Assembly: GCF_000231405.2 (NCBI RefSeq)
Contig: NZ_CP007032.1
Location: 3,100,001-3,164,000, forward strand
DNA length: 64,000 nt
DNA from: Desulfitobacterium metallireducens DSM 15288
GTDB taxonomy: Bacteria; Bacillota; Desulfitobacteriia; Desulfitobacteriales; Desulfitobacteriaceae
Direction: 5' to 3'
The notes under the pieces are model-generated. The model was not told where the DNA came from. It saw nothing but the letters and a program-made list of their open reading frames with translations, and did not search any database. A program made the position numbers and the translations under genes. This document shows, piece by piece, positions 1-64,000 of this stretch; the stretch's first letter is position 1; every line of letters starts with the position of its first letter.

Positions 1-28
1 GCGTCCAATCAAACGATATGGGATTCAC
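1..28 (-). CDS. atpF: ATP synthase subunit b, first 9 codons (partial)
   Basis: The leftmost bases read on the minus strand as a GTG start followed by NPISFDWT, then run off the window. A GAGGGGGG ribosome binding site lies 6 bases before the GTG. Subunit b is the membrane-anchored peripheral stalk of F-type ATP synthase, and it follows subunit c in most operons, as here. The identification rests on this position and on the typical short hydrophobic start; too little is visible for more. Confidence 0.7.
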
Positions 29-72
29 AGTTTACCCCCCTCTCAAGTCTAGTCCATCCATGAATGATTTTT

Positions 73-101
73 ACAAGGGGGAACGATCCGTTCCCCCTTG
101 T
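73..101 (-). other. Perfect hairpin between atpE and atpF
   Basis: A perfect 13-bp inverted repeat (ACAAGGGGGAACG and its complement) with a 3-base loop lies in the atpE-atpF spacer. On the transcribed strand no T-run follows, so it is not a standard terminator. It could stabilise or mark a processing site in the mRNA next to the high-copy subunit c gene. That role is inference. Confidence 0.6.
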
Positions 102-146
102 TTTGACGGGCTGGGACTTAAGACTCAAGCCCAATTCAATTCAGAC

Positions 147-401
<255 letters not shown>

Positions 402-486
402 CTATAAATTATTTCGTAATATTTTCTCAGTAGGCACATGCTCCACTGAAATCTAACAATAACTAAAACGAACTGAACAATCCCGA

Positions 487-1242
487 TTACTCCTCACCCA
501 CTGCTTGGGCAACATAGGCCGTTGTCAGAACTGTAAAAACATAGGATTGGATTGCTCCAATAAAGATACTAAACGCAAGCCAAATCGTATCTGGCAAAAT
601 ACCGCCAAATACCCAAACACCTGGGAGCATTAAAATAACACTAATAAGAATTTCACCTGCATAAATATTACCAAATAAACGGAAGGCCAGTGTCATCGGC
701 TTGGAAATCATATCGATTCCATGGATGAGTACAAAAACCGGATGCGGCTCTAGGAAATGTTTGAAATAATGACTTCCTTGGTACTTAATCCCCATCCTTA
801 CAACCAAGACCATCGTTAGCAACGCTAACGCCACAGTCGTATTGATATCTGCTGTTGGAGACATCCAGGAGGCCCCTTCAAAGATTTTATTCAGCTGCGC
901 AAACTCAACATTATGAAAGAGATTAAGTGTAAAATTTGGAAGCAGTCCAAACATATTAGAAACAAAGACAAACAATATCAACGTCAATAAATAGCCAAGT
1001 AACGGACGTGCCTTTTCTAAGTCCATGTTATCAGAGACGAGTTTGCGTACGAAGTCAATCATCCATTCTAAGACATTCTGCATTTTACCCGGCTTGCCGC
1101 TCGTTAAATTCCGCACCCCTAAAAGCACAAAAAGCAAGATAACGACCATAACCATCCATGTCATGACAAGCGTCTTTGCGTGGAAGGTCATACTACCTAA
1201 ATGCCACAATATAGTTTCCTCATGCATATATTCATAACTCAC
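487..1242 (-). CDS. atpB: ATP synthase subunit a
   Basis: This 251-residue multi-helix membrane protein forms the proton half-channels against the c-ring. The essential arginine is visible as Arg188 in LAFRLFGNIYAGE, and the C-terminal helix pair carries the usual polar residues (GAIQSYVFTVL). The start is uncertain: GTG at 1242 overlaps the end of atpI by 11 bases, while an ATG at 1227 lies 10 bases after GGTGAG and gives MHEETILWHLG. Both keep the whole functional domain. It is co-transcribed with atpZ, atpI and atpE. Confidence 0.95.
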   Translation of the reverse strand: MSYEYMHEETILWHLGSMTFHAKTLVMTWMVMVVILLFVLLGVRNLTSGKPGKMQNVLEWMIDFVRKLVSDNMDLEKARPLLGYLLTLILFVFVSNMFGLLPNFTLNLFHNVEFAQLNKIFEGASWMSPTADINTTVALALLTMVLVVRMGIKYQGSHYFKHFLEPHPVFVLIHGIDMISKPMTLAFRLFGNIYAGEILISVILMLPGVWVFGGILPDTIWLAFSIFIGAIQSYVFTVLTTAYVAQAVGEE

Positions 1243-1594
1243 CCCTTTCTGCCTTCATATATTCTATTATCCCTACAATAAGAGAAACCACAAGTCCTAA
1301 CGCAAATCCCAGGGCTAAACTAAAAAGCCACTCTTTCTGATAGCGACCGACTGCCGCTACAACTAAAGTCACAAACCCAAGGCGCGCAAAAAAGCTTCGA
1401 CGCATTTGTCGAATAGCCATGGAAATTTCTAATTCAACATTTCTTTGCGTATTTTTATAAAGCCATTGCGTATACAAAAAACTAGTCCAATATCCCACAA
1501 TGGCTCCAAGTAAGCCCTCGTTATGGGTCATCCCCATCGCAAGGAATAATCCGGAAGTGCCTAAAAGTAAATAGACAAGTTTACTTTTTGTCAT
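1232..1594 (-). CDS. atpI: ATP synthase subunit I
   Basis: A 120-residue protein with about four predicted hydrophobic segments (near residues 7-22, 30-43, 70-83 and 88-112). Members of this AtpI/UncI family help assemble the c-ring or supply magnesium; they are not part of the final enzyme. Sequence alone is weakly conserved, and the call rests mainly on its place directly before atpB, with overlaps on both sides (14 bases with atpZ, 11 with atpB), which indicates translational coupling. Confidence 0.75.
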   Translation of the reverse strand: MTKSKLVYLLLGTSGLFLAMGMTHNEGLLGAIVGYWTSFLYTQWLYKNTQRNVELEISMAIRQMRRSFFARLGFVTLVVAAVGRYQKEWLFSLALGFALGLVVSLIVGIIEYMKAERGEL

Positions 1595-1811
1595 CGGTCA
1601 TCCCAAGCTTTCTTAAACTTACTACTACATAACTTCCTCCGAAGACTAACCCAACTAAAATAAACAGAAGTTGAAACCACGGTTGGGTTTCCCATCGCTG
1701 ATCGAGATATTTACCCAGCAGATAGCCACCCCCAACTAAAATCGCGAGTGTGGTAGCAATACTTGTACCCAGCGCCATAGCTTTAACCACGTTCAGACGG
1801 TTATCGCCCAT
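1581..1811 (-). CDS. atpZ: AtpZ/AtpI-family small membrane protein
   Basis: A 76-residue protein with two transmembrane helices (about residues 11-33 and 45-66) separated by a polar hairpin containing GKYLDQRWETQPW, typical of AtpZ (DUF AtpI_AtpZ). It is the first gene of the ATP synthase operon. In other Firmicutes AtpZ and AtpI are thought to form a magnesium or calcium channel or an assembly factor; that role is family knowledge and not visible here. The start ATG is followed by GDNRLNVVK and preceded by GGGTGAGG. Confidence 0.8.
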   Translation of the reverse strand: MGDNRLNVVKAMALGTSIATTLAILVGGGYLLGKYLDQRWETQPWFQLLFILVGLVFGGSYVVVSLRKLGMTDDKK

Positions 1812-1951
1812 ATACGACTACCTCACCCTATCACGAATAATCGATAGTTATATCTTATTCGCGATGGCATTTTTAAAATCCTGCTTCATTTGAAAGAAAA
1901 GCAGTTTTTTTCTATACTCCCTTATTATTCTATAAAATTCTGTTTTTTATT

Positions 1952-3079
1952 CTATTGTATCTTTTGTTTCTGGATAATATTTACAATACGGTCAGCTGCT
2001 TTACCATCACCATAAGGATTAATGGCATGAGCCATCGCATGAAAGTGTTCCTCATCCCTTAAAAGTCGATTTAAGCTCTCGACAACTCGCTCGTAAGAAG
2101 TACCCACTAAGGAAACGGTTCCTGCTTCGACCGCCTCTGGGCGCTCCGTAGTATCCCTTACAACTAAGACAGGTTTCCCTAAAGATGGAGCCTCTTCTTG
2201 AATTCCGCCTGAGTCTGTCAAAATGATATGCGCTTTAGACATCAAATTGACAAAAGGCTCATAATCCATCGGTTCAATCAAGTAGACTCGTTCATGTTGA
2301 CCTAAAACCTCATCAACGACTTTCCGTACAGAGGGATTTTTATGGACAGGAAATACAATATAGGTATTCGGATTATTGTCGAGCACATTCGCTAGCGCTC
2401 GATAGATTTGACGCATCGGTTCCCCAAGGTTTTCCCGGCGGTGCGTGGTTACCAAAATCATGCGTCGATTCTGTTCCCGCTCCAGTATTGAATCTAATTC
2501 CCGATCATTGAAACGATAATCTGTATCAACCGTATGTAGCAAAGCATCGATAACCGTATTTCCTGTTACAAAAATCTTCTCCAGCGGCACACCTTCTCGA
2601 AGTAGATTTTGCTTTGCCGTATTTGTTGGTGCAAAATGCAAATCCGTAATCGCACCTGTTAGTTTACGGTTCATCTCTTCCGGAAAAGGGGAGTACTTAT
2701 TACCGGTACGTAGGCCTGCTTCCACATGGCCCACTGGAATATGCGTATAAAACGCAGCAAGTGCCGCGACGAAAGTCGTTGTCGTGTCTCCATGGACTAA
2801 GATTAAATCTGGTTTTGCTTTTGCAAAGACCTCAACGAGCCCATTGAGGGCTCGTGTTGTAATTTCAACGAGAGTCTGCCCTGCTTTCATCAAATTCAAG
2901 TCGTAATCTGGACGAATCTTAAAAAGTTCCAACACTTGGTCGAGCATTTCTCGGTGTTGAGCTGTCACAGCGACCTGACATGGAACCGATTCTTTTTGAA
3001 GGGCTTTAACGACTGGGGCCATTTTGATCGCTTCAGGACGTGTCCCAAAAACCACCATGACCTTAGGTTGTTGTTTCAC
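1952..3079 (-). CDS. wecB: UDP-N-acetylglucosamine 2-epimerase (non-hydrolysing)
   Basis: The 375-residue enzyme interconverts UDP-GlcNAc and UDP-ManNAc for cell-wall glycopolymers (mnaA in Bacillus naming). Visible family motifs are [13 protein letters not shown] at the N-terminus, [10 protein letters not shown] around residue 120 and the nucleotide-binding [16 protein letters not shown] near residue 290. Length matches the family. The start is GTG, 9 bases after AAAGGAGAG. It lies 30 bases after comEB and before the atp operon, as in B. subtilis, where mnaA sits between upp and atpI. Confidence 0.95.
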
Positions 3080-3109
3080 CGTTCGTTACTCTCCTTTGAA
3101 TATTTCAGT

Positions 3110-3586
3110 TTACTGTCCACATTCTTCTTTCCAAGATAGATGAATAAGCTTAAGCTCGGCCTCTTCTGCGAGTTGTTGTGCTAGAGCATCCGGATAGGGA
3201 TTGGCATAGATCACGCGTTTAATTCCTGCGTTAATGATCATCTTGGTACAGAGGACACAGGGTTGTGTGGTTGTATAGAGAATCGCTCCATCAATTTCCA
3301 CCCCGTGCTTAGCCGCCTGTACGAGTGCATTCTGCTCCGCATGAACCGCCCTGCAGATCTCTGTCCGTTCACCGGAAGGAATCTGCAGTTTTTGCCTTAA
3401 ACACCCAACTTCAGCACAATGTTTTAACCCTGTAGGGCTTCCATTATATCCCGTACTTAGAATCTGCTTATCCTTGACAATCACTGCCCCAACTTGACGA
3501 CGCAGACAGGTGGAGCGTTCTGAAACCACCTGCGCCATCTTCATGAAATAATCATCCCAACTTGGGCGCTTCTTTGGTGTGTCCAT
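3110..3586 (-). CDS. comEB: dCMP/cytidine deaminase family (ComEB-like)
   Basis: A 158-residue zinc-dependent deaminase. Zinc ligands His82 (in VHAEQNAL, with catalytic Glu84), Cys110 and Cys113 (PCVLCTKM) are all present. Family members convert dCMP to dUMP for dTMP synthesis; in Bacillus the gene sits in the competence operon and is called comEB. Here it directly follows upp, with the ATG overlapping the upp stop codon, so the context is pyrimidine salvage and not DNA uptake. Confidence 0.9.
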
Positions 3587-4215
3587 TATTTCGTTCCAAA
3601 GAGCCGATCTCCGGCATCCCCTAAGCCTGGTACAATATAACCATGGTAATTGAGCTTTTCATCCACCGCAGCTACGAAGATTTCCACATCATTATGTGCG
3701 GATCTTACTGCCTCGATTCCTTCTGGTGCAGCGATGAGACACATTAACTTAATGTTGCGAACTCCTCGCTCCTTCAAAAATGTAATTGCTGCTGATGCCG
3801 AACCCCCTGTTGCGAGCATTGGGTCAATTACAATCAGCTCTCGCTCCTCAATATCAGTTGGCAGTTTGCAATAATATTCTACAGGTTTGAGTGTTTCCGG
3901 ATCGCGATATAAGCCAATATGACCTACTTTCGCTGTCGGGATAAGTTTAAGCATGCCATCAACCATGCCTAATCCTGCACGTAGAATGGGAACCAGTCCA
4001 ACCTTTCGTCCCGCAATCACTTTCGTTTTCGTCGTGGCAACTGGAGTCTTCACCTCAATCTCTTCCAGCGGGAAGTCTCGAGTTACTTCATATGCCATAA
4101 GCATTGCAACTTCTTCAACAAGTTCGCGGAAGTCTTTCGATCCGGTTTCCTCATCTCGTATTAATGAAAGCTTATGTTGAATCAAGGGGTGATCAAGAAC
4201 GTGTACTTGTGCCAT
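3586..4215 (-). CDS. upp: Uracil phosphoribosyltransferase
   Basis: The 209-residue enzyme makes UMP from uracil and PRPP. The N-terminus [18 protein letters not shown], the PRPP loop [12 protein letters not shown] and the uracil-binding end [18 protein letters not shown] are family hallmarks. I chose ATG 4215 over an upstream in-frame TTG because only the shorter form matches homologue N-termini; the GGAG upstream is 13 bases away, so the ribosome site is weak. It lies between glyA and comEB, the conserved glyA-upp order. Confidence 0.97.
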
Positions 4216-4230
4216 GAAATACGTCAACTC

Positions 4231-5484
4231 CTAATCTAAATTCGTGTAAAGTGGGAACTCCTTACAAAGACTTGCTACAATTTCTCTTGCTTTTGCATAG
4301 CTCGTCTCATCCTGATTGGTCAGTACGAGATCAATAGCCTCTGCAATCCGCTGCATCGCTTGAGGATTCATTCCCCGGCTAGTTACAGCAGGTGTGCCAA
4401 TACGAATACCACTCGTAACAAACGGACTCGCAGGATCATAGGGGATTGTATTTTTATTAACCGTAATTCCCACCTCATCAAGGATATGCTCTGCATCCTT
4501 TCCCGTCAATCCTTTTGTCCGCACATCTACGAGCATTACATGGTTATCTGTGCCCCCGGAAACCAAGCGGAAACCTTTTTCACTCAGACTGCTCGCCAAC
4601 ATCTTTGCATTTTCCACGATATGCTCTTGGTAAAGTTTAAACTCCGGTTGAAGAGCTTCCCCGAAAGCGACCGCCTTTGCAGCAATTACGTGCATAAGTG
4701 GGCCACCCTGAATTCCAGGGAAAATTGCTTTGTCAATCGCCTTAGCATATTCTTCTTTGCAAAGAATGAGTCCCCCTCTCGGACCGCGCAACGTTTTATG
4801 AGTCGTTGAGGTCACGAAGTGAGCATACGGGACTGGGCTTGGATGAATCCCCGCTGCAACTAATCCGGCAATATGTGCCATATCCACCATGAGAAGGCAA
4901 CCTGCCTCATCCGCAATTTCACGAAGCTTAGGAAAGTCAATAATTCGAGAATATGCACTTGCACCTGCAACAATCAACTTCGGATGGTGTTCAAGTGCTA
5001 ACGCTCGAACTTTTTCATAATCAATAACTTCTGTGTCAGGTTCAACTCCATAAGCCACAAAGTTAAAATACATTCCAGAGAGGTTTACTGAGCTACCATG
5101 AGTCAAATGTCCACCATGTGCAAGATTCATGCCGAGAACCGTGTCTCCTGGTTTAAGTATGGCAAAGTAAACCGCCGTATTCGCTTGAGCACCGGAATGA
5201 GGTTGAACATTGGCATGATCAGCTCCAAAAAGCTTTTTAACCCGTTCCCGCGCTAGGTCTTCAACGACATCAACGTATTCACAGCCTCCATAGTAACGAT
5301 GAGCTGGATATCCTTCTGCATACTTATTGGTAAGCACTGAGCCTTGCGCCGCCATGACTGCACGGCTAACAAAATTTTCCGAAGCGATAAGTTCGATTTT
5401 ATTGCGTTGCCGCCCTTCTTCTTGAGCAATCGCTTCCGCAACTTCGGGGTCTTGTGGAAGAATCCATTCTTTAATATAATCCAT
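4231..5484 (-). CDS. glyA: Serine hydroxymethyltransferase
   Basis: The 417-residue PLP enzyme converts serine and tetrahydrofolate to glycine and methylene-tetrahydrofolate, feeding one-carbon units to purine and thymidylate synthesis. The PLP lysine is Lys230 in [15 protein letters not shown], and [10 protein letters not shown] near residue 31 is diagnostic. Length is typical. The start ATG is preceded by a purine-rich GGAGTAGGAG. It is followed 15 bases later by upp. Confidence 0.98.
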
Positions 5485-5617
5485 TTTACTCCTACTCCTT
5501 TAAAAATCTGTTCTATTAACGCTTAAGAACATACTCTTTTTAGAAGGTTCCCCAAATTTTATCCTATTGGACCTAAATTACAATAAAAGCACCTGCTTTT
5601 CAAGACTTTCCTTTAAA

Positions 5618-6169
5618 TTATTCAGGATAAACCGCTCGCGGTCCGCCAATAAGCCGAGGACGAGTACGAGCCATTGTTAAATGGGCTTCCCCAATCTCCT
5701 TAACTTTAAGCCGAATTGGAACGACCACCGGACGCAGATGCATCCCAATAAACGTATCTCCAATATCAATTCCTGCATGTCCTTTAATGCTCTCAACCAT
5801 TAAAGGAGCCTTAAAGCTTTTCCATGCTTTAACTGACATCGCTCCGCCTGCTTTCAACCCTGGAAGAACAGTTACAGGGTCTAGCCCATAACGTTCCACA
5901 CATTCTTCTTCAACCACCAGAGCACGATTAATATGCTCACACCCTTGGACCGCTAGAAAAATCCCCTGTTCTCTTACTTTTTTCAGCAAAGGGGGTAAGA
6001 GAATATCAGCGACCTCAACGCTGCTTCCTTTCCCAATATGCTGTCCGAGCACTTCACTCGTGCTGCAACCCAAGACTAGAATTTGACCCGAGCGTAAATT
6101 TGCTTGTATAAAAAAATCATCGAGAACACTCTGCCAAGTCTCTGCAATCCCTTCTAGCTTCTCTGGCAA
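5618..6169 (-). CDS. ywlG: UPF0340 / TIGR01440 family protein (YwlG)
   Basis: A 183-residue cytosolic protein of unknown function found between rpiB and glyA in many Firmicutes. Family features visible are LVLGCSTSEVLG near the N-terminus, a middle segment FLAVQGCEHINRALVVEEE, and the C-terminal end RTRPRLIGGPRAVY. I place the start at a TTG (6169) 11 bases after AAGGAGG; this gives the usual family length, while a longer frame would overlap rpiB. Function cannot be inferred from the sequence. Confidence 0.85.
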   Translation of the reverse strand: MPEKLEGIAETWQSVLDDFFIQANLRSGQILVLGCSTSEVLGQHIGKGSSVEVADILLPPLLKKVREQGIFLAVQGCEHINRALVVEEECVERYGLDPVTVLPGLKAGGAMSVKAWKSFKAPLMVESIKGHAGIDIGDTFIGMHLRPVVVPIRLKVKEIGEAHLTMARTRPRLIGGPRAVYPE

Positions 6170-6185
6170 GTTCGACTGCGCCTCC

Positions 6186-6635
6186 TTAAAACTCTTCCCC
6201 AGTTTCAATCGACGTCAATAAATCCACACGTCGCGCATGGCGTCCTCCGGCAAAAGGAGTTTTAATAAAAATATCAACAATATCTAAAGCCAAGCCTACT
6301 CCCGTTACCCGCCCCCCTAGGGCAAGTACATTAGCATTATTATGTTCACGAGACATCCGCGCTGAATAGGTCTCTGAGCATAACGCGGCTCGAATACCCG
6401 GGACTTTATTGGCCGCCATTGAAATTCCTAGTCCTGTCCCACAAATAACAACTCCGAGGTCTGCCTCGCCGTTAAGAATTGCCTTCCCAACCTTATAACC
6501 GAACCTCGGATAATCGACAGATTCCTTCGAGTTCGTTCCTAAGTCTAATATCTCTATGCCTTGACCTTCCAAATGCACGCGAATCTCATTCTTAAGTTCA
6601 AAACCACCATGATCCGCTCCTAATGCAATCTTCAC
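6186..6635 (-). CDS. rpiB: Ribose-5-phosphate isomerase B
   Basis: A 149-residue enzyme of the RpiB/LacA/LacB family that interconverts ribose-5-phosphate and ribulose-5-phosphate in the pentose phosphate pathway. ALGADHGGFELK at the N-terminus and the catalytic Cys65 in GVVICGTGLGIS are present, as is the phosphate-binding end GGRHARRV. The start is GTG at 6635, 8 bases after GGAGG; a much longer open frame upstream has no support. Equivalent to ywlF in Bacillus, with ywlG following. Confidence 0.95.
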   Translation of the reverse strand: MKIALGADHGGFELKNEIRVHLEGQGIEILDLGTNSKESVDYPRFGYKVGKAILNGEADLGVVICGTGLGISMAANKVPGIRAALCSETYSARMSREHNNANVLALGGRVTGVGLALDIVDIFIKTPFAGGRHARRVDLLTSIETGEEF

Positions 6636-6741
6636 TTTATCTACCTCCGCTAGCTCATCTAACTTTGTTCTTCTGATGAAAATTCTACACTTTAGCAAGT
6701 AATCCCTGCCAAAGTCGTCAAATATTGAAGAAGTATGCAAA

Positions 6742-6771
6742 ATCATAAAGAAAGCTTGGCCGTGCCAAGCT
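6742..6771 (-). terminator. Rho-independent terminator after ywlE (repeat family D, copy 3)
   Basis: An 8-bp stem (AGCTTGGC/GCCAAGCT, loop of 3) is followed on the minus strand by TTTCTTTAT. It resembles the hairpins at 44336-44361 and 53221-53248 in both stem and tail, so it belongs to a repeated terminator family. Confidence 0.8.
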
Positions 6772-6784
6772 GTTTATCCCTATT

Positions 6785-7234
6785 TTAATCGTTTCTTGTT
6801 AATTTATCCAGCTCATTCTTCAATTCATAGATTAAGCGTTCAATCTGCTCCGCACATTGCTGATAAATCTTAAGCGATCCTCCAAAAGGATCTAAAATAT
6901 CCTTGCCCGATTCTCCCCATACACCTAGTCGACGTATCTTACCCGTATACTCTGGATAAAGCGAACGCAATCGCATTTCCTGTTCCATCGTCATCGGAAT
7001 AATCCAATCTGCTTCTTGAAGAAATAACCGATTAACTCGCCGAGAGTGGTGAGAAGAAAGTTCAATACTCCGCGCTTTCATCACGGTCAAGGCTTGATCA
7101 CTTGCGGGTTGTCCTTCCCAAGCGCCCATTCCAGCCGAGCTCACCTCCACCCCTGGCCCAAAAATCTTTTTAGCTAACCCTTCGGCCATGGGACTACGGC
7201 ATGTATTGCCTGTGCAGATGAATAAAAGCTTCAT
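6785..7234 (-). CDS. ywlE: Low-molecular-weight phosphatase, probable protein arginine phosphatase
   Basis: A 149-residue protein with the LMW phosphatase loop CTGNTCRSPMAEG (nucleophile Cys7, Arg13) and the general acid loop ILDPFG. Thr11 in the loop matches YwlE of Bacillus, where that threonine favours phospho-arginine over phospho-tyrosine (established for YwlE; inferred here). Such enzymes reverse McsB arginine phosphorylation linked to ClpCP degradation. The start ATG 7234 is 9 bases after GAGGGGTG. It sits between mntP and rpiB as in B. subtilis. Confidence 0.85.
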   Translation of the reverse strand: MKLLFICTGNTCRSPMAEGLAKKIFGPGVEVSSAGMGAWEGQPASDQALTVMKARSIELSSHHSRRVNRLFLQEADWIIPMTMEQEMRLRSLYPEYTGKIRRLGVWGESGKDILDPFGGSLKIYQQCAEQIERLIYELKNELDKLTRND

Positions 7235-7282
7235 GATCATGAGCACCCCTCTTCTGAAAAATCATAAGCATATCTTATTGAA

Positions 7283-7867
7283 CTATAACAGCATCTTCAC
7301 CCCGATGAGAACGAGAACTACTCCGCCTAAAACCTCTGCCCGCTGCCCAAGCCGCGATCCGACAAACCTTCCCAGAAGAAGACCACTACCCATCATAGCT
7401 CCCGCTACAATTCCCATCACGACGACTGTAAGCATGATAGGACTCTCCACTGTTCCGAGAGAAAACCCGACGCTTAATGCATCTAGACTGACACTCACCG
7501 CTAAGAAGTAAACTCCCCTTCCTCGTAACGAGATACCTGCGGGAAGTTGGGTACGTCTCAAGGCTTGACGAGCCTCCGAAAGCCGATAAAATTCCGGATC
7601 AGGACGCCAAACATGGAAGAGCATTCTTCCCCCTAGCCAGAGCAAAACTGCTGCGCCAATTCCTTTAGCCAATTGCCCCAGTACCATTCCCATTGCCTGA
7701 CCCATCAAGAGTCCCGCCAAAGGCATAAGGACATGGAAAACCGCAACAATAAGAGAAAGTTTTAAGGTCATCCGCTTTCCAACACCCACGAGTCCAATCG
7801 CTAAAGCTAACGAGAACGCATCCGCTCCCAAAGCAACAGAAAGAGCCAACACCCAGACTAAATTCAA
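7283..7867 (-). CDS. mntP: Manganese efflux pump MntP
   Basis: A 194-residue membrane protein with six predicted helices in two repeated halves. Each half has the conserved acidic motif of the family: ALGADAFSLALAIG near residue 12 and SVSLDALSVGFSLG near residue 125. MntP exports manganese to prevent toxicity. Many homologues are controlled by a yybP-ykoY riboswitch; I see none here, only a terminator from the gene upstream. The position equals ywlD of B. subtilis, between tsaC (ywlC) and ywlE. Confidence 0.9.
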   Translation of the reverse strand: MNLVWVLALSVALGADAFSLALAIGLVGVGKRMTLKLSLIVAVFHVLMPLAGLLMGQAMGMVLGQLAKGIGAAVLLWLGGRMLFHVWRPDPEFYRLSEARQALRRTQLPAGISLRGRGVYFLAVSVSLDALSVGFSLGTVESPIMLTVVVMGIVAGAMMGSGLLLGRFVGSRLGQRAEVLGGVVLVLIGVKMLL

Positions 7868-7892
7868 GCTTTACACCCCCAATCAAAAGCCA

Positions 7893-7921
7893 GAGGTTAG
7901 AATGGAGAATTCTAACCTCTT
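7893..7921 (-). terminator. Hairpin terminator after tsaC
   Basis: A perfect 12-bp stem (AGAGGTTAGAAT and its complement) with a 5-base loop lies in the tsaC-mntP gap. The T-run on the minus strand is short (CTTTTG), so termination may be partial. Confidence 0.65.
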
Positions 7922-7985
7922 CTGTATCTTATGCGTGGGGGCAAGCGCAAATGCTTTTACACCAATTTTCGTATCTTTAAGCTCT

Positions 7986-9032
7986 CTACACGTACCAAAT
8001 CTTCTGACCCGAGGCCTTCTCTAAACGGTTCATAATTGCAAAACCTATACCATTTTTTGAAACCCCTTCGGCAAGGATGATATCAATGCCTTGTTCATCA
8101 CAAAGTCTTAAACCCTCATAAAGGCTAGCAGCAACTTCATCAGGACGTTCCTCCGAACCAAGAACGAAGAGGAGTTCGGGTAATTGACTATGCAGATCTG
8201 AAGCACTCTCCAGTGTACAGATGATCCCGACCTTTTTAAGCCGAGTATGGGCATTTTGAATTTCATCTGTGATACGAGTTAAAATCTTTTCCCGTTCACC
8301 GATCAGGAGATAGAGATCGCCTTTTGGTGCATAATGCCTGTACTTCATCCCTGGTGCTTTGGGAGGCTGATTCTCCGAAGGATGATCAACCGAAACCTTG
8401 CCCAGCACTTCTTCTAGTCTTTCTCTCGTTATCCCGCCGGGCCGTAAAATGCAGGGAATTTCACCCGTTAGATCAAGAACAGTAGATTCGACCCCTACAT
8501 CACAGGCTCCTCCATCCAAAATGAGAGGAATTCGACCTTGTAGATCCTTCCAAACATGAATTCCATTCGTAGGACTGGGTTTTCCTGAGAGATTTGCACT
8601 CGGGGCCGCAATGGGAACCCCTGCCTTTTCAATCAGGGCTAAAGCTACAGGATGGTTCGGCATCCGGATCCCCACAGAGTTCAACCCTGCTGACACCGTT
8701 TCCGGAATAATAGGTGTCTTTGGTAAAACGAGTGTGAGCGGGCCTGGCCAAAAGGCGCGTGCACAGCGCTCTGCCAGCTCACCCCAACCTGTAACAAGCG
8801 ATTTCACCATTTCAAAATTGGACACATGTACGATCAAAGGGTTATCCTGCGGGCGTCCCTTGACCTTGAAAATCTCGGCACAGGCCTGAGCATCTAATGC
8901 ATTTGCTCCTAAACCGTAGACTGTTTCAGTTGGGAAAGCAACCAGTTGTCCCTTCCTAATGAGCTCTGCCGCTTCTTCAATATACTCCGACTCCGGAGCT
9001 TGGCTATCTATATATACTCGTTTTGTCTCCAT
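7986..9032 (-). CDS. tsaC: Threonylcarbamoyl-AMP synthase (Sua5/YwlC type)
   Basis: A 348-residue protein with an N-terminal YrdC domain (AFPTETVYGLGANA, KVKGRPQDNPLIVHV, and SANLSGKPSPTN at about 145) and a C-terminal Sua5 domain (from about residue 230, starting KAPGMKYRHYAPKG). It makes threonylcarbamoyl-AMP from threonine, bicarbonate and ATP for the t6A37 modification of ANN-decoding tRNAs. The two-domain length identifies it as the Sua5 form and not the short TsaC. It is followed by mntP and preceded 9 bases away by prmC. Confidence 0.95.
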   Translation of the reverse strand: METKRVYIDSQAPESEYIEEAAELIRKGQLVAFPTETVYGLGANALDAQACAEIFKVKGRPQDNPLIVHVSNFEMVKSLVTGWGELAERCARAFWPGPLTLVLPKTPIIPETVSAGLNSVGIRMPNHPVALALIEKAGVPIAAPSANLSGKPSPTNGIHVWKDLQGRIPLILDGGACDVGVESTVLDLTGEIPCILRPGGITRERLEEVLGKVSVDHPSENQPPKAPGMKYRHYAPKGDLYLLIGEREKILTRITDEIQNAHTRLKKVGIICTLESASDLHSQLPELLFVLGSEERPDEVAASLYEGLRLCDEQGIDIILAEGVSKNGIGFAIMNRLEKASGQKIWYV

Positions 9033-9041
9033 ACTCTATTT

Positions 9042-9887
9042 TCACCTCATACTGAACTCGGCATAAACAACTCGGTCTCGTCCTCCATAATCCCGAAAGA
9101 CCTGAGTCCTAAATCCTTGTTTTTGAAAAAGTTCCTGGACTGCTTGTCCCTGGTCCCAGCCAATCTCCATTAAGATTCTACCCTCAGGTTTTAGTAACGA
9201 TGCGGCCTCTTCAGCCAAACGTCGATAAAAAATCAGACCGTTCTCTGCTCCAACAAGGGCCATTTCTGGTTCTTTAAAAATTTCCGGGGCAAGCAAGCGA
9301 TGTTCTTTTTCAGGTATATAGGGTGGATTGGTAACAATCCAATCCCAGCGTTCCCCTCGAATCGGTTCAAAAAAGTCCCCTTCACGCCATTCCACTTGAG
9401 CCTTGTTCTGCTGAGCATTGTACCGAGCAACCTCAAGAGCGGCCGATGACAAATCTGTACCGATGACAAAGGCTTCTGTCCAAAAATGAGCAATCGCTAC
9501 AGCGAGTGCTCCACTCCCTGTACACAAATCCGCAATACGGATTTCTGCCTTTGCGGATGACTTCCTAAATTCAAGTAACTTTTCGATCAGAATCTCACTA
9601 TCGGCCCTAGGAATAAGCACTCGCTCATCAACATAAAAACTGAGTCCCATGAATTCCTGATTTCTAAGGATATATTGCAATGGTTCACGGGCAGAACGAC
9701 GTGCAATCAACGATTGGTAATGTTTCCACTGTTCGTCAGAAAGCACCGTTTCCCGCTCAAGATAGAGTTGTTCGCGACGCCATCCTAGATCAAAACTCAA
9801 AAGGAGATCCGCATCCCAGCGTGAATTCTCAACTTCTGCTTCTTTTAATCTTCGCTCTCCCCATTGCAGCACCTCAAAGATCTTCAT
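9042..9887 (-). CDS. prmC: Release factor N5-glutamine methyltransferase
   Basis: A 281-residue SAM-dependent methyltransferase. The SAM site is [14 protein letters not shown] (about residues 120-133), and the glutamine-binding motif NPPY lies at residues 187-190. It methylates the glutamine of the GGQ motif in RF1/RF2. It overlaps its substrate gene prfA by 4 bases (ATGA), a classic translationally coupled pair. Confidence 0.97.
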
Positions 9888-10954
9888 TCTGCCTCCGTTT
9901 TTAACCGTTCTGCTTGATCTGTGGTAATCAATGTCTCGATAATCTCATCTAAATCTCCCAGAAGAATACTATCAATTCGGTGCAACGTGAGCCCAATGCG
10001 GTGATCCGTAACCCGTCCCTGCGGGAAATTATATGTCCGAATCCGTTCGCTTCGATCTCCCGTTCCAACTTGGCTTTTTCGCGCTGAAGCCATCTCTCCA
10101 TGAGCTTCCTCCTGCGCCTTTTCCAAGAGACGCGCCCTTAAAACGCGCATAGCCTTGTCTTTATTTTTCAACTGAGATTTTTCATCCTGACATGATACCA
10201 CAGTTCCTGTCGGAAGATGCGTAATTCGGACGGCAGATTGGGTCGTATTGACACACTGTCCTCCCGGACCGCTGGCACAGAAAAGGTCAATCCGTATATC
10301 ATTGGGTTTAATATCAACCTCAACTTCTTCTGCCTCCGGCAACACCGCAACTGTTGTTGTTGACGTATGAATTCTTCCCCCAGATTCTGTAGCAGGAATC
10401 CGTTGAACACGGTGTACTCCGCTCTCGAACTTAAGTTTACTATAGGCTCCCTGTCCTTCGACTAGGAAGACAATTTCTTTAAACCCACCAATGTCCGTGT
10501 AACTAGCGTTCATGAGCTCTGTTCGCCAGCCCTGGCGTTCTGCATATTTAGTATACATTTTATACAAATCGCCAGCAAAGAGGGCCGCTTCTTCCCCGCC
10601 GGCTCCAGCCCTAATCTCCATAATGACATTTTTATCATCATTTGGATCCTTAGGCAAGAGAAGGACTTTCATGCGTGCTTCTAATTCCTCGCGTTTAGAA
10701 GCCAGTTCTTCACGCTCTAACTCAGCCATTTCTTTAAATTCCGGATCCAACTTTTCACTGAGAAGACTTTCCGTATCCTCCAGACCCTTCAGTACCCCTT
10801 GATATTCGCGGAAGGCCTCAACAATCCCCGTCATTCCCGCTTGAGCCTTGGCATGCTTTTGCCACTCTTCCTGATTGGAAATCACCTCAGGATCACTCAG
10901 AAGCTGGGTTAATTCATCATAACGCTGTTCAATTTCCGTTAATTTTTCGAGCAT
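9884..10954 (-). CDS. prfA: Peptide chain release factor 1
   Basis: The 356-residue class I release factor recognises UAA and UAG. The codon-recognition tripeptide PAT is at 187-189 and the peptidyl-hydrolysis GGQ at 231-233 ([11 protein letters not shown]). The N-terminal coiled region and the [15 protein letters not shown] block are typical. This factor does not read UGA, which matters in a genome that recodes UGA as selenocysteine. It is coupled to prmC. Confidence 0.98.
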
Positions 10955-11103
10955 ATTTACACCTCAATAATTTTGACAATCCTCAAACCGTCTCGTCAAG
11001 TCAATATATTATATTAAAAAAGTTCCTAGCCTGATTCTAGGAATCCTCTTTCTTGCCTATAGTTCAATTCGTTGAATATTTGAACGCTCAGTAAACAAAT
11101 TCA

Positions 11104-11131
11104 AAAAAGCAGAGCATGCGCTCTGCTTTTT
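11104..11131 (-). terminator. Terminator after rpmE
   Basis: An 11-bp stem (AAAAGCAGAGC and its complement, loop ATGC) with T-tails on both strands. A second short hairpin (CAACG..CCGTTG, about 11137-11156) lies between it and rpmE. Confidence 0.85.
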
Positions 11132-11166
11132 CTCCAGCAACGACCGCAGGCCGTTGTTCTTTGTCT

Positions 11167-11364
11167 CTACATACCGTATTTCTTTTTAAACTTATCAACC
11201 CGTCCGCCAGCATCAACAAAACGTTGGACACCGGTATAGAAGGGATGACACTTCGAACAAATTTCCACCTTGATATCCTTCCTTGTGCTACCGGTATGAA
11301 TCACTTCACCGCAAGCGCAAGTAATTGTGGTTTGCTCATATTTCGGGTGTGTGTTTTCTTTCAT
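11167..11364 (-). CDS. rpmE: 50S ribosomal protein L31, zinc-binding type
   Basis: A 65-residue L31 of the C+ class. Cys16, Cys18 (CACG), Cys36 and Cys39 (CSKC) form the zinc site, and the end [16 protein letters not shown] is conserved. Bacteria often keep a second, zinc-free L31 for zinc limitation; none is in this window. The start ATG is preceded by GAAGGTGA. It is transcribed alone or with the M23 peptidase upstream. Confidence 0.97.
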
Positions 11365-11506
11365 ATCGTCACCTTCTTTCTACCGAATATTCAACGGATT
11401 GTTCGTCAGTTCTAACGAGTCTGAGAATTTCCGTACTGTAAACCGGTCAACTTGTAAAAGTATAGCACAAAGAAAGCTAACAGGTCAAGATTATAAATTT
11501 TATTGT

Positions 11507-12235
11507 TTATTCTCTCACTACGTTATACTGAGGCAAAAAGTCGGAAGGGTCCACCGCCTTACCATTTTTTCGAATTTCAAAATGAAGGTGCGGCCCGGTC
11601 GTGTTGCCCGTATTTCCAGATATAGCAATCTGCTCTTCCATCTCGACCTGCTCCCCTACTTTTACCGACAATTCATCATTGTGCCCATATAATGTTTGAA
11701 TACCATTCCCGTGGTCAATCAAAACTGCTAACCCATAAACTCCCATCCAACCTGCTTTGATGACTTTACCCTGTCGTGCAGCACTAATCGTCGTACCGGT
11801 AGGCACAGCAATATCAATCCCATGATGGAAATTTTTGTATCCTCGCCAACCATAATCTGAACTAATCCGTCCCCAAACCGGCCAGTGATAAGAAGCCACA
11901 GCGCCACGAGATATCTCTCGTGATACCTCTTTGGGTTTCGAATTCCCGAGTAGAGTCGTATTTTCACGAATAGTTAAAGTCGCACCTAACCCGAGCTGAT
12001 TTGCTTGCGGATTATCTTTTAGGATCTGATCACGCGTTGTTCCATACTTTTTAGCCAAATCATTCAAGCCTTGCCCTGGTTCTACTGTTACGACTGAAAA
12101 ACAAGTCACTGATCGCATCCCGCTTGAATATACCGGAACTGCAAAGTACCCCGTAGTCAAAAAGGCCATGAGAAAAGCGGCACACCTCCACACGACTTGG
12201 GCGCGCCGCTTTCGCCCATGTTCTTGAACCCTCAT
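11507..12235 (-). CDS. Secreted LysM-M23 peptidase
   Basis: A 242-residue exported cell-wall hydrolase candidate. A basic N-terminus is followed by a hydrophobic segment (about residues 16-36), which is a signal peptide or anchor. A LysM-like domain follows (about 48-92, with LNDLAKKYGTT and DQILKDNPQANQLGLG). The C-terminal M23/LytM domain (about 115-235) has zinc motifs HHGIDIA and HLHFEI. It probably cleaves peptidoglycan cross-bridges. In B. subtilis the rpmE-glpX interval holds rho; here this peptidase is found instead. Spore-engulfment M23 proteins are similar, but nothing specific shows this. Confidence 0.85.
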   Translation of the reverse strand: MRVQEHGRKRRAQVVWRCAAFLMAFLTTGYFAVPVYSSGMRSVTCFSVVTVEPGQGLNDLAKKYGTTRDQILKDNPQANQLGLGATLTIRENTTLLGNSKPKEVSREISRGAVASYHWPVWGRISSDYGWRGYKNFHHGIDIAVPTGTTISAARQGKVIKAGWMGVYGLAVLIDHGNGIQTLYGHNDELSVKVGEQVEMEEQIAISGNTGNTTGPHLHFEIRKNGKAVDPSDFLPQYNVVRE

Positions 12236-12335
12236 TACTTTTAAAACACCTCGAAGTTTTAGAATTGAATTTGCTCAAAAAGCATACTAAACTATTGTTT
12301 CCAAACTTCGGGGAATAAATACTCATAAAAAAGAC

Positions 12336-12453
12336 CTGTTGCAAAATTGATGGTCATGTAGCTTTACGCACACCCGTTCACTCCTGTGCGTGAAACTACG
12401 CTTGAGGGTCTATTGGGAGGAAAAGAAAGGGGCTGTTACGTTGCAACAGCCCC
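12336..12453. repeat. Short inverted-repeat-bounded element with GTAG hairpin (copy A)
   Basis: Ends are CTGTTGCAA (12336-12344) and TTGCAACAG (12441-12449), inverted relative to each other. Inside is GTAG (12358-12361) opening a long hairpin (12358-12399) with loop containing CCGTTCACT (12374-12382). The right end doubles as the glpX terminator. It shares flanking motifs (ATGGTC.TGTAG, GGGTCT) with the element at 33029-33132. Confidence 0.6.
12429..12453 (-). terminator. Terminator after glpX
   Basis: A 9-bp stem (GGGGCTGTT/AACAGCCCC, loop 7) is followed on the minus strand by TTTCTTTTCC. It is embedded in the right end of the repeat element described at 12336-12453. Confidence 0.85.
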
Positions 12454-12467
12454 TGAGAAATTTCTTC

Positions 12468-13460
12468 TTATGCCCGGGTATTTTCTTTCAAAACACCCTT
12501 CATTGCATACTGAGGCTTTTTATCAAAGCGATGTTGTGCTTCGATAAAACGGACTGTTCCAGTCCGTCCCCGCATAACAACCGTATGGGTCGAAGCGCCC
12601 TGGGATGTAAAATTAACTGCACGTAAAAGGGGTCCTTCAGTTATCCCAGTAGCGGCAAAGAACACATCATCAGACTTAACTAAATCCTCCATGGTCAGAA
12701 GTTTGCTAACATCATCAATTCCTAACTTCTTCGCCCGTTCAATATCAGCATCATTTTCCGGCCAGAGACGACCTTGCATCTCTCCCCCTAAGCAACGCAG
12801 AGCTGCTGCAGCTAGAACTCCTTCCGGAGCACCACCAACTCCTATCATCATATCCACGCCGCTTCCTTCAATACCACAAGCAACGGCTGGAGAAACATCA
12901 CCATCAGTAATCAGACGAATTCGGGCACCCGCATCGCGTACCTCTTGAATTAATTTTTCATGCCGCGGACGATCCATAATCACAACCGTCAAATCATTGA
13001 TGTTCTTTCCAAGGGCTTCGGCTACATTGCTGAGATTTTCTTTAACTGGAGCATCAATATTAATCTTGCCTTTCGCCGCTGGCCCAACTGCAATTTTATC
13101 CATATACATATCCGGAGCATGCAGAAGTCCGCCTTTTTCAGCGATAGCCATAACAGCGATTGCGCCTGCCAAGCCTTTCGCACAACTATTTGTGCCCTCC
13201 AAAGGATCGACTGCTACATCAAGCTCAGGCGCCTCTCCCGAACCTACACGCTCACCAATATAAAGCATGGGGGCCTCATCCATTTCCCCCTCACCAATAA
13301 CCACCGTACCACTCATATGAATGGTATCAAACACCGAACGCATTGCCTCTACTGCTGCATCATCTGCAGATTCCTTTTCTCCACGTCCAACCCAACGAGC
13401 AGATGCTAGAGCAGCTGCTTCCGTAACCCGAGCAAATTCCATTGTTAGCTCTCTTTCCAA
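12468..13460 (-). CDS. glpX: Fructose-1,6-bisphosphatase class II
   Basis: A 330-residue GlpX-type phosphatase catalysing the committed gluconeogenic step, fructose-1,6-bisphosphate to fructose-6-phosphate. Metal-binding acidic motifs are visible: GEGEMDEAPML near residue 57 and AVDPLEGTNSCAKG near residue 81. The TTG at 13460 (MERELTMEFARVTEAAALAS) is preceded by GAGGG and matches Bacillus GlpX N-termini better than the internal ATG. It sits upstream of fsa and fba homologues, all sugar-phosphate enzymes. Confidence 0.95.
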   Translation of the reverse strand: MERELTMEFARVTEAAALASARWVGRGEKESADDAAVEAMRSVFDTIHMSGTVVIGEGEMDEAPMLYIGERVGSGEAPELDVAVDPLEGTNSCAKGLAGAIAVMAIAEKGGLLHAPDMYMDKIAVGPAAKGKINIDAPVKENLSNVAEALGKNINDLTVVIMDRPRHEKLIQEVRDAGARIRLITDGDVSPAVACGIEGSGVDMMIGVGGAPEGVLAAAALRCLGGEMQGRLWPENDADIERAKKLGIDDVSKLLTMEDLVKSDDVFFAATGITEGPLLRAVNFTSQGASTHTVVMRGRTGTVRFIEAQHRFDKKPQYAMKGVLKENTRA

Positions 13461-13607
13461 AATGATCCCTCGCTTTCCATTATTTTATTATCGTCAAAAT
13501 ATCTGGTAAACAAATTTGATTTGTTCATCATAATTCTTAGGATCGACTCTTATTGTGCCATACTTTTTAAGGAGTTTCAAGGTAAATAGGGATACTTTCA
13601 TCATCGA

Positions 13608-13649
13608 ACATACAAAAGGTCCCCTTAATAAAAGGGACCTTTTGTATGT
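13608..13649 (-). terminator. Terminator after fsa
   Basis: A perfect 16-bp inverted repeat (core GGGACC..GGTCCC, loop of 10) touches the fsa stop codon; the T-rich arm (CCTTTTGTATGT) lies within the stem. Confidence 0.75.
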
Positions 13650-14290
13650 CATCCGAGTTTTTTCCAATCCGCTAAGAACTTCTCAATTCCTGCATCGGTC
13701 AGTGGATGTTTAAAAAGCTGGAGCAACACCTTAAAGGGAACTGTAGCAAAATCCACCCCCAGCTTTGCTGATTCAGTAACATGTACCGGATTTCGTATGC
13801 TAGCGGCAATCACTTTCGTTTCAATTCCATGGATACTAAAAATATCGCAGATCTCTTCGACTAAGTTTAGTCCATTTTCTCCAATATCATCTAAACGCCC
13901 TAAAAAGGGGCTAACATAGGTGGCTCCTGCTCGTGCAGCAAGTAACGCCTGAATTGCATTAAAAATTAGAGTGACATTAGTATTGATTCCTTCTTGACTA
14001 AGGACTTTAACCGCCTTCAATCCTTCTTCAGTCATGGGAATCTTAACCACGATATTCTTGTGCATTCCAGCAAGTTCACGAGCTTCTTTTAACATTCCAT
14101 CCCGATCAAGCGCAATGACTTCAGCACTAATGGGTCCATCAACGACTTGCACAACTTCTTGAAGTAAAGTATGAAAATCTTTTCCTTCTTTGGCAACCAA
14201 GCTAGGATTTGTAGTGACTCCAGCGATAACCCCCATGTTCCATGCTTGATTGATTTCCTCTAGGTTAGCAGAATCTAGGAAAAATTGCAT
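13649..14290 (-). CDS. fsa: Transaldolase-like fructose-6-phosphate aldolase family
   Basis: A 213-residue member of the small transaldolase (TalC/FSA) family. The Schiff-base lysine is Lys83 in [15 protein letters not shown]. Members act either as transaldolase or as fructose-6-phosphate aldolase, and sequence alone does not decide between them here. It lies 35 bases downstream of fba, as in B. subtilis, where the equivalent gene is ywjH (tal). Confidence 0.92.
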
Positions 14291-14325
14291 GAGCAGTCCA
14301 TCCTCCTATTTAAGCCTTTCCTCTG

Positions 14326-15180
14326 TTATGCCTTACCACTGCTGCCAAAAATCTGAATCTTCCCTCTAATAATGGCGATCGTCGCTTCCCGAGCTGGCCC
14401 AAGCATTTTACGTGGGTCAATCTCGTTCGGATTCTGCTCCATCACTTGACGTGCTGCAGCCACAAACGCTTCACGAATATTCGTATCAATATTAACCTTA
14501 CAAACGCCTAAAGAAATCGCTTCACGAATTGCTTCTTCCGGAACACCTGAAGAACCATGAAGAACAATCGGAGTATCCACTCGTTTCCTAATTTCTTTCA
14601 AACGTTCAAAATCAAGTTTAGGTACTCCTTTATATTGCCCATGTGCCGTTCCAATGGCAATAGCCAAAGCATCCACTTTTGCTTCTCTTACAAAGCGTTC
14701 TGCATCACTGGGGTCTGTGAAGAGTGTATCACGCTCACTCACCGAAATATCATCCTCAGTTCCCCCGATTTTTCCAAGTTCTGCTTCAACAGAAACTCCA
14801 ATCGAATGAGCTACTTCAATCACTTTGTTGGTCAAAGCAATGTTCTCTTCGAGTGGAAGTTTAGAACCATCAATCATGACCGAACTAAAACCATTACGAA
14901 CGCATTGCACCACTTGAGCAAAGCTTGTTCCATGATCGAGATGCAAAGCAACCGGAACGCTCGCCTTTTCAGCTGCTAACTGGGTTAAGGTCGAGATATA
15001 CTCAATTCCTGCATATTTAATTGCACCTTGGCTCGCCTGAATAATAACAGGTGATTTTTCCGCCTCAGCTGCTGCCACAATCGCTTGAACAATCTCCATA
15101 TTATTACAGTTGAAAGCACCTACTGCATAATGTCCTTGCTGTGCTTTCTTCAGAAGTTCCGTCATAGGAACCAAACTCAT
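14326..15180 (-). CDS. fba: Fructose-bisphosphate aldolase class II
   Basis: The 284-residue zinc aldolase interconverts fructose-1,6-bisphosphate and two triose phosphates. VALHLDHGTS holds catalytic Asp82 and zinc ligand His83; IVLHGSSGVPEE and VNIDTNIREA are phosphate-binding segments. The start ATG 15180 lies 6 bases after GAGGAGG, which removes an apparent overlap with the zinc-ribbon gene upstream. Confidence 0.97.
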   Translation of the reverse strand: MSLVPMTELLKKAQQGHYAVGAFNCNNMEIVQAIVAAAEAEKSPVIIQASQGAIKYAGIEYISTLTQLAAEKASVPVALHLDHGTSFAQVVQCVRNGFSSVMIDGSKLPLEENIALTNKVIEVAHSIGVSVEAELGKIGGTEDDISVSERDTLFTDPSDAERFVREAKVDALAIAIGTAHGQYKGVPKLDFERLKEIRKRVDTPIVLHGSSGVPEEAIREAISLGVCKVNIDTNIREAFVAAARQVMEQNPNEIDPRKMLGPAREATIAIIRGKIQIFGSSGKA

Positions 15181-15184
15181 AATA

Positions 15185-15859
15185 TTATTCCTCCTCATTC
15201 GTCTTTGCAAGTTGATGCGCTCGCTGGGGACGATTAATTAACCATGTTTTATTTTCTTCTAATTTAAGCGATCTCATGCCTTCAAAAATACTTATATTTT
15301 CATTGCAATCTCCGTAGATTATGCCCACTGCTTCACACTCTTCACAATAAAGTTCGACTCGGTCCGGCAATAACTCGAAAGACAGATGCTTATTCCCGCA
15401 ACCGCACTCCAAAGACCCGTCCTTAGCCAAATCATGAAGGTGATCTAAAAGTCTTAACATGACCTCCGGATTTTCGAACTCTTCTTCGTAACCCAGCTCT
15501 GCCGCTAATTCTCCAATCGATTTCTCTCGTTCATGACAAGCCTGGGTCACTTTTTGCTTCGGCCCAATAAAACCCGCCGAAGCTTCAACCTCTAGACAGA
15601 TCAGAGGCAATGCTGCTTTTCCCCAAATCGCACCGCGTTTTAATCGCAAATAGTGCACCCCACCACAAAATGCACAATGAAAAGATACGTTAAAATGCTG
15701 ATGATCACGGCTCGCTACCGATAATAACAGTTCACCACAATGGCAATATAAATTTTCTCGCCCTTTGCCTGCGAATGCAAAAAGAGAAAGGGCATGAAAC
15801 TCTAGTTCACCACATTTTGGGCATTGGATGGCCACTGACGTATGAGTCGTCAGGATCAT
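15185..15859 (-). CDS. Uncharacterised multi-zinc-ribbon protein
   Basis: A 224-residue protein I cannot place in a named family. It has repeated cysteine pairs: CPKCGE near residue 13, CHCGE near 39, CAFCGG near 63, then CGCGNKH near 151 and CEECEA near 173. This suggests two or three zinc ribbons split by a helical middle (ELAAELGYEEEFENPEVM). There is no signal peptide, so it is probably cytosolic. The start ATG 15859 follows GAGGTGGG. It is 4 bases upstream of fba and downstream of spo0F, in the slot between two conserved genes. B. subtilis has ywjG on the other side of spo0F, and this protein is not that one. Confidence 0.7.
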   Translation of the reverse strand: MILTTHTSVAIQCPKCGELEFHALSLFAFAGKGRENLYCHCGELLLSVASRDHQHFNVSFHCAFCGGVHYLRLKRGAIWGKAALPLICLEVEASAGFIGPKQKVTQACHEREKSIGELAAELGYEEEFENPEVMLRLLDHLHDLAKDGSLECGCGNKHLSFELLPDRVELYCEECEAVGIIYGDCNENISIFEGMRSLKLEENKTWLINRPQRAHQLAKTNEEE

Positions 15860-15927
15860 AATTCCCACCTCTTTCTACATGAACTATACTTCGGCATATC
15901 TCGGTGTTTTCCTGCATTACTTTAGTC

Positions 15928-15958
15928 AAAAAAATTAAAGAGCCTTCCAGCGGAAGGC
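15928..15958 (-). terminator. Terminator after spo0F
   Basis: A 7-bp stem GCCTTCC/GGAAGGC with 3-base loop is followed on the minus strand by TCTTTAATTTTTTT. Confidence 0.85.
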
Positions 15959-15991
15959 CCTAAATTTTTACTTATCAGCTCGATAAAAGAA

Positions 15992-16378
15992 TTAGCTAGC
16001 CGAAGAATCTTTTTCTTGCTTATTCGCTAATATTTCGCGCACATGATCTCTAAGTTCAAACAGGTCAAACGGTTTACTCATATAATGAAGAACTCCTAGC
16101 TCACGAGCTTGCTCCATATTTTGAGCATCTCCATAGGCAGTCATCATAATGACACCGACTTCCGTGTTGAACGTTCGGATCTGTCGAAGAGTATCAATTC
16201 CATTCATCCCAGGCATCTTCATATCCATCAAGATCAGATCGGGTCTAAAATTTTCTAGACTCTTGAGTGCCTCTTTACCGTTGGCCGCCATTACTACTTC
16301 ATGCTGTTCTTCACGAAACGTTTCATAAAGTAGCCTTCTAACCCCCAGCTGGTCATCAACAACCAGAATATTAGCCAA
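15992..16378 (-). CDS. spo0F: Spo0F-type single-domain response regulator
   Basis: A receiver-only protein with acid pocket Asp8-Asp9 (VVDDQ), phospho-acceptor Asp52 (LILMDMKMPG), Thr80 (IMMTAYGD) and Lys102 (SKPFD). It lacks an output domain, like B. subtilis Spo0F, which passes phosphate from sensor kinases to Spo0B and Spo0A in sporulation. The start is uncertain: I use TTG 16378 (LANILVVDDQ) after an AAAGG-type site; an in-frame ATG at 16405 would overlap alr. The order fba-spo0F is shared with Bacillus. Many Clostridia lack a phosphorelay, so its partner is not known. Confidence 0.8.
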   Translation of the reverse strand: MANILVVDDQLGVRRLLYETFREEQHEVVMAANGKEALKSLENFRPDLILMDMKMPGMNGIDTLRQIRTFNTEVGVIMMTAYGDAQNMEQARELGVLHYMSKPFDLFELRDHVREILANKQEKDSSAS

Positions 16379-16391
16379 TCTCCTCACCCTT

Positions 16392-17591
16392 TCACTCAAG
16401 ATCATAATTAGAATATTCTGGATCGATTGGTAAAAACCCTTCTTTTATTTCTCTTTTTGTAAAAATTCTTTTATCTTTTCGATAGATTCGGGGAATACGA
16501 GCGTTGGCTAATGTTCTCCTCAAAGGAATAATGACCTCATCCCCGACCTGGCAGGGACGATCACCGACATCCAAAATCGTCAATTGCATTCCTACTTTTC
16601 CTGCAACAGGTACAGTATGACCTTCCAACGTTGCGTTTTCTCCCCCTAAATAAACTCCAAAGAGAGCTAAAAAATTTTTAATCACAATTTTAATAAAATC
16701 CATCAGACCTTGAGGTATCATATGAGGTATCAACCCAAATCCATCAGCATACCCAACAGGAATAACCGCAAGCTGTGTCTCTTTCTTCGTTCGGTAAATA
16801 CTTTGGTACCCTACAAAAGTTCCTTTAGGCACTTTCCGAAGATGAACAATCCGAGCCTTAGCAAGCCAAGGATCTTTAAGATTCAGCTTACCCGCAAATC
16901 CTGTTGAAGGAACATGCCCAATCAGAAGCGTGCCTATTCTCACAAAATCATGATGCCATTCCGGATAATCCAAAAAAGCAGCACTATTGCAGACATGTTT
17001 TAATAGCCCGCTTATTCCCATTTCCTCTAACCGGTTCACGCCTCTTTGAAAACGAGTGTATTGTTCTTGCGAATAGGTGCGATCTCTTTGCGCGCCACGA
17101 GCAAAATGCGTAAAGATTCCTACAGGTTTAACCCATGAGCATTCTCCAAGCGCTTGAGCCAAATCCTCTAAGTTTTCATAAAAGAAGCCCGTCCGTCCCA
17201 TACCTGTCTCCAACTTAATATGAACTAAGGCAGTCTTCCCTAGGCTCTGAGCGCTCTGCTCCAAATCTCCAATCTGTCCTAAACTAGAGAGAGTTAATAG
17301 CAGATCAGCTTGTAAAGATTCGGTAAATTCGTCCTTTAGCACTGGACCTAGGACAAGAATTTGGCCCTTAATTCCATGCTCACGTAAAATAACTCCTTCA
17401 GCAACCGTAGTCACTGCAAACGATTCGCAACCTGCTTCTTGGAGAACACGAGCAACCTCTACAGCCCCCATCCCATACGCATCTGCTTTCACAACGGCCA
17501 TCAGTCGGCTTTGAGGTTGAAGTTGACTTACAATTTCCTGATAATTATTTAAAATGGCATCTAAATCAATCTCAATCCAAGTCCCACTCAA
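16392..17591 (-). CDS. alr: Alanine racemase
   Basis: A 399-residue PLP enzyme making D-alanine for peptidoglycan. The PLP lysine is Lys35 in MAVVKADAYGMGA; GMGRTGF and VGYQSIYRTKKET are fold-type III landmarks, and the C-terminal domain carries VPVAGKVGMQLTILDVG (family: GRISMD). That last motif is diverged, and an insert before it (about residues 296-315) is hydrophobic, which is unusual. A related sporulation or catabolic racemase role is possible. It lies 15 bases after the FemAB-like gene, another cell-wall protein. Confidence 0.88.
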   Translation of the reverse strand: MSGTWIEIDLDAILNNYQEIVSQLQPQSRLMAVVKADAYGMGAVEVARVLQEAGCESFAVTTVAEGVILREHGIKGQILVLGPVLKDEFTESLQADLLLTLSSLGQIGDLEQSAQSLGKTALVHIKLETGMGRTGFFYENLEDLAQALGECSWVKPVGIFTHFARGAQRDRTYSQEQYTRFQRGVNRLEEMGISGLLKHVCNSAAFLDYPEWHHDFVRIGTLLIGHVPSTGFAGKLNLKDPWLAKARIVHLRKVPKGTFVGYQSIYRTKKETQLAVIPVGYADGFGLIPHMIPQGLMDFIKIVIKNFLALFGVYLGGENATLEGHTVPVAGKVGMQLTILDVGDRPCQVGDEVIIPLRRTLANARIPRIYRKDKRIFTKREIKEGFLPIDPEYSNYDLE

Positions 17592-17606
17592 TCCTCTACA
17601 CCTTCC

Positions 17607-18701
17607 TTACTGACTGCTCTGGCTTTTCCCAATATGCCGTATTTTACCGATAATCCCCTTCACGACATCCGAATAGACCGGTTCGAAATGGGTCCAAAGG
17701 TAATAAACCAAGGGACGATAGACTAAGTCCCATTCGCCAATGAACTCTGTGAATTCACCGTTGAAGCCTTTCTTGAAACGGTAAAGTCCGTAAAGCGGGT
17801 TATCTTCCGTCAATTTCCCTGGGACGCCTCGGAAATCATACATAGTACAGCCCTTGGATTTAGCCCAACGGATCATTTCCCATTGAATCAGATAGTTCGG
17901 CATAACATTCCTGTGTTCATTAGAGGAAGCACCATATAAGTACCATGCTTTATCACCAATAATCAGAGCTAGTGTTCCAGAGATAATCTCACCCTCATAC
18001 TCTGCTAGAAAAATTTCGGCTAAACCCGCTGGATGAAGTAGCTCATACATGTCCTCAAAGTAACTATAAGCACGAACAAGGAAGTGATCTCGTTCTGTCG
18101 TTTCTTTAAGAACTTGATAAAACGCGGGGAGCTCTTCCTTTGTCCCGACCCGAATCGTAACCCCTTTTTTCTGAGCAAGTCGCACGTTATAGCGCGTTTT
18201 CTGATGCATTTGTTTAAGTAAGGTTTCTTCGTCTGGAGAAATATCTAAACGGAACACATATTTTGGCTGAACACCTTCAAAGCCTTTTCCCGTTTCTGCA
18301 GACTGAAACCCGCATGAACGCAAATAATTTTCAAGTTCTTGCTCTGACGAGGGAACATCTGGGTCAACTTTTAAGAAAATGGCTCCCCTTTTCTTCGCTA
18401 GACTCTTCACTTCAGCTAAGAGTGCGTCAAAAAGTTTCTCATCCTGCCAGGATAACACTGGACCTCGGGATGCATAGAAAATGGGGATTCCCACTACAGG
18501 GAGTTTCCGTTCCAAAATTGAAACCGCAGCTACAATCTCACCATTTTCTTCTAAAATCAGACGCCAGGGATGCCAGCCTGTCCGACTTTTAAGTTCTCCC
18601 CATTCCCAGGTTTGTAAAACATGACCTTTAGGATGACGAGCCATAAATTCATTAAAACGATTCTTTTCTATTTCATCAATCCAACGCGCAGTATAGGGCA
18701 T
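17607..18701 (-). CDS. FemAB-family aminoacyltransferase (peptidoglycan bridge)
   Basis: A 364-residue protein with two GNAT-like halves, typical of the FemA/FemB/FmhB family that adds amino acids from tRNA to the lipid II stem peptide. Visible family segments are HPKGHVLQTWEWGELKSRTGWHP in the N-terminal part and, near the C-terminus, TMYDFRGVPGKLTEDNPLYG and FKKGFNGEFTEFIGEWD. I put the start at ATG 18701 (MPYTARWIDE), 9 bases after GGAGG. It precedes alr with a 15-base gap, supporting a wall-synthesis role. The amino acid transferred cannot be read from the sequence. Confidence 0.85.
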   Translation of the reverse strand: MPYTARWIDEIEKNRFNEFMARHPKGHVLQTWEWGELKSRTGWHPWRLILEENGEIVAAVSILERKLPVVGIPIFYASRGPVLSWQDEKLFDALLAEVKSLAKKRGAIFLKVDPDVPSSEQELENYLRSCGFQSAETGKGFEGVQPKYVFRLDISPDEETLLKQMHQKTRYNVRLAQKKGVTIRVGTKEELPAFYQVLKETTERDHFLVRAYSYFEDMYELLHPAGLAEIFLAEYEGEIISGTLALIIGDKAWYLYGASSNEHRNVMPNYLIQWEMIRWAKSKGCTMYDFRGVPGKLTEDNPLYGLYRFKKGFNGEFTEFIGEWDLVYRPLVYYLWTHFEPVYSDVVKGIIGKIRHIGKSQSSQ

Positions 18702-18780
18702 TCCTTCCAGCCTCCAAAATTCCAATCTATTTAAATTCTTCCCGTTTCTGAAGATTCACAAACTATTCTAATTAAAAGGA

Positions 18781-18805
18781 TTCCATGGCTTAGAAAGCCA
18801 TGGAA
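18781..18805 (-). terminator. Terminator after pyrG
   Basis: An 11-bp perfect stem TTCCATGGCTT/AAGCCATGGAA with 3-base loop, followed by CCTTTTAAT on the minus strand. Confidence 0.8.
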
Positions 18806-18823
18806 GTATGTTTAAATTCATTC

Positions 18824-20422
<1,599 letters not shown>

Positions 20423-20510
20423 CTATCCTTTCTCGACCTATTTCTAAGAAAACTTTTAAAAAAATTAAAATTTAACAGCTAAGTTATTCACTACAAGAGC
20501 AAAAAACATA

Positions 20511-20542
20511 AAAAAAGCTAGTCCGCAAGACGCACTAGCTTT
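20511..20542 (-). terminator. Terminator after rpoE
   Basis: A 9-bp stem AAAGCTAGT/ACTAGCTTT with an 11-base loop and a T-run (TTTTTATG) on the minus strand. Confidence 0.85.
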
Positions 20543-20626
20543 ATTTTTACCCACTGTTCTTAATTCTAGCCATATTAATCGACACTGTCAATACAGATAT
20601 CGACAGAAACCCATTTAAACCATGAA

Positions 20627-21067
20627 TTAATTCCAAGAATCTTCCTTCGAGCGTTTAGATGCCCTTTTATTCTTATAGGAGACTTCCGGTAACTCATGCG
20701 CGTCTCCCTCTTCTTCATCCGGCTCTCCCTCAAAGTCTTCTTCTAGTAACAGATCTTTTTCCTCATCCGCCTCGTCATCATCCTCAACTGCGTTCTTACT
20801 TAATGAGCCAACCGACTTTCGTGAACCTTTGCTCGTAACCCAAGCTCGAAGACCCCATTCCCCTTTGCCCAGGTAGGTAAAACGGGTGTCCAAATTAATT
20901 TCTGTTAGTACCTCCGAAACCTTCCCCGGTTCAAATGGGAGATTTCTCGCCTTAAGAACCCCTTGAATTAAATCCTGATAATTCATCGAATGACCTTGGA
21001 CTAGGAGAAGATGATAGGCAATATCCGAATTAGACGATTGTGATTTCGGTATGAATGGATGGGTCAA
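20627..21067 (-). CDS. rpoE: RNA polymerase delta subunit
   Basis: A 146-residue protein with an N-terminal winged-helix HARE-HTH domain (about residues 10-85, with SDIAYHLLLVQGHSM and RFTYLGKGEWGLRAW) and a very acidic disordered tail (EDDDEADEEKD and following). This is the architecture of the Gram-positive delta subunit, which helps release polymerase from nucleic acid. The tail ends in a basic patch (KNKRASKRSK), which is unusual. The start is a TTG 6 bases after GGTGG. It lies between argS and pyrG, as expected. Confidence 0.9.
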   Translation of the reverse strand: MTHPFIPKSQSSNSDIAYHLLLVQGHSMNYQDLIQGVLKARNLPFEPGKVSEVLTEINLDTRFTYLGKGEWGLRAWVTSKGSRKSVGSLSKNAVEDDDEADEEKDLLLEEDFEGEPDEEEGDAHELPEVSYKNKRASKRSKEDSWN

Positions 21068-21176
21068 ATAATTCCACCGCCCTTCCCTACAGATCGAGCT
21101 AAAATTTAAATCATTATATTCGACCCATCCCTAAAAATTTCCTGCATCACCTAAAAAGAATTAATACGCGGAATAA

Positions 21177-22862
21177 TTACATACGTTCTGGCGCCGTCAC
21201 GCCAAGAATCCTCAGAACGTTAGCTAACACTTGTTTTGCCGAATGAATTAATGATAAACGTGCTTTCCGCAAACTTTCATCATCAACAAGTACCCGTTGA
21301 CTGTTATAAAAAGTATGGAACAACGATGCCAAATCTAAAACATAGCGTGCCATCCGATGAGGCTCTCTTAAACGCGCTGCAATACTAATCTCTGAGGGTA
21401 AATCGGCTAGTTTTTTCAGCAGTTCACGTTCCTCATTGCTATCTAAACGAGCTAGCTCATCTTGCGAAGGGATCCCAGAGTATGCATACCCTAATTCCTC
21501 GGCTTGTCGAAGAATACTGCACATACGCGCATGTGCATATTGAACATAATAAACCGGATTATCTGAAGACTCAGCCTTGGCTAAATCGAGATCAAATTCC
21601 ACCGTTGAATCTGGATCCCGCAAAATGAAGAAGAAACGAGCCGCATCCTTACCCACTTCATCCAATAACTCACGTAACGAAATATATTTCCCCGAACGTT
21701 TAGACATCTTCACCACTTCGCCATCTTGGATCAGACGTACAAGTTGCATCAAAATAATCTCTAGTTTTTCCGGATCGTAATCGAGTGCCGACATTGCCCC
21801 CTTCATCCGGGCTACATGGCCATGATGATCGGCTCCCCAGATATTAATAACTTGGTCAAACCCTCGTTCAAATTTATTCCGATGATAGGCTATATCTGCC
21901 GCAAAGTAAGTTGGAGTTCCATTGCTGCGAACAACCACCTCATCCTTTTCATCTCCGAAAAGAGTAGACTTCAGCCAAAGGGCGCCTTCCTTCTCATAAA
22001 TATATTCTTTCTTCTCAAGGTCCTCCATAGATTGCTTGACGGCTCCCGAGTCATGAAGGGATTGTTCACTGAACCAAACATCATAATGCACACCTATATC
22101 AGCGAGTGTCTCTCGAATATGAGTTAGTTTTTCCTCCAGAGCGTAGCGAACTAAGAATTCACGGCGAAGCTCCGCCTCAACATTGAGATATTTATCCCCG
22201 ACCTTAGCAATTAGGCCTTTAACGGTATCAATCAGATCTTCCCCATGATATCCCCCTTCAGGGAAAGGAACATCCTGTCCTAGCTGTTGAAGATAACGTG
22301 CTTCTAACGAGAGGGCAAAATTATGAATTTGGTTTCCTGCATCATTAATATAAAATTCACGGCTTACTTCATAACCAGCCATGGCAAGAAGAGAAGCTAG
22401 ACTATCTCCTAACGCTGCACCCCGAGCATTTCCCATATGGAGAAGTCCTGTCGGATTAGCACTTACAAACTCAACCTGAACTTTCTGCCCTTTTCCAAGG
22501 TTAACTTTGCCGTAATCCTCTCCCTGGCTTAGAACCTGAGGGATCACGCCGGTCAACCAAGTTGGATCTAACTTAAAATTAATAAAACCAGGACCCGCAA
22601 TTTCACTGGCTTCAATCCAGGTTCCTTCCGTATCGATATGCTTAATCAGTATTGCTGCAATTTCACGAGGAGACTTATGCGCTTGTTTCGTTAAAACCAT
22701 CGCTAAGTTTGTCGCTAAATCGCCATGTTGTTTTTCCCGAGGTTCTTCTAGGACAAAATTCGGTAAACTTTCAAAAGACAATTCCCCAGCTGTTTGCGCA
22801 GATTGAGCCGCCTGAGTTAAGTTGGCTAAAACCTTTTCTTTAATTCCTTCATATAAACTCAT
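21177..22862 (-). CDS. argS: Arginyl-tRNA synthetase
   Basis: The 561-residue class I synthetase carries the HIGH-like motif GLLHMGNARG and the KMSKS loop VKMSKRSGKY. The end ILGVTAPERM is the canonical ArgRS C-terminus. It is translationally coupled to the upstream ywiB-like gene by a 4-base ATGA overlap, a pairing kept in Bacillus. Confidence 0.98.
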   Translation of the reverse strand: MSLYEGIKEKVLANLTQAAQSAQTAGELSFESLPNFVLEEPREKQHGDLATNLAMVLTKQAHKSPREIAAILIKHIDTEGTWIEASEIAGPGFINFKLDPTWLTGVIPQVLSQGEDYGKVNLGKGQKVQVEFVSANPTGLLHMGNARGAALGDSLASLLAMAGYEVSREFYINDAGNQIHNFALSLEARYLQQLGQDVPFPEGGYHGEDLIDTVKGLIAKVGDKYLNVEAELRREFLVRYALEEKLTHIRETLADIGVHYDVWFSEQSLHDSGAVKQSMEDLEKKEYIYEKEGALWLKSTLFGDEKDEVVVRSNGTPTYFAADIAYHRNKFERGFDQVINIWGADHHGHVARMKGAMSALDYDPEKLEIILMQLVRLIQDGEVVKMSKRSGKYISLRELLDEVGKDAARFFFILRDPDSTVEFDLDLAKAESSDNPVYYVQYAHARMCSILRQAEELGYAYSGIPSQDELARLDSNEERELLKKLADLPSEISIAARLREPHRMARYVLDLASLFHTFYNSQRVLVDDESLRKARLSLIHSAKQVLANVLRILGVTAPERM

Positions 22863-23320
22863 TGAGGAGTATCCTCCTTTATTAAAATCATTAGAGTATT
22901 TTGACTGATCTTCTTATCATCAGCAAATAGCTTATATTTTAGAGTAATATGTCCGCCAAGCTCTGTCAAGCTAATCTCCATTTCTTCCGCTAGTGCGCCC
23001 AAATAAAATGAAGCAAATGGGGTCACATAAGTCGAATGATGAAGAACGTCTTTTTCGAAAATTTGCCGTTGCTCTGCAGCCCCCATCCGATTTAAAGTCA
23101 GTTTATTCTTCTCGACCCTCAATGCTGTCGAAACTCCGACCATTCCCGTCACCTCGGATTCTTGGTAGACAATATAATAATCCCCTTGTCGCTTATAAAA
23201 CGAACCCATGACTTGGGAATCCTGCTTATCCTCTCTTCCATCGGGATAAACTTGTATTCCTTTCACCTGGATTCGTGCCGACTTACGCAATAACTTTCCC
23301 CTTCCCTTTCCTTTATCCAT
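22859..23320 (-). CDS. ywiB: DUF1934 family beta-barrel protein (YwiB)
   Basis: A 153-residue calycin-like protein of unknown function. The DUF1934 pattern is visible as alternating strand-like segments (GDYYIVYQESEVTG, TALRVEKNKLTLNRMG, ITLKYKLFADD). It ends on the first bases of argS with a 4-base overlap, the same partnership as ywiB-argS of B. subtilis. No signal peptide is seen, and function is unknown. Confidence 0.88.
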   Translation of the reverse strand: MDKGKGRGKLLRKSARIQVKGIQVYPDGREDKQDSQVMGSFYKRQGDYYIVYQESEVTGMVGVSTALRVEKNKLTLNRMGAAEQRQIFEKDVLHHSTYVTPFASFYLGALAEEMEISLTELGGHITLKYKLFADDKKISQNTLMILIKEDTPQ

Positions 23321-23370
23321 ATTTTCTATAAAAATTATAGCTCAAAATAGCTTGTTCTGTCAGATATTCT

Positions 23371-23414
23371 TTTTTAAAAAGATTAGAGGGGGTAAATCTA
23401 CCCCCTCTAATCTT
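23371..23414 (-). terminator. Terminator after ypeB
   Basis: A perfect 16-bp stem (AAGATTAGAGGGGGTA and its complement, loop of 4) followed by TTTTTAAAAAAG on the minus strand. Confidence 0.9.
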
Positions 23415-23438
23415 CCCATTATTTTTGTTTTCTTAACC

Positions 23439-24803
23439 TTACTGCAGATATTCTCCACGAGGAGTCTTTATAATCCGCTGAATCTTCTCTTCAAGGCCGC
23501 TTTCTGCATTTACATAAACTAGATATTCTTCACCCTGATACGTCCCCCGAAATTCATAAGCCAATACTTCACGATTGCCTAACACCGGAATGACCGCTAG
23601 ACCGGTCTCCTTAATTTGAAAGCCGCTCCGCAACTTTGTTTTAGCTTGTTCAGCAGATATTTTGGACTTCAGGTTTCGTGTATGATGATAAGCATAATAT
23701 GGAGTCGCATCATACGCCGTAATCTGTCCATTATCTAAGGCAACGGTTAAGCGTATTTTATCTGGATAGTGACGTACCTTAGCCACTTCATCGATGACTT
23801 CAAGCCGAATATAACCCCCATAATCCTCTACCGAGGTGGGTACCAACGTCCACCCTAAGCCCTTTAATGTCGTCATCGCCTTGCTTTTCGCTTGGTCAGC
23901 AGTCAAAGTCCGTTCCTGAAGTGTTCTTTGATCCCAGAACTCAGTAACTACTCCACCCCTTTTACTCACCGTTAGGCTAATATCCCCTTGCTTCCAAAGA
24001 TATCCTCCCAGCGGTCCTGAACTTACCCCCGCAAATTCCAAATTTACACCTGGTGAACCCACTTTCGCTAAGAAGTCATTGGCTACGTTAAGCGCCTGAT
24101 CCTTAGTAATGTCTTGTTTGGGCAATCCGAGCGGCTCCGCCACAGAGCGAGTTGCAAATTCTCCAGTATAAGAAAAAGGGGGTAACTTCTGCAGACTCGC
24201 ATTCAGTTGATCCAAACCCGCTCGCACTGAACTTGGCTGAACATCCTGACCCTCGGCTGAGGCTTCTGCTACCTGAGCTTTACCCCAACTCAACCTTTGC
24301 CGCAGAGTCGTCGGTTTATTCGTCCAAGCTAGATTTTCCGTATCCACACGCACTAACAAATCCTGAACCTGGCGGTTCATCGTTTGTACCCGATCATGGA
24401 CATCTGCTAGTGTTTTCTCTTCTTCAGTCGTTAAATTTGTTCCAATAGCCACCTTCTGCGCAGCATTTCGCGTGAAATCTCCTACTTGATTCACAAACTG
24501 CCCAACATAACTCAACCCCGATTCCTCTGCTGGAATTTGGGCTAAATCCTTCATCGTAGCTTCACTATGGCTCCCTGCCTGACTCAAATATAGCACCTTT
24601 TGATTCGTAGTTGAAGCAACCTGACCTTTTGCTAAATCCGTTTCGAGTTGATCCAACTGACTCGCTAAATCTCGAAAAGCGCGCTGATTCTGATTTTCTG
24701 TAGCCTGCCTTAACTCTCCCGCTTGCCGGTATTCATTCCATCCCCAGCCTAAAGAAAGGACAAGCGCAATCGCCAATACACCATACCAAAACTTTCTGTT
24801 CAT
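23439..24803 (-). CDS. ypeB: Germination protein YpeB
   Basis: A 454-residue protein with one N-terminal membrane anchor (about residues 5-23), a helical domain (about 25-230) and C-terminal PepSY-type repeats (about 240-450, with repeated ITKDQALNVANDFL-like starts). YpeB is needed for stable assembly of the cortex-lytic enzyme SleB in spores. The start ATG 24803 follows AGGAGG by 7 bases; an upstream frame overlapping sleB is not supported. It lies 11 bases after sleB. Confidence 0.95.
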   Translation of the reverse strand: MNRKFWYGVLAIALVLSLGWGWNEYRQAGELRQATENQNQRAFRDLASQLDQLETDLAKGQVASTTNQKVLYLSQAGSHSEATMKDLAQIPAEESGLSYVGQFVNQVGDFTRNAAQKVAIGTNLTTEEEKTLADVHDRVQTMNRQVQDLLVRVDTENLAWTNKPTTLRQRLSWGKAQVAEASAEGQDVQPSSVRAGLDQLNASLQKLPPFSYTGEFATRSVAEPLGLPKQDITKDQALNVANDFLAKVGSPGVNLEFAGVSSGPLGGYLWKQGDISLTVSKRGGVVTEFWDQRTLQERTLTADQAKSKAMTTLKGLGWTLVPTSVEDYGGYIRLEVIDEVAKVRHYPDKIRLTVALDNGQITAYDATPYYAYHHTRNLKSKISAEQAKTKLRSGFQIKETGLAVIPVLGNREVLAYEFRGTYQGEEYLVYVNAESGLEEKIQRIIKTPRGEYLQ

Positions 24804-24814
24804 CCTTTTCCCTC

Positions 24815-25498
24815 CTAGCGCGTGAAGATATGATTTCCGATTTGGAGAATTTGCGGTCTGGACCAAATATATTTATTCTTAGTTTTAGCGGGATTGAAGA
24901 AAAAGAGCGCACCCTGTGAGGGATCTGATCCATTAGCCGCTTCTTGAGCCGCTTTTATGGCTGATGCTGTTGGTGGGAGATTGATTTGCCCATCATCCAC
25001 GCTTGAAAATGCCCTTGGCTGATAAATAATATCAGCAACTGTATTCGGGAAAGCAGGATCCTTAATTCGATTTAAGATAACCGCTGCCACAGCCACTTGC
25101 CCTTTGTAAGGTTCCCCTCTGGCCTCCGCGCTCACGCATCGAGCTAAGAGATTAATATCCACGTTTTTTGAGCCGACCAGTTTGCCTGAAGCAGTTGTAC
25201 TTTCGCTGGTCAATCGTTTTAATTCTGTGATCGTAGCCGTTCCTGCCAAGCCATCAACTTTCAAGCCATGATCTTGTTGAAATTTACGGACGGCAGTCTG
25301 AGTCTGTGATCCAAATTTCCCATCAAGCGAACCGACTGGATAGCCCAGCTGTGCCAGGCGTTTTTGCAGTTCTGTGACTTCTGGTCCGTTAGAGCCCTTG
25401 CTCAATAGTCGATCGCCCAAGGCCCCATACGCCACACTTGTCAGAACTAAAGCTAGAATTAAGGCAAGCCCCCCGACCCAAAGTTTCTTGCGTGTCAT
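24815..25498 (-). CDS. sleB: Spore cortex-lytic enzyme SleB
   Basis: A 227-residue exported lytic transglycosylase that degrades spore cortex at germination. A signal peptide (about residues 5-25) is followed by a PG-binding domain (about 35-90, GPEVTELQKRLAQLGYP) and the hydrolase_2 catalytic domain (about 112-227). The catalytic glutamate is in CVSAEARGEPYKGQ. It forms the conserved sleB-ypeB operon. A sigma-G-like promoter lies just upstream. Confidence 0.96.
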   Translation of the reverse strand: MTRKKLWVGGLALILALVLTSVAYGALGDRLLSKGSNGPEVTELQKRLAQLGYPVGSLDGKFGSQTQTAVRKFQQDHGLKVDGLAGTATITELKRLTSESTTASGKLVGSKNVDINLLARCVSAEARGEPYKGQVAVAAVILNRIKDPAFPNTVADIIYQPRAFSSVDDGQINLPPTASAIKAAQEAANGSDPSQGALFFFNPAKTKNKYIWSRPQILQIGNHIFTR

Positions 25499-25529
25499 AC
25501 TTTCTCACCTCACTCAAAGATTTCTCCTT

Positions 25530-25560
25530 TAGTGTGGCTAACTTTTGGTTCAATTATCCA
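25530..25560 (-). promoter_or_regulatory. Candidate sigma-G promoter of sleB-ypeB
   Basis: On the minus strand TGGATA and CACACTA are separated by 18 bases, close to the forespore sigma-G pattern (TGAATA, CATACTA). It lies 32 bases upstream of the sleB start, followed by a GAGGTGAG ribosome site. sleB-ypeB is a sigma-G operon in Bacillus. This is a motif match only. Confidence 0.5.
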
Positions 25561-25564
25561 TAAC

Positions 25565-25595
25565 AAAAAAACAAGGGATCTAGTCCCTTGTTTTT
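25565..25595 (-). terminator. Terminator after the aminotransferase gene
   Basis: A 12-bp stem AAAAACAAGGGA and its complement (5-base loop) with T-runs on both strands. It separates the aminotransferase transcript from sleB. Confidence 0.88.
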
Positions 25596-25672
25596 CTCAC
25601 TCTTTACTTTCAATATAAAAATCGCATCAAAATCTTGCTATGAGATGAAACGAAGAATATATTTCCACGTTT

Positions 25673-26842
25673 CTACAGATTTCCTTCGTAAACACGTTTA
25701 AATTCGTTTACAGCGCCTTGAACGTCGGCTTCTTTCCCCATCTCATGCAAAGTCTCCCCGACAAGCTCTATGGCTTTAACAAAATTAGCCTCTACAACAT
25801 TACCCATATGGCCAATCCGGAACGCTTTACCTGCTAGTGAGGCTAAAGAACCTGCAATGATCATTCCTTTAGCAGCTAACTTCGAACGGAATTCCGCATC
25901 ATTAACCCCTTCAGGATAGAGAATACAACTCAAGGTTGGTGCTGCAACTTCTTCGGAAGCTAAAGGTTTCATGCCATAGACAGCTAAGCCTGCTCGGACG
26001 GCTTTGCCCAATGCAGCGTGACGACGATAGCGAGTATCTAAGCCTTCATTGATTACCATTTCCAACCCTTTTTCAAAAGCATAGATCATGTTAACCGGTG
26101 GAGTTGCATAATACTTTCCAGGATCCTGCATAATCGGGATCCAATTTTTGATATCGGCATAATATCCCAAAACACTTTCTCTCGCTTCACGAGCAGCAAG
26201 CGCCTTCGGACCAAAAGCAACAATCGCCAATCCCGGTGGAACACCGATTGCTTTTTGAGATCCTGTTAAAACCACATCAAGCCGATATTCGGCATTTCCG
26301 TATTCCTTCTGCATATCCTCTTCAATTGCGGCTGATGCACAAACTCCATCCAAAATGAAAAGCGCTCCACTTTTCTTTACAGCGGGCACCAGCTCATCAA
26401 GGTTAGCCACGACGCCAGTCGAAGTATCCACGTGGGTTACAGTTACTGCTTTATAGTGACCTTCTGCGCATTTCCTTTCAACTTCTGCAGCATCGACATG
26501 CTGACCCCATTCAGCTTGAATCGTATCCACTTGAATACCAAATGCTTTAGCTAAGGTCGTAAAACGATCACTAAAGAAACCATGACTAACAACTAATAAT
26601 TTTTCACCTGGAGCCACCGTATTCATGATGGCAATTTCCATGGATAATGTCCCGGATCCAGCTACAACAAAAACCTCGCCATCTGTATTGTTAAACAGTT
26701 GTCGGGTCATTTCCAAGCTATTCTTGAAGATTTTGACGAACCTAGCATCAGTATGAGCCATGGTCTCACCAGCTAAAGCTTTGTAAATGTCGTCGTGGAC
26801 CGGTGTCGGACCTGGGATGAGTAATAATTCCCGATTTGGCAT
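25673..26842 (-). CDS. Class V aminotransferase (alanine/serine-glyoxylate type)
   Basis: A 389-residue PLP aminotransferase. The N-terminal LLIPGPTPVHDDI, the PLP-binding VAGSGTLSMEIAI and the lysine motif VVLTGSQKAIGVPPG mark the alanine-glyoxylate / serine-pyruvate / PucG group. Likely substrates are alanine, serine or ureidoglycine with glyoxylate; the sequence does not decide. In phosphoglycerate-pathway-poor anaerobes such enzymes can supply glycine or serine. The start ATG follows GGAGG. It is preceded by a small unknown gene 46 bases away. Confidence 0.88.
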   Translation of the reverse strand: MPNRELLLIPGPTPVHDDIYKALAGETMAHTDARFVKIFKNSLEMTRQLFNNTDGEVFVVAGSGTLSMEIAIMNTVAPGEKLLVVSHGFFSDRFTTLAKAFGIQVDTIQAEWGQHVDAAEVERKCAEGHYKAVTVTHVDTSTGVVANLDELVPAVKKSGALFILDGVCASAAIEEDMQKEYGNAEYRLDVVLTGSQKAIGVPPGLAIVAFGPKALAAREARESVLGYYADIKNWIPIMQDPGKYYATPPVNMIYAFEKGLEMVINEGLDTRYRRHAALGKAVRAGLAVYGMKPLASEEVAAPTLSCILYPEGVNDAEFRSKLAAKGMIIAGSLASLAGKAFRIGHMGNVVEANFVKAIELVGETLHEMGKEADVQGAVNEFKRVYEGNL

Positions 26843-26888
26843 TAAAATTTTCCTCCTTAGATTGGTATATAATTACAATTAAAGTTAA

Positions 26889-27155
26889 TTATAATCCTCT
26901 TAAAACTAATTTTTTCCCAAAAAGGCCCCATCCTGTATCTATTTTAAGGTTATAACTATCATCCAAGTTTAATAGAGATAAATGGATATATACTCTAACT
27001 TGACCATTAAGCAGAACTTCCTTGTAAGTGTTGACGTCAGCTTTAGTTTCATCCGGACAACCCAATTGTATTCTTGGGTGACGCAAATTAGCTAATGCAT
27101 TCCCACCATTCAGTAAAATGTACTTTTGAGCCTCAGAGGTAACCATTAAATTCAT
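26889..27155 (-). CDS. Small uncharacterised protein, HesB-like N-terminus
   Basis: An 88-residue protein starting MNLMVTSEAQKYILLNGG at an ATG 6 bases after TAGGAGG. The start recalls the SEAQ-x-YI opening of HesB/IscA-like proteins and of small CC/Se-motif proteins, but only one cysteine (in LGCPDE, near residue 32) is present, so an iron-sulfur scaffold role is doubtful. The C-terminal half is strand-rich and ends GLFGKKLVLRGL. No signal peptide is visible. It may be co-transcribed with the aminotransferase downstream. Confidence 0.6.
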   Translation of the reverse strand: MNLMVTSEAQKYILLNGGNALANLRHPRIQLGCPDETKADVNTYKEVLLNGQVRVYIHLSLLNLDDSYNLKIDTGWGLFGKKLVLRGL

Positions 27156-27221
27156 ACCATTCCTCCTATAACTAACGTTATCACATTCTAAATGCCCTGT
27201 CCAGGTGGACAAATGTCTACT

Positions 27222-27271
27222 GATAAAAAATCTAAGGTCAAAAGATCGGATTCAACCTATCTTTTGACCTT
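27222..27271 (-). terminator. Terminator after asnS
   Basis: A 13-bp stem AAGGTCAAAAGAT and its complement with a 12-base loop, followed by ATTTTTTATC on the minus strand. Confidence 0.88.
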
Positions 27272-27277
27272 ATTGTA

Positions 27278-28669
27278 TTAAAACTCTGCGTTCTTTACCG
27301 TCCTTGGGAAAGCAATAACGTCTCGGATGTTCGAAATACCTGTCAAGTACATTATGATTCGCTCAAAGCCCAGGCCATATCCCGCATGATGGGTTCCTCC
27401 ATATTTACGCAAATCAAGATACCAGCTGTAATCCTCTTGCTTAAGTCCAAGTTCCTTCATTCTTTTCTCTAAAGCCTCTAAACGCTCTTCACGCTGACTA
27501 CCGCCAATAATTTCTCCAATACCAGGAACAAGAAGATCCATCGCTGCAACCGTCTTCTGATCTTCATTCATTCTCATATAAAAAGCTTTAATATCTTTAG
27601 GATAATCGATAACAAAAATAGGTTTTTTAAAGACTTGCTCTGTCAAATAACGTTCGTGTTCTGTTTGCAAATCTGTTCCCCACTCCACAGGATATTCGAA
27701 CTGATCCTTGACCTTCTCTAATAACTCAATGGCCCGAGTATATGTGACCCGCTCGAAATCCGATTGAACAATATTATTCAGTCGTTCCAGTAAGTTTTTG
27801 TCCACAAATTCGTTGAAAAATGCCATCTCTTCTGGAGCTTTTTCAAGAACATAATTGATAATATATTTAATCATGTCTTCAGCTAACTCCATATCATCCT
27901 CTAAATTAGCAAAAGCAATCTCTGGCTCAATCATCCAGAACTCTGCAGCATGACGAGCGGTATTCGAATTCTCCGCTCGGAAAGTTGGGCCAAAGGTATA
28001 TACATTTCGAAAGGCCATGCAGTAGGTTTCAGCATTGAGCTGCCCACTTACCGTCAGATTCGTTTCCTTTCCAAAAAAATCTTTGCTGAAATCGATTTTC
28101 CCCTCTTCTGTCCGTGGTAAAGCATTTAAATCTAAAGTAGTTACGCGGAACATTTCCCCGGCCCCTTCAGCATCACTCCCGGTAATAAGCGGCGTATTTA
28201 CATAGACGAAACCTCGCTCCTGAAAAAATTGATGAATCGCGAAGGCGACTATGGAACGCACCCGGAAAACAGCAGCAAATGTATTCGTTCGAGGACGCAA
28301 ATGGGCAATCGTCCGCAAATATTCAAAGGAATGCCGTTTCTTTTGGAGAGGATAATCTGAAGCACACTCTCCTTCAACAACGATCGTTTGAGCTTTAAGC
28401 TCAAAGGGTTGCTTTGCTCCGGGTGATTCAGCTAAGATACCCTTAACGATAAGCGAGGTTCCGGTCGTTAATTTCGTGATTTCCGCGTAATTCTCCAAAC
28501 CCTCTTCAAAAACAACTTGAATATTTTTAAAGAAAGTCCCATCGTTTAACTCTATAAAGCCAAACGCTTTCGAGGCGCGGAGAGTCCGAACCCATCCTGA
28601 GACCTCTATTTCTTGATTTAAATACAGCGCAGAATTTCGGTAAATATCTTTAATTAAAGTGCTCTTCAT
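27278..28669 (-). CDS. asnS: Asparaginyl-tRNA synthetase
   Basis: A 463-residue class II synthetase with an N-terminal OB-fold anticodon domain ([19 protein letters not shown]) and catalytic motifs [21 protein letters not shown] (motif 2 region) and [15 protein letters not shown] (motif 3). It charges tRNA-Asn directly, so the transamidation route is not the only one for Asn. I looked for a T-box leader upstream and did not find one. It is divergent from gdhA. Confidence 0.97.
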
Positions 28670-30353
<1,684 letters not shown>

Positions 30354-30372
30354 TACTTATACTTATACTTAA

Positions 30373-30429
30373 AATCGTGTAGCTTCTCAACATCCGTTCA
30401 CTAATAGGTTCTTAGAAGCGGGTTCGATT
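30373..30429. repeat. GTAG-led hairpin element (copy C)
   Basis: AATCG (30373-30377) pairs with CGATT (30425-30429); GTAG is at 30379-30382. The inner stem GCTTCT/AGAAGC closes a loop with CCGTTCACT (30394-30402), identical to the loop of the element at 12358-12399 although the stems differ. It lies between the gdhA stop and its terminator. Confidence 0.55.
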
Positions 30430-30438
30430 ACTGTAAGC

Positions 30439-30482
30439 AAAAACGGCGGAAAAGATTCACTATGAATCCTTCCACCGTTTTT
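30439..30482. terminator. Bidirectional terminator gdhA / lysA
   Basis: A long imperfect hairpin (AAAAACGG...CCGTTTTT, with inner GATTCA/TGAATC) with T-runs in both directions serves the convergent genes gdhA and lysA. Confidence 0.9.
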
Positions 30483-30517
30483 CTTTATCTACCGTTTTTC
30501 CTAACGCGTTAAACTCA

Positions 30518-31771
30518 TTAAAGTTTTGAGAAATCCAGAGTGGCAAAATAATCCTCAAGCGTCTCCGCTCGACGAATCATATCAACAGTTCCATCCTCTT
30601 TGAGAAGAAGTTCTGCTGAGCGAAGTTTGCCATTATAGTTGAAGCCCATAGCATGCCCATGCGCACCCGTATCATGAATCACGATAAGATCTCCCAGGTC
30701 AATGCGTGGAAGTTGCCGATCCACAGCAAATTTATCATTATTCTCGCATAGACTACCGGTTATATCATAGACATGATCCTTCGGCAAAGCTTCTTTTCCC
30801 ACGACTGTGACGTGATGATAGGCCCCATAAATACCCGGTCTCATTAAATCCACCATACACGTATCTAATCCAATGTAGTTTTTATAGATTTCTTTCTTAT
30901 GAAGAGCTCGTGTAACTAAGTACCCATAAGGTCCTGTAATCACCCGTCCACATTCCATGGCCAATTTAAGGGGATGTAAATTCTTTGAGGCAATCCGTTC
31001 CTCATAAGCTTTACGAACCCCTTCGCCAACATATTCGAGTTTAATGGGTTCTTGTTCTGGACGGTAAGGAATTCCTATTCCACCCCCAAAATTAACAAAT
31101 TCAATTTTTATTCCTAACTTTTCTTTGAGTTCAACAACGAGATCAAACATCATCTCTGCAGTCTCAATAAAATAATCCGGATTAAGTTCATTCGAGATCA
31201 CCATGGTATGCAGCCCAAAGCGCGTCACGCCCTTGTCCTGCACAATCTTGTATGCATGAAACAGTTGTTCTTTCGTCAACCCATACTTTGCATCTTCAGG
31301 AGTTCCTATAATGGAATTACCTCCTGATCTTAAGGGACCTGGATTATAGCGAAAAGAAATGAGATCAGGTATACCCGCTACTTTTTCTAAAAATTCGATA
31401 TGGGTAATATCATCTAGGTTAATAACCGCACCAATCTCTCTTGCCTTCATAAATTCCTCAGCAGGAGTGTCATTTGATGTAAACATGATATTTTCGCCGG
31501 TAATTCCACTCTTCTCTGCTAAGACCAGTTCTGCGAGAGAGCTACAATCCGCGCCAAAGCCTTCCTCGCGCAGAATCTTTAAAAGATACGGATTGGGTGT
31601 CGCCTTCACTGCAAAATACTCTTTGAATTCTGGCGCCCATGCAAAAGCTTGAGTTAAACGCCGAGCATTCTCGCGGATTGCTTTTTCATCATAAATATGA
31701 AAAGGAGTTCCATACTGGGATACAATTCTTTTTAATTTTTCCTGGCTAAAAGGTAATGTTTTATTGGCCAC
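30518..31771 (-). CDS. lysA: Diaminopimelate decarboxylase
   Basis: The 417-residue PLP enzyme performs the last step of lysine synthesis, decarboxylating meso-diaminopimelate. The PLP lysine is Lys56 in EYFAVKATPNPYLL; GRVITGPYGYLVTR and HDTGAHGHAMGFNYN are ODC/DapDC family motifs. The real start is GTG 31771, 8 bases after GGGAGG. An upstream in-frame ATG lies inside the leader and would translate the riboswitch terminator, so it is not used. Transcription is controlled by the lysine riboswitch upstream. Confidence 0.95.
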   Translation of the reverse strand: MANKTLPFSQEKLKRIVSQYGTPFHIYDEKAIRENARRLTQAFAWAPEFKEYFAVKATPNPYLLKILREEGFGADCSSLAELVLAEKSGITGENIMFTSNDTPAEEFMKAREIGAVINLDDITHIEFLEKVAGIPDLISFRYNPGPLRSGGNSIIGTPEDAKYGLTKEQLFHAYKIVQDKGVTRFGLHTMVISNELNPDYFIETAEMMFDLVVELKEKLGIKIEFVNFGGGIGIPYRPEQEPIKLEYVGEGVRKAYEERIASKNLHPLKLAMECGRVITGPYGYLVTRALHKKEIYKNYIGLDTCMVDLMRPGIYGAYHHVTVVGKEALPKDHVYDITGSLCENNDKFAVDRQLPRIDLGDLIVIHDTGAHGHAMGFNYNGKLRSAELLLKEDGTVDMIRRAETLEDYFATLDFSKL

Positions 31772-31822
31772 GATCCAATCCTCCCTTTTATCTTTGGTGA
31801 ATGGTTCGATTAAAATCCCCAT

Positions 31823-31857
31823 CAAAAAAGCGGTCACGAGTACACTCACAACCGCTT
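31823..31857 (-). terminator. Attenuator terminator of the lysA leader
   Basis: Stem AAGCGGT..ACCGCTT, extendable with G-T pairs to about 13 bp, followed by TTTTTT on the minus strand. It sits between the lysine aptamer and the lysA start, as the expression platform. Confidence 0.88.
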
Positions 31858-31889
31858 CAAAGGTAGAAGGATAATCCTCCACCCTTAAT

Positions 31890-32062
31890 GGACGAGATAG
31901 CACTCCACCAATTTCCGGTGACAGTCTTGCACTTTTTCACTGCAAGCCCAGCCTAAGATTCATTGCCCTGAACCTAGACTTCGGCGGGAATTCCTTTCCG
32001 TATTGGTCATTGTTTGGCTACCTCACAATACGTACTCTTTATTCACCGCACCTCTATCATTC
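31890..32062 (-). promoter_or_regulatory. Lysine riboswitch (L box)
   Basis: The minus strand carries the L-box landmarks in order: AGAGGTGCGG at the 5' end, GGAAAGGAATTCCCGCCGAAG in the middle with CGCCGAAG-type core, GGCTGGGCTTGCAGTG, and GACTGTCACCGGAAATTGG near the 3' end. It is followed by a terminator and then lysA. Established action of the class: bound lysine favours the terminator and lowers expression. Confidence 0.93.
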
Positions 32063-32126
32063 ACTTTTTTATTATCATCTATTATGCAACAGATTGAATC
32101 CTATGTCAACACAACACTCGCCTGAC

Positions 32127-32351
32127 CTATGATTGCATCTTGTCTGACTTTGAAGTATTGTGTGAGACGCCTTCCATTAGTCCTTTATTATGGAGAGCCT
32201 CCTCGACCTCCAAAGTAATTTGGCCTCCTTTTTTGCTCTCATGCGGTTCAGAACCATAATCATCTCCCGTTTGACCCGTAACACTGACAACGCCTGCAGG
32301 CTCCCATAATTGGCGTTGAAGTTCTTCTGGCTTGCTTTTTTCCTCATTCAT
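32127..32351 (-). CDS. Small hydrophilic protein of unknown function
   Basis: A 74-residue, glutamate- and lysine-rich protein without hydrophobic segments, starting MNEEKSKPEELQRQLWEP at an ATG 9 bases after GGAGG (another ATG 6 bases earlier is too close to that site). It contains VVSVTGQTGDDYGSEP and is likely largely disordered. I do not recognise the family. It lies just upstream of the lysine riboswitch and is divergent from ybaK. Confidence 0.5.
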   Translation of the reverse strand: MNEEKSKPEELQRQLWEPAGVVSVTGQTGDDYGSEPHESKKGGQITLEVEEALHNKGLMEGVSHNTSKSDKMQS

Positions 32352-32536
32352 TAACATATGCCTCCTCAAAATTTATTGTGCTGTCGTATCGAATATAAGT
32401 TAGAGTGCCCAAATAAGTTCAAAAACATGATTATAAGAAAGTTCCTTGTGGAAACTCCCTTGACTCAAGACTGTTCATTCCTTATATTGAAAGTATCCAA
32501 AAAAAATAGAAACTTACCTGTTAAGGAGGTCTGGAT

Positions 32537-33010
32537 ATGTCTCAAAAAACAAATGCTGCACGGATCCTCGATCAAGCGGGGATTTCCTATAAACTGATTC
32601 CCTACGAAGTAGATGAATCAGACTTGTCTGCTGTTACTGTAGCTCGAAAAGTCGGAATTCCACCTGAACAGATCTTTAAAAGTATCGTTGTGCGCGGAGA
32701 TAAAACAGGCGTTCTCATCGCTTGCATTCCTGCTGACAAAGAACTTAACCTTAAAGCCTTAGCCCAACTCAGCGGCAATAAAAAAGTCGAAGTCGTCCAT
32801 TTAAAAGAGGTTCAGCCCCTAACCGGATATATCCGCGGTGGAGTCTCCCCCCTCGGTACAAAGAAAAAATATCCTGTATTTTTCGACGAGACAGCAGAGT
32901 TAGTTGATGGCTTATCCATCAGCGCCGGAATGCGGGGCTTACAGATCTTCATCGAACCCGAAGATCTCCTCCAGGTCACAGAAGCGAAAACTGGAGCAAT
33001 CACTACTTAG
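32537..33010 (+). CDS. ybaK: Cys-tRNA(Pro)/Cys-tRNA(Cys) deacylase YbaK type
   Basis: A 157-residue member of the YbaK/EbsC family, trans-editing proteins that remove cysteine wrongly attached to tRNA-Pro. Visible family segments: [20 protein letters not shown] at the N-terminus, [16 protein letters not shown], and [20 protein letters not shown] in the second half. An AAGGAGGT site lies 8 bases before the ATG. It is a single-gene unit on the plus strand. Confidence 0.92.
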
Positions 33011-33028
33011 TTTCCCTTGATTAAACAA

Positions 33029-33132
33029 GGTGCTGTCGCAAAACCTATGGTCGTGTAGTTTCGGGTCTTTTGCAATAGTCTATAATTATTTTGAGCACCG
33101 AAAAAGGGACTGTTTTGCGACAGTCCCTTTTT
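33029..33132. repeat. Short element with 12-bp terminal inverted repeats (copy B)
   Basis: CTGTCGCAAAAC (33033-33044) and GTTTTGCGACAG (33112-33123) are perfect inverted copies. A nested pair GGTGCT/AGCACC lies at 33029-33034 and 33094-33099. Between them are ATGGTCGTGTAG and GGGTCT, also present in the element at 12336, but the CCGTTCACT hairpin is missing, so this copy looks internally deleted. Its right end forms the ybaK/glnS terminator. Confidence 0.6.
33101..33132. terminator. Bidirectional terminator ybaK / glnS
   Basis: A 13-bp stem AAAAAGGGACTGT and its complement with 6-base loop and A/T tails on both sides, between the convergent genes. Confidence 0.9.
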
Positions 33133-33160
33133 CATTTCTAGGTACCTTTTAGTAGTTTCT

Positions 33161-34822
33161 TTAATTGATTTTAAATGAGCTCTTCATTGAGACAATCCGA
33201 TTAAATACCGGCTTCTCGGAAGTCGTATATTTCGAATCGACATTAAAATACCCATGACGGTAAAACTGGAATTTATCCTGAGCCTTAACCTCTTCCATAT
33301 TCCGTTCGACAAAGCCTTGTTGGACTTCGAGCGAATTAGGATTGATATAATCGAGGAACGTCTTACCTTCCTCTTCTTCCGCTTTCATTTGTTCATCAAG
33401 AATTAGCGGCTCATAAAGACGGAACTCCGCGGAAAGCGCTTGACTCGCTTCTACCCAGTGGATCGTTCCTTTAACCTTTCGACCCGTAAATCCAGATCCG
33501 CTTTTCGTCTCTGGATCATAAGTACAATGAATCTCGATTACTTTCCCTTGTTCGTCTTTAATAACCTCTTCGCATTTAATAAAATAAGCATGCTTTAACC
33601 TAACTTCATTTCCAGGAAAAAGTCTAAAATATTTTGGTGGTGGTGTCTCCATAAAATCATCTTGTTCAATATAGATTTCCCGAGAGAAGGGAATTTGCCG
33701 ATTTCCCATTTCCGGATTTTCTGGGTTGTTTTCAGCCTCAAGCATTTCCACTTGTCCTTCTGGATAGTTTGTGATGACAACTTTCAAAGGCTGAAGAATT
33801 GCCATTGTTCGAGGAGCCTTTAACTTTAAATCCTCCCGAATAAAATGCTCGAGCATCTTTTCATCGACGATACTATCTGCTTTAGCAACCCCAATTTCCC
33901 GTGCAAAATTACGGATTGACTCAGGCGTATACCCTTTACGGCGGAGTCCTGAAATCGTTGGCATTCTAGGATCGTCCCAACCATCAACGACTTTTTCATC
34001 CACCAACAGTTTGAGTTTACGTTTGCTCATCACGGTATTGGTGATATTTAAACGAGCAAATTCATATTGATGAGGAACATTAGCCATCTCACATTCACCG
34101 ACTACCCAATCATAAAGGGGGCGATGGTCTTCAAATTCCAAAGTACAAATCGAGTGAGTTACTCCTTCAATTGCATCCTCTAACGGATGAGCGAAATCAT
34201 ACATTGGGTAGATACACCATTTGTCTCCCGTGTTGTGATGAGTGGCATGAGCAATTCGATAGAGAATCGGATCACGCAAATTAATATTCGGGGAAGACAT
34301 ATCAATCTTTGCTCGGAGAACCTTCTCCCCATCCTTAAACTCCCCTTTACGCATCCGCTCAAAGAGATCTAAATTCTCCTCAATGGACCGATGACGATCC
34401 GGACTTTCTTTTCCTGGTTCAGTTAAGGTTCCCCGTGCTTTGCGGATTTCCTCAGCCGAAAGATCACAGACGTAAGCTTTCCCCTTTTGAATTAACAAAA
34501 CTGCACGCTTATAAAACTCCTCAAAATAATTGGATGCGAAGAAAAGATTATCCCATTCATAACCCAACCATTCTACATCTTGTTTAATTGACTCCACATA
34601 TTCCGTATCTTCTTTAACCGGATTCGTATCATCAAAGCGAAGATTGGTCTTTCCCTTGAACTCATCCGCCAAATCAAAATTTAAACAGATTGATTTAGCA
34701 TGGCCAATATGTAAATAGCCATTAGGCTCGGGAGGGAAACGCGTTTGAATATGATTGACTTTACCGGACTTTAGATCCTCGATGATAATATTGCGCAAGA
34801 AATTAGACGAATTGTTTTCCAC
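33161..34822 (-). CDS. glnS: Glutaminyl-tRNA synthetase
   Basis: A 553-residue class I synthetase. The HIGH motif lies in [17 protein letters not shown], the KMSKS-like loop in [10 protein letters not shown], and the GlnRS anticodon-binding barrels follow (about 340-550). Glutamate-type features are absent, and the MSKRKL loop plus [15 protein letters not shown] opening fit GlnRS. I start at GTG 34822, 9 bases after AAAGG; an ATG 27 bases upstream is the alternative. Most Bacilli lack GlnRS and use GatCAB; its presence here is notable. Confidence 0.95.
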
Positions 34823-34912
34823 AGATATCAACCTTTCTATCTCATTCACATCTACCCTAAGATTTTATATGCCTTATTTCCTAGCCACCAATCGTGATCA
34901 TCTTAGTGGCGA

Positions 34913-34990
34913 TTATTCATCCGAATAAAATTCTACACCGGAATAAGTTTTTCCTTCTTCTATCGCTTTTAGTGTTCCCATTTGTTTCAT
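34913..34990 (-). pseudogene. Possible gene remnant upstream of glnS
   Basis: A 25-codon open stretch (MKQMGTLKAIEEGKTYSGVE and a few more residues) ends in TAA and stays open upstream to about 35049 without a start or ribosome site. The protein-like composition suggests the tail of a lost gene or a tiny gene. I do not recognise it. Confidence 0.2.
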
Positions 34991-35016
34991 ATATGAATCT
35001 TCTGTCAGATTTAAAG

Positions 35017-35053
35017 AAGAGCTGAACCCTTTATTAAAGAAGTTTCAGCTCTT
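35017..35053 (-). terminator. Terminator after the glyoxalase-fold gene
   Basis: A 10-bp stem AAGAGCTGAA/TTCAGCTCTT with a long loop, T-rich (CTTTAAATC) on the minus strand. Confidence 0.75.
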
Positions 35054-35093
35054 TGCATTTCAACAACCATTCCTTATATTGATTGCACTACTT

Positions 35094-35465
35094 TTAAAAT
35101 CGAGCAGGTAAAATCTCTACCCAATAATTATCGGGGTCATTAATAAAATAGATTCCCATTTCTTTATTTTCAAAACAAATACATCCCATTTTCTGATGAT
35201 GTTCATAGGCCGCTTCAAAATCATCGACCGTCAAAGCAAGATGAAATTCATTATCCCCTAAATTATAAGCTTCTGATCGATCCCTTAACCAAGTTAACTC
35301 AAGCGAATGTTGTGTAGATCCATCACCAAGGTAAACAAGAATAAAGCTCCCATCCTGGGGTTCAATTCTCTTAACCTCAACTAAGCCTAACGCTTCACTA
35401 TAAAAATTAAGACTTTTCTCTAAATCAAGGACATTAATATTATTATGATTGAATGTAAATTCCAT
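35094..35465 (-). CDS. Glyoxalase/bleomycin-resistance fold protein
   Basis: A 123-residue VOC-superfamily protein, close in pattern to lactoylglutathione lyase: FTFNHNNINVLDLEKSLNFY at the start, HSLELTWL, EFHLALTVDDFEAAYEHH, and YFINDPDNYWVEILP at the end, with metal-ligand candidates His8, Glu (in LELTW), His (in FHLAL) and Glu (in WVEIL). It may detoxify methylglyoxal or another aldehyde. A single gene between terminators; the substrate is unknown. Confidence 0.85.
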   Translation of the reverse strand: MEFTFNHNNINVLDLEKSLNFYSEALGLVEVKRIEPQDGSFILVYLGDGSTQHSLELTWLRDRSEAYNLGDNEFHLALTVDDFEAAYEHHQKMGCICFENKEMGIYFINDPDNYWVEILPARF

Positions 35466-35571
35466 TTAGAATCCCTTCCTCCTCAATTTTTCAGTATACC
35501 TTTAACTCTATAATCAATAATAATTAATAAGCTTATTAGAATTATTGTATAATCATTACGAGGTGATAACA

Positions 35572-36273
35572 ATGGGAGATAATACGATTAAAATTAATTA
35601 TTTATATCACAGTGGTTTCAGTGTTGAAACCAAGGGTCACATTCTTATTTTTGATTATTATCAAGGTCCTATTCAGCTTAGCGACAAGCCTACTTATATT
35701 TTTTCTTCACATAGCCATGCTGACCATTTTAATCCTATCATCTTTGAATGGCAAAGAACAAAAGCAGATATCCACTACATTCTGAGCAGTGATATTAGTA
35801 TCCCTCCCGAAGTTACACATACTCAGTCACTATCTCCCTATGAGGAATGCACTATTGATGGACTTAAAATTAAAGCGTATAACTCCACCGATATCGGTGT
35901 TTCATTTCTCGTCGAATGCGAGGGAATCCATCTCTTTCACGCCGGTGATTTAAATTGGTGGTATTGGATCGATACTCCCGAAGAGATGGAAAAAGCCGAA
36001 TCAGGCTATAAAAATGAAATCGAAAAAATAAAGGGAGAACCTATTGATATTGCCTTCTTCCCTGTCGATCCAAGACTAGAGAAGAATTATTCTGCTGGTG
36101 CAGAACATTTTATTCAGGAGGTTCATCCACAGGTTTTGATTCCCATGCATTCCTTTGGTCATGATGAAGTGGCTGTACAGTTTGCAGAAAAAATGGAAGA
36201 TTCTCCAACCCAAATCCTCACTTTTAGCGATAGAAGCAGAGAAAGGAGCCTCTCCTTTCCTACCGAGAAGTAA
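35572..36273 (+). CDS. Metallo-beta-lactamase-fold hydrolase
   Basis: A 233-residue metallohydrolase related to the UlaG/YtkL-like L-ascorbate lactonase group. The metal motif is SSHSHADHFNP, with further ligand candidates FHAGDLNWW and IPMHSFGHD. The start ATG 35572 lies 6 bases after GAGGTG; a TATAAT (35548-35553) sits just upstream of this. The last 14 bases overlap the end of the convergent BenE gene. The natural substrate cannot be read from the sequence. Confidence 0.88.
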   Translation: MGDNTIKINYLYHSGFSVETKGHILIFDYYQGPIQLSDKPTYIFSSHSHADHFNPIIFEWQRTKADIHYILSSDISIPPEVTHTQSLSPYEECTIDGLKIKAYNSTDIGVSFLVECEGIHLFHAGDLNWWYWIDTPEEMEKAESGYKNEIEKIKGEPIDIAFFPVDPRLEKNYSAGAEHFIQEVHPQVLIPMHSFGHDEVAVQFAEKMEDSPTQILTFSDRSRERSLSFPTEK

Positions 36274-37441
36274 CTGCCTCATTTTCAACATAGCGAGCAA
36301 TCAACGTTCCCACTAACAAGGACCATACCGGGGCGCTGATATTGAAAAGCGTAATATTTGATAATGCGATAACAAAAGCTAGTGCAGCACTTAGTTTCAT
36401 CGTAGGCCGGGAGAAACTAATCTGCAAACTATTTCCGAACACACCGAGCAGGGCAAAGCCAACAAGAATTGAAATAAAGGCTGGCGGTAAAGATTGAATC
36501 CAAGGAATAAGCATCCAAGAGAATAACCCAAAAAATAGAATGATCACTCCAGAAACAACCGCTCCCATATATCTCTTTTCCCTCGGACCGGCCTCTTCAC
36601 CCGCACATATTGCAGTCATCATTCCCGCAACATTTGCCGATTGCCCACCAAAAAAACTCGTAATGATCGAAAAAACACCACTCAATGAAACAAGCCGATT
36701 AACCGGTGGATGATAATCATTTTGCTCTAATGCTCCAATCCCCACTGCTGCATCATTACTTAGAATAAGAAGAGCGAGTGGGATAGAAACAGAGAGAAAA
36801 CTGATATAGCTAAAATCAGGAGTTTGAACCTGTGGAAAGGCAAAATCAGCTATCATCCCCTTACTGCTTAAAGGATAGGTCAAAAGCAAGAGGGCCGTTC
36901 CTGTTATAACCCCAGCAACCATAGGCGGAATCCGCTTCTTCCCTTTACTAAAATAGAGATAGGCAAGAAGGCCTATACCCCCAACGATAAATAGCTGCGT
37001 AGTGGAAACTACAAAATTAACGATATATTTTGTGATCATGCCTGCGAGCATTGCTGAGATTATTTCCTGGGGTACATAATCCATAAGCTTTGAAAAAATA
37101 CCCAAAACGCCAACAAGCAACATCAATAATGCGGAAAGAAGATAAGCCCCAATCAGTTCGGGATAGGTAAATTGTGTAGTGACTGTCGCAAGAAAGGCTA
37201 CTCCTGTAATCGAATGAGCTCCCACAATTGGCATTCGATAACGTAAGGGCATTATTATGCTCAAAATTCCGCCGAATACATATACAGAGAACATCCAGAA
37301 AATAGTTTGTTCTGTCGTGAAATTCCCTTTGGTAGCTGCTTCTAAGATCAGAGCAGGTGGACCGGTAATTGCTAATAACGCAGCTACAATACCTACTGTT
37401 ATATTTCTTGAATTCAAATCTCGAAATGGATGAATTTCCAT
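36260..37441 (-). CDS. BenE-family benzoate/H+ symporter-like transporter
   Basis: A 393-residue membrane protein with roughly 12 hydrophobic segments and the BenE pattern: NITVGIVAALLAITGPPALI at the start, GAHSITGVAFLATV, and the conserved FGGQSANVAGMMTAICAGEEAGP near residue 265. In proteobacteria BenE imports benzoate; in Firmicutes the substrate is not settled. No aromatic degradation genes are nearby. The start ATG follows AAGGAGAAG. Confidence 0.85.
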   Translation of the reverse strand: MEIHPFRDLNSRNITVGIVAALLAITGPPALILEAATKGNFTTEQTIFWMFSVYVFGGILSIIMPLRYRMPIVGAHSITGVAFLATVTTQFTYPELIGAYLLSALLMLLVGVLGIFSKLMDYVPQEIISAMLAGMITKYIVNFVVSTTQLFIVGGIGLLAYLYFSKGKKRIPPMVAGVITGTALLLLTYPLSSKGMIADFAFPQVQTPDFSYISFLSVSIPLALLILSNDAAVGIGALEQNDYHPPVNRLVSLSGVFSIITSFFGGQSANVAGMMTAICAGEEAGPREKRYMGAVVSGVIILFFGLFSWMLIPWIQSLPPAFISILVGFALLGVFGNSLQISFSRPTMKLSAALAFVIALSNITLFNISAPVWSLLVGTLIARYVENEAVTSR

Positions 37442-37478
37442 GCTTGCTTCTCCTTAAACCGACGCTCAAATCTGCCTA

Positions 37479-37961
37479 TCACTTATGATAAGGCTCACCC
37501 TTGCTAATTTTCATGGCCCGATAGACTTGCTCTAAAAGCATCATCCGCATCAACTGATGAGGAAAAGTTAGTTTCGAAAAGGACCAGCGGAAATCCGCTC
37601 GCTCTCTGACTTCATCCGCAACTCCTAGTGATCCGCCAATCACCCAAGCGATATTACTTCGTCCATGCAAAGCTAACTCATCAATAAAATTAGCGAGTTC
37701 TGGAGAGGTCAATTCCTTGCCCTTGAGATCAAGCAATACAACATAGTCCTGAGGATTTAAAACTTTAAGAATCCGCTCTCCTTCCTTTTCCCGAACACGA
37801 TCTTCCTCCGCAGCAGAGAGTTTTTCTGGACAAGGCTCATCCGCAACCTCAATAATATCTAGCCGTAAATAGGAACTTAATCTCTTGGTATATTCTTTTA
37901 TCCCGTCCTGCAAATACTTTTCTTTTACCTTACCGACGGCTATAGCCTTAGCCTGCAACAT
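37479..37961 (-). CDS. rlmH: 23S rRNA pseudouridine-1915 N3-methyltransferase
   Basis: A 160-residue SPOUT (trefoil knot) methyltransferase that modifies 23S rRNA helix 69 in the assembled 70S ribosome. Landmarks: YVVLLDLKGKELTSPELA, the SAM-binding WVIGGSLGVADEV, and the end LTFPHQLMRMMLLEQVYRA with GEPYHK. It follows htrA and yycJ in the order known from B. subtilis (walJ-htrC-rlmH). Confidence 0.97.
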   Translation of the reverse strand: MLQAKAIAVGKVKEKYLQDGIKEYTKRLSSYLRLDIIEVADEPCPEKLSAAEEDRVREKEGERILKVLNPQDYVVLLDLKGKELTSPELANFIDELALHGRSNIAWVIGGSLGVADEVRERADFRWSFSKLTFPHQLMRMMLLEQVYRAMKISKGEPYHK

Positions 37962-37979
37962 TTTCTCGCCTCAAATTCT

Positions 37980-38016
37980 AGAAGGGGAGGATACATTCTT
38001 TGTATTCTCCCCTTCT
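37980..38016 (-). terminator. Terminator after htrA
   Basis: A 10-bp stem AGAAGGGGAG/CTCCCCTTCT with inner ATAC/GTAT pairs. The T-run on the minus strand is poor, so readthrough into rlmH is possible. Confidence 0.7.
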
Positions 38017-38048
38017 CCATGTATATCCTTGACTCACACAAATCATTA

Positions 38049-39185
38049 TTACTGTTTCAGCTCAGCCAAAGTAACGGATACTTCCTTAGTTGCACCGTCC
38101 CTATAATAGGTTAACTTGACTTCATCCCCAGGCTTAAATTTAAAGAGTGCACGGGTGAGATCTAGAGCATTATTTATCGTGACCTCATTAACTTTCGTCA
38201 CAACATCTCCTGCTTTTATTCCTGCTTTATCTGCTGTTCCACCAGAAAGAACCTTAGCAATATAAGCCCCAGCTGGCCAACCTTGCTGCGCTGCCCATTC
38301 TTCAGTATAACGATCATCGATTGAAACGTACAAACCAGGATGGCTAGCATATCCTTTTTCAATCATTTGTTGAATGAAAGGCAAGGCATCTGTTATTGGA
38401 ATTGCAAAACCCATTCCTTCAAAGCCTGGCTCGGCATTTTTCACTGAATTAATCCCCACGACTTGCCCTTGGTAATTAACAAGCGGACCGCCACTGTTTC
38501 CTGGGTTAATTGCAGCATCTGTTTGAATCAGGTTGAAACTGGATTCGCCCTGAATCTGTAAAACTCTGTTTTTAGCCGAAACAACCCCTGCCGTCACCGA
38601 ACGAGCAAATTCTTGACCTCCTGGATTGCCGATAGCTACAACTGGCTCTCCGACTTGAAGTTTCTCTGAATCTCCGAGTTGAACAGCCGTTAAGTTATCC
38701 ACACTCGAAATTTTTATGACCGCCAAATCGGTACGGGCATCAGCTCCGACAAGAGTAGCATCAAGATTTCGTCCATCAGCCAAACTCACAACGAGTTTTT
38801 TAGCCCCTTCTATGACATGATTATTGGTCACAATATAACCATTCTTAGCATCTACAATAAAGCCAGAACCGCTCCCCGCCTCAGACAATCCGCTATTTCC
38901 AAAAAGACGGCCAGATTGCTGAAAATTACCCACCCCAACTACAGCGGGGCCTACTGCCTTAGAAACCTCAGCCACCGGAAAGCCAGTAGGATTTGTAACG
39001 TTTACGGGCGGGGTCGTTTGGCCCTGACCTAAAACGACCTGATTGGTTGCGCGATTAGCATTAACATTTGGAACGACAATACCTACTGCAATCAATCCAC
39101 CCACAATAGCACTTACTAAAGCTATGACCACAATAAAGAACGTGCTTGGCCTACGTTTAGAAGAACCGTCATTATAATAACTCAT
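38049..39185 (-). CDS. htrA: HtrA/DegP-like membrane-anchored serine protease
   Basis: A 378-residue quality-control protease. An N-terminal transmembrane anchor (about residues 15-38) is followed by a trypsin-like domain with triad His123 (NNHVIEGA), Asp153 (ARTDLAVIKI) and Ser231 (NPGNSGGPL), then one PDZ domain (about 275-372). It acts outside the membrane on misfolded proteins. It lies 26 bases after yycJ, the conserved walJ-htrC arrangement; no walRK two-component genes are present beside it, unlike Bacillus. Confidence 0.96.
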   Translation of the reverse strand: MSYYNDGSSKRRPSTFFIVVIALVSAIVGGLIAVGIVVPNVNANRATNQVVLGQGQTTPPVNVTNPTGFPVAEVSKAVGPAVVGVGNFQQSGRLFGNSGLSEAGSGSGFIVDAKNGYIVTNNHVIEGAKKLVVSLADGRNLDATLVGADARTDLAVIKISSVDNLTAVQLGDSEKLQVGEPVVAIGNPGGQEFARSVTAGVVSAKNRVLQIQGESSFNLIQTDAAINPGNSGGPLVNYQGQVVGINSVKNAEPGFEGMGFAIPITDALPFIQQMIEKGYASHPGLYVSIDDRYTEEWAAQQGWPAGAYIAKVLSGGTADKAGIKAGDVVTKVNEVTINNALDLTRALFKFKPGDEVKLTYYRDGATKEVSVTLAELKQ

Positions 39186-39211
39186 ATTCTAGACCTCCTC
39201 GATACTCCAAT

Positions 39212-40024
39212 TTAGTCTTCTCCTAAAATAATGAGTTCATGCGGCGTATGACGTGGTGCAACCCTTAAGCGTAACTCTGGATTCTCTTTTGCCACTTTTG
39301 AATTCTTGAGAATTTTAAGGATAGTAGAAAGAGCAAGTTCTGGAGTATTATTTTCTTCGCTTAAGTGGGCAAGAACAACCCGTTCTGTATTCTCTTGGAT
39401 CCATTCCAAAAGTCCCTCAGCTAACTGTTTGTTTTCAAGGTGACCTCGATCCCCACTAATTCTTTTTTTCAGATACCAGGGATATCTTCCATTCCATAAC
39501 CGTTCTCCATCATGATTAGCCTCGACAACAAGGCCATCACACCCCTTTAGATAGCGATTCATTTCCTCGGTAATAATCCCGGTATCCGTTGCAATTCCAA
39601 GCGCTTTTGACTGAAAAGATCCCGTCTCAGGGCTTTGAATTCTAAATCCGTAACTTTCCCTGCTATCATGTGACGTTGGAAAGACCTGAACATCAAGTCC
39701 TGCACAAGAAAACTGATCTGAAATAATAACCTTTTGCTGTTCATCAATTTTCCCGAGTGAAGAGGTCATTTCCTCCCAAATTCCTGCTGTCGCATAGATT
39801 GGAATCTTTAATTTACGGGCGACTGGGCCAATTCCTTTAATATGATCCTTATGTTCATGCGTCACAATGATCCCCTCAATCTCTGAGGAAGAAATATCAA
39901 TGAGCTCAAGATTATGGAGTAACGCCTTAAGAGAAACACCACAGTCAACAAGGAAATTTCTATTTTTATGTCCAACGACAGTTGCGTTGCCAGAACTTCC
40001 ACTTACGAGAGTCGCAAAATGCAC
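39212..40024 (-). CDS. yycJ: YycJ/WalJ-type metallo-beta-lactamase exonuclease
   Basis: A 270-residue MBL-fold protein, with GSSGNATVVGHKNRNFLVDCG at the start, split below 20 residues in motifs: metal site VTHEHKDHIKG, and further ligands PTSHDS, ATDTG and LAHLSEENN. YycJ homologues are double-stranded DNA 5'-exonucleases linked to cell-wall or mismatch-repair roles. It precedes htrA, as in the Bacillus wal operon. Confidence 0.94.
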   Translation of the reverse strand: MHFATLVSGSSGNATVVGHKNRNFLVDCGVSLKALLHNLELIDISSSEIEGIIVTHEHKDHIKGIGPVARKLKIPIYATAGIWEEMTSSLGKIDEQQKVIISDQFSCAGLDVQVFPTSHDSRESYGFRIQSPETGSFQSKALGIATDTGIITEEMNRYLKGCDGLVVEANHDGERLWNGRYPWYLKKRISGDRGHLENKQLAEGLLEWIQENTERVVLAHLSEENNTPELALSTILKILKNSKVAKENPELRLRVAPRHTPHELIILGED

Positions 40025-40083
40025 TGTCTTTCACCTTCTTCATTTTAACCACTAGGGAATTTATACCTTAATATGCATTATAA

Positions 40084-40113
40084 CAAAAAGAAATCTCCAA
40101 AGAAATGGAGATT
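40084..40113 (-). terminator. Terminator after the TPR gene (end of the scf unit)
   Basis: An 8-bp stem AATCTCCA/TGGAGATT with loop of 6, followed by TCTTTTTG on the minus strand. A TATAAT (40077-40082) just downstream may start yycJ. Confidence 0.85.
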
Positions 40114-40153
40114 ATGTGAACATCCTTTAAATTAAATAAATTAATATATTTTA

Positions 40154-40804
40154 TTATTTTGTAACATCACCACTCAGTTTTGATTGTGCAAAACTGATTA
40201 AGCTATTGATTTGTTGTACATTTTCAGATGAAGGATTTGTATTCAATGCTTTGTTAAATTCAGCAATAGCCCCCAAATAATCTCCTTTGGCTTCCATTAA
40301 ATAAACTCCGTGGTTCATTAAAGCATTCAAAAAATCTGGCTTTATTGCTAAAGCTTGCTGAAAAGTTGTCTCGGCTAAAGTATTATCGCCACTGTAAAAG
40401 GCTGCTGTTGCCATATCAACTAATATACCGACGTCATCCTTTTTACTCTTAAGTACCTCTTGATATTCCGTAATTGCCTGTTTCAAACTCGTCTTTCCCG
40501 CTTCTACAACAGCTTGATCTTGTGAACTGTTTAATTGCGCCATTCCCAAGTCATAATAGGAATTCGCTAAACTAAGACGAAGTCCTGAATCCTCCGGCTT
40601 CGCTTTGAGCGCCTGATCAATACCATCTACCTGACCCTGTAGACTTTGAATTTGAGCATCAGCCGTGTCTCCAGCCTGAGTGGCCGTTTGGGCAACTGGG
40701 GTATCATTAAAGAAAAGAACAAAGGAAGAACCTATCATGCTTAAACTAACTAAAGAAACAATGATAATCGCAACTGTCCGATTCCTTTTATGTTTTTTAT
40801 TCAC
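40154..40804 (-). CDS. Membrane-anchored TPR protein
   Basis: A 216-residue protein with a basic N-terminus, one transmembrane helix (about residues 9-30) and at least three tetratricopeptide-like repeats outside the membrane (about 60-205; helices such as LRLSLANSYYDLGMAQL and DFLNALMNHGVYLMEAKG). TPR domains dock other proteins. The GTG start is 8 bases after GGAGG. It follows the molybdopterin oxidoreductase by 61 bases with no terminator between, so it may share its transcript. Confidence 0.8.
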   Translation of the reverse strand: MNKKHKRNRTVAIIIVSLVSLSMIGSSFVLFFNDTPVAQTATQAGDTADAQIQSLQGQVDGIDQALKAKPEDSGLRLSLANSYYDLGMAQLNSSQDQAVVEAGKTSLKQAITEYQEVLKSKKDDVGILVDMATAAFYSGDNTLAETTFQQALAIKPDFLNALMNHGVYLMEAKGDYLGAIAEFNKALNTNPSSENVQQINSLISFAQSKLSGDVTK

Positions 40805-40865
40805 TCTTAATCCCTCCCGAATCAATTGAAGCATGTTCTTCCTTATTTTAACATTTCAAATCCAT

Positions 40866-42845
40866 TTAGTCCACAAGCCATTTGCGGATTTGGCACCCCA
40901 CCTCATAATAGGATGTTGATTGACCCAAATCAGAGGATAAACCTTTAATGAGTTGATTCACCCCAACCCCATTACTCGTATTTCCTTCAGGAATAACAAC
41001 AGCTTGCGGATGAATATCCTCCGAAACATAAACTCGAGCCAAAAGCTGACCTTGTCGTGTTTCCACGAGAGCTTGATCCCCCGGGAAAAGATAAAATTTT
41101 TCCGCTAACTCCGGATGGATGAACATGTGGAACCCCTCATCTTCTTGAAACTGAGAGTGAATCGCTTGCCGGGGATGCGGAGTGAGCAAATAATAAGGAT
41201 ATTCTGCCGAAAGAATAGCATTTTCGTTGTCTTGCTCTATCCGAGGAGAAGCTACTTTTTCTCCCACTTCCTTAAGGGCGAGATCTGAAGATAATTCTAT
41301 CTTCCCACTTTGGGTCTTAAAGTTTAAATCTTCCCAAGCCACATTCTGAATATAGGGCGCACGCACAGGACCTTGATGCAGGGATTCAAGCGTGATTCCA
41401 TATTCATGTAATGGAGTAATAATTTCTTCAATCCACTCAGACGAAGTCAAGCTAAATTTCTTCCCAATTCCGAGACGCTTAGCTAACTCACTAAAAATCT
41501 CTAATTCTGATTTTGTTTCACCTTGAGGCTCCACAACTTTTTCCGTGACCTGAAGCATAGGATTCCAGGAAGATACAATTAAATCTTCCTCCTCAAAAAT
41601 GGTCGTCACTGGCAAGACTAAATCGGATTGGCGAGCCGTTTCGGACATAACCAGCTCCAATGTCACTTTGAAGGGGATCTTGCTCCATACTTCCTTCCAA
41701 AGCAGCGAATTGGGTTGTTGGAGCAAAGGATTAGAACGAGTCACAACAGCCATTTGAATGGGGGGATCCGCTTTCTCAATACTTTCCGCAAAAAGTGGAT
41801 GTGGGAATCTCCGAACTTGATAGTGCTCTTCTGGTAACCTGACCGTATTTAAATGGTCCTGATGATCCTGATGAGCGTAATAAACCCCTGCTCCCGGTTT
41901 TCCAATATTTCCAGTTAAGGCCGCTAAAGCATCAATCGCGCGAAGGGTATTCCCTCCTTGAACATAACGTTGTAAGCCATAGCCTGGTAAAAAGCTCACT
42001 GGACCTGAGTGACTGATCCGACGTGCTAATGCATTCATCTTTACTTCACTAATTCCAGTCAACTCGCTAACACGCGCCGGCTCATACTCCTTCGCCTTAA
42101 GGGCAAACTCCTCAAACCCATGGACATGATTACGGACAAACTCCCAATCAAGCCAGCCCTCGCGCAAAATGATATGCGCAAGTCCTAAAGCTAAGATCCC
42201 ATCTGTACCTGGATTAATTCGAAGATATTCTTGAGCCAATTCCGCGCTTTTCACTTGAGTCGGATTAATGACAATGAGATAGGCTTCCTCTTTTTTGGCC
42301 GCCAGTAAATGCGGGATAAGATGGATATTCGTCACTGCAGGATCTTTACCCCAGAGAATGATTGTTTTGGACTGTCTGAGACTAGCCCAATCATTCTGAT
42401 ACACTCCACCAAAGTCAATTGCTTGAGCATGGTATCCAGCGCCCCAACACATACTTCCCTCTGGCACTGTCATTCCCCCAAGAGCTTGGAAAAAACGCTG
42501 ATCTAAAGCACGCAAAGCACCATTATGAGCATAATCATAATGGTGCAGAATTCCTAACGGGCCTGTTTGCTCCAGAGTCTCTTGAATCTTTCTTGTCAAA
42601 AGGGTATAGGCTTCTTCCCAGGAAATCCTCTTAAAACGTCCTTTTTCTTTACGCAGAGGAAATCTTAAGCGATCGGGCGAGAAAACGAGTTCAGCAAGAG
42701 CTTGTCCTTTAGAACAGATGAAACCCTGAGTTATAGGATGCTCTTTCTCCCCTTTAAGTTGTAGTCCTTGTTCTTCCGTATAATTGACAAGAAAGCCACA
42801 ACTATCTGGACAATTTAACGGGCAAGCTGATCGTTTCCATGCCAT
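40866..42845 (-). CDS. Molybdopterin oxidoreductase (DMSO reductase family)
   Basis: A 659-residue molybdenum/tungsten bis-MGD enzyme. An N-terminal [4Fe-4S] site (Cys8, Cys12, Cys16, Cys44) is followed by the cofactor domain; Cys133 in SMCWGAGYH is a candidate metal ligand, where formate dehydrogenases have Cys or Sec. The C-terminal molybdopterin domain ends with HPRQAIHSQF and PEGNTSNGVGVN motifs. No Tat signal is seen, so it is probably cytoplasmic, and no electron-transfer or anchor subunit is adjacent. Substrate unknown. It begins 34 bases after scfB with a GGAGG site, so co-transcription with the SCIFF genes is likely. Confidence 0.9.
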   Translation of the reverse strand: MAWKRSACPLNCPDSCGFLVNYTEEQGLQLKGEKEHPITQGFICSKGQALAELVFSPDRLRFPLRKEKGRFKRISWEEAYTLLTRKIQETLEQTGPLGILHHYDYAHNGALRALDQRFFQALGGMTVPEGSMCWGAGYHAQAIDFGGVYQNDWASLRQSKTIILWGKDPAVTNIHLIPHLLAAKKEEAYLIVINPTQVKSAELAQEYLRINPGTDGILALGLAHIILREGWLDWEFVRNHVHGFEEFALKAKEYEPARVSELTGISEVKMNALARRISHSGPVSFLPGYGLQRYVQGGNTLRAIDALAALTGNIGKPGAGVYYAHQDHQDHLNTVRLPEEHYQVRRFPHPLFAESIEKADPPIQMAVVTRSNPLLQQPNSLLWKEVWSKIPFKVTLELVMSETARQSDLVLPVTTIFEEEDLIVSSWNPMLQVTEKVVEPQGETKSELEIFSELAKRLGIGKKFSLTSSEWIEEIITPLHEYGITLESLHQGPVRAPYIQNVAWEDLNFKTQSGKIELSSDLALKEVGEKVASPRIEQDNENAILSAEYPYYLLTPHPRQAIHSQFQEDEGFHMFIHPELAEKFYLFPGDQALVETRQGQLLARVYVSEDIHPQAVVIPEGNTSNGVGVNQLIKGLSSDLGQSTSYYEVGCQIRKWLVD

Positions 42846-42879
42846 ATTTTCTTTCCTCCGCTCGTTACTTTTGAAACTC

Positions 42880-44316
42880 TTAATTCTTTTCCTTAATTTG
42901 CAAATAAAGTGCGACTTCTAAGCGCTTCTTTTGAAATTCGCAGCCTAAAGTATAAACTTCAGTCAATTTCCCGCTAAACGCATGGTTAGCGGCATGACAG
43001 CCCCCGCTACAGGAAAATCTAGCCCAACACTCACGACAAGACGCTTTGGAATAGACATGAGCATTACGGAACGACTGAACCAAGTTGGAGTCAAGCTCCG
43101 GCTTTTCATCCCACAAGGAACCCATTTTAAACTCCTCTTGCCCTACAAATTGATGACAAGGGTATAAATCTCCCTCAGGCGAGATCGCGACGTATTCATG
43201 TCCCGCTCCACATCCCGTTAAGCGTTTAGGTAAACATGGGCCACCATCTAAAGCAACATTAAAGTGGAAAAAGCTAAAATCTTCTCCCTTCTTTTTACGT
43301 GCTAAAAGATCCTCCCCGAGGCGATCATAACTTTTTAAAATCTCAGGTTTATCTCCCTCTTGGAAAGCATACGGTTGATCTGGTGTTGCCACGACCGGCT
43401 CAAGTGAGATCTGGTTTACTCCTAAATCGAGAAGATGATCGACGTCTTTATCAAAATCGAGATTAAAATGAGTATAAGTTCCCCTTGCGTAATAATAGGT
43501 TCCGACGGCATAAGGGGAAGACTCTGGTCGTTTCTTCGCAAACTGTTGTATACGTGGGATGACTTGCTCATAACTTCCCTTGCCACTCGCATAAGGACGC
43601 ATACGGTCGTGAACCTCGGGTCGTCCATCAATACTGAGGACAACGCTAATATCTTCATTCTCCAAGAAGTTCTGAACTTCTTCCGTGAGAAGTACAGCAT
43701 TTGTGGTTAACGTGAACTTAATCGTTTTGCCTCGTTCAGCGGCAGCCTTCCGTCCATAAGCCACAAGATCTTTAACGACTTGAAAATTAAGCAGCGGCTC
43801 CCCGCCAAAGAAATCCACTTCACAGTGTTTGCGATGGCCTGAGGCATCCAGGACAAAGTCAATCCCCTTTTTTCCGGTCTCCAAATTCATTAAACCTCGA
43901 TCTCCACCAAAAGCTCCTGTACCTGCAAAACAATACTTACACCGTAAATTGCAATCATGGGCAACATGTAAGCAGATTGACTTAATAATTGGGCGCTCAG
44001 GGTAAACTGGATTCCACTCTTCTGCTTCTGAAGAAAAAAGTGTGCCTTCTTGTTGAAGTTCTTCGAATTCCCCTAAAATCTCCTCAAGTTCCTTCTCCGA
44101 ACAATTTTTACCTTCACTTTGAAGCGAAGAGGAAATTTCTTGCACTAAAAGAGCTTTTCCCTCCTTTTGGAGTTTATCCATAATTTGCAAAACATCAAAC
44201 GTCAAATCATCTAAAACATGGAGTGACCCAGAATTAATATCATAAGCCACATTGATATCCCCTTGGTGATAGGCGTGAACATTCTTTCCAATTTTATATC
44301 CCTCTAAATTTAACAT
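42880..44316 (-). CDS. scfB: SCIFF peptide maturase, radical SAM/SPASM
   Basis: A 478-residue enzyme. An N-terminal RiPP-recognition-like region (HAYHQGDINVAYDINSGSLH) is followed by the radical SAM domain with cluster cysteines Cys122, Cys126 and Cys129 (CNLRCKYCFAGTG). A C-terminal SPASM domain with more cysteines follows (CGAGHEYVAISPEGDLYPCH, then SCRECWARFSCSGGC). Family members form thioether cross-links in the SCIFF peptide encoded beside them. The start ATG 44316 follows AGAAGGAGAG; a longer frame upstream only translates a repeat. The precursor gene is 192 bases upstream. Confidence 0.95.
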   Translation of the reverse strand: MLNLEGYKIGKNVHAYHQGDINVAYDINSGSLHVLDDLTFDVLQIMDKLQKEGKALLVQEISSSLQSEGKNCSEKELEEILGEFEELQQEGTLFSSEAEEWNPVYPERPIIKSICLHVAHDCNLRCKYCFAGTGAFGGDRGLMNLETGKKGIDFVLDASGHRKHCEVDFFGGEPLLNFQVVKDLVAYGRKAAAERGKTIKFTLTTNAVLLTEEVQNFLENEDISVVLSIDGRPEVHDRMRPYASGKGSYEQVIPRIQQFAKKRPESSPYAVGTYYYARGTYTHFNLDFDKDVDHLLDLGVNQISLEPVVATPDQPYAFQEGDKPEILKSYDRLGEDLLARKKKGEDFSFFHFNVALDGGPCLPKRLTGCGAGHEYVAISPEGDLYPCHQFVGQEEFKMGSLWDEKPELDSNLVQSFRNAHVYSKASCRECWARFSCSGGCHAANHAFSGKLTEVYTLGCEFQKKRLEVALYLQIKEKN

Positions 44317-44335
44317 CAATTTCTCTCCTTCTATA

Positions 44336-44397
44336 TAAAGAAAACTTGGCTTGTGCCAAGCCTCTGGGGCAGGCAGGAGCCTTAGTGGCACTTCGAG
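44336..44397 (-). repeat. Repeated terminator-like element D, copy 1 (scfA-scfB spacer)
   Basis: About 60 bases nearly identical to 53221-53282: ATAAAGAAAACTTGGCTTG followed by GCCAAGCC and a GC-rich tail. On the minus strand it is a hairpin (CTTGGC/GCCAAG) followed by TTTTCTTTAT, directly before the scfB ribosome site. Confidence 0.75.
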
Positions 44398-44421
44398 TTG
44401 ATCTGCAGGAAAAATTTATTT

Positions 44422-44465
44422 TTCTGTTAGTACAGAAACAGAACCCGCCTGAATCAGGTGGGTTC
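44422..44465 (-). terminator. Tandem hairpins after scfA
   Basis: Hairpin one: 12-bp stem GAACCCGCCTGA with TCAGGTGGGTTC (44441-44465). Hairpin two: TTTCTGT/ACAGAAA (44422-44438), followed on the minus strand by AAATAAATTTTTCC. T-tails are weak, so part of the transcripts should continue into scfB. Together with the repeat element at 44336 these give three hairpins in the spacer. Confidence 0.6.
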
Positions 44466-44508
44466 CTTGATAACCTATGTGCGATTTTCCTTTCAGAAAA
44501 GTAAGTAC

Positions 44509-44649
44509 TTACTTAACGCAAACTTGGTTACCTACGGTGCAAGACGTTTTGCATGCGGATTGACAAGAAGATTGGCATTCTCCGCAGCCACCCGTTTTGA
44601 CCGTCTCACTGAGGTTAGCTTTAACAATAGTTTGGATGTGTTTAGCCAT
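44509..44649 (-). CDS. scfA: SCIFF peptide precursor (six cysteines in forty-five)
   Basis: A 46-residue peptide, MAKHIQTIVKANLSETVKTG then a cysteine-rich core starting GCGECQSSCQSACKTSC and ending NQVCVK: six cysteines, at residues 22, 25, 29, 33, 37 and 44. This matches the SCIFF family of ranthipeptide precursors found across Clostridia; the role of the mature product is unknown. The start ATG follows GGAGGATG. It is too short for ordinary gene calling but has its own promoter and its maturase scfB next door. Confidence 0.97.
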   Translation of the reverse strand: MAKHIQTIVKANLSETVKTGGCGECQSSCQSACKTSCTVGNQVCVK

Positions 44650-44687
44650 TTAAAACATCCTCCTCTCACACTTTGAAATTCATTTAG

Positions 44688-44717
44688 ATTATAGCACGTT
44701 GACAAGTTGTAACGCAA
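44688..44717 (-). promoter_or_regulatory. Promoter of scfA
   Basis: On the minus strand TATAAT (44688-44693) is preceded by TTGCGT with an 18-base spacer, about 40 bases upstream of the scfA start. It fits a vegetative sigma-A promoter. Confidence 0.6.
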
Positions 44718-44884
44718 TTATCATAATCCTTGCTTCGGCTGGCTAAAAAGATATCTGTTTAATGACTTTCACACGTTTCCCTCACTCAACTTTAGATCAA
44801 GTTAAGTTTAATCCATTGATGGAAATATAACAATAAAAATTAAACCTCCGCCTAGCGAAGGTTTAACATATTAAATGATAAAGA

Positions 44885-44960
<76 letters not shown>

Positions 44961-44968
44961 AAAAACAA

Positions 44969-45044
44969 TGGTGACCCGTACGGGATTCGAACCCGTGTAG
45001 CCGCCGTGAAAGGGCGGTGTCTTAAGCCGCTTGACCAACGGGCC
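44969..45044 (-). tRNA. tRNA-Glu (TTC)
   Basis: 76 bases with encoded CCA. The anticodon loop CTTTCAC gives TTC; the 5' end GGCCCGTTGGTCAAGCGG is typical of bacterial tRNA-Glu. Confidence 0.97.
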
Positions 45045-45049
45045 ATATA

Positions 45050-45125
45050 TGGTGAGCCATCCGCGACTCGAACGCGGGACACCCTGATTAAAAGTCAGGT
45101 GCTCTACCGACTGAGCTAATGGCTC
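45050..45125 (-). tRNA. tRNA-Lys (TTT)
   Basis: 76 bases with encoded CCA. The anticodon loop CTTTTAA gives TTT; 5' end GAGCCATTAGCTCAGTCGG. It lies 70 bases downstream of purA. Confidence 0.97.
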
Positions 45126-45195
45126 AAAACTTACTCACAAAACAAGATTTTACACGAACCTTTAAATCCTGTCAACCTTTTTATTTTCTCAAGTC

Positions 45196-46494
<1,299 letters not shown>

Positions 46495-46526
46495 TCATAT
46501 TTTCGAATCGATGAACAGACAAGCCC

Positions 46527-47828
46527 TTAGGCTTGGATCAACCCTAATCGTATAAATATATCATCGATATGCTTAAGATGGTAACTCCAATCAAACAAGG
46601 TATCGAAATCTTCTATTTTTAGATATTTCATAACCTCCGGCATTTCCGGAAGGACCTGACGCAATTCCTTGCCCTCATCCCAGGCTGTAAAGGCAGCCTG
46701 TTGGACCCATCGATAGGCATCCTCACGCATACACCCCTTCTCTACTAAGGCCAGTAATACACGCTGTGAAGAGGTAAAGCCATAAGTCTTAAGAAGATTG
46801 CGCTTCATATTATCATCGTGAATCTTTAACCCTTTAATAATCCAAGTCATTTTCCTCAGCATATGATCCAATAAAATATTACTATCCGGAAGAATGACCC
46901 GTTCCACTGATGAATGCGTCATATCCCGCTCATGCCAGAGGGCTACATTTTCCATCGCGGCTAAGGCATTTCCCCGGAGTAAACGCGACATTCCGGCGAT
47001 CTGCTCACTCACAATGGGGTTTCTCTTATGAGGCATAGCTGAAGAACCTTTTTGACCTTCCGCAAACGGTTCCTCAACCTCAAGAATATCCGTCCGCTGC
47101 AAGCTGCGAATTTCTGTCGCCATTTTTTCTAGAGTACTGCCAATCAAGGCGAGCGTTGTTACATAATGAGCGTGGCGATCGCGCTGTAAAATCTGATTAC
47201 TCACGTAAGCAGCTTTTAAGCCCAAGTGTTCGCAAACTTCTTCCTCTATATCGGGAGAAACATTCGCATAGGTGCCAACGGCTCCTGAGATCTTGCCTAC
47301 CCTAATCGACTCGGTTGCCTGTTGTAAGCGTTCAATTTGACGATCAATCTCGGCAACCCATAAGGCCAGTTTCAAACCAAAAGTAACAGGTTCAGCATGA
47401 ACTCCATGCGTACGACCGACCATAATAATATTTTTACTTTCGATTGCCCGCTCAGCCAGTGCGACTCTCAAATCCGCTAAATCCTTAAGTAAAAGCTCCC
47501 CTGAGTCTCTAAGAACAAGACTTAACGCTGTATCTTTTACATCAGAAGAGGTTAAACCCAAATGAAGATACTTACCCGCTTCTCCAACTTCCTCAACTAC
47601 AGCTTGCAAAAAGGCGATAAGATCATGCCGTACCGTTTTCTCGATTTCCGCCACTCGCGTAGGATTAACTTTAGCCTTTTCGTGGATTACAGGCCACACC
47701 TCTGCAGGAATCTCTCCACGCTTAGCCATAACCTCCGCAACAGCCAACTCAACCTCTAACCAGCGGTCATATTCATAACCTTCGCGCCATAAATTACCCA
47801 TTTCTGGATGAGTATAGCGATCTATCAA
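46527..47828 (-). CDS. purB: Adenylosuccinate lyase
   Basis: A 433-residue member of the fumarase/aspartase superfamily that cleaves adenylosuccinate and SAICAR in purine synthesis. The signature GSSAMPHKRNPIVSEQ is present, with GRTHGVHAEPVTFG and the substrate-binding TSSDVKDTA. It lies 47 bases before purA. An extended -10 promoter is seen upstream and no purine riboswitch. Confidence 0.98.
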   Translation of the reverse strand: MIDRYTHPEMGNLWREGYEYDRWLEVELAVAEVMAKRGEIPAEVWPVIHEKAKVNPTRVAEIEKTVRHDLIAFLQAVVEEVGEAGKYLHLGLTSSDVKDTALSLVLRDSGELLLKDLADLRVALAERAIESKNIIMVGRTHGVHAEPVTFGLKLALWVAEIDRQIERLQQATESIRVGKISGAVGTYANVSPDIEEEVCEHLGLKAAYVSNQILQRDRHAHYVTTLALIGSTLEKMATEIRSLQRTDILEVEEPFAEGQKGSSAMPHKRNPIVSEQIAGMSRLLRGNALAAMENVALWHERDMTHSSVERVILPDSNILLDHMLRKMTWIIKGLKIHDDNMKRNLLKTYGFTSSQRVLLALVEKGCMREDAYRWVQQAAFTAWDEGKELRQVLPEMPEVMKYLKIEDFDTLFDWSYHLKHIDDIFIRLGLIQA

Positions 47829-47903
47829 TAAAATACCCCCTAGATTTCCTGTGCAAACTAAAATTCAAAATTCAAAACGATTGATCAATGACTTCAAATT
47901 TCT

Positions 47904-47911
47904 ATTATACC
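47904..47911 (-). promoter_or_regulatory. Extended -10 promoter of purB
   Basis: The minus strand has TGGTATAAT, an extended -10 box, about 75 bases upstream of purB. The -35 region is poor, which extended -10 promoters tolerate. No G-box riboswitch is visible between it and purB. Confidence 0.45.
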
Positions 47912-48045
47912 ATGGTTAAGAGTCTTCATTCATGAAACCCTACACCTTCACAAACAGTTTTATCTTAACAAGCCTCAACCTCGATGTCAACGGATTTATC
48001 GAACATTAATCATGTATACACGTTTAATATTCGACAAATACAAAA

Positions 48046-48070
48046 GTTGCTAGGGCCTAAACCCTAGCAC
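48046..48070 (-). terminator. Terminator after dnaB
   Basis: An 8-bp stem TGCTAGGG/CCCTAGCA with 6-base loop, followed by ACTTTTGTATTTG on the minus strand. Confidence 0.85.
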
Positions 48071-48076
48071 TTTATC

Positions 48077-49405
48077 CTATAAATGTTGACGATCTAAATT
48101 CACAAACTTAGTGAACTCCTTTAAGAAACCCAGTTCGACCGCCCCTACCGGGCCATTACGGTGTTTGGCAATGATAAGCTCTGCTATTCCCTTTTTCTCA
48201 GATTCGGGGTTATAATACTCATCCCTATAGATAAAAGAAATCACATCGGCATCAGCCTCAATTGCTCCAGATTCCAGAAGATCCGACATAATGGGTCGTT
48301 TATCCTGACGCTGCTCAACCCCCCGGTTAAGCTGAGAAAGCGCGATCACAGGTACACTTAGTTCTCGCGCAATTCCTTTAAGCCCCCGGGAAATTGCAGC
48401 TACCTCTTGTTGCCGGCTTTCGGCGCGCCGACCTAAGGTCATAAGTTGAAGATAGTCGATGACGATCAGCCCTAAGCCATGTTCAATTTTTAAACGTCGT
48501 GCCTTTGAGCGAAGCTCAAGTAAGGAAATCCCTACTGTATCATCAATAAATACCGGAGCATCTGAAAGAGGACCTACAGCCCGTGTAAGTTTCGGCCAAT
48601 CGGTATCCAATAAATCCCCTGTTCTCACTCTTTGCTGGTCAACCATAGCTTCAGAGCAAAGCATTCTTTGCACAAGTTGTTCTTTAGACATCTCTAAGCT
48701 AAAAACGGCGACAGGCACATTAGCCCGTACTGCAGCATTCTCAGCCATATTTAAAACCAGAGCCGTCTTACCCATCGAAGGACGTGCTGCAATAATGACT
48801 AAATCTGAGGGTTGCCATCCAGAAGTCATTCGATCTAATTCCGTAAAAAAGGTAGGTACACCTGTGAGATTTCCCTTATGGGCATAAAGTGTTTCAATTT
48901 TTTCAAAGGTGTTGAGCAAAATATTACGAATGGACTCAAACCCATCTTTCACTTGGCGCTGGGTCAGGTCAAGAATCAGCTTTTCAGCTTCTGCTAAAAG
49001 TGTTGTCGCCTCTTCACCAGGTTCATATCCTTTTTCAGCAATCCGTCCCGCCGTACGAATTAACTGCCGAAGCATCGATTTTTCAGCAACAATCTTTGCA
49101 TAAAATTCGATATTCACTGCTGATGGCACCGAACGGGCAATTTGCGAGACAGTAGCGATACCTCCGACCTGCTCCAACCGCCCATTTTGGCGTAAGGCTT
49201 CGGCCACTGAAACTAAGTCTACCGGATCACCGCGTTCAAACAAATCCCGCAACGCAATAAAAATCAAACGGTGATTATCGCGGTAAAAATCCTCCGGCTG
49301 CAATATTTCAAAAACGGAACTCCCCGTTTCTGGTTCAAGCATTAAGGCTCCAAGCACTGCTTGTTCAGCCTCTAGATTCTGGGGAGGGACTTTGGCGAGT
49401 TCCAT
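48077..49405 (-). CDS. dnaB: Replicative DNA helicase
   Basis: The 442-residue hexameric fork helicase (dnaC in Bacillus naming). The N-terminal domain opens PPQNLEAEQAVLGALMLE; the RecA-like motor has Walker A IIAARPSMGKTALVLNMA, Walker B GLIVIDYLQLM and the ALSQLNRGVEQR sensor. The order rplI-lonC-dnaB-purB-purA extends a conserved near-origin cluster. No intein is seen. Confidence 0.98.
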   Translation of the reverse strand: MELAKVPPQNLEAEQAVLGALMLEPETGSSVFEILQPEDFYRDNHRLIFIALRDLFERGDPVDLVSVAEALRQNGRLEQVGGIATVSQIARSVPSAVNIEFYAKIVAEKSMLRQLIRTAGRIAEKGYEPGEEATTLLAEAEKLILDLTQRQVKDGFESIRNILLNTFEKIETLYAHKGNLTGVPTFFTELDRMTSGWQPSDLVIIAARPSMGKTALVLNMAENAAVRANVPVAVFSLEMSKEQLVQRMLCSEAMVDQQRVRTGDLLDTDWPKLTRAVGPLSDAPVFIDDTVGISLLELRSKARRLKIEHGLGLIVIDYLQLMTLGRRAESRQQEVAAISRGLKGIARELSVPVIALSQLNRGVEQRQDKRPIMSDLLESGAIEADADVISFIYRDEYYNPESEKKGIAELIIAKHRNGPVGAVELGFLKEFTKFVNLDRQHL

Positions 49406-49418
49406 CTACTTTCTCCTC

Positions 49419-51317
49419 CTAGACAATATACTCTAAGGCTTCCTGAATCGTCTCCACCGTTCGCACTTCAATTCCCTGTATGCCTAACGGTACATCGACC
49501 AAATTATCCTTTGGAATTAAAACGGTCTTAACCCCCGCCTGTTTTGCACCAAAAAGCTTCTCGGCGATTCCTCCTACCGGACGAACCTTCCCCTGAATGG
49601 AAATCTCTCCAGTTACAGCAATATTTTGGCAGATAGGTTTTCCCTTTAGTGCACTATAAACTGCCAGAGTAGTCGCTAAACCAGCTGATGGGCCGTCAAT
49701 TCTCCCACCACCGACAACATTGACATGAACATCATAATCTCGAATATCTTCCCCTGTTAATAATCGTAACACGGCGGTCGCATTAAAGACCGCATCCCGT
49801 GCCATACTCCCTGCCGTTTCATTAAAACGGATCGTGCCCTTGCCATTCTGTCCAGGAAAAACGATCGCTTCAATTTCCAAGACAGAACCGACGAACCCAA
49901 GAACACCTAACCCGAGAATTCGGCCAACTTCAACTGTTTCCTGAGCCTTTCGCGAGACATAGGGACTTAAGCGAGCAGAACGAAGGACCTCATAAACTTC
50001 TGTGGCACCAACTTTTGTTTCTTTCTGGTCCGGGTACCGAAAACGGGCCAGGCCATAGGCATCCGTCAAAATATTATTGGCTTTCCGTCCCTCAATAACA
50101 TATTCACTAATGATTTGAGGAACATCTTCCTCGATTTCGGTATTCAGTTTTTTGGCGGCTTGATAAACGATCTTCTGGATATCTTGGGGTTCTAAAGGAT
50201 TGAAATAAATTTCAGCACACCGCGACCGCAACGCAGGGTTTATTTCACCTGGATCACGTGTCGTTGCTCCAATTAAGACAAAATCAGCAGGAGCACCTTC
50301 TTCAAATAACTTTTTTATATAGAGTGGGACCTGAGGATCTGAAGCGTCAAAATAAGAAGAATCGAAAAAGACCCGCTTATCTTCTAGAACCTTTAACAAC
50401 TTATTTAAGAGTAGTGGGTCCATTTCTCCAATTTCATCAATAAATAAAATTCCACCATGAGCATCGCTGACTAAACCTAGCTTCGGTTCAGGGATTCCCG
50501 TATCCGCAAGCTCGCGTTTAGCCCCTTGATAAATAGGATCATGTACTGATCCAAGTAGAGGATTTGTCACGTCTCGAGGATCCCAACGAAGAGTTGTTCC
50601 ATCAACTTCAATAAAGGGAGCAATCCGTGAGAAAGGCGAATGAGGATGTTGTTTCACCGTTTCCAGGGCTACCCGAGCTGCAGAAGTTTTACCTACTCCT
50701 GGAGGCCCATAAATCAGGAGATGCTGAGGATAAGGGGTCGCCAGCTTGGCCAACAAAGATTGAACTGCATTCTTTTGACCAATAATCTCCTCCACCGTCT
50801 GTGGTCGGAGAACTTCAATTACAGAATTAGCAAGTTTAACCGAGTTCATTTTCTCAATCTGGGCCAGTTTTTTCAAAGTCTGGGCATTATCAGGACCTGC
50901 CGAATCTTTGAGAACCTGACTTTTTATTTCTTTAACATAATCTTCATGATGTTCTTGCATCTTTTCGGCAACCGCTTTATCTAATTTTTCTTCAACTGAA
51001 CGCCGTGCCTGCAATTCTGCGATGTGTTCGTCGATTTCAGTTAAAACCTGTGGAACCTCTTCATAAGATGAAATAGGAGGATCCGTTGGGTCCTCAAAAG
51101 CGATCTTTTGTAACCCTTTAATCCGTTCCAATAAATTTTCAGATCGCATTAGACTTAATGCATCTAGGCGAATTGCCTTAAGTACTAGCTTATCGGGCCC
51201 ATAGAAATCAGATAACAAATGGTAATAGGCATCAATTTCGAGTTTCAATTGTTCCTCATTGGTTTGATTCTCTGGCGTCTTATCCTGTTTCAACCACTTT
51301 GTTAAAAACCCTTTCAT
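49419..51317 (-). CDS. lonC: Lon-family ATP-dependent protease, spore LonC type
   Basis: A 632-residue protease. The N-terminal part is helical and lacks the LonA substrate-binding domain. The AAA+ module has Walker A IYGPPGVGKTSAARV and Walker B GGILFIDEIGEMD, with an insert. The C-terminal peptidase has the Ser (DGPSAGLATT) and Lys (VRPVGGIAEKLFGA) dyad. The size and N-terminus fit the LonB/LonC group restricted to spore formers; LonC is my choice by length. It lies between rplI and dnaB, 13 bases from the latter. Confidence 0.85.
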   Translation of the reverse strand: MKGFLTKWLKQDKTPENQTNEEQLKLEIDAYYHLLSDFYGPDKLVLKAIRLDALSLMRSENLLERIKGLQKIAFEDPTDPPISSYEEVPQVLTEIDEHIAELQARRSVEEKLDKAVAEKMQEHHEDYVKEIKSQVLKDSAGPDNAQTLKKLAQIEKMNSVKLANSVIEVLRPQTVEEIIGQKNAVQSLLAKLATPYPQHLLIYGPPGVGKTSAARVALETVKQHPHSPFSRIAPFIEVDGTTLRWDPRDVTNPLLGSVHDPIYQGAKRELADTGIPEPKLGLVSDAHGGILFIDEIGEMDPLLLNKLLKVLEDKRVFFDSSYFDASDPQVPLYIKKLFEEGAPADFVLIGATTRDPGEINPALRSRCAEIYFNPLEPQDIQKIVYQAAKKLNTEIEEDVPQIISEYVIEGRKANNILTDAYGLARFRYPDQKETKVGATEVYEVLRSARLSPYVSRKAQETVEVGRILGLGVLGFVGSVLEIEAIVFPGQNGKGTIRFNETAGSMARDAVFNATAVLRLLTGEDIRDYDVHVNVVGGGRIDGPSAGLATTLAVYSALKGKPICQNIAVTGEISIQGKVRPVGGIAEKLFGAKQAGVKTVLIPKDNLVDVPLGIQGIEVRTVETIQEALEYIV

Positions 51318-51353
51318 CGGGCTCCCCTTTCACTGTTCAAAAAAGTTCCGCTA

Positions 51354-51800
51354 TTAAATTGCTTTAACTTCTACTTTGAGTTGGGCAGAAACTTCTGGAT
51401 GAATTTTAGTCTGAATAGTATAGCTTCCTAAGGCTTTAATCGGTTCTTTGACCTCTATTTTACGTTTATCAATTTCAATACCATACTTACTTTTAAGCGC
51501 TTCAGCTATTTCTTTATTGGTCACAGATCCAAAAAGCCGTCCGCCTTCTCCTATCTTCGTACGCACTTCAACCGTAATCGAAGATAATTTTTCAGCTAAT
51601 AACTGTGCGTCTTCTTTTTCTTTAGCCTTTCTTTTGTCTTCATTCGCCTTCTTAGACGCTACATCATTTAAATTTCCTGTTGTGGCTTCAATCGCCCACT
51701 TTTTAGGGAAGAGAAAATTTCGGGCATAACCATCCGACACTTCACAAACTTTACCTTTTTTACCCAGATTTTTTACGTCCATTGTTAAAATTACTTTCAT
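51354..51800 (-). CDS. rplI: 50S ribosomal protein L9
   Basis: A 148-residue protein. The N-terminal RNA-binding domain has [20 protein letters not shown], then a long connecting helix (about 40-75, lysine/glutamate-rich) and a C-terminal domain ending [17 protein letters not shown]. It binds 23S rRNA near L1 and helps maintain reading frame. It follows yybS by 11 bases. Confidence 0.98.
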
Positions 51801-51811
51801 GAAAATCCCCC

Positions 51812-52759
51812 CTAATTACTATTATCCTCCGGTATACGGCGGAAGTTTAAAACTAAGTCAAAAAGGCCTAGCAAGATTAAACCCATTATTGTTACTTGAA
51901 AATAAACGAACCCCATGAAGATTAAAATCCACTTTATGAATCCCGATAATCGAGGAGAACGTAAATAGTATATGAAAATCGCACTTCCTAAGACAAACGC
52001 CACGCCCGCATAAATCAACATTACGTTCAGTCCAAAGGTACGAATACTCAGCAAATTCCATTGATCCCCAACCAGATAACTGACTATTCCAAGATTTACT
52101 CCCCAGATCGCAAACCACGGTAATCTGAAAGAACTAAACAAGGGGAAAGGTTGGTCTTTTTGGGGAAACCAACGGGCAAAGAAATAATAAACGGCCCCGT
52201 ATTCCATCATCGACCCCAATGCTGCTAACGCAGGAATAAATAAAAACAGATACTGAAGAAATTGTTGCACATAGTTTTCTATATCTGCTTCACTAATTCC
52301 CTGCTGAGTAAAACTCGTCAACATTCCGGATTGGCGGTATTGATCCATCATGGACCGGCTGATTTCTTGCATCAACTCTGTGCCCATTCCTTGTAGTATC
52401 ATGGGGATAACGGGCAGAACACCTAAGACTCCAGCCAAAACTAAGGACCAAAACAAATTCGATTTACGTGACCAAACATGCTCTACTCCCCATATTGTCA
52501 GTACACTAACCCATGGTAAAAATCCGATATTTATGACTGAGGAAAGTCCACCACCTAACAAAAATGCGATACCATAACCTATCGATAAACATAAGGTCAT
52601 CCATTTAAATCCTATACTGCGTCCTACCGAAAGGGTGGCAATGAGCAGCGCAACCTCAAGTAGCCAACCTCCGCTCCCTTTCGCCACTCCAAACCACGGT
52701 CCTGCTAAAAGGGCAAAGATCGCTAACCCCTTAGTTACTTTTTGGTCACTCACGTACAT
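51812..52759 (-). CDS. yybS: YybS-family membrane protein (DUF2232)
   Basis: A 315-residue protein with about eight hydrophobic segments and no soluble domain. It matches the YybS position of Bacillus: between rpsR and rplI. DUF2232 proteins resemble the membrane part of ECF-type transporters, and their role is unknown. The gdpP gene that usually follows yybS in Bacilli is missing here, and rplI comes directly. Confidence 0.85.
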
Positions 52760-52773
52760 TCAACTGCTCCAAT

Positions 52774-53076
52774 CTATTCTTCGGGGGCGAGATAGCTTAA
52801 CAAGAGGCTCAAATCCCCCCACTGACTTTCTAACTTCATAGTATCATTTTCTTTCCATTCTACCAAACCCTGTATTAAAGTTCGGTCCAATCTCGTGAAA
52901 TCGAAACCTAATCGTCGAGTCAGTAAATAACTGATCCCAACTATATCCGCTAAACCTTGCATCATCGCAGTATCTGAACCCTCAATTGCACCGCGTTCAA
53001 AAATCCATAAAGATTTTAACATTTCAACTTTTAACTCATCAATCGCTTTTAATCCTTTAACAACATCAACTTCCAT
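52774..53076 (-). CDS. MazG-like small all-helical protein
   Basis: A 100-residue acidic protein, helical throughout (VKGLKAIDELKVEMLKSLW; DIVGISYLLTRRLGFDF; DLSLLLSYLAPEE). It resembles the short MazG-like family seen at this locus in Clostridia; MazG enzymes hydrolyse nucleotides, but the metal-binding EExxE signature is not obvious here, so activity is uncertain. It is 14 bases upstream of yybS and co-transcribed. Confidence 0.7.
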   Translation of the reverse strand: MEVDVVKGLKAIDELKVEMLKSLWIFERGAIEGSDTAMMQGLADIVGISYLLTRRLGFDFTRLDRTLIQGLVEWKENDTMKLESQWGDLSLLLSYLAPEE

Positions 53077-53179
53077 CGTGGATGCCCTCCGGTATCTCTC
53101 TAAAAATTTAACAGCTATCTAAGCCGTATCAAGGAAATGTTCGCTGAGTCTTGGCCTATTTCCTGCAAGGCATATCCTT

Positions 53180-53309
53180 TATACTCTCAACCGATAAAGA
53201 ACATATACTTTTAAAAAGTGATAAAGAAAACTTGGCTTGCGCCAAGCCTTAGCGCAGGCGGAAGCCTTAGTTGCACTTATACTATCTACCGATAAAAACT
53301 TATACTTTC
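53180..53309. repeat. Direct repeat pair in the rpsR-MazG spacer
   Basis: TTATACTCTCAACCGATAAA with following TATACTTTT (from 53180) and TTATACTATCTACCGATAAA with following TATACTTTC (from 53278) are similar direct copies, roughly 34 bases each. They flank the element at 53221. No coding potential is seen. Confidence 0.55.
53221..53282 (-). repeat. Repeated terminator-like element D, copy 2
   Basis: About 60 bases nearly identical to 44336-44397. On the minus strand the hairpin CTTGGC/GCCAAG is followed by TTTTCTTTATC, forming a second terminator after rpsR. Confidence 0.75.
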
Positions 53310-53325
53310 TGATACGTAAAATAAA

Positions 53326-53349
53326 AAAGGGAGCTTCTGCTCCCCTTTT
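53326..53349 (-). terminator. Terminator after rpsR
   Basis: Stem AAAAGGGAGC/GCTCCCCTTTT with loop TTCT, one bulge, and TTTTTTATTTT on the minus strand, right after the rpsR stop. Confidence 0.9.
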
Positions 53350-53350
53350 A

Positions 53351-53581
53351 CTAATCTACCATATAAGGCAACAGCGCAATGGCCCGGGCTCTTTTAATAG
53401 CAACGGTAACTTGGCGTTGATGCTTTGCGCAGTTTCCTGAAATACGACGAGGCAAGATTTTGCCACGCTCGGTCACATACTTGCGCAATTTATGAGTTTC
53501 CTTATAATCGATCGATTCAACTTTATCAACACAGAAACTACATACCCGTCTTCTTGGACGACGTCCGCGTTCGCGTTTCAT
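53351..53581 (-). CDS. rpsR: 30S ribosomal protein S18, zinc-type
   Basis: A 76-residue protein with [10 protein letters not shown] and [19 protein letters not shown]; Cys14, Cys17 and the later Cys/His pair suggest a zinc-bound (C+) form. S18 binds with S6 to the 30S platform. Third gene of rpsF-ssb-rpsR, preceded by GGGAGTG. Confidence 0.97.
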
Positions 53582-53601
53582 ACGTTCACTCCCCTTCCCG
53601 T

Positions 53602-54015
53602 TTAGAATGGGATATCATCATCTAAACTTACTTCATGGCCATAGGTTCCCACATTACTGGCATTACCGGATGTACCGTTCCCTGAGTTACCGTTTTCCTT
53701 AGGACTCAAGAACTGAACATTCTCTGCAATTACTTCTGTAACCCAGCGACGTTGCCCGTCTTGACCCTCAAAAGAACGAACTTGAAGTCGTCCGTCAACG
53801 GAGGCCAATCTACCTTTTGATAAAAAGTTAGCGCATAACTCAGCCAGTTGTCGATAAACGACACAGGGAATAAAATCCGTATCCCTTTCACCGTTGGAAT
53901 TCTTAAAATTGCGATCCACGGCTAGAGTGAAGGTCGCTACTGCAACTCCACTCGGGGTATAACGTAACTCGGGGTCTTTCGTTAAACGGCCAATTAAAAC
54001 GACACGATTCAACAT
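53602..54015 (-). CDS. ssb: Single-stranded DNA-binding protein
   Basis: A 137-residue protein with an OB-fold DNA-binding domain ([19 protein letters not shown] to about 108), a short glycine/asparagine-rich linker and the acidic tail SLDDDIPF that recruits replication partners. It lies between rpsF and rpsR in the universal Firmicute operon. Confidence 0.98.
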
Positions 54016-54032
54016 CTATAACCCCTCCAATA

Positions 54033-54320
54033 CTACTCTTCTTTTTTCGTGGTTAAGAAACGCACAACAGAGTCGGAGATCTTCATGACCCGCTCCACCT
54101 CTTGTGCCGTACGAGCTTCCCCATTAAAGTTCATCAGGATGTAAAAACCTTCCCGAAGATCCTTAACTTCGTAAGCTAGGCGGCGTTTGCCCCATTTATC
54201 CACAGTAACATCTGCTCCACCATTGTTGTTCACAACTTCAGAGAACTTGTCCACTGTAGCGGCAATAGCCTCTTCATCCATATCAGGACGAATGATATAA
54301 AGTAATTCGTACGCTTTCAT
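54033..54320 (-). CDS. rpsF: 30S ribosomal protein S6
   Basis: A 95-residue protein, MKAYELLYIIRPDMDEEA, with a typical ferredoxin-like fold and KWGKRRLAYEVKD. The start ATG 54320 is after GAGGGGAGG; a longer frame into the leader is unsupported. First gene of rpsF-ssb-rpsR, with a structured leader and strong promoter. Confidence 0.97.
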   Translation of the reverse strand: MKAYELLYIIRPDMDEEAIAATVDKFSEVVNNNGGADVTVDKWGKRRLAYEVKDLREGFYILMNFNGEARTAQEVERVMKISDSVVRFLTTKKEE

Positions 54321-54325
54321 ATTTG

Positions 54326-54390
54326 CACCTCCCCTCGGACTAAGCGGCCCCATATGAGTGGGGCAGGGATTTATAGTCTATTTAGACTAC
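54326..54390 (-). promoter_or_regulatory. Candidate S6:S18 autoregulatory leader
   Basis: The 5' leader of rpsF folds into a stem GCCCC/GGGGC (54347-54364) below which TCCCT can pair with the AGGGGA that is the ribosome site (54326-54336). Unpaired CCG triplets are present, as in the S6:S18-binding leader motif. An additional hairpin TAGTCTA/TAGACTA lies at the 5' end. Assignment is by position and shape. Confidence 0.55.
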
Positions 54391-54399
54391 CGATTAAAC

Positions 54400-54428
54400 A
54401 TTATACCATCATTGCAAAACATTTGCAA
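54400..54428 (-). promoter_or_regulatory. Promoter of rpsF-ssb-rpsR
   Basis: TTGCAA and TATAAT with exactly 17 bases between, on the minus strand, about 80 bases upstream of rpsF. A good sigma-A promoter. Confidence 0.75.
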
Positions 54429-54467
54429 ACTAACGATACTCTTAATTTATTTCCAATTTATTTCTGC

Positions 54468-55568
54468 TTAAACATTAAATCTAAAATGAACGATATCTCC
54501 ATCAGCCATCACATAATCTTTGCCTTCAAGGCGAACAAGTCCCTTATCCCTAGCTCCATTTAGGCCACCCATCGCCACGAAATCGGAATAAGAAACAACT
54601 TCAGCGCGAATAAATCCACGTTCAAAATCTGTATGAATTGTACCTGCAGCTTGAGGTGCCTTTGTTCCTCGGCGAATCGTCCAGGCTTTAACCTCCATCG
54701 GTCCTGCTGTAAAGAAGGTCATCAGACCCAGAAGATGAAAAGCTGCACGTATTAAACGGTCAAGTCCTGATTCCTCTAATCCTAAATCCTCTAAGAAGGC
54801 TTGTTTCTCCTCGTCCTCTAGCTCTGCGATTTCTGATTCGATCTTAGCGCAGACCATAACGACTTCCGAATTTTCCTCAGTGGCAATTTCCCGTACTTTT
54901 TGAACATAGGAATTTTCTTCGCCACGGGTTAAATCTTCTTCGCTCACATTAGCTGCGTATAATATCGGCTTCATAGAGAGAAGCGAAATTGTTTTAAGTA
55001 TTTCTTTTTCCTCATCTGTATAACTAAGACTACGGGCTGCTTTGCCCTCATCAAAGGCCTCTTTTAGTTTCGTTAATAATTCAACTTCAACGTGAGCTTT
55101 CTTATCACCGGATTTAAGAAGCTTCTCTGATTTCTCTAAACGTTTCTCAATACTCTCTAAATCTGCAAGAATAAGTTCGAGTTGAATCGTTTCGATATCT
55201 CGTTTAGGATCTACATTTCCCTCAACATGGATAACGTTACTGTCATCAAAACACCGAACAACATGCACAATAGCATCAACTTCCCGAATATGAGATAAAA
55301 ACTTATTTCCAAGCCCTTCCCCTTTGCTTGCACCTTTGACTAAACCGGCGATATCTACAAATTCAACCGTCGCAGGCACAATCCGATCAGGATGAACCAT
55401 ATCTGCTAAAACTCCCAATCGAGAATCGGGAACATGAACAATCCCAACATTAGGATCAATCGTACAGAAGGGATAATTAGCTGCCTCTGCCCCTGCTTGC
55501 GTAATCGCATTAAATAACGTTGATTTTCCCACATTGGGCAAACCTACAATACCTGCATGTAATGTCAT
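54468..55568 (-). CDS. ychF: Redox-regulated ATPase/GTPase YchF
   Basis: A 366-residue Obg-family P-loop protein. G1 is [18 protein letters not shown]3-like [18 protein letters not shown], followed by a coiled-coil (about 125-200) and a C-terminal TGS domain (about 280-366). YchF hydrolyses ATP better than GTP and binds ribosomes. It lies beside the rpsF operon, as in many Firmicutes (engD/yyaF). Confidence 0.97.
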
Positions 55569-55628
55569 TTTATATCCTCCATAAAAACATATTATTAAGA
55601 ATTAGTGTGTTAGATTCTCAAATCGCAC

Positions 55629-55832
55629 CTAAGCTTCAGGCGGGACATCTGCTTTTTGCAAAATCTCTTTAATTTGACGTTCCAGCTTTATCCGAGGAAT
55701 CCACGCCTGATGCTGACAGCCCAGGCATTGAATTCTAAAGTCCATACCCGTACGCATAACCTTCCAATCTGTACTCCCACAAGGATGAGGTTTACGTAGT
55801 CGAACAATATCTCCAACTTGTAAAGGGATCAC
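55629..55832 (-). CDS. DUF951 family protein
   Basis: A 67-residue protein, MIPLQVGDIVRLRKPHPCGS, with a conserved KPHPCGSTDWKV block and a zinc-ribbon-like CLGCQHQ pair. DUF951 members sit next to ychF in Clostridia and Bacilli and are of unknown function; the cysteines may bind a metal. 60 bases upstream of ychF. Confidence 0.88.
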   Translation of the reverse strand: MIPLQVGDIVRLRKPHPCGSTDWKVMRTGMDFRIQCLGCQHQAWIPRIKLERQIKEILQKADVPPEA

Positions 55833-55929
55833 TCATACTCCTCCTAACTCATAAGGCGACGTTAACAATGATCGTAAATGTTATAACATAAAAAGCAACG
55901 CTACGCAAAAGAGGAAATAGGTTGTTCGC

Positions 55930-56646
55930 TTAGAGCATGTTTAGACTCTGAATAAGTTCTAATTTAAAAAACGATTGCAACCCCGCAAAAATTTGAACGA
56001 GATATGAATAAGACCAGGCTTGTTGTAAAAGGACGAGAGGCTGGTTTTGGCCAAAAATCGGCAATATTGGCGAAATCAAACCCACAAAAACAGCAATTCC
56101 AACCAAGGCACTCAAAGCACCGAAAAAAAATCCTCCCCCATGATTAATTGTCCTACCAAAAAGTCCGAAAGGAGCCAGTACAATGGAAACCCCAATTTGT
56201 AGGATGACGACTACCGCTAAATATGTTGCCAAAAAGGCGAGCATCCGCATCAAATTATCCGTCAAAACTCCAGCCATATTTTGAGCAATCGTTTGCACAA
56301 TATTTTGTGTATAGGATTTCAAACCAGGGATAGAACCTGACCCAACTAAACCTTGAAGTTCCTTAGGAATTATTGAAAAGATGCGGTCTAAAGTTTGTTG
56401 TTGGGTAATTTGGGTCTGAGATTCAATCAAAGGAAGCAGGAAACGATAGACTACGGGTTCTAACCACTGCCTAAGAGGCGTATGGAGATCTAGCCATCCG
56501 AGTAAATTAAGATATTCTTTAGATGCAATATAGAAACCCAAAAGATTCCCTAATAAACTCACAAGGCCAGAAATCAACCCTTTCCGATATCCTTGTAAAG
56601 CACCTAGTATGAGGAAACCAAGGATCAGAATATCAAATATATTCAT
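55930..56646 (-). CDS. CvpA-family membrane protein
   Basis: A 238-residue protein with four or five transmembrane helices. The CvpA start is clear (MNIFDILILGFLILGALQG, with YRKGLISGLVSLLGNLLGFY). A long non-hydrophobic stretch (about 70-125) faces one side of the membrane. CvpA was named for colicin V production, and a general envelope role is suspected; nothing here defines it. The C-terminal half also has a glycine-rich hairpin (NHGGGFFFGALSALVGI). Confidence 0.85.
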   Translation of the reverse strand: MNIFDILILGFLILGALQGYRKGLISGLVSLLGNLLGFYIASKEYLNLLGWLDLHTPLRQWLEPVVYRFLLPLIESQTQITQQQTLDRIFSIIPKELQGLVGSGSIPGLKSYTQNIVQTIAQNMAGVLTDNLMRMLAFLATYLAVVVILQIGVSIVLAPFGLFGRTINHGGGFFFGALSALVGIAVFVGLISPILPIFGQNQPLVLLQQAWSYSYLVQIFAGLQSFFKLELIQSLNML

Positions 56647-56768
56647 AAAATCTCCTCCGCTCCGAGCTCTACGACCATAATCTTATACTATTCGATTTCT
56701 GTGTAAAAAATCCTGCATATAAATAAGGAGCAGCCTAAGCTGCTCACTTACATCCTATTAATTAAAAT

Positions 56769-56866
56769 TGGCGGGGATGCGTGCGAATCGAACACACCCC
56801 GGAACGTTCTACGTCCCGGCACGCGGATTTGAAGTCCGGGGGCAGCACCAGCCACCACTCATCCCC
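56769..56866 (-). tRNA. selC: tRNA-Sec (TCA)
   Basis: 98 bases with encoded CCA. The anticodon loop CTTCAAA gives TCA, the UGA-reading selenocysteine anticodon. The very long variable arm (CCGGGACGTAGAACGTTCCGG) and the extended acceptor stem, GGGGATGA opposite GCATCCCC, are typical of tRNA-Sec. It stands alone between a CBS-ACT gene and a CvpA gene. Confidence 0.97.
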
Positions 56867-56904
56867 AGCGATTTCGCGCTTCACAATATTATAACAAATT
56901 ATAC

Positions 56905-57531
56905 TTAATTACTCAACTCATAGCCTTTTCCCAAAAGAGCGTCCTTTACTTCCTTCACCCGATCTCCATTCAACCGAACCAATATTTGCACTTTATTATT
57001 TTTGAGGTGATAAACAGCTAAACTGGTAATATTCACATCGTAATCTTGAATGATAGAAGAAAGATCTCCGATCACCCCAACTTCATCTTTTGTCTCAATT
57101 ACCATGCGATCACCGGGACTACGGAAGCCCATAATATCGAGAAAGGTGTCAAAAATATCAGTTTCCGTAATAATTCCGACTAACTTTTCTTGATCTAAGA
57201 CGGGCAAAGACCCGATACCATGATCTCTCATCAAAACAGCTGCGTCTTCAAGTTTCGTATCTGGAGAACAGGTAATCACCTTTTTGACAGCAACCTCACG
57301 AATCGAAGTCTTAGCAACAAGATAATTCAATTCAAATATACTGAGAGTCGTTGCGGGAGAAGGAGAGACTTCTCGAAGGTCTCCATCGGTAACAATACCT
57401 ACCAGTTTTCCTTTTTGAACAACAGGAAGCCGATTAATCTTTTTCTCACGCATCAGGGCCATAGTATCTGCAACATTATCCTCTGGACTCACGGTAAAAA
57501 CTTGTGAGGTCATAAATTGCCTAACGTACAA
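56905..57531 (-). CDS. CBS-ACT domain protein (AcuB-like)
   Basis: A 208-residue cytosolic protein: two CBS domains (about 1-60 and 75-130, with VTDGDLREVSPS and ITETDIFDTFLD) followed by an ACT domain (about 135-208, MVIETKDEVGVIGDLSSII). AcuB-type proteins bind adenine nucleotides in the CBS pair and an amino acid in ACT, acting as sensors. The start is TTG 7 bases after GGGGGAG. It lies just downstream of the branched-chain amino acid transporter, so it might sense leucine-type ligands (inference only). Confidence 0.85.
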   Translation of the reverse strand: MYVRQFMTSQVFTVSPEDNVADTMALMREKKINRLPVVQKGKLVGIVTDGDLREVSPSPATTLSIFELNYLVAKTSIREVAVKKVITCSPDTKLEDAAVLMRDHGIGSLPVLDQEKLVGIITETDIFDTFLDIMGFRSPGDRMVIETKDEVGVIGDLSSIIQDYDVNITSLAVYHLKNNKVQILVRLNGDRVKEVKDALLGKGYELSN

Positions 57532-57628
57532 TCAAATCTCCCCCTTCGTTTATCCTTAATTGATTATGAATGCTTAGTCCTTAAACCTATATTCTAGAAC
57601 TAAGCTGCATTTTCCTTTTTCGGCTCAA

Positions 57629-58333
57629 TTAACCTCCTAAGTAGGCATTTCGAACCGCTTCACTTTTTGCTAATTCTACAGCATTCCCGGAAAGGACAAT
57701 CTTCCCAGTCTCCAAAACGTAAGCTCGCTCCGCAATCGAAAGCGCCATATGCGCATTTTGTTCGACAAGCAAAACTGTAGTTCCCGTCTTATTAATTTCC
57801 TTAATGATGGAGAAAATTTGTTTAACAAGAATAGGTGCTAACCCCATCGAAGGCTCATCCAGAAGGAGTAACTTTGGCCGGGACATCAGAGCTCTGCCCA
57901 TCGCGAGCATTTGCTGTTCTCCTCCAGATAGCGTTCCCGATAATTGACCTTTGCGTTCCTGCAAACGCGGAAACAGAGTATATACTTTCTCGATGTCTTT
58001 TTTGATCTCCGCTTTATCCTTCCGAAGATAAGCTCCCAACTCCAAATTCTCTAATACCGACATATTAGTGAAAACATGTCGGCCTTCAGGCACTTGAGAA
58101 ATCCCTTGCGAAACAATCTCTTGAGGTTGAACGCGAGTGAGATCCGCTCCGTTAAAGGTTATACTTCCCTCTTTGGGACGAAGAAGTCCTGAAATTGTCT
58201 TCAGGCTTGTACTTTTACCTGCTCCATTAGAACCAATCAGGGTCACAATCTCCCCTTCGTTCACTTCTAAAGAGATTCCCTTGAGAGCATGAATTGCGCC
58301 GTAATAAACATGAATATCTTGAAGAACAAGCAT
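57629..58333 (-). CDS. livF: Branched-chain amino acid ABC transporter ATPase LivF
   Basis: A 234-residue ABC ATPase: Walker A LIGSNGAGKSTSLKT, ABC signature LSGGEQQMLAMGRAL and Walker B LLLLDEPSMGLAP. MSRPKLLLLDEPSMGLAPIL places it in the LivF group. The start overlaps the last base of livG. Last gene of livKHMGF. Confidence 0.95.
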   Translation of the reverse strand: MLVLQDIHVYYGAIHALKGISLEVNEGEIVTLIGSNGAGKSTSLKTISGLLRPKEGSITFNGADLTRVQPQEIVSQGISQVPEGRHVFTNMSVLENLELGAYLRKDKAEIKKDIEKVYTLFPRLQERKGQLSGTLSGGEQQMLAMGRALMSRPKLLLLDEPSMGLAPILVKQIFSIIKEINKTGTTVLLVEQNAHMALSIAERAYVLETGKIVLSGNAVELAKSEAVRNAYLGG

Positions 58334-59100
58334 TAGTCAACCTCCTCTCCCAAGTAAGCTTCGATAACCTTAGGATTCGCCTTAATTTCTTCTGGCTTCC
58401 CTTCAGCAATAATCGTTCCATAATCCAAAACATAAATTCTCTCACAAACTTGCATTACAAGTGACATATCATGTTCGATTAAAAGAACGGTCAACTGAAA
58501 TTTTTCCCGTATGAAACGAATCAGTTCAGTCAATTCACGAGTCTCTTGTGGGTTCATCCCCGCTGCTGGTTCGTCTAAAAGCAAAAGTTTAGGTTGTGTA
58601 GCTAAAGCTCGGGCAATTTCTAGGCGGCGCTGCTCACCATAGGGCATGTTTTTAGCTATTTCTTGGGCTTTACCTTCTATGCCAAAAATCTTCAGTAAAT
58701 TCATAGCCTTTGCTTCTATCTCTGCCTCGCCTTTATAATATGAAGGAAGGCGAAAAATGGCGCTTAGTGTTGAATACGTCGCATGTTGATGAAAGGCAAT
58801 TTTAACATTGTCAATAACACTTAACTCACCAAAGAGTCGGATGTTTTGGAATGTCCGAGCAATACCTCGTTGCGTGACTTGATGGGGTTTTAGAGCAGCC
58901 ACATTTTTTTCAGCAAAGAGAATTTCTCCAGTTGTCGGTTCGTAAACTCCGGTAAGAAGATTAAATATCGTGGTTTTTCCCGCACCATTAGGTCCAATTA
59001 AACCAATTAATTCACCGTTCTCGATATTAATATTCAAATTTGAAACAGCTTTTAAGCCCCCAAAGGATTTTGAGAGATTATTTACTTTGAGAAGAGTCAT
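58333..59100 (-). CDS. livG: Branched-chain amino acid ABC transporter ATPase LivG
   Basis: A 255-residue ABC ATPase with Walker A IGPNGAGKTTIFNLLTG, signature PYGEQRRLEIARAL and Walker B LLLLDEPAAGMNPQE, the LivG form (MNPQET after Walker B). The start ATG 59100 is 4 bases after GGTGAG. It overlaps livM by 23 bases. Confidence 0.95.
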   Translation of the reverse strand: MTLLKVNNLSKSFGGLKAVSNLNINIENGELIGLIGPNGAGKTTIFNLLTGVYEPTTGEILFAEKNVAALKPHQVTQRGIARTFQNIRLFGELSVIDNVKIAFHQHATYSTLSAIFRLPSYYKGEAEIEAKAMNLLKIFGIEGKAQEIAKNMPYGEQRRLEIARALATQPKLLLLDEPAAGMNPQETRELTELIRFIREKFQLTVLLIEHDMSLVMQVCERIYVLDYGTIIAEGKPEEIKANPKVIEAYLGEEVD

Positions 59101-60034
59101 TTCTCTCACCCTTCTTTCCTAAGAAATTGAGGCTGAATTCCTTCGTTCCCATGAGCCCCGATGGCCGGAAAAGCATTAAGAGAATCATTAAAATAGCCGT
59201 TATGACCATACGCCATTCAGATAGCCCTGATAAAAGAGCAGATAAAAAGGTCATAACAATTGCTCCAAGAATACTTCCCGTAAGACTTCCTAACCCTCCT
59301 AGAACAACCATAACTAAAAAGTCAAAGGATTTAAGGAAGTTAAATTGTATGGGATGAATGAGATACATGTAGTTCGCATATATTCCTCCAGCTAACCCTG
59401 CGAACATCGCCCCAAGCGTAAAAGCAAGCACCTTATATTTTGTGGTATTAATCCCCATAGCTTCAGCTGCGATCTCATTTTCTCGGATGGAAATACATGC
59501 TCGTCCATGTGTGGATGCTGTAAAGTTATGAATGGCCAACACTGAAATGACCATTAACCAAAACGCCCAAGTCCAATTAATTGTACTCGGCACCGAAAAA
59601 CCTGATGCTCCACCGACATAATCCATGTTCATAAAAATAACACGAACAATTTCTCCAAGACCTAACGTGGCAATGGCAAGATAATCTCCATTTAAGCGCA
59701 GCGTGGGTAACCCAATTAAAACACCGGCAATTCCTGCTGCTAAGGCCCCTGCAATCAGGCCCAAATATAAGGGTCCGTTTAAATTGACTATTACAATAGC
59801 CGAAACAAAGGCACCTATCGACATAAAACCAGCATGTCCAATAGAGAATTGCCCTGTGATACCATTAATCAAATTTAAGCTCGCTGCCATGATGATATAA
59901 ATACAAGCGAGTATTAAATTAAGTTGTAAAAACGGGGGTATGATATCCATCAGGTTCAAACCCTGAACTATACCATATATTAAAATAACTCCGATTAATA
60001 CAATGACATTTCTCATCTGAAACCAGCGCTTCAT
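59078..60034 (-). CDS. livM: Branched-chain amino acid ABC transporter permease LivM
   Basis: A 318-residue permease with about eight to ten hydrophobic segments and LivM-type motifs (AASLNLINGITGQFSIGHAGF split by segments, and VLGGLGSLTGSILGA near residue 250). The start ATG 60034 follows GGTGAT. It is 9 bases after livH and overlaps livG. Confidence 0.93.
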   Translation of the reverse strand: MKRWFQMRNVIVLIGVILIYGIVQGLNLMDIIPPFLQLNLILACIYIIMAASLNLINGITGQFSIGHAGFMSIGAFVSAIVIVNLNGPLYLGLIAGALAAGIAGVLIGLPTLRLNGDYLAIATLGLGEIVRVIFMNMDYVGGASGFSVPSTINWTWAFWLMVISVLAIHNFTASTHGRACISIRENEIAAEAMGINTTKYKVLAFTLGAMFAGLAGGIYANYMYLIHPIQFNFLKSFDFLVMVVLGGLGSLTGSILGAIVMTFLSALLSGLSEWRMVITAILMILLMLFRPSGLMGTKEFSLNFLGKKGERNDSSQSK

Positions 60035-60043
60035 CTTTATCAC

Positions 60044-60931
60044 CTACACTTTCTCGCGTACATTTTTGCCAAAGATCCCCGCAGGTTTAACGATAAGCAC
60101 AAGAATTAAGATTAAGAAAGCTGCGGCATCCCGCCACATTGAACCCCCTAGTCCCGAGACTAAGGTCTCTATCAACCCTAAAATTAATCCTCCAGCCATA
60201 GCTCCTGGAATAAGCCCGATCCCGCCTAGTACTGCGGCAATGAAGGCCTTTAAGCCTGGCATAACCCCCATTAGTGGATCGATTTGGTTAAAGTAAACAC
60301 CAAAAAGCACACCTGCTGCAGCGGCTAACCCCGAGCCAATAGCAAAAGTTGCGGAAATAGTATTATTCACGTTTATCCCCATGAGTAAAGCAGCATCCTG
60401 ATCAAGGGAAACAGCGCGCATTGCTTTACCCACTTTTGTATACCTCACTATGACCTGGAGAAGAACCATGAGAATAACCGAAGTCACAAGCATCACAACA
60501 TCACCGTATTTAAAAGAAATTCCTCCAATATTATAAATTGTCTCTGGTAAAACCGGAGGATAAGTTCTTACTTGGGGACCGAATAGAAGCATTCCCCCAT
60601 ATTCAAGGAAAAATGAAACGCCAATTGCCGTAATAAGGGCAGCAATCCTTGTGGAATTGCGTAAAGGTTTATAGGCAATGCGTTCAATCAAAACCCCGAG
60701 AATTGCAGAGCCCACCATGGATACTAAAAGCGAAGGAATAAACGACCAATGCAATTTAGTAATTGTAAACCAACCAATATAGGCCCCGATCATCAAAATA
60801 TCGCCATGTGCAAAGTTGATTAATTGAATAATTCCATAAACCATTGTATAGCCCAAAGCCATTAATGCATAAATACTTCCTAAGGAAATTCCGTTCACTA
60901 TAAGCTGAATGAATTGCTGAAAACTGACCAT
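60044..60931 (-). CDS. livH: Branched-chain amino acid ABC transporter permease LivH
   Basis: A 295-residue permease with eight or so hydrophobic segments. LivH motifs: GISLGSIYALMALGYTMVYG at the start, GVLIERIAYKPLRNS and GVMPGLKAFIAAVLGGIG. It is separated from livK by 153 bases containing a hairpin. Confidence 0.95.
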   Translation of the reverse strand: MVSFQQFIQLIVNGISLGSIYALMALGYTMVYGIIQLINFAHGDILMIGAYIGWFTITKLHWSFIPSLLVSMVGSAILGVLIERIAYKPLRNSTRIAALITAIGVSFFLEYGGMLLFGPQVRTYPPVLPETIYNIGGISFKYGDVVMLVTSVILMVLLQVIVRYTKVGKAMRAVSLDQDAALLMGINVNNTISATFAIGSGLAAAAGVLFGVYFNQIDPLMGVMPGLKAFIAAVLGGIGLIPGAMAGGLILGLIETLVSGLGGSMWRDAAAFLILILVLIVKPAGIFGKNVREKV

Positions 60932-60997
60932 GCGCTCACTCCTTTCTAAAATATAGAACAGATTTCAAGAAAATTTATTTTAGTACAGGACAGAATT

Positions 60998-61018
60998 AGG
61001 AGGGGGCGATGCCCCCTC
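60998..61018 (-). terminator. Hairpin between livK and livH
   Basis: A 9-bp stem GGAGGGGGC/GCCCCCTCC with 3-base loop, but no T-run on the minus strand. It likely protects the livK mRNA or gives partial attenuation, so binding protein exceeds permeases. Confidence 0.6.
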
Positions 61019-61084
61019 CGTATTCCTTCTCATCTGAATTAACGAAGTAAAAGTTACTTTGGGCTAACAACTAAAACAGTCAAT

Positions 61085-62260
61085 TTATTTTGAATCAATT
61101 CTGCTTGCAAAAGCCCACTTGCCATCTTTAAATTGTAACATTACAGCACTCTTATTTGGATTGTGTGTCGCAGGATCAACAGTGATGTTCCCGGAAACAC
61201 CTTTTAAGTCTTTAATGCTTTCAAGAGCTGTACGAACTTTATCAGGATCGGTGCTTCCTGCAGCTTCAATGCCCTTAATCAGCATCGTTGCAGCATCATA
61301 TCCTAAAGCTGAAAAACCAGTAGGCGCAATATTATACTTAGTTTGATATTGCTTAGCAAATTCAACAAGACCAGGATCATCCATCGCAACATGGTCTGAA
61401 TAGTAGACATTCGTCATATTGTTTGCTCCAGCAATCTTAGTCGTTTCGTCTCCATTCCAACCATCTCCACCTAACATAGGTACCGTAATTCCCAATTCGC
61501 GGGCTTGCTTAACGATCAAACCCACTTCATTATAATACCCTGGAACATAGATGAGATCAGGATTTTGAGCTTTAATGCGTCCTAAAATTGGTTGGAACGC
61601 TTTATCCCCAGCAACATAATTTTCTTTAGCTACAATCTGTCCGCCAGCTTTTGTAAAGGTATCTTCAAAAGCCTTAGCTAATCCTTTTGCATAATCTCCA
61701 TTGGTATCAATAATAATAGCAGCTTTCTTAGCTTGCAATTTTTCTGTTGCAAACGTTGCACCAACATTTCCTTGGAAATCATCAATAAAGCAGGCTCTAA
61801 AGATCCATTGATTCAATTTTCCATTTGCAACTGTTAAGTCTGAAGCTGTACCCGATGGAGTAACAAGCGGTACTTTATTTTGGGTGACAATAGGGATAAT
61901 CGCTTTAAGTGTTTTGGTTGTCATCGGTCCAAGCATTCCAACAACCTTTTCAGAAGTTACAAGGCGTGTTGCTTGAGCTGTCGATTCACCTGGCTCAGAT
62001 TTATTATCTGCTGTAACCAGTTTAATCTGTTTGCCTAATACGCCACCTTTGGCATTTTGTTGATCAATCGCAAGTTGTGCGCCATTTAAACCAGCTGTCC
62101 CATACTGAGCCGCTCCACCTGTTTGCTCAAAGAGACCTCCAATTTTAATTTCTCCACCATTACCTGCTCCGCTACCCGTTGCTCCGCCTGATGTGCCACA
62201 GCCCGCAAGCAAAGATAAACTCAATACTGCGACTGTTGCCATTGTAAAGATCTTTTTCAT
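61085..62260 (-). CDS. livK: Branched-chain amino acid binding lipoprotein LivK
   Basis: A 391-residue lipoprotein. MKKIFTMATVAVLSLSLLAGC ends in the lipobox LLAGC, with Cys near residue 21 as the lipid attachment site (signal length 20). Family blocks: IKIGGLFEQTGGAAQYG and EVGLIVKQARELGITVPMLG. Substrates in the family range from leucine to small amides. The start ATG 62260 follows GGGGGA. First gene of the transporter. Confidence 0.93.
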   Translation of the reverse strand: MKKIFTMATVAVLSLSLLAGCGTSGGATGSGAGNGGEIKIGGLFEQTGGAAQYGTAGLNGAQLAIDQQNAKGGVLGKQIKLVTADNKSEPGESTAQATRLVTSEKVVGMLGPMTTKTLKAIIPIVTQNKVPLVTPSGTASDLTVANGKLNQWIFRACFIDDFQGNVGATFATEKLQAKKAAIIIDTNGDYAKGLAKAFEDTFTKAGGQIVAKENYVAGDKAFQPILGRIKAQNPDLIYVPGYYNEVGLIVKQARELGITVPMLGGDGWNGDETTKIAGANNMTNVYYSDHVAMDDPGLVEFAKQYQTKYNIAPTGFSALGYDAATMLIKGIEAAGSTDPDKVRTALESIKDLKGVSGNITVDPATHNPNKSAVMLQFKDGKWAFASRIDSK

Positions 62261-62408
62261 CCAAGTTTTCCCCCTCAACGATTAAATTTTTAATAATTTC
62301 CTAAATATGATTCCATTTTTAGTTTATTTTTAATTTTATATTTTATATATCAAGCTGTCAATGACTAAAACTGTCTTAGTATAAATTGATACGCTATATA
62401 TACCCGCA

Positions 62409-64000
62409 TTAGCGGTTAAGAACTCGTTTATCTCCTAACCGTTTCGTCACCTTATGTTGATCAAAGTATTCAAGAAGCGGAACAGTATATTTTCGTGAAG
62501 TTCCCCAGAGTTCTCTTACGTCACCGACTGCGACTTCCTTATTCTGTTCTAGCAAATCAATTAACGCTTTTTGGGCAAGAACTACAGCCTCACGATTAAA
62601 ATACAATCCTGTGATCGACATCCACTCTCCTTGTTCCACCAAGTAACTCGCAAATTCTAAACTATCCCCTTTATTAATTCCACATTCTTTTGCCCCTTCT
62701 TCTAGTTCTGGAGGCATCAGTCCTGCATTCTTCCATCGCTGCTTTAAGCAATCCACCTTATGGCCTAATGCTTCAGGTAGTTTAAGGTCATGATTAGAGC
62801 CCACCCTGCTTCCCATTACGCGGTAGTAGCCTTTTTCAGCACCCCGTTCCAAAATGTTCTGCCAGCGTCGTTGAGTCCATTTAACCCCAAGTTTGCCCTT
62901 TAATTCCTCACGGCTAATTCCCCCTCGTAGAGGGAATTCTTTTTGGTTGGATAAGACAATCTGATCCACTTGTTCACGCCAGTATTCTGCAGCTCCCTTT
63001 GCCCAATATAACGGATTGTTTTCGTCCTTCCAGATTTCAATGCGATCTGAGCCTTCTAATTGATCCAATCTCTCTTGAATCTCTGTTTCTCCCCAATGAA
63101 AAGAACCCTGAAGTTCTTGAGCAGTGTGTGGTTCTTGCAATACCCGTTCAAGTAGGACCAAGGGGTCCCCCTGATCTTTTACTCTCAGTTGCGCTAAATC
63201 ACTTTCTTTAAAACGCTTTCTTTTATATTCTGAAACTCCCAGGATTTTACCACCACCGATTGTAAAAGCAGGTGAATAAAATCGAATTACAAAACGATCC
63301 TCCGCTGTTGCTACGACTGGCTCTTCGAGAAGAATTTGGGCATAACCCTCCTGACCGGGAAGAAGTTCTTCATGCTCCAAAAGATGTATTCTTCCAAGTG
63401 CTTCAATTGTTCCGATATGAAAACGTACCCTTTGTCGTTGGCTGATCGATTTATCCATAGAGGATAAATTTTTAAGCTTTATATCCAAAATATTCCCGAC
63501 AGGATACGCCCCAGGTGTTATTACCTCTGCCCCTTTTTCAACTTCATTAACATTAACACCTGCAAGATTTACGGCTACCCTTTGGCCTGCGAAGGCGCTT
63601 TCAACCTTTTCATTATGAACTTGAAGGGACCTGACCTTGCTTAATTTATGAACCGGCTCTATAGCCAATTCTTGCCCTAAACGTATTATTCCGTTATGGA
63701 GAGTCCCCGTCACAACAGTTCCAAAACCTTGAATACTAAAAACACGATCAAGGGGTAAGCGGATAGGTCCAGTAGCGGTTTTACTCTCTGCATCGCTTAG
63801 CAATTGATCTATGCCTATTTTTAATTCTGATATTCCTGAGCCTGTATGAGAAGAAACCAAATAGACTGGAGCATTAACAAATAATGTCCCTTTTAAGCCC
63901 TCACGGACTTCCTCTTGAAGCAGCTCAAGCCATTCGTCATCCACTAGGTCGATCTTATTAATGACCACAATTCCCTGAGATACTCCTAGTAAGGTTAGAA
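62409..64000 (-). CDS. selB: Selenocysteine-specific elongation factor SelB (partial)
   Basis: The C-terminal 530 or so residues of SelB, cut at the right edge; the G1-G3 motifs lie beyond it. The frame is open to the end, reading LTLLGVSQGIVVINKIDLVD with the G4 motif NKID. Domain II (LPLDRVFSIQGFGTVVTGTL), domain III and the C-terminal winged helices (about the last 250 residues, ending KYTVPLLEYFDQH) that bind the SECIS hairpin follow. It delivers Sec-tRNA to UGA, matching the tRNA-Sec 5.5 kb away. Confidence 0.97.
   Translation of the reverse strand, partial: LTLLGVSQGIVVINKIDLVDDEWLELLQEEVREGLKGTLFVNAPVYLVSSHTGSGISELKIGIDQLLSDAESKTATGPIRLPLDRVFSIQGFGTVVTGTLHNGIIRLGQELAIEPVHKLSKVRSLQVHNEKVESAFAGQRVAVNLAGVNVNEVEKGAEVITPGAYPVGNILDIKLKNLSSMDKSISQRQRVRFHIGTIEALGRIHLLEHEELLPGQEGYAQILLEEPVVATAEDRFVIRFYSPAFTIGGGKILGVSEYKRKRFKESDLAQLRVKDQGDPLVLLERVLQEPHTAQELQGSFHWGETEIQERLDQLEGSDRIEIWKDENNPLYWAKGAAEYWREQVDQIVLSNQKEFPLRGGISREELKGKLGVKWTQRRWQNILERGAEKGYYRVMGSRVGSNHDLKLPEALGHKVDCLKQRWKNAGLMPPELEEGAKECGINKGDSLEFASYLVEQGEWMSITGLYFNREAVVLAQKALIDLLEQNKEVAVGDVRELWGTSRKYTVPLLEYFDQHKVTKRLGDKRVLNR

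Follow-up and report, generated by a model that had tools for sequence, protein, structure and literature searches.

The bcr1-type repeats of the Bacillus cereus group are structured repeats of about 150 nt, dispersed within one lineage and endowed with traits of mobile elements. BOX elements of Streptococcus are dispersed and intergenic; an RNA fold has been predicted for them, their mobiliser has not been established, and their middle unit is optional, occurring from zero to several times (PMC3049150). REP sequences measure 20-40 bp, and the arrangement in which a gene is flanked by its own inverted repeats has been named TIRYT (PMC3733652). The repeat described here, whose intact unit of ~186 nt we call R1, is best read as an unreported, non-autonomous, dispersed structured element that in kind comes nearest to BOX. 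Both are dispersed, intergenic and modular with optional internal units, a likeness in kind and not a claim of sequence homology. R1 differs from BOX in its fixed core of ~186 nt with optional modules at several defined loops, in two-sided compensatory change on most of its pairs, and in having homologues in several families of one class. Set beside the bcr1-type repeats as generally described, R1 is likewise a dispersed structured repeat and spans several families. Like bacterial MITEs, R1 is non-autonomous, shows presence/absence between close genomes and in some copies of the source genome lies within GGGGCTGTCGCAAAA ends. Unlike MITEs, it shows no consistent target duplication, and most of its copies lack such ends, TIR-like ends being confined to a subset.

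The DNA analysed here is a stretch of 64,000 nt (the window). An earlier note on it had singled out two distant sites at which GTAG precedes a stem with an identical loop. Both motifs are indeed present there, GTAG at 12358 (site 1) and 30379 (site 2) and CCGTTCACT at 12374-12382 and 30394-30402 (letters as in the window), and their shared order exceeds chance, the pattern GTAGN{6,20}CCGTTCACT occurring 17 times in the 3,176,073-bp source genome against 0 for a reversed-pattern control. Comparison of loci revealed that the 25 nt from GTAG to CCGTTCACT represent just the left arm of a longer element. The small GTAG hairpin had been taken for the unit; the real one is ~190 nt long and accepts optional hairpin modules of ~60 nt. 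BLAST with one R1 copy gave at least 33 matches in the source genome. Fourteen complete copies from this genome align over ~200 columns, and their consensus fold comprises 47 pairs, 27 of which show double compensatory changes. The fold is an unbranched, long irregular rod with an outer stem of 16 bp and with CCGTTCACT / CGTTCACT as the basis of its internal loops. Across one such loop, CCGTTCACT faces its direct repeat, a second TCGTTCACT; what had been described as a hairpin loop is, in intact R1, one side of this internal loop opposite the second CGTTCACT. The apical loop is near-invariant (AACCTCnGGG...GTnAACC) and reads CGCCAAACCTCnGGGTAATACCTGA(A/T)GTGAACC in copies of the source genome. 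GTAG is present in the source genome and in Desulfitobacterium-type copies and absent from Desulfosporosinus-type and more distant ones, with GGCAGC, GGCGAC or TTTATT at its place in other genomes. End-to-end sizes in G012, which we take to be Desulfitobacterium dehalogenans, fall at 196 nt (29 copies within 195-198), 253-263 nt (18 copies), 319-324, 384 and 451 nt. This modularity follows 196 + n x ~60 nt, the extra ~60-nt hairpins sitting at fixed internal loops. One ~60-nt module of G012 is common to the source genome (L015), and one module carries a smaller hairpin nested inside.

A covariance model built from 13 copies of the source genome gave at least 35 matches in G000 (the source genome), at least 72 in G012, at least 9 in G016, at least 37 in G004 and at least 98 in G027 (presumably Desulfosporosinus youngiae), the bulk of them 184-187 nt long; two further genomes contributed at least 45 and at least 61. 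Further families within this order and class also have full-length copies, the genomes being G055, G064, G066, G068, G069, G074 (presumably Heliobacterium modesticaldum; at least 15) and G076 (at least 19), and no R1 was found in G002 and G053. Matches to the apical motif in a named scan came only from Desulfosporosinus, Paradesulfitobacterium, a Gracilibacter MAG and a Clostridiales MAG. R1 reaches about a hundred copies per genome, scattered across one bacterial class, and accounts for much of the intergenic 'noise' in the Desulfitobacterium and Desulfosporosinus genomes used in work on dechlorination and sulfate reduction. A phage or plasmid as vehicle was ruled out by 0 R1 matches in viral contigs, plasmids and phages. 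Rfam gave no credible match for R1 or for the neighbouring repeat R2 in the window, at seven loci of the source genome or at eight loci of G012 and G004, and the open literature searched makes no mention of R1-type repeats for Desulfitobacterium or Desulfosporosinus.

Over 80 copies, 93.8% of the cells are paired and 44 of 51 pairs have undergone two-sided change. Covariation in this set amounts to 0.396, compared with 0.161 after shuffling and at most 0.083 with partners slid; model-fitted alignments lean towards the model's structure, the slid controls nevertheless being far lower. In 17 copies from at least three families the value is 0.703 versus 0.210 shuffled, with two-sided change in 16 of 16 outer-stem pairs. 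The outer stems of distant copies share essentially no sequence (TTTATTCGTG, GGGCGACGGA, CGTAGCTTTT), and AACCTCnGGG...GTnAACC is retained. The description of identical loops on different stems is thus true of the R1 family and not of the two sites for which it was given. The earlier note had also suggested a covariance-model search of the genome and its relatives for copies with compensatory changes; such copies are many, and the change in them is massive. We regard the R1 family, its fold and its dispersal as established. An element of nearly free sequence that keeps its fold and two loop motifs from family to family implies a specific partner, and hundreds of natural R1 variants are at hand for testing what this partner reads.

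Among copies differing by less than 5%, one-sided changes number 57 and two-sided ones 6, whereas 74% of the changes are two-sided in copies differing by more than 30%, the pattern predicted by enforcement of pairing in the lineage that spreads. Single orthologous sites offer too few events, with 2 double versus 5 single changes in the one clean pair. Resident copies carry broken pairs and deletions, and pairing is restored between lineages. We infer that the structure of R1 is needed for making new copies more than for host function at each site.

Mispairs in R1 are strand-asymmetric. On the strand read in the earlier note, A.C mispairs outnumber G.T mispairs by 120 to 38 among mispaired cells, and the same asymmetry is seen by pair position (29 versus 8, p 7.5e-4; shuffled expectation 346:292). 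The best 28 copies of a second set, mostly from Desulfosporosinus, gave 56 versus 21; lower-scoring R1 relatives are free of this asymmetry (61 versus 56), and the corresponding counts for R2 are 27 versus 17. The unpaired letters of the reverse complement are 65% purine, and the internal loop GTTCAC/GTTCAC becomes GTGAAC/GTGAAC on that strand, where tandem G.A pairs are possible. Because of the mispair asymmetry and the purine-rich loops, the reverse complement is probably the folding strand of R1, as RNA or as single-stranded DNA. Folding energy was discarded as evidence on this point: the reverse complement is the stabler strand in 79 of 80 copies, but the difference is almost as large in shuffles (12.2 versus 10.0 kcal/mol); composition explains most of the energy difference, which therefore adds nothing to the choice of strand.

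The mispairs also bear on an origin of the covariation without selection, by template switching or arm-to-arm conversion in quasi-palindromes, with the copies as mere passengers of ordinary MITEs. Conversion should treat both strands alike, yet the mispairs are strand-asymmetric; it should perfect the arms, yet the apical motif and internal loops with specific mismatches are kept from family to family. The compensatory changes, nearly all of them Watson-Crick and few involving wobble, would fit such a process, and several copies of the source genome do lie inside a MITE with inverted repeats, but the scarcity of MITE ends in the family at large speaks against passengers. We consider this origin very improbable.

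Site 1 folds better than all of its shuffles (z -3.95; 0 of 200 equally good) and is matched by the covariance model with 38.7 bits (E 6e-9), 137 model positions being deleted. Window positions 12327-12383 align to copy L001 from the left and 12375-12455 from the right, with CGTTCACTC as the overlap; since the two matches meet there, the interior appears to have been lost between the direct repeats. On this sequence evidence, site 1 is an R1 copy collapsed at the direct repeat CGTTCACT, with the outer stem and one loop copy left. A compact form of 71-72 nt like site 1 was found twice in G012, and the short forms of R1 are, to judge from such alignments, deletion products. At site 2, the short hairpin is no better than shuffles (z -0.82; 40 of 200) and the R1 covariance model finds no match. 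The partial matches in Table 1 suggest that site 2 is probably an R1 left arm joined to part of R2, a junction that would imply loss of most of R2 and of the interior of R1. Its pairing combines GCTTCT of R1 with AGAAGC of an apparently different repeat, two unrelated pieces, and the two sites alone therefore give no proof of a kept structure. Of the two stems proposed to pair, that of site 1 is borne out and that of site 2 is not. Both sites are decayed deletion remnants of R1 rather than complete units, and they illustrate how a collapsed repeat can be mistaken for a small RNA hairpin. A third exact CCGTTCACT, at 60891-60899 (+) of the window, comes without GTAG and without a covariance-model match and is probably due to chance.

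Table 1. R1-related features in the window, with positions counted from its first letter.
Feature	Position	Strand	Evidence
Site 1: compact copy of R1 with just the outer stem	12356..12404	+ (strand of the earlier note; inferred folding strand -)	Covariance model and fold z
Putative deletion junction CCGTTCACTC: left loop repeat CCGTTCACT and right one TCGTTCACT merged into one copy	12374..12383	+	Match to L001 from both sides; full copies for comparison
MITE-like carrier of site 1: GACCTGTTGCAAAA left, terminator-like hairpin GGGGCTGTTACGTTGCAACAGCCCC (12429-12453) right	12333..12453	+	Common to copies L001 and L037
Site 2, first half: R1 left arm TCGTGTAGCTTCT...CCGTTCACT	30375..30402	+	96.6% over 29 nt to R1 copy L007/L027, E 8e-7
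Site 2, second half: probable 5' arm of R2	30411..30440	+	Weak: 83.9% over 31 nt to L019, just past the R1 of that copy, E 0.019
Minimal MITE of a related kind, both TIRs present, R1 cut down to its feet (GGTCGTGTAGTTTCGGGTC)	33029..33127	+	Apparently a deletion between TTTCG repeats

R1 copies are intergenic, and their orientation with respect to flanking genes is random (32 ++, 28 --, 11 -+, 9 +-). For 72 of 80 copies the nearest neighbour is found within the same genome; each lineage has therefore amplified its own version. Between purB and purC, R1 is present in G000 and G027 only, in differing contexts, and G008 has a shorter relative; the other resolved purB-purC spaces measure 19-283 nt and contain no R1 by eye, the unresolved one of G019 being left out. 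The copies at this position are apparently independent gains. The genomes G020, G021 and G023, which are ~95% identical, differ in occupancy at several of ten sites tested. The differences amount to 277 nt (clean), 281 nt, 412 nt with a flanking 13-bp direct repeat, and a 657-nt composite. Such a repeat, a candidate target duplication, occurs at this one site, the others having none; owing to this inconsistency some presence/absence cases may be deletions, and the ancestral state at differing sites is assignable in part only. Taken with this reservation, R1 is likely to be mobile.

Random orientation and the lack of conserved sites between close species speak against a dispersed functional RNA, whose transcribed fold would serve the host as a 3' UTR stabiliser, attenuator, RNase target or protein sponge and whose copies would be kept as useful. 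Resident copies that gather one-sided changes and deletions argue in the same direction. Such a role would nevertheless explain the very deep conservation of the apical loop, the strong covariation, the wobble tolerance and purine richness of one strand, and the location of some copies within operons (purB-purC) or near terminators; we regard it as rather unlikely.

Our preferred explanation, which we think probable, is that the two sites in the window are decayed copies of a large element, dispersed and non-autonomous, that spreads as follows. The reverse-complement strand of R1, as RNA or single-stranded DNA, would fold into a long irregular rod composed of a 16-bp outer stem with nearly free letters, symmetric purine-rich internal loops (GTGAAC facing GTGAAC), further stems and an apex that on this strand would present the near-invariant GGTTnAC...CCCnGAGGTT. 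Apical and internal-loop motifs are probably recognised by a putative trans-acting factor, and copies would spread through a mobilising activity supplied in trans. Lineages giving rise to new copies would need the pairing; individual resident sites would not. No transposase, relaxase or reverse transcriptase could be tied to R1. An autonomous version with a coding insert, sought in G012 as far-apart left and right ends, did not turn up there, the only large end pair (3709 nt) being two neighbouring elements joined. Orientation bias between replichores was not significant in any of four genomes (p 0.06 in G012; origin assumed at position 1), which counts against a lagging-strand single-stranded-DNA mechanism, and an IS608-like transposon of this kind was rejected on the same ground. 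R1 might move at the RNA level, a transcribed RNA of ~190 nt being copied back to DNA, or as a single strand captured by a new kind of recombinase that reads the apical loop. We rate this as distinctly unlikely; if true, R1 would be for bacteria what a SINE is elsewhere, and would need neither terminal inverted repeats nor a linked transposase.

The initial interpretation, in which a RAYT/TIRT tyrosine transposase acts on REP-like sequences, did not survive the comparison. R1 resembles the REP/RAYT-TIRYT systems (PMC3733652, PMC8266576) as a high-copy extragenic hairpin with GTAG at its foot in the source genome and in Desulfitobacterium-type copies, and several R1-bearing relatives encode RAYT-like Y1 proteins (mostly ~180-280 aa). 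It is unlike REP in the length of its unit, several times the 20-40 bp of REP sequences (PMC3733652), in the restricted occurrence of GTAG and in having no associated Y1 gene. The source genome gave no Y1_Tnp match, control genomes being positive, and neither did the R1-bearing G016 and the copy-rich G025; G012 possesses only short IS200-type or broken Y1 genes. A Y1 gene flanked by the same motif, which the earlier note had advised looking for, was found neither in the source genome nor among 14 Y1-transposase loci of relatives (108 kb), which contain 0 R1 matches even at E 1. The Y1 gene of L173 is flanked by an unrelated inverted repeat of the GGGACAGG type. Unit size, the non-conserved GTAG and the lack of an R1-flanked Y1 gene rule out REP/RAYT for practical purposes, and we hold it extremely improbable. 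At 3060-4075 of L173 lies a RAYT/TIRYT-like gene (3207-3974; 255 aa) between its own 35-nt inverted repeats GGGACAAGGGGACAGG, the TIRYT arrangement. Repeats of the GGGACAGG type similar to those of L173 also occur near the Y1 gene of L174.

R1 is frequently accompanied by other repeats. In 29 of 40 copies (G012, G004, G016) its right-hand neighbour is R2 (~212-300 nt), oriented the same way; R2 covaries at 14 of 54 pairs. Among R2 copies (L019, L027, L028; L096-L156 right of R1), complementary blocks are swapped, TCGGG/CCCGA versus AAAGG/CCTTT, and the outer parts of R2 resemble an inverted R1 that has diverged. R1 in Desulfosporosinus is often followed, 150-200 nt away, by a divergent R1 relative that points the other way. 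The MITE family that includes the minimal member of the window (33029-33127; L078-L094) has the GGGGCTGTCGCAAAA inverted repeats, its right end being a terminator-like palindrome GGGGCTGTTTTGCGACAGCCCC; its ends occur at 17 sites in the genome within one mismatch, some of which carry R1. A small hairpin module CATGCCGC..GCGGCACCATCAGAGGATGAAAA recurs beside R1 in G020 and G027 on the flank opposite R2. Since a hybrid hairpin module is left where the 657-nt composite is absent, this module may mediate recombination. A clean insertion of ~1.24 kb carried by Desulfosporosinus hippei relative to strain HMP52 (L218:1799-3041 versus L242:6575-6576) is unrelated to R1. The Rfam matches inside the window belong to features other than R1 and R2, among them a lysine riboswitch at 31890-32064 (-), which lies upstream of a gene (30518-31903), and at 56773-56866 (-) a selenocysteine tRNA.
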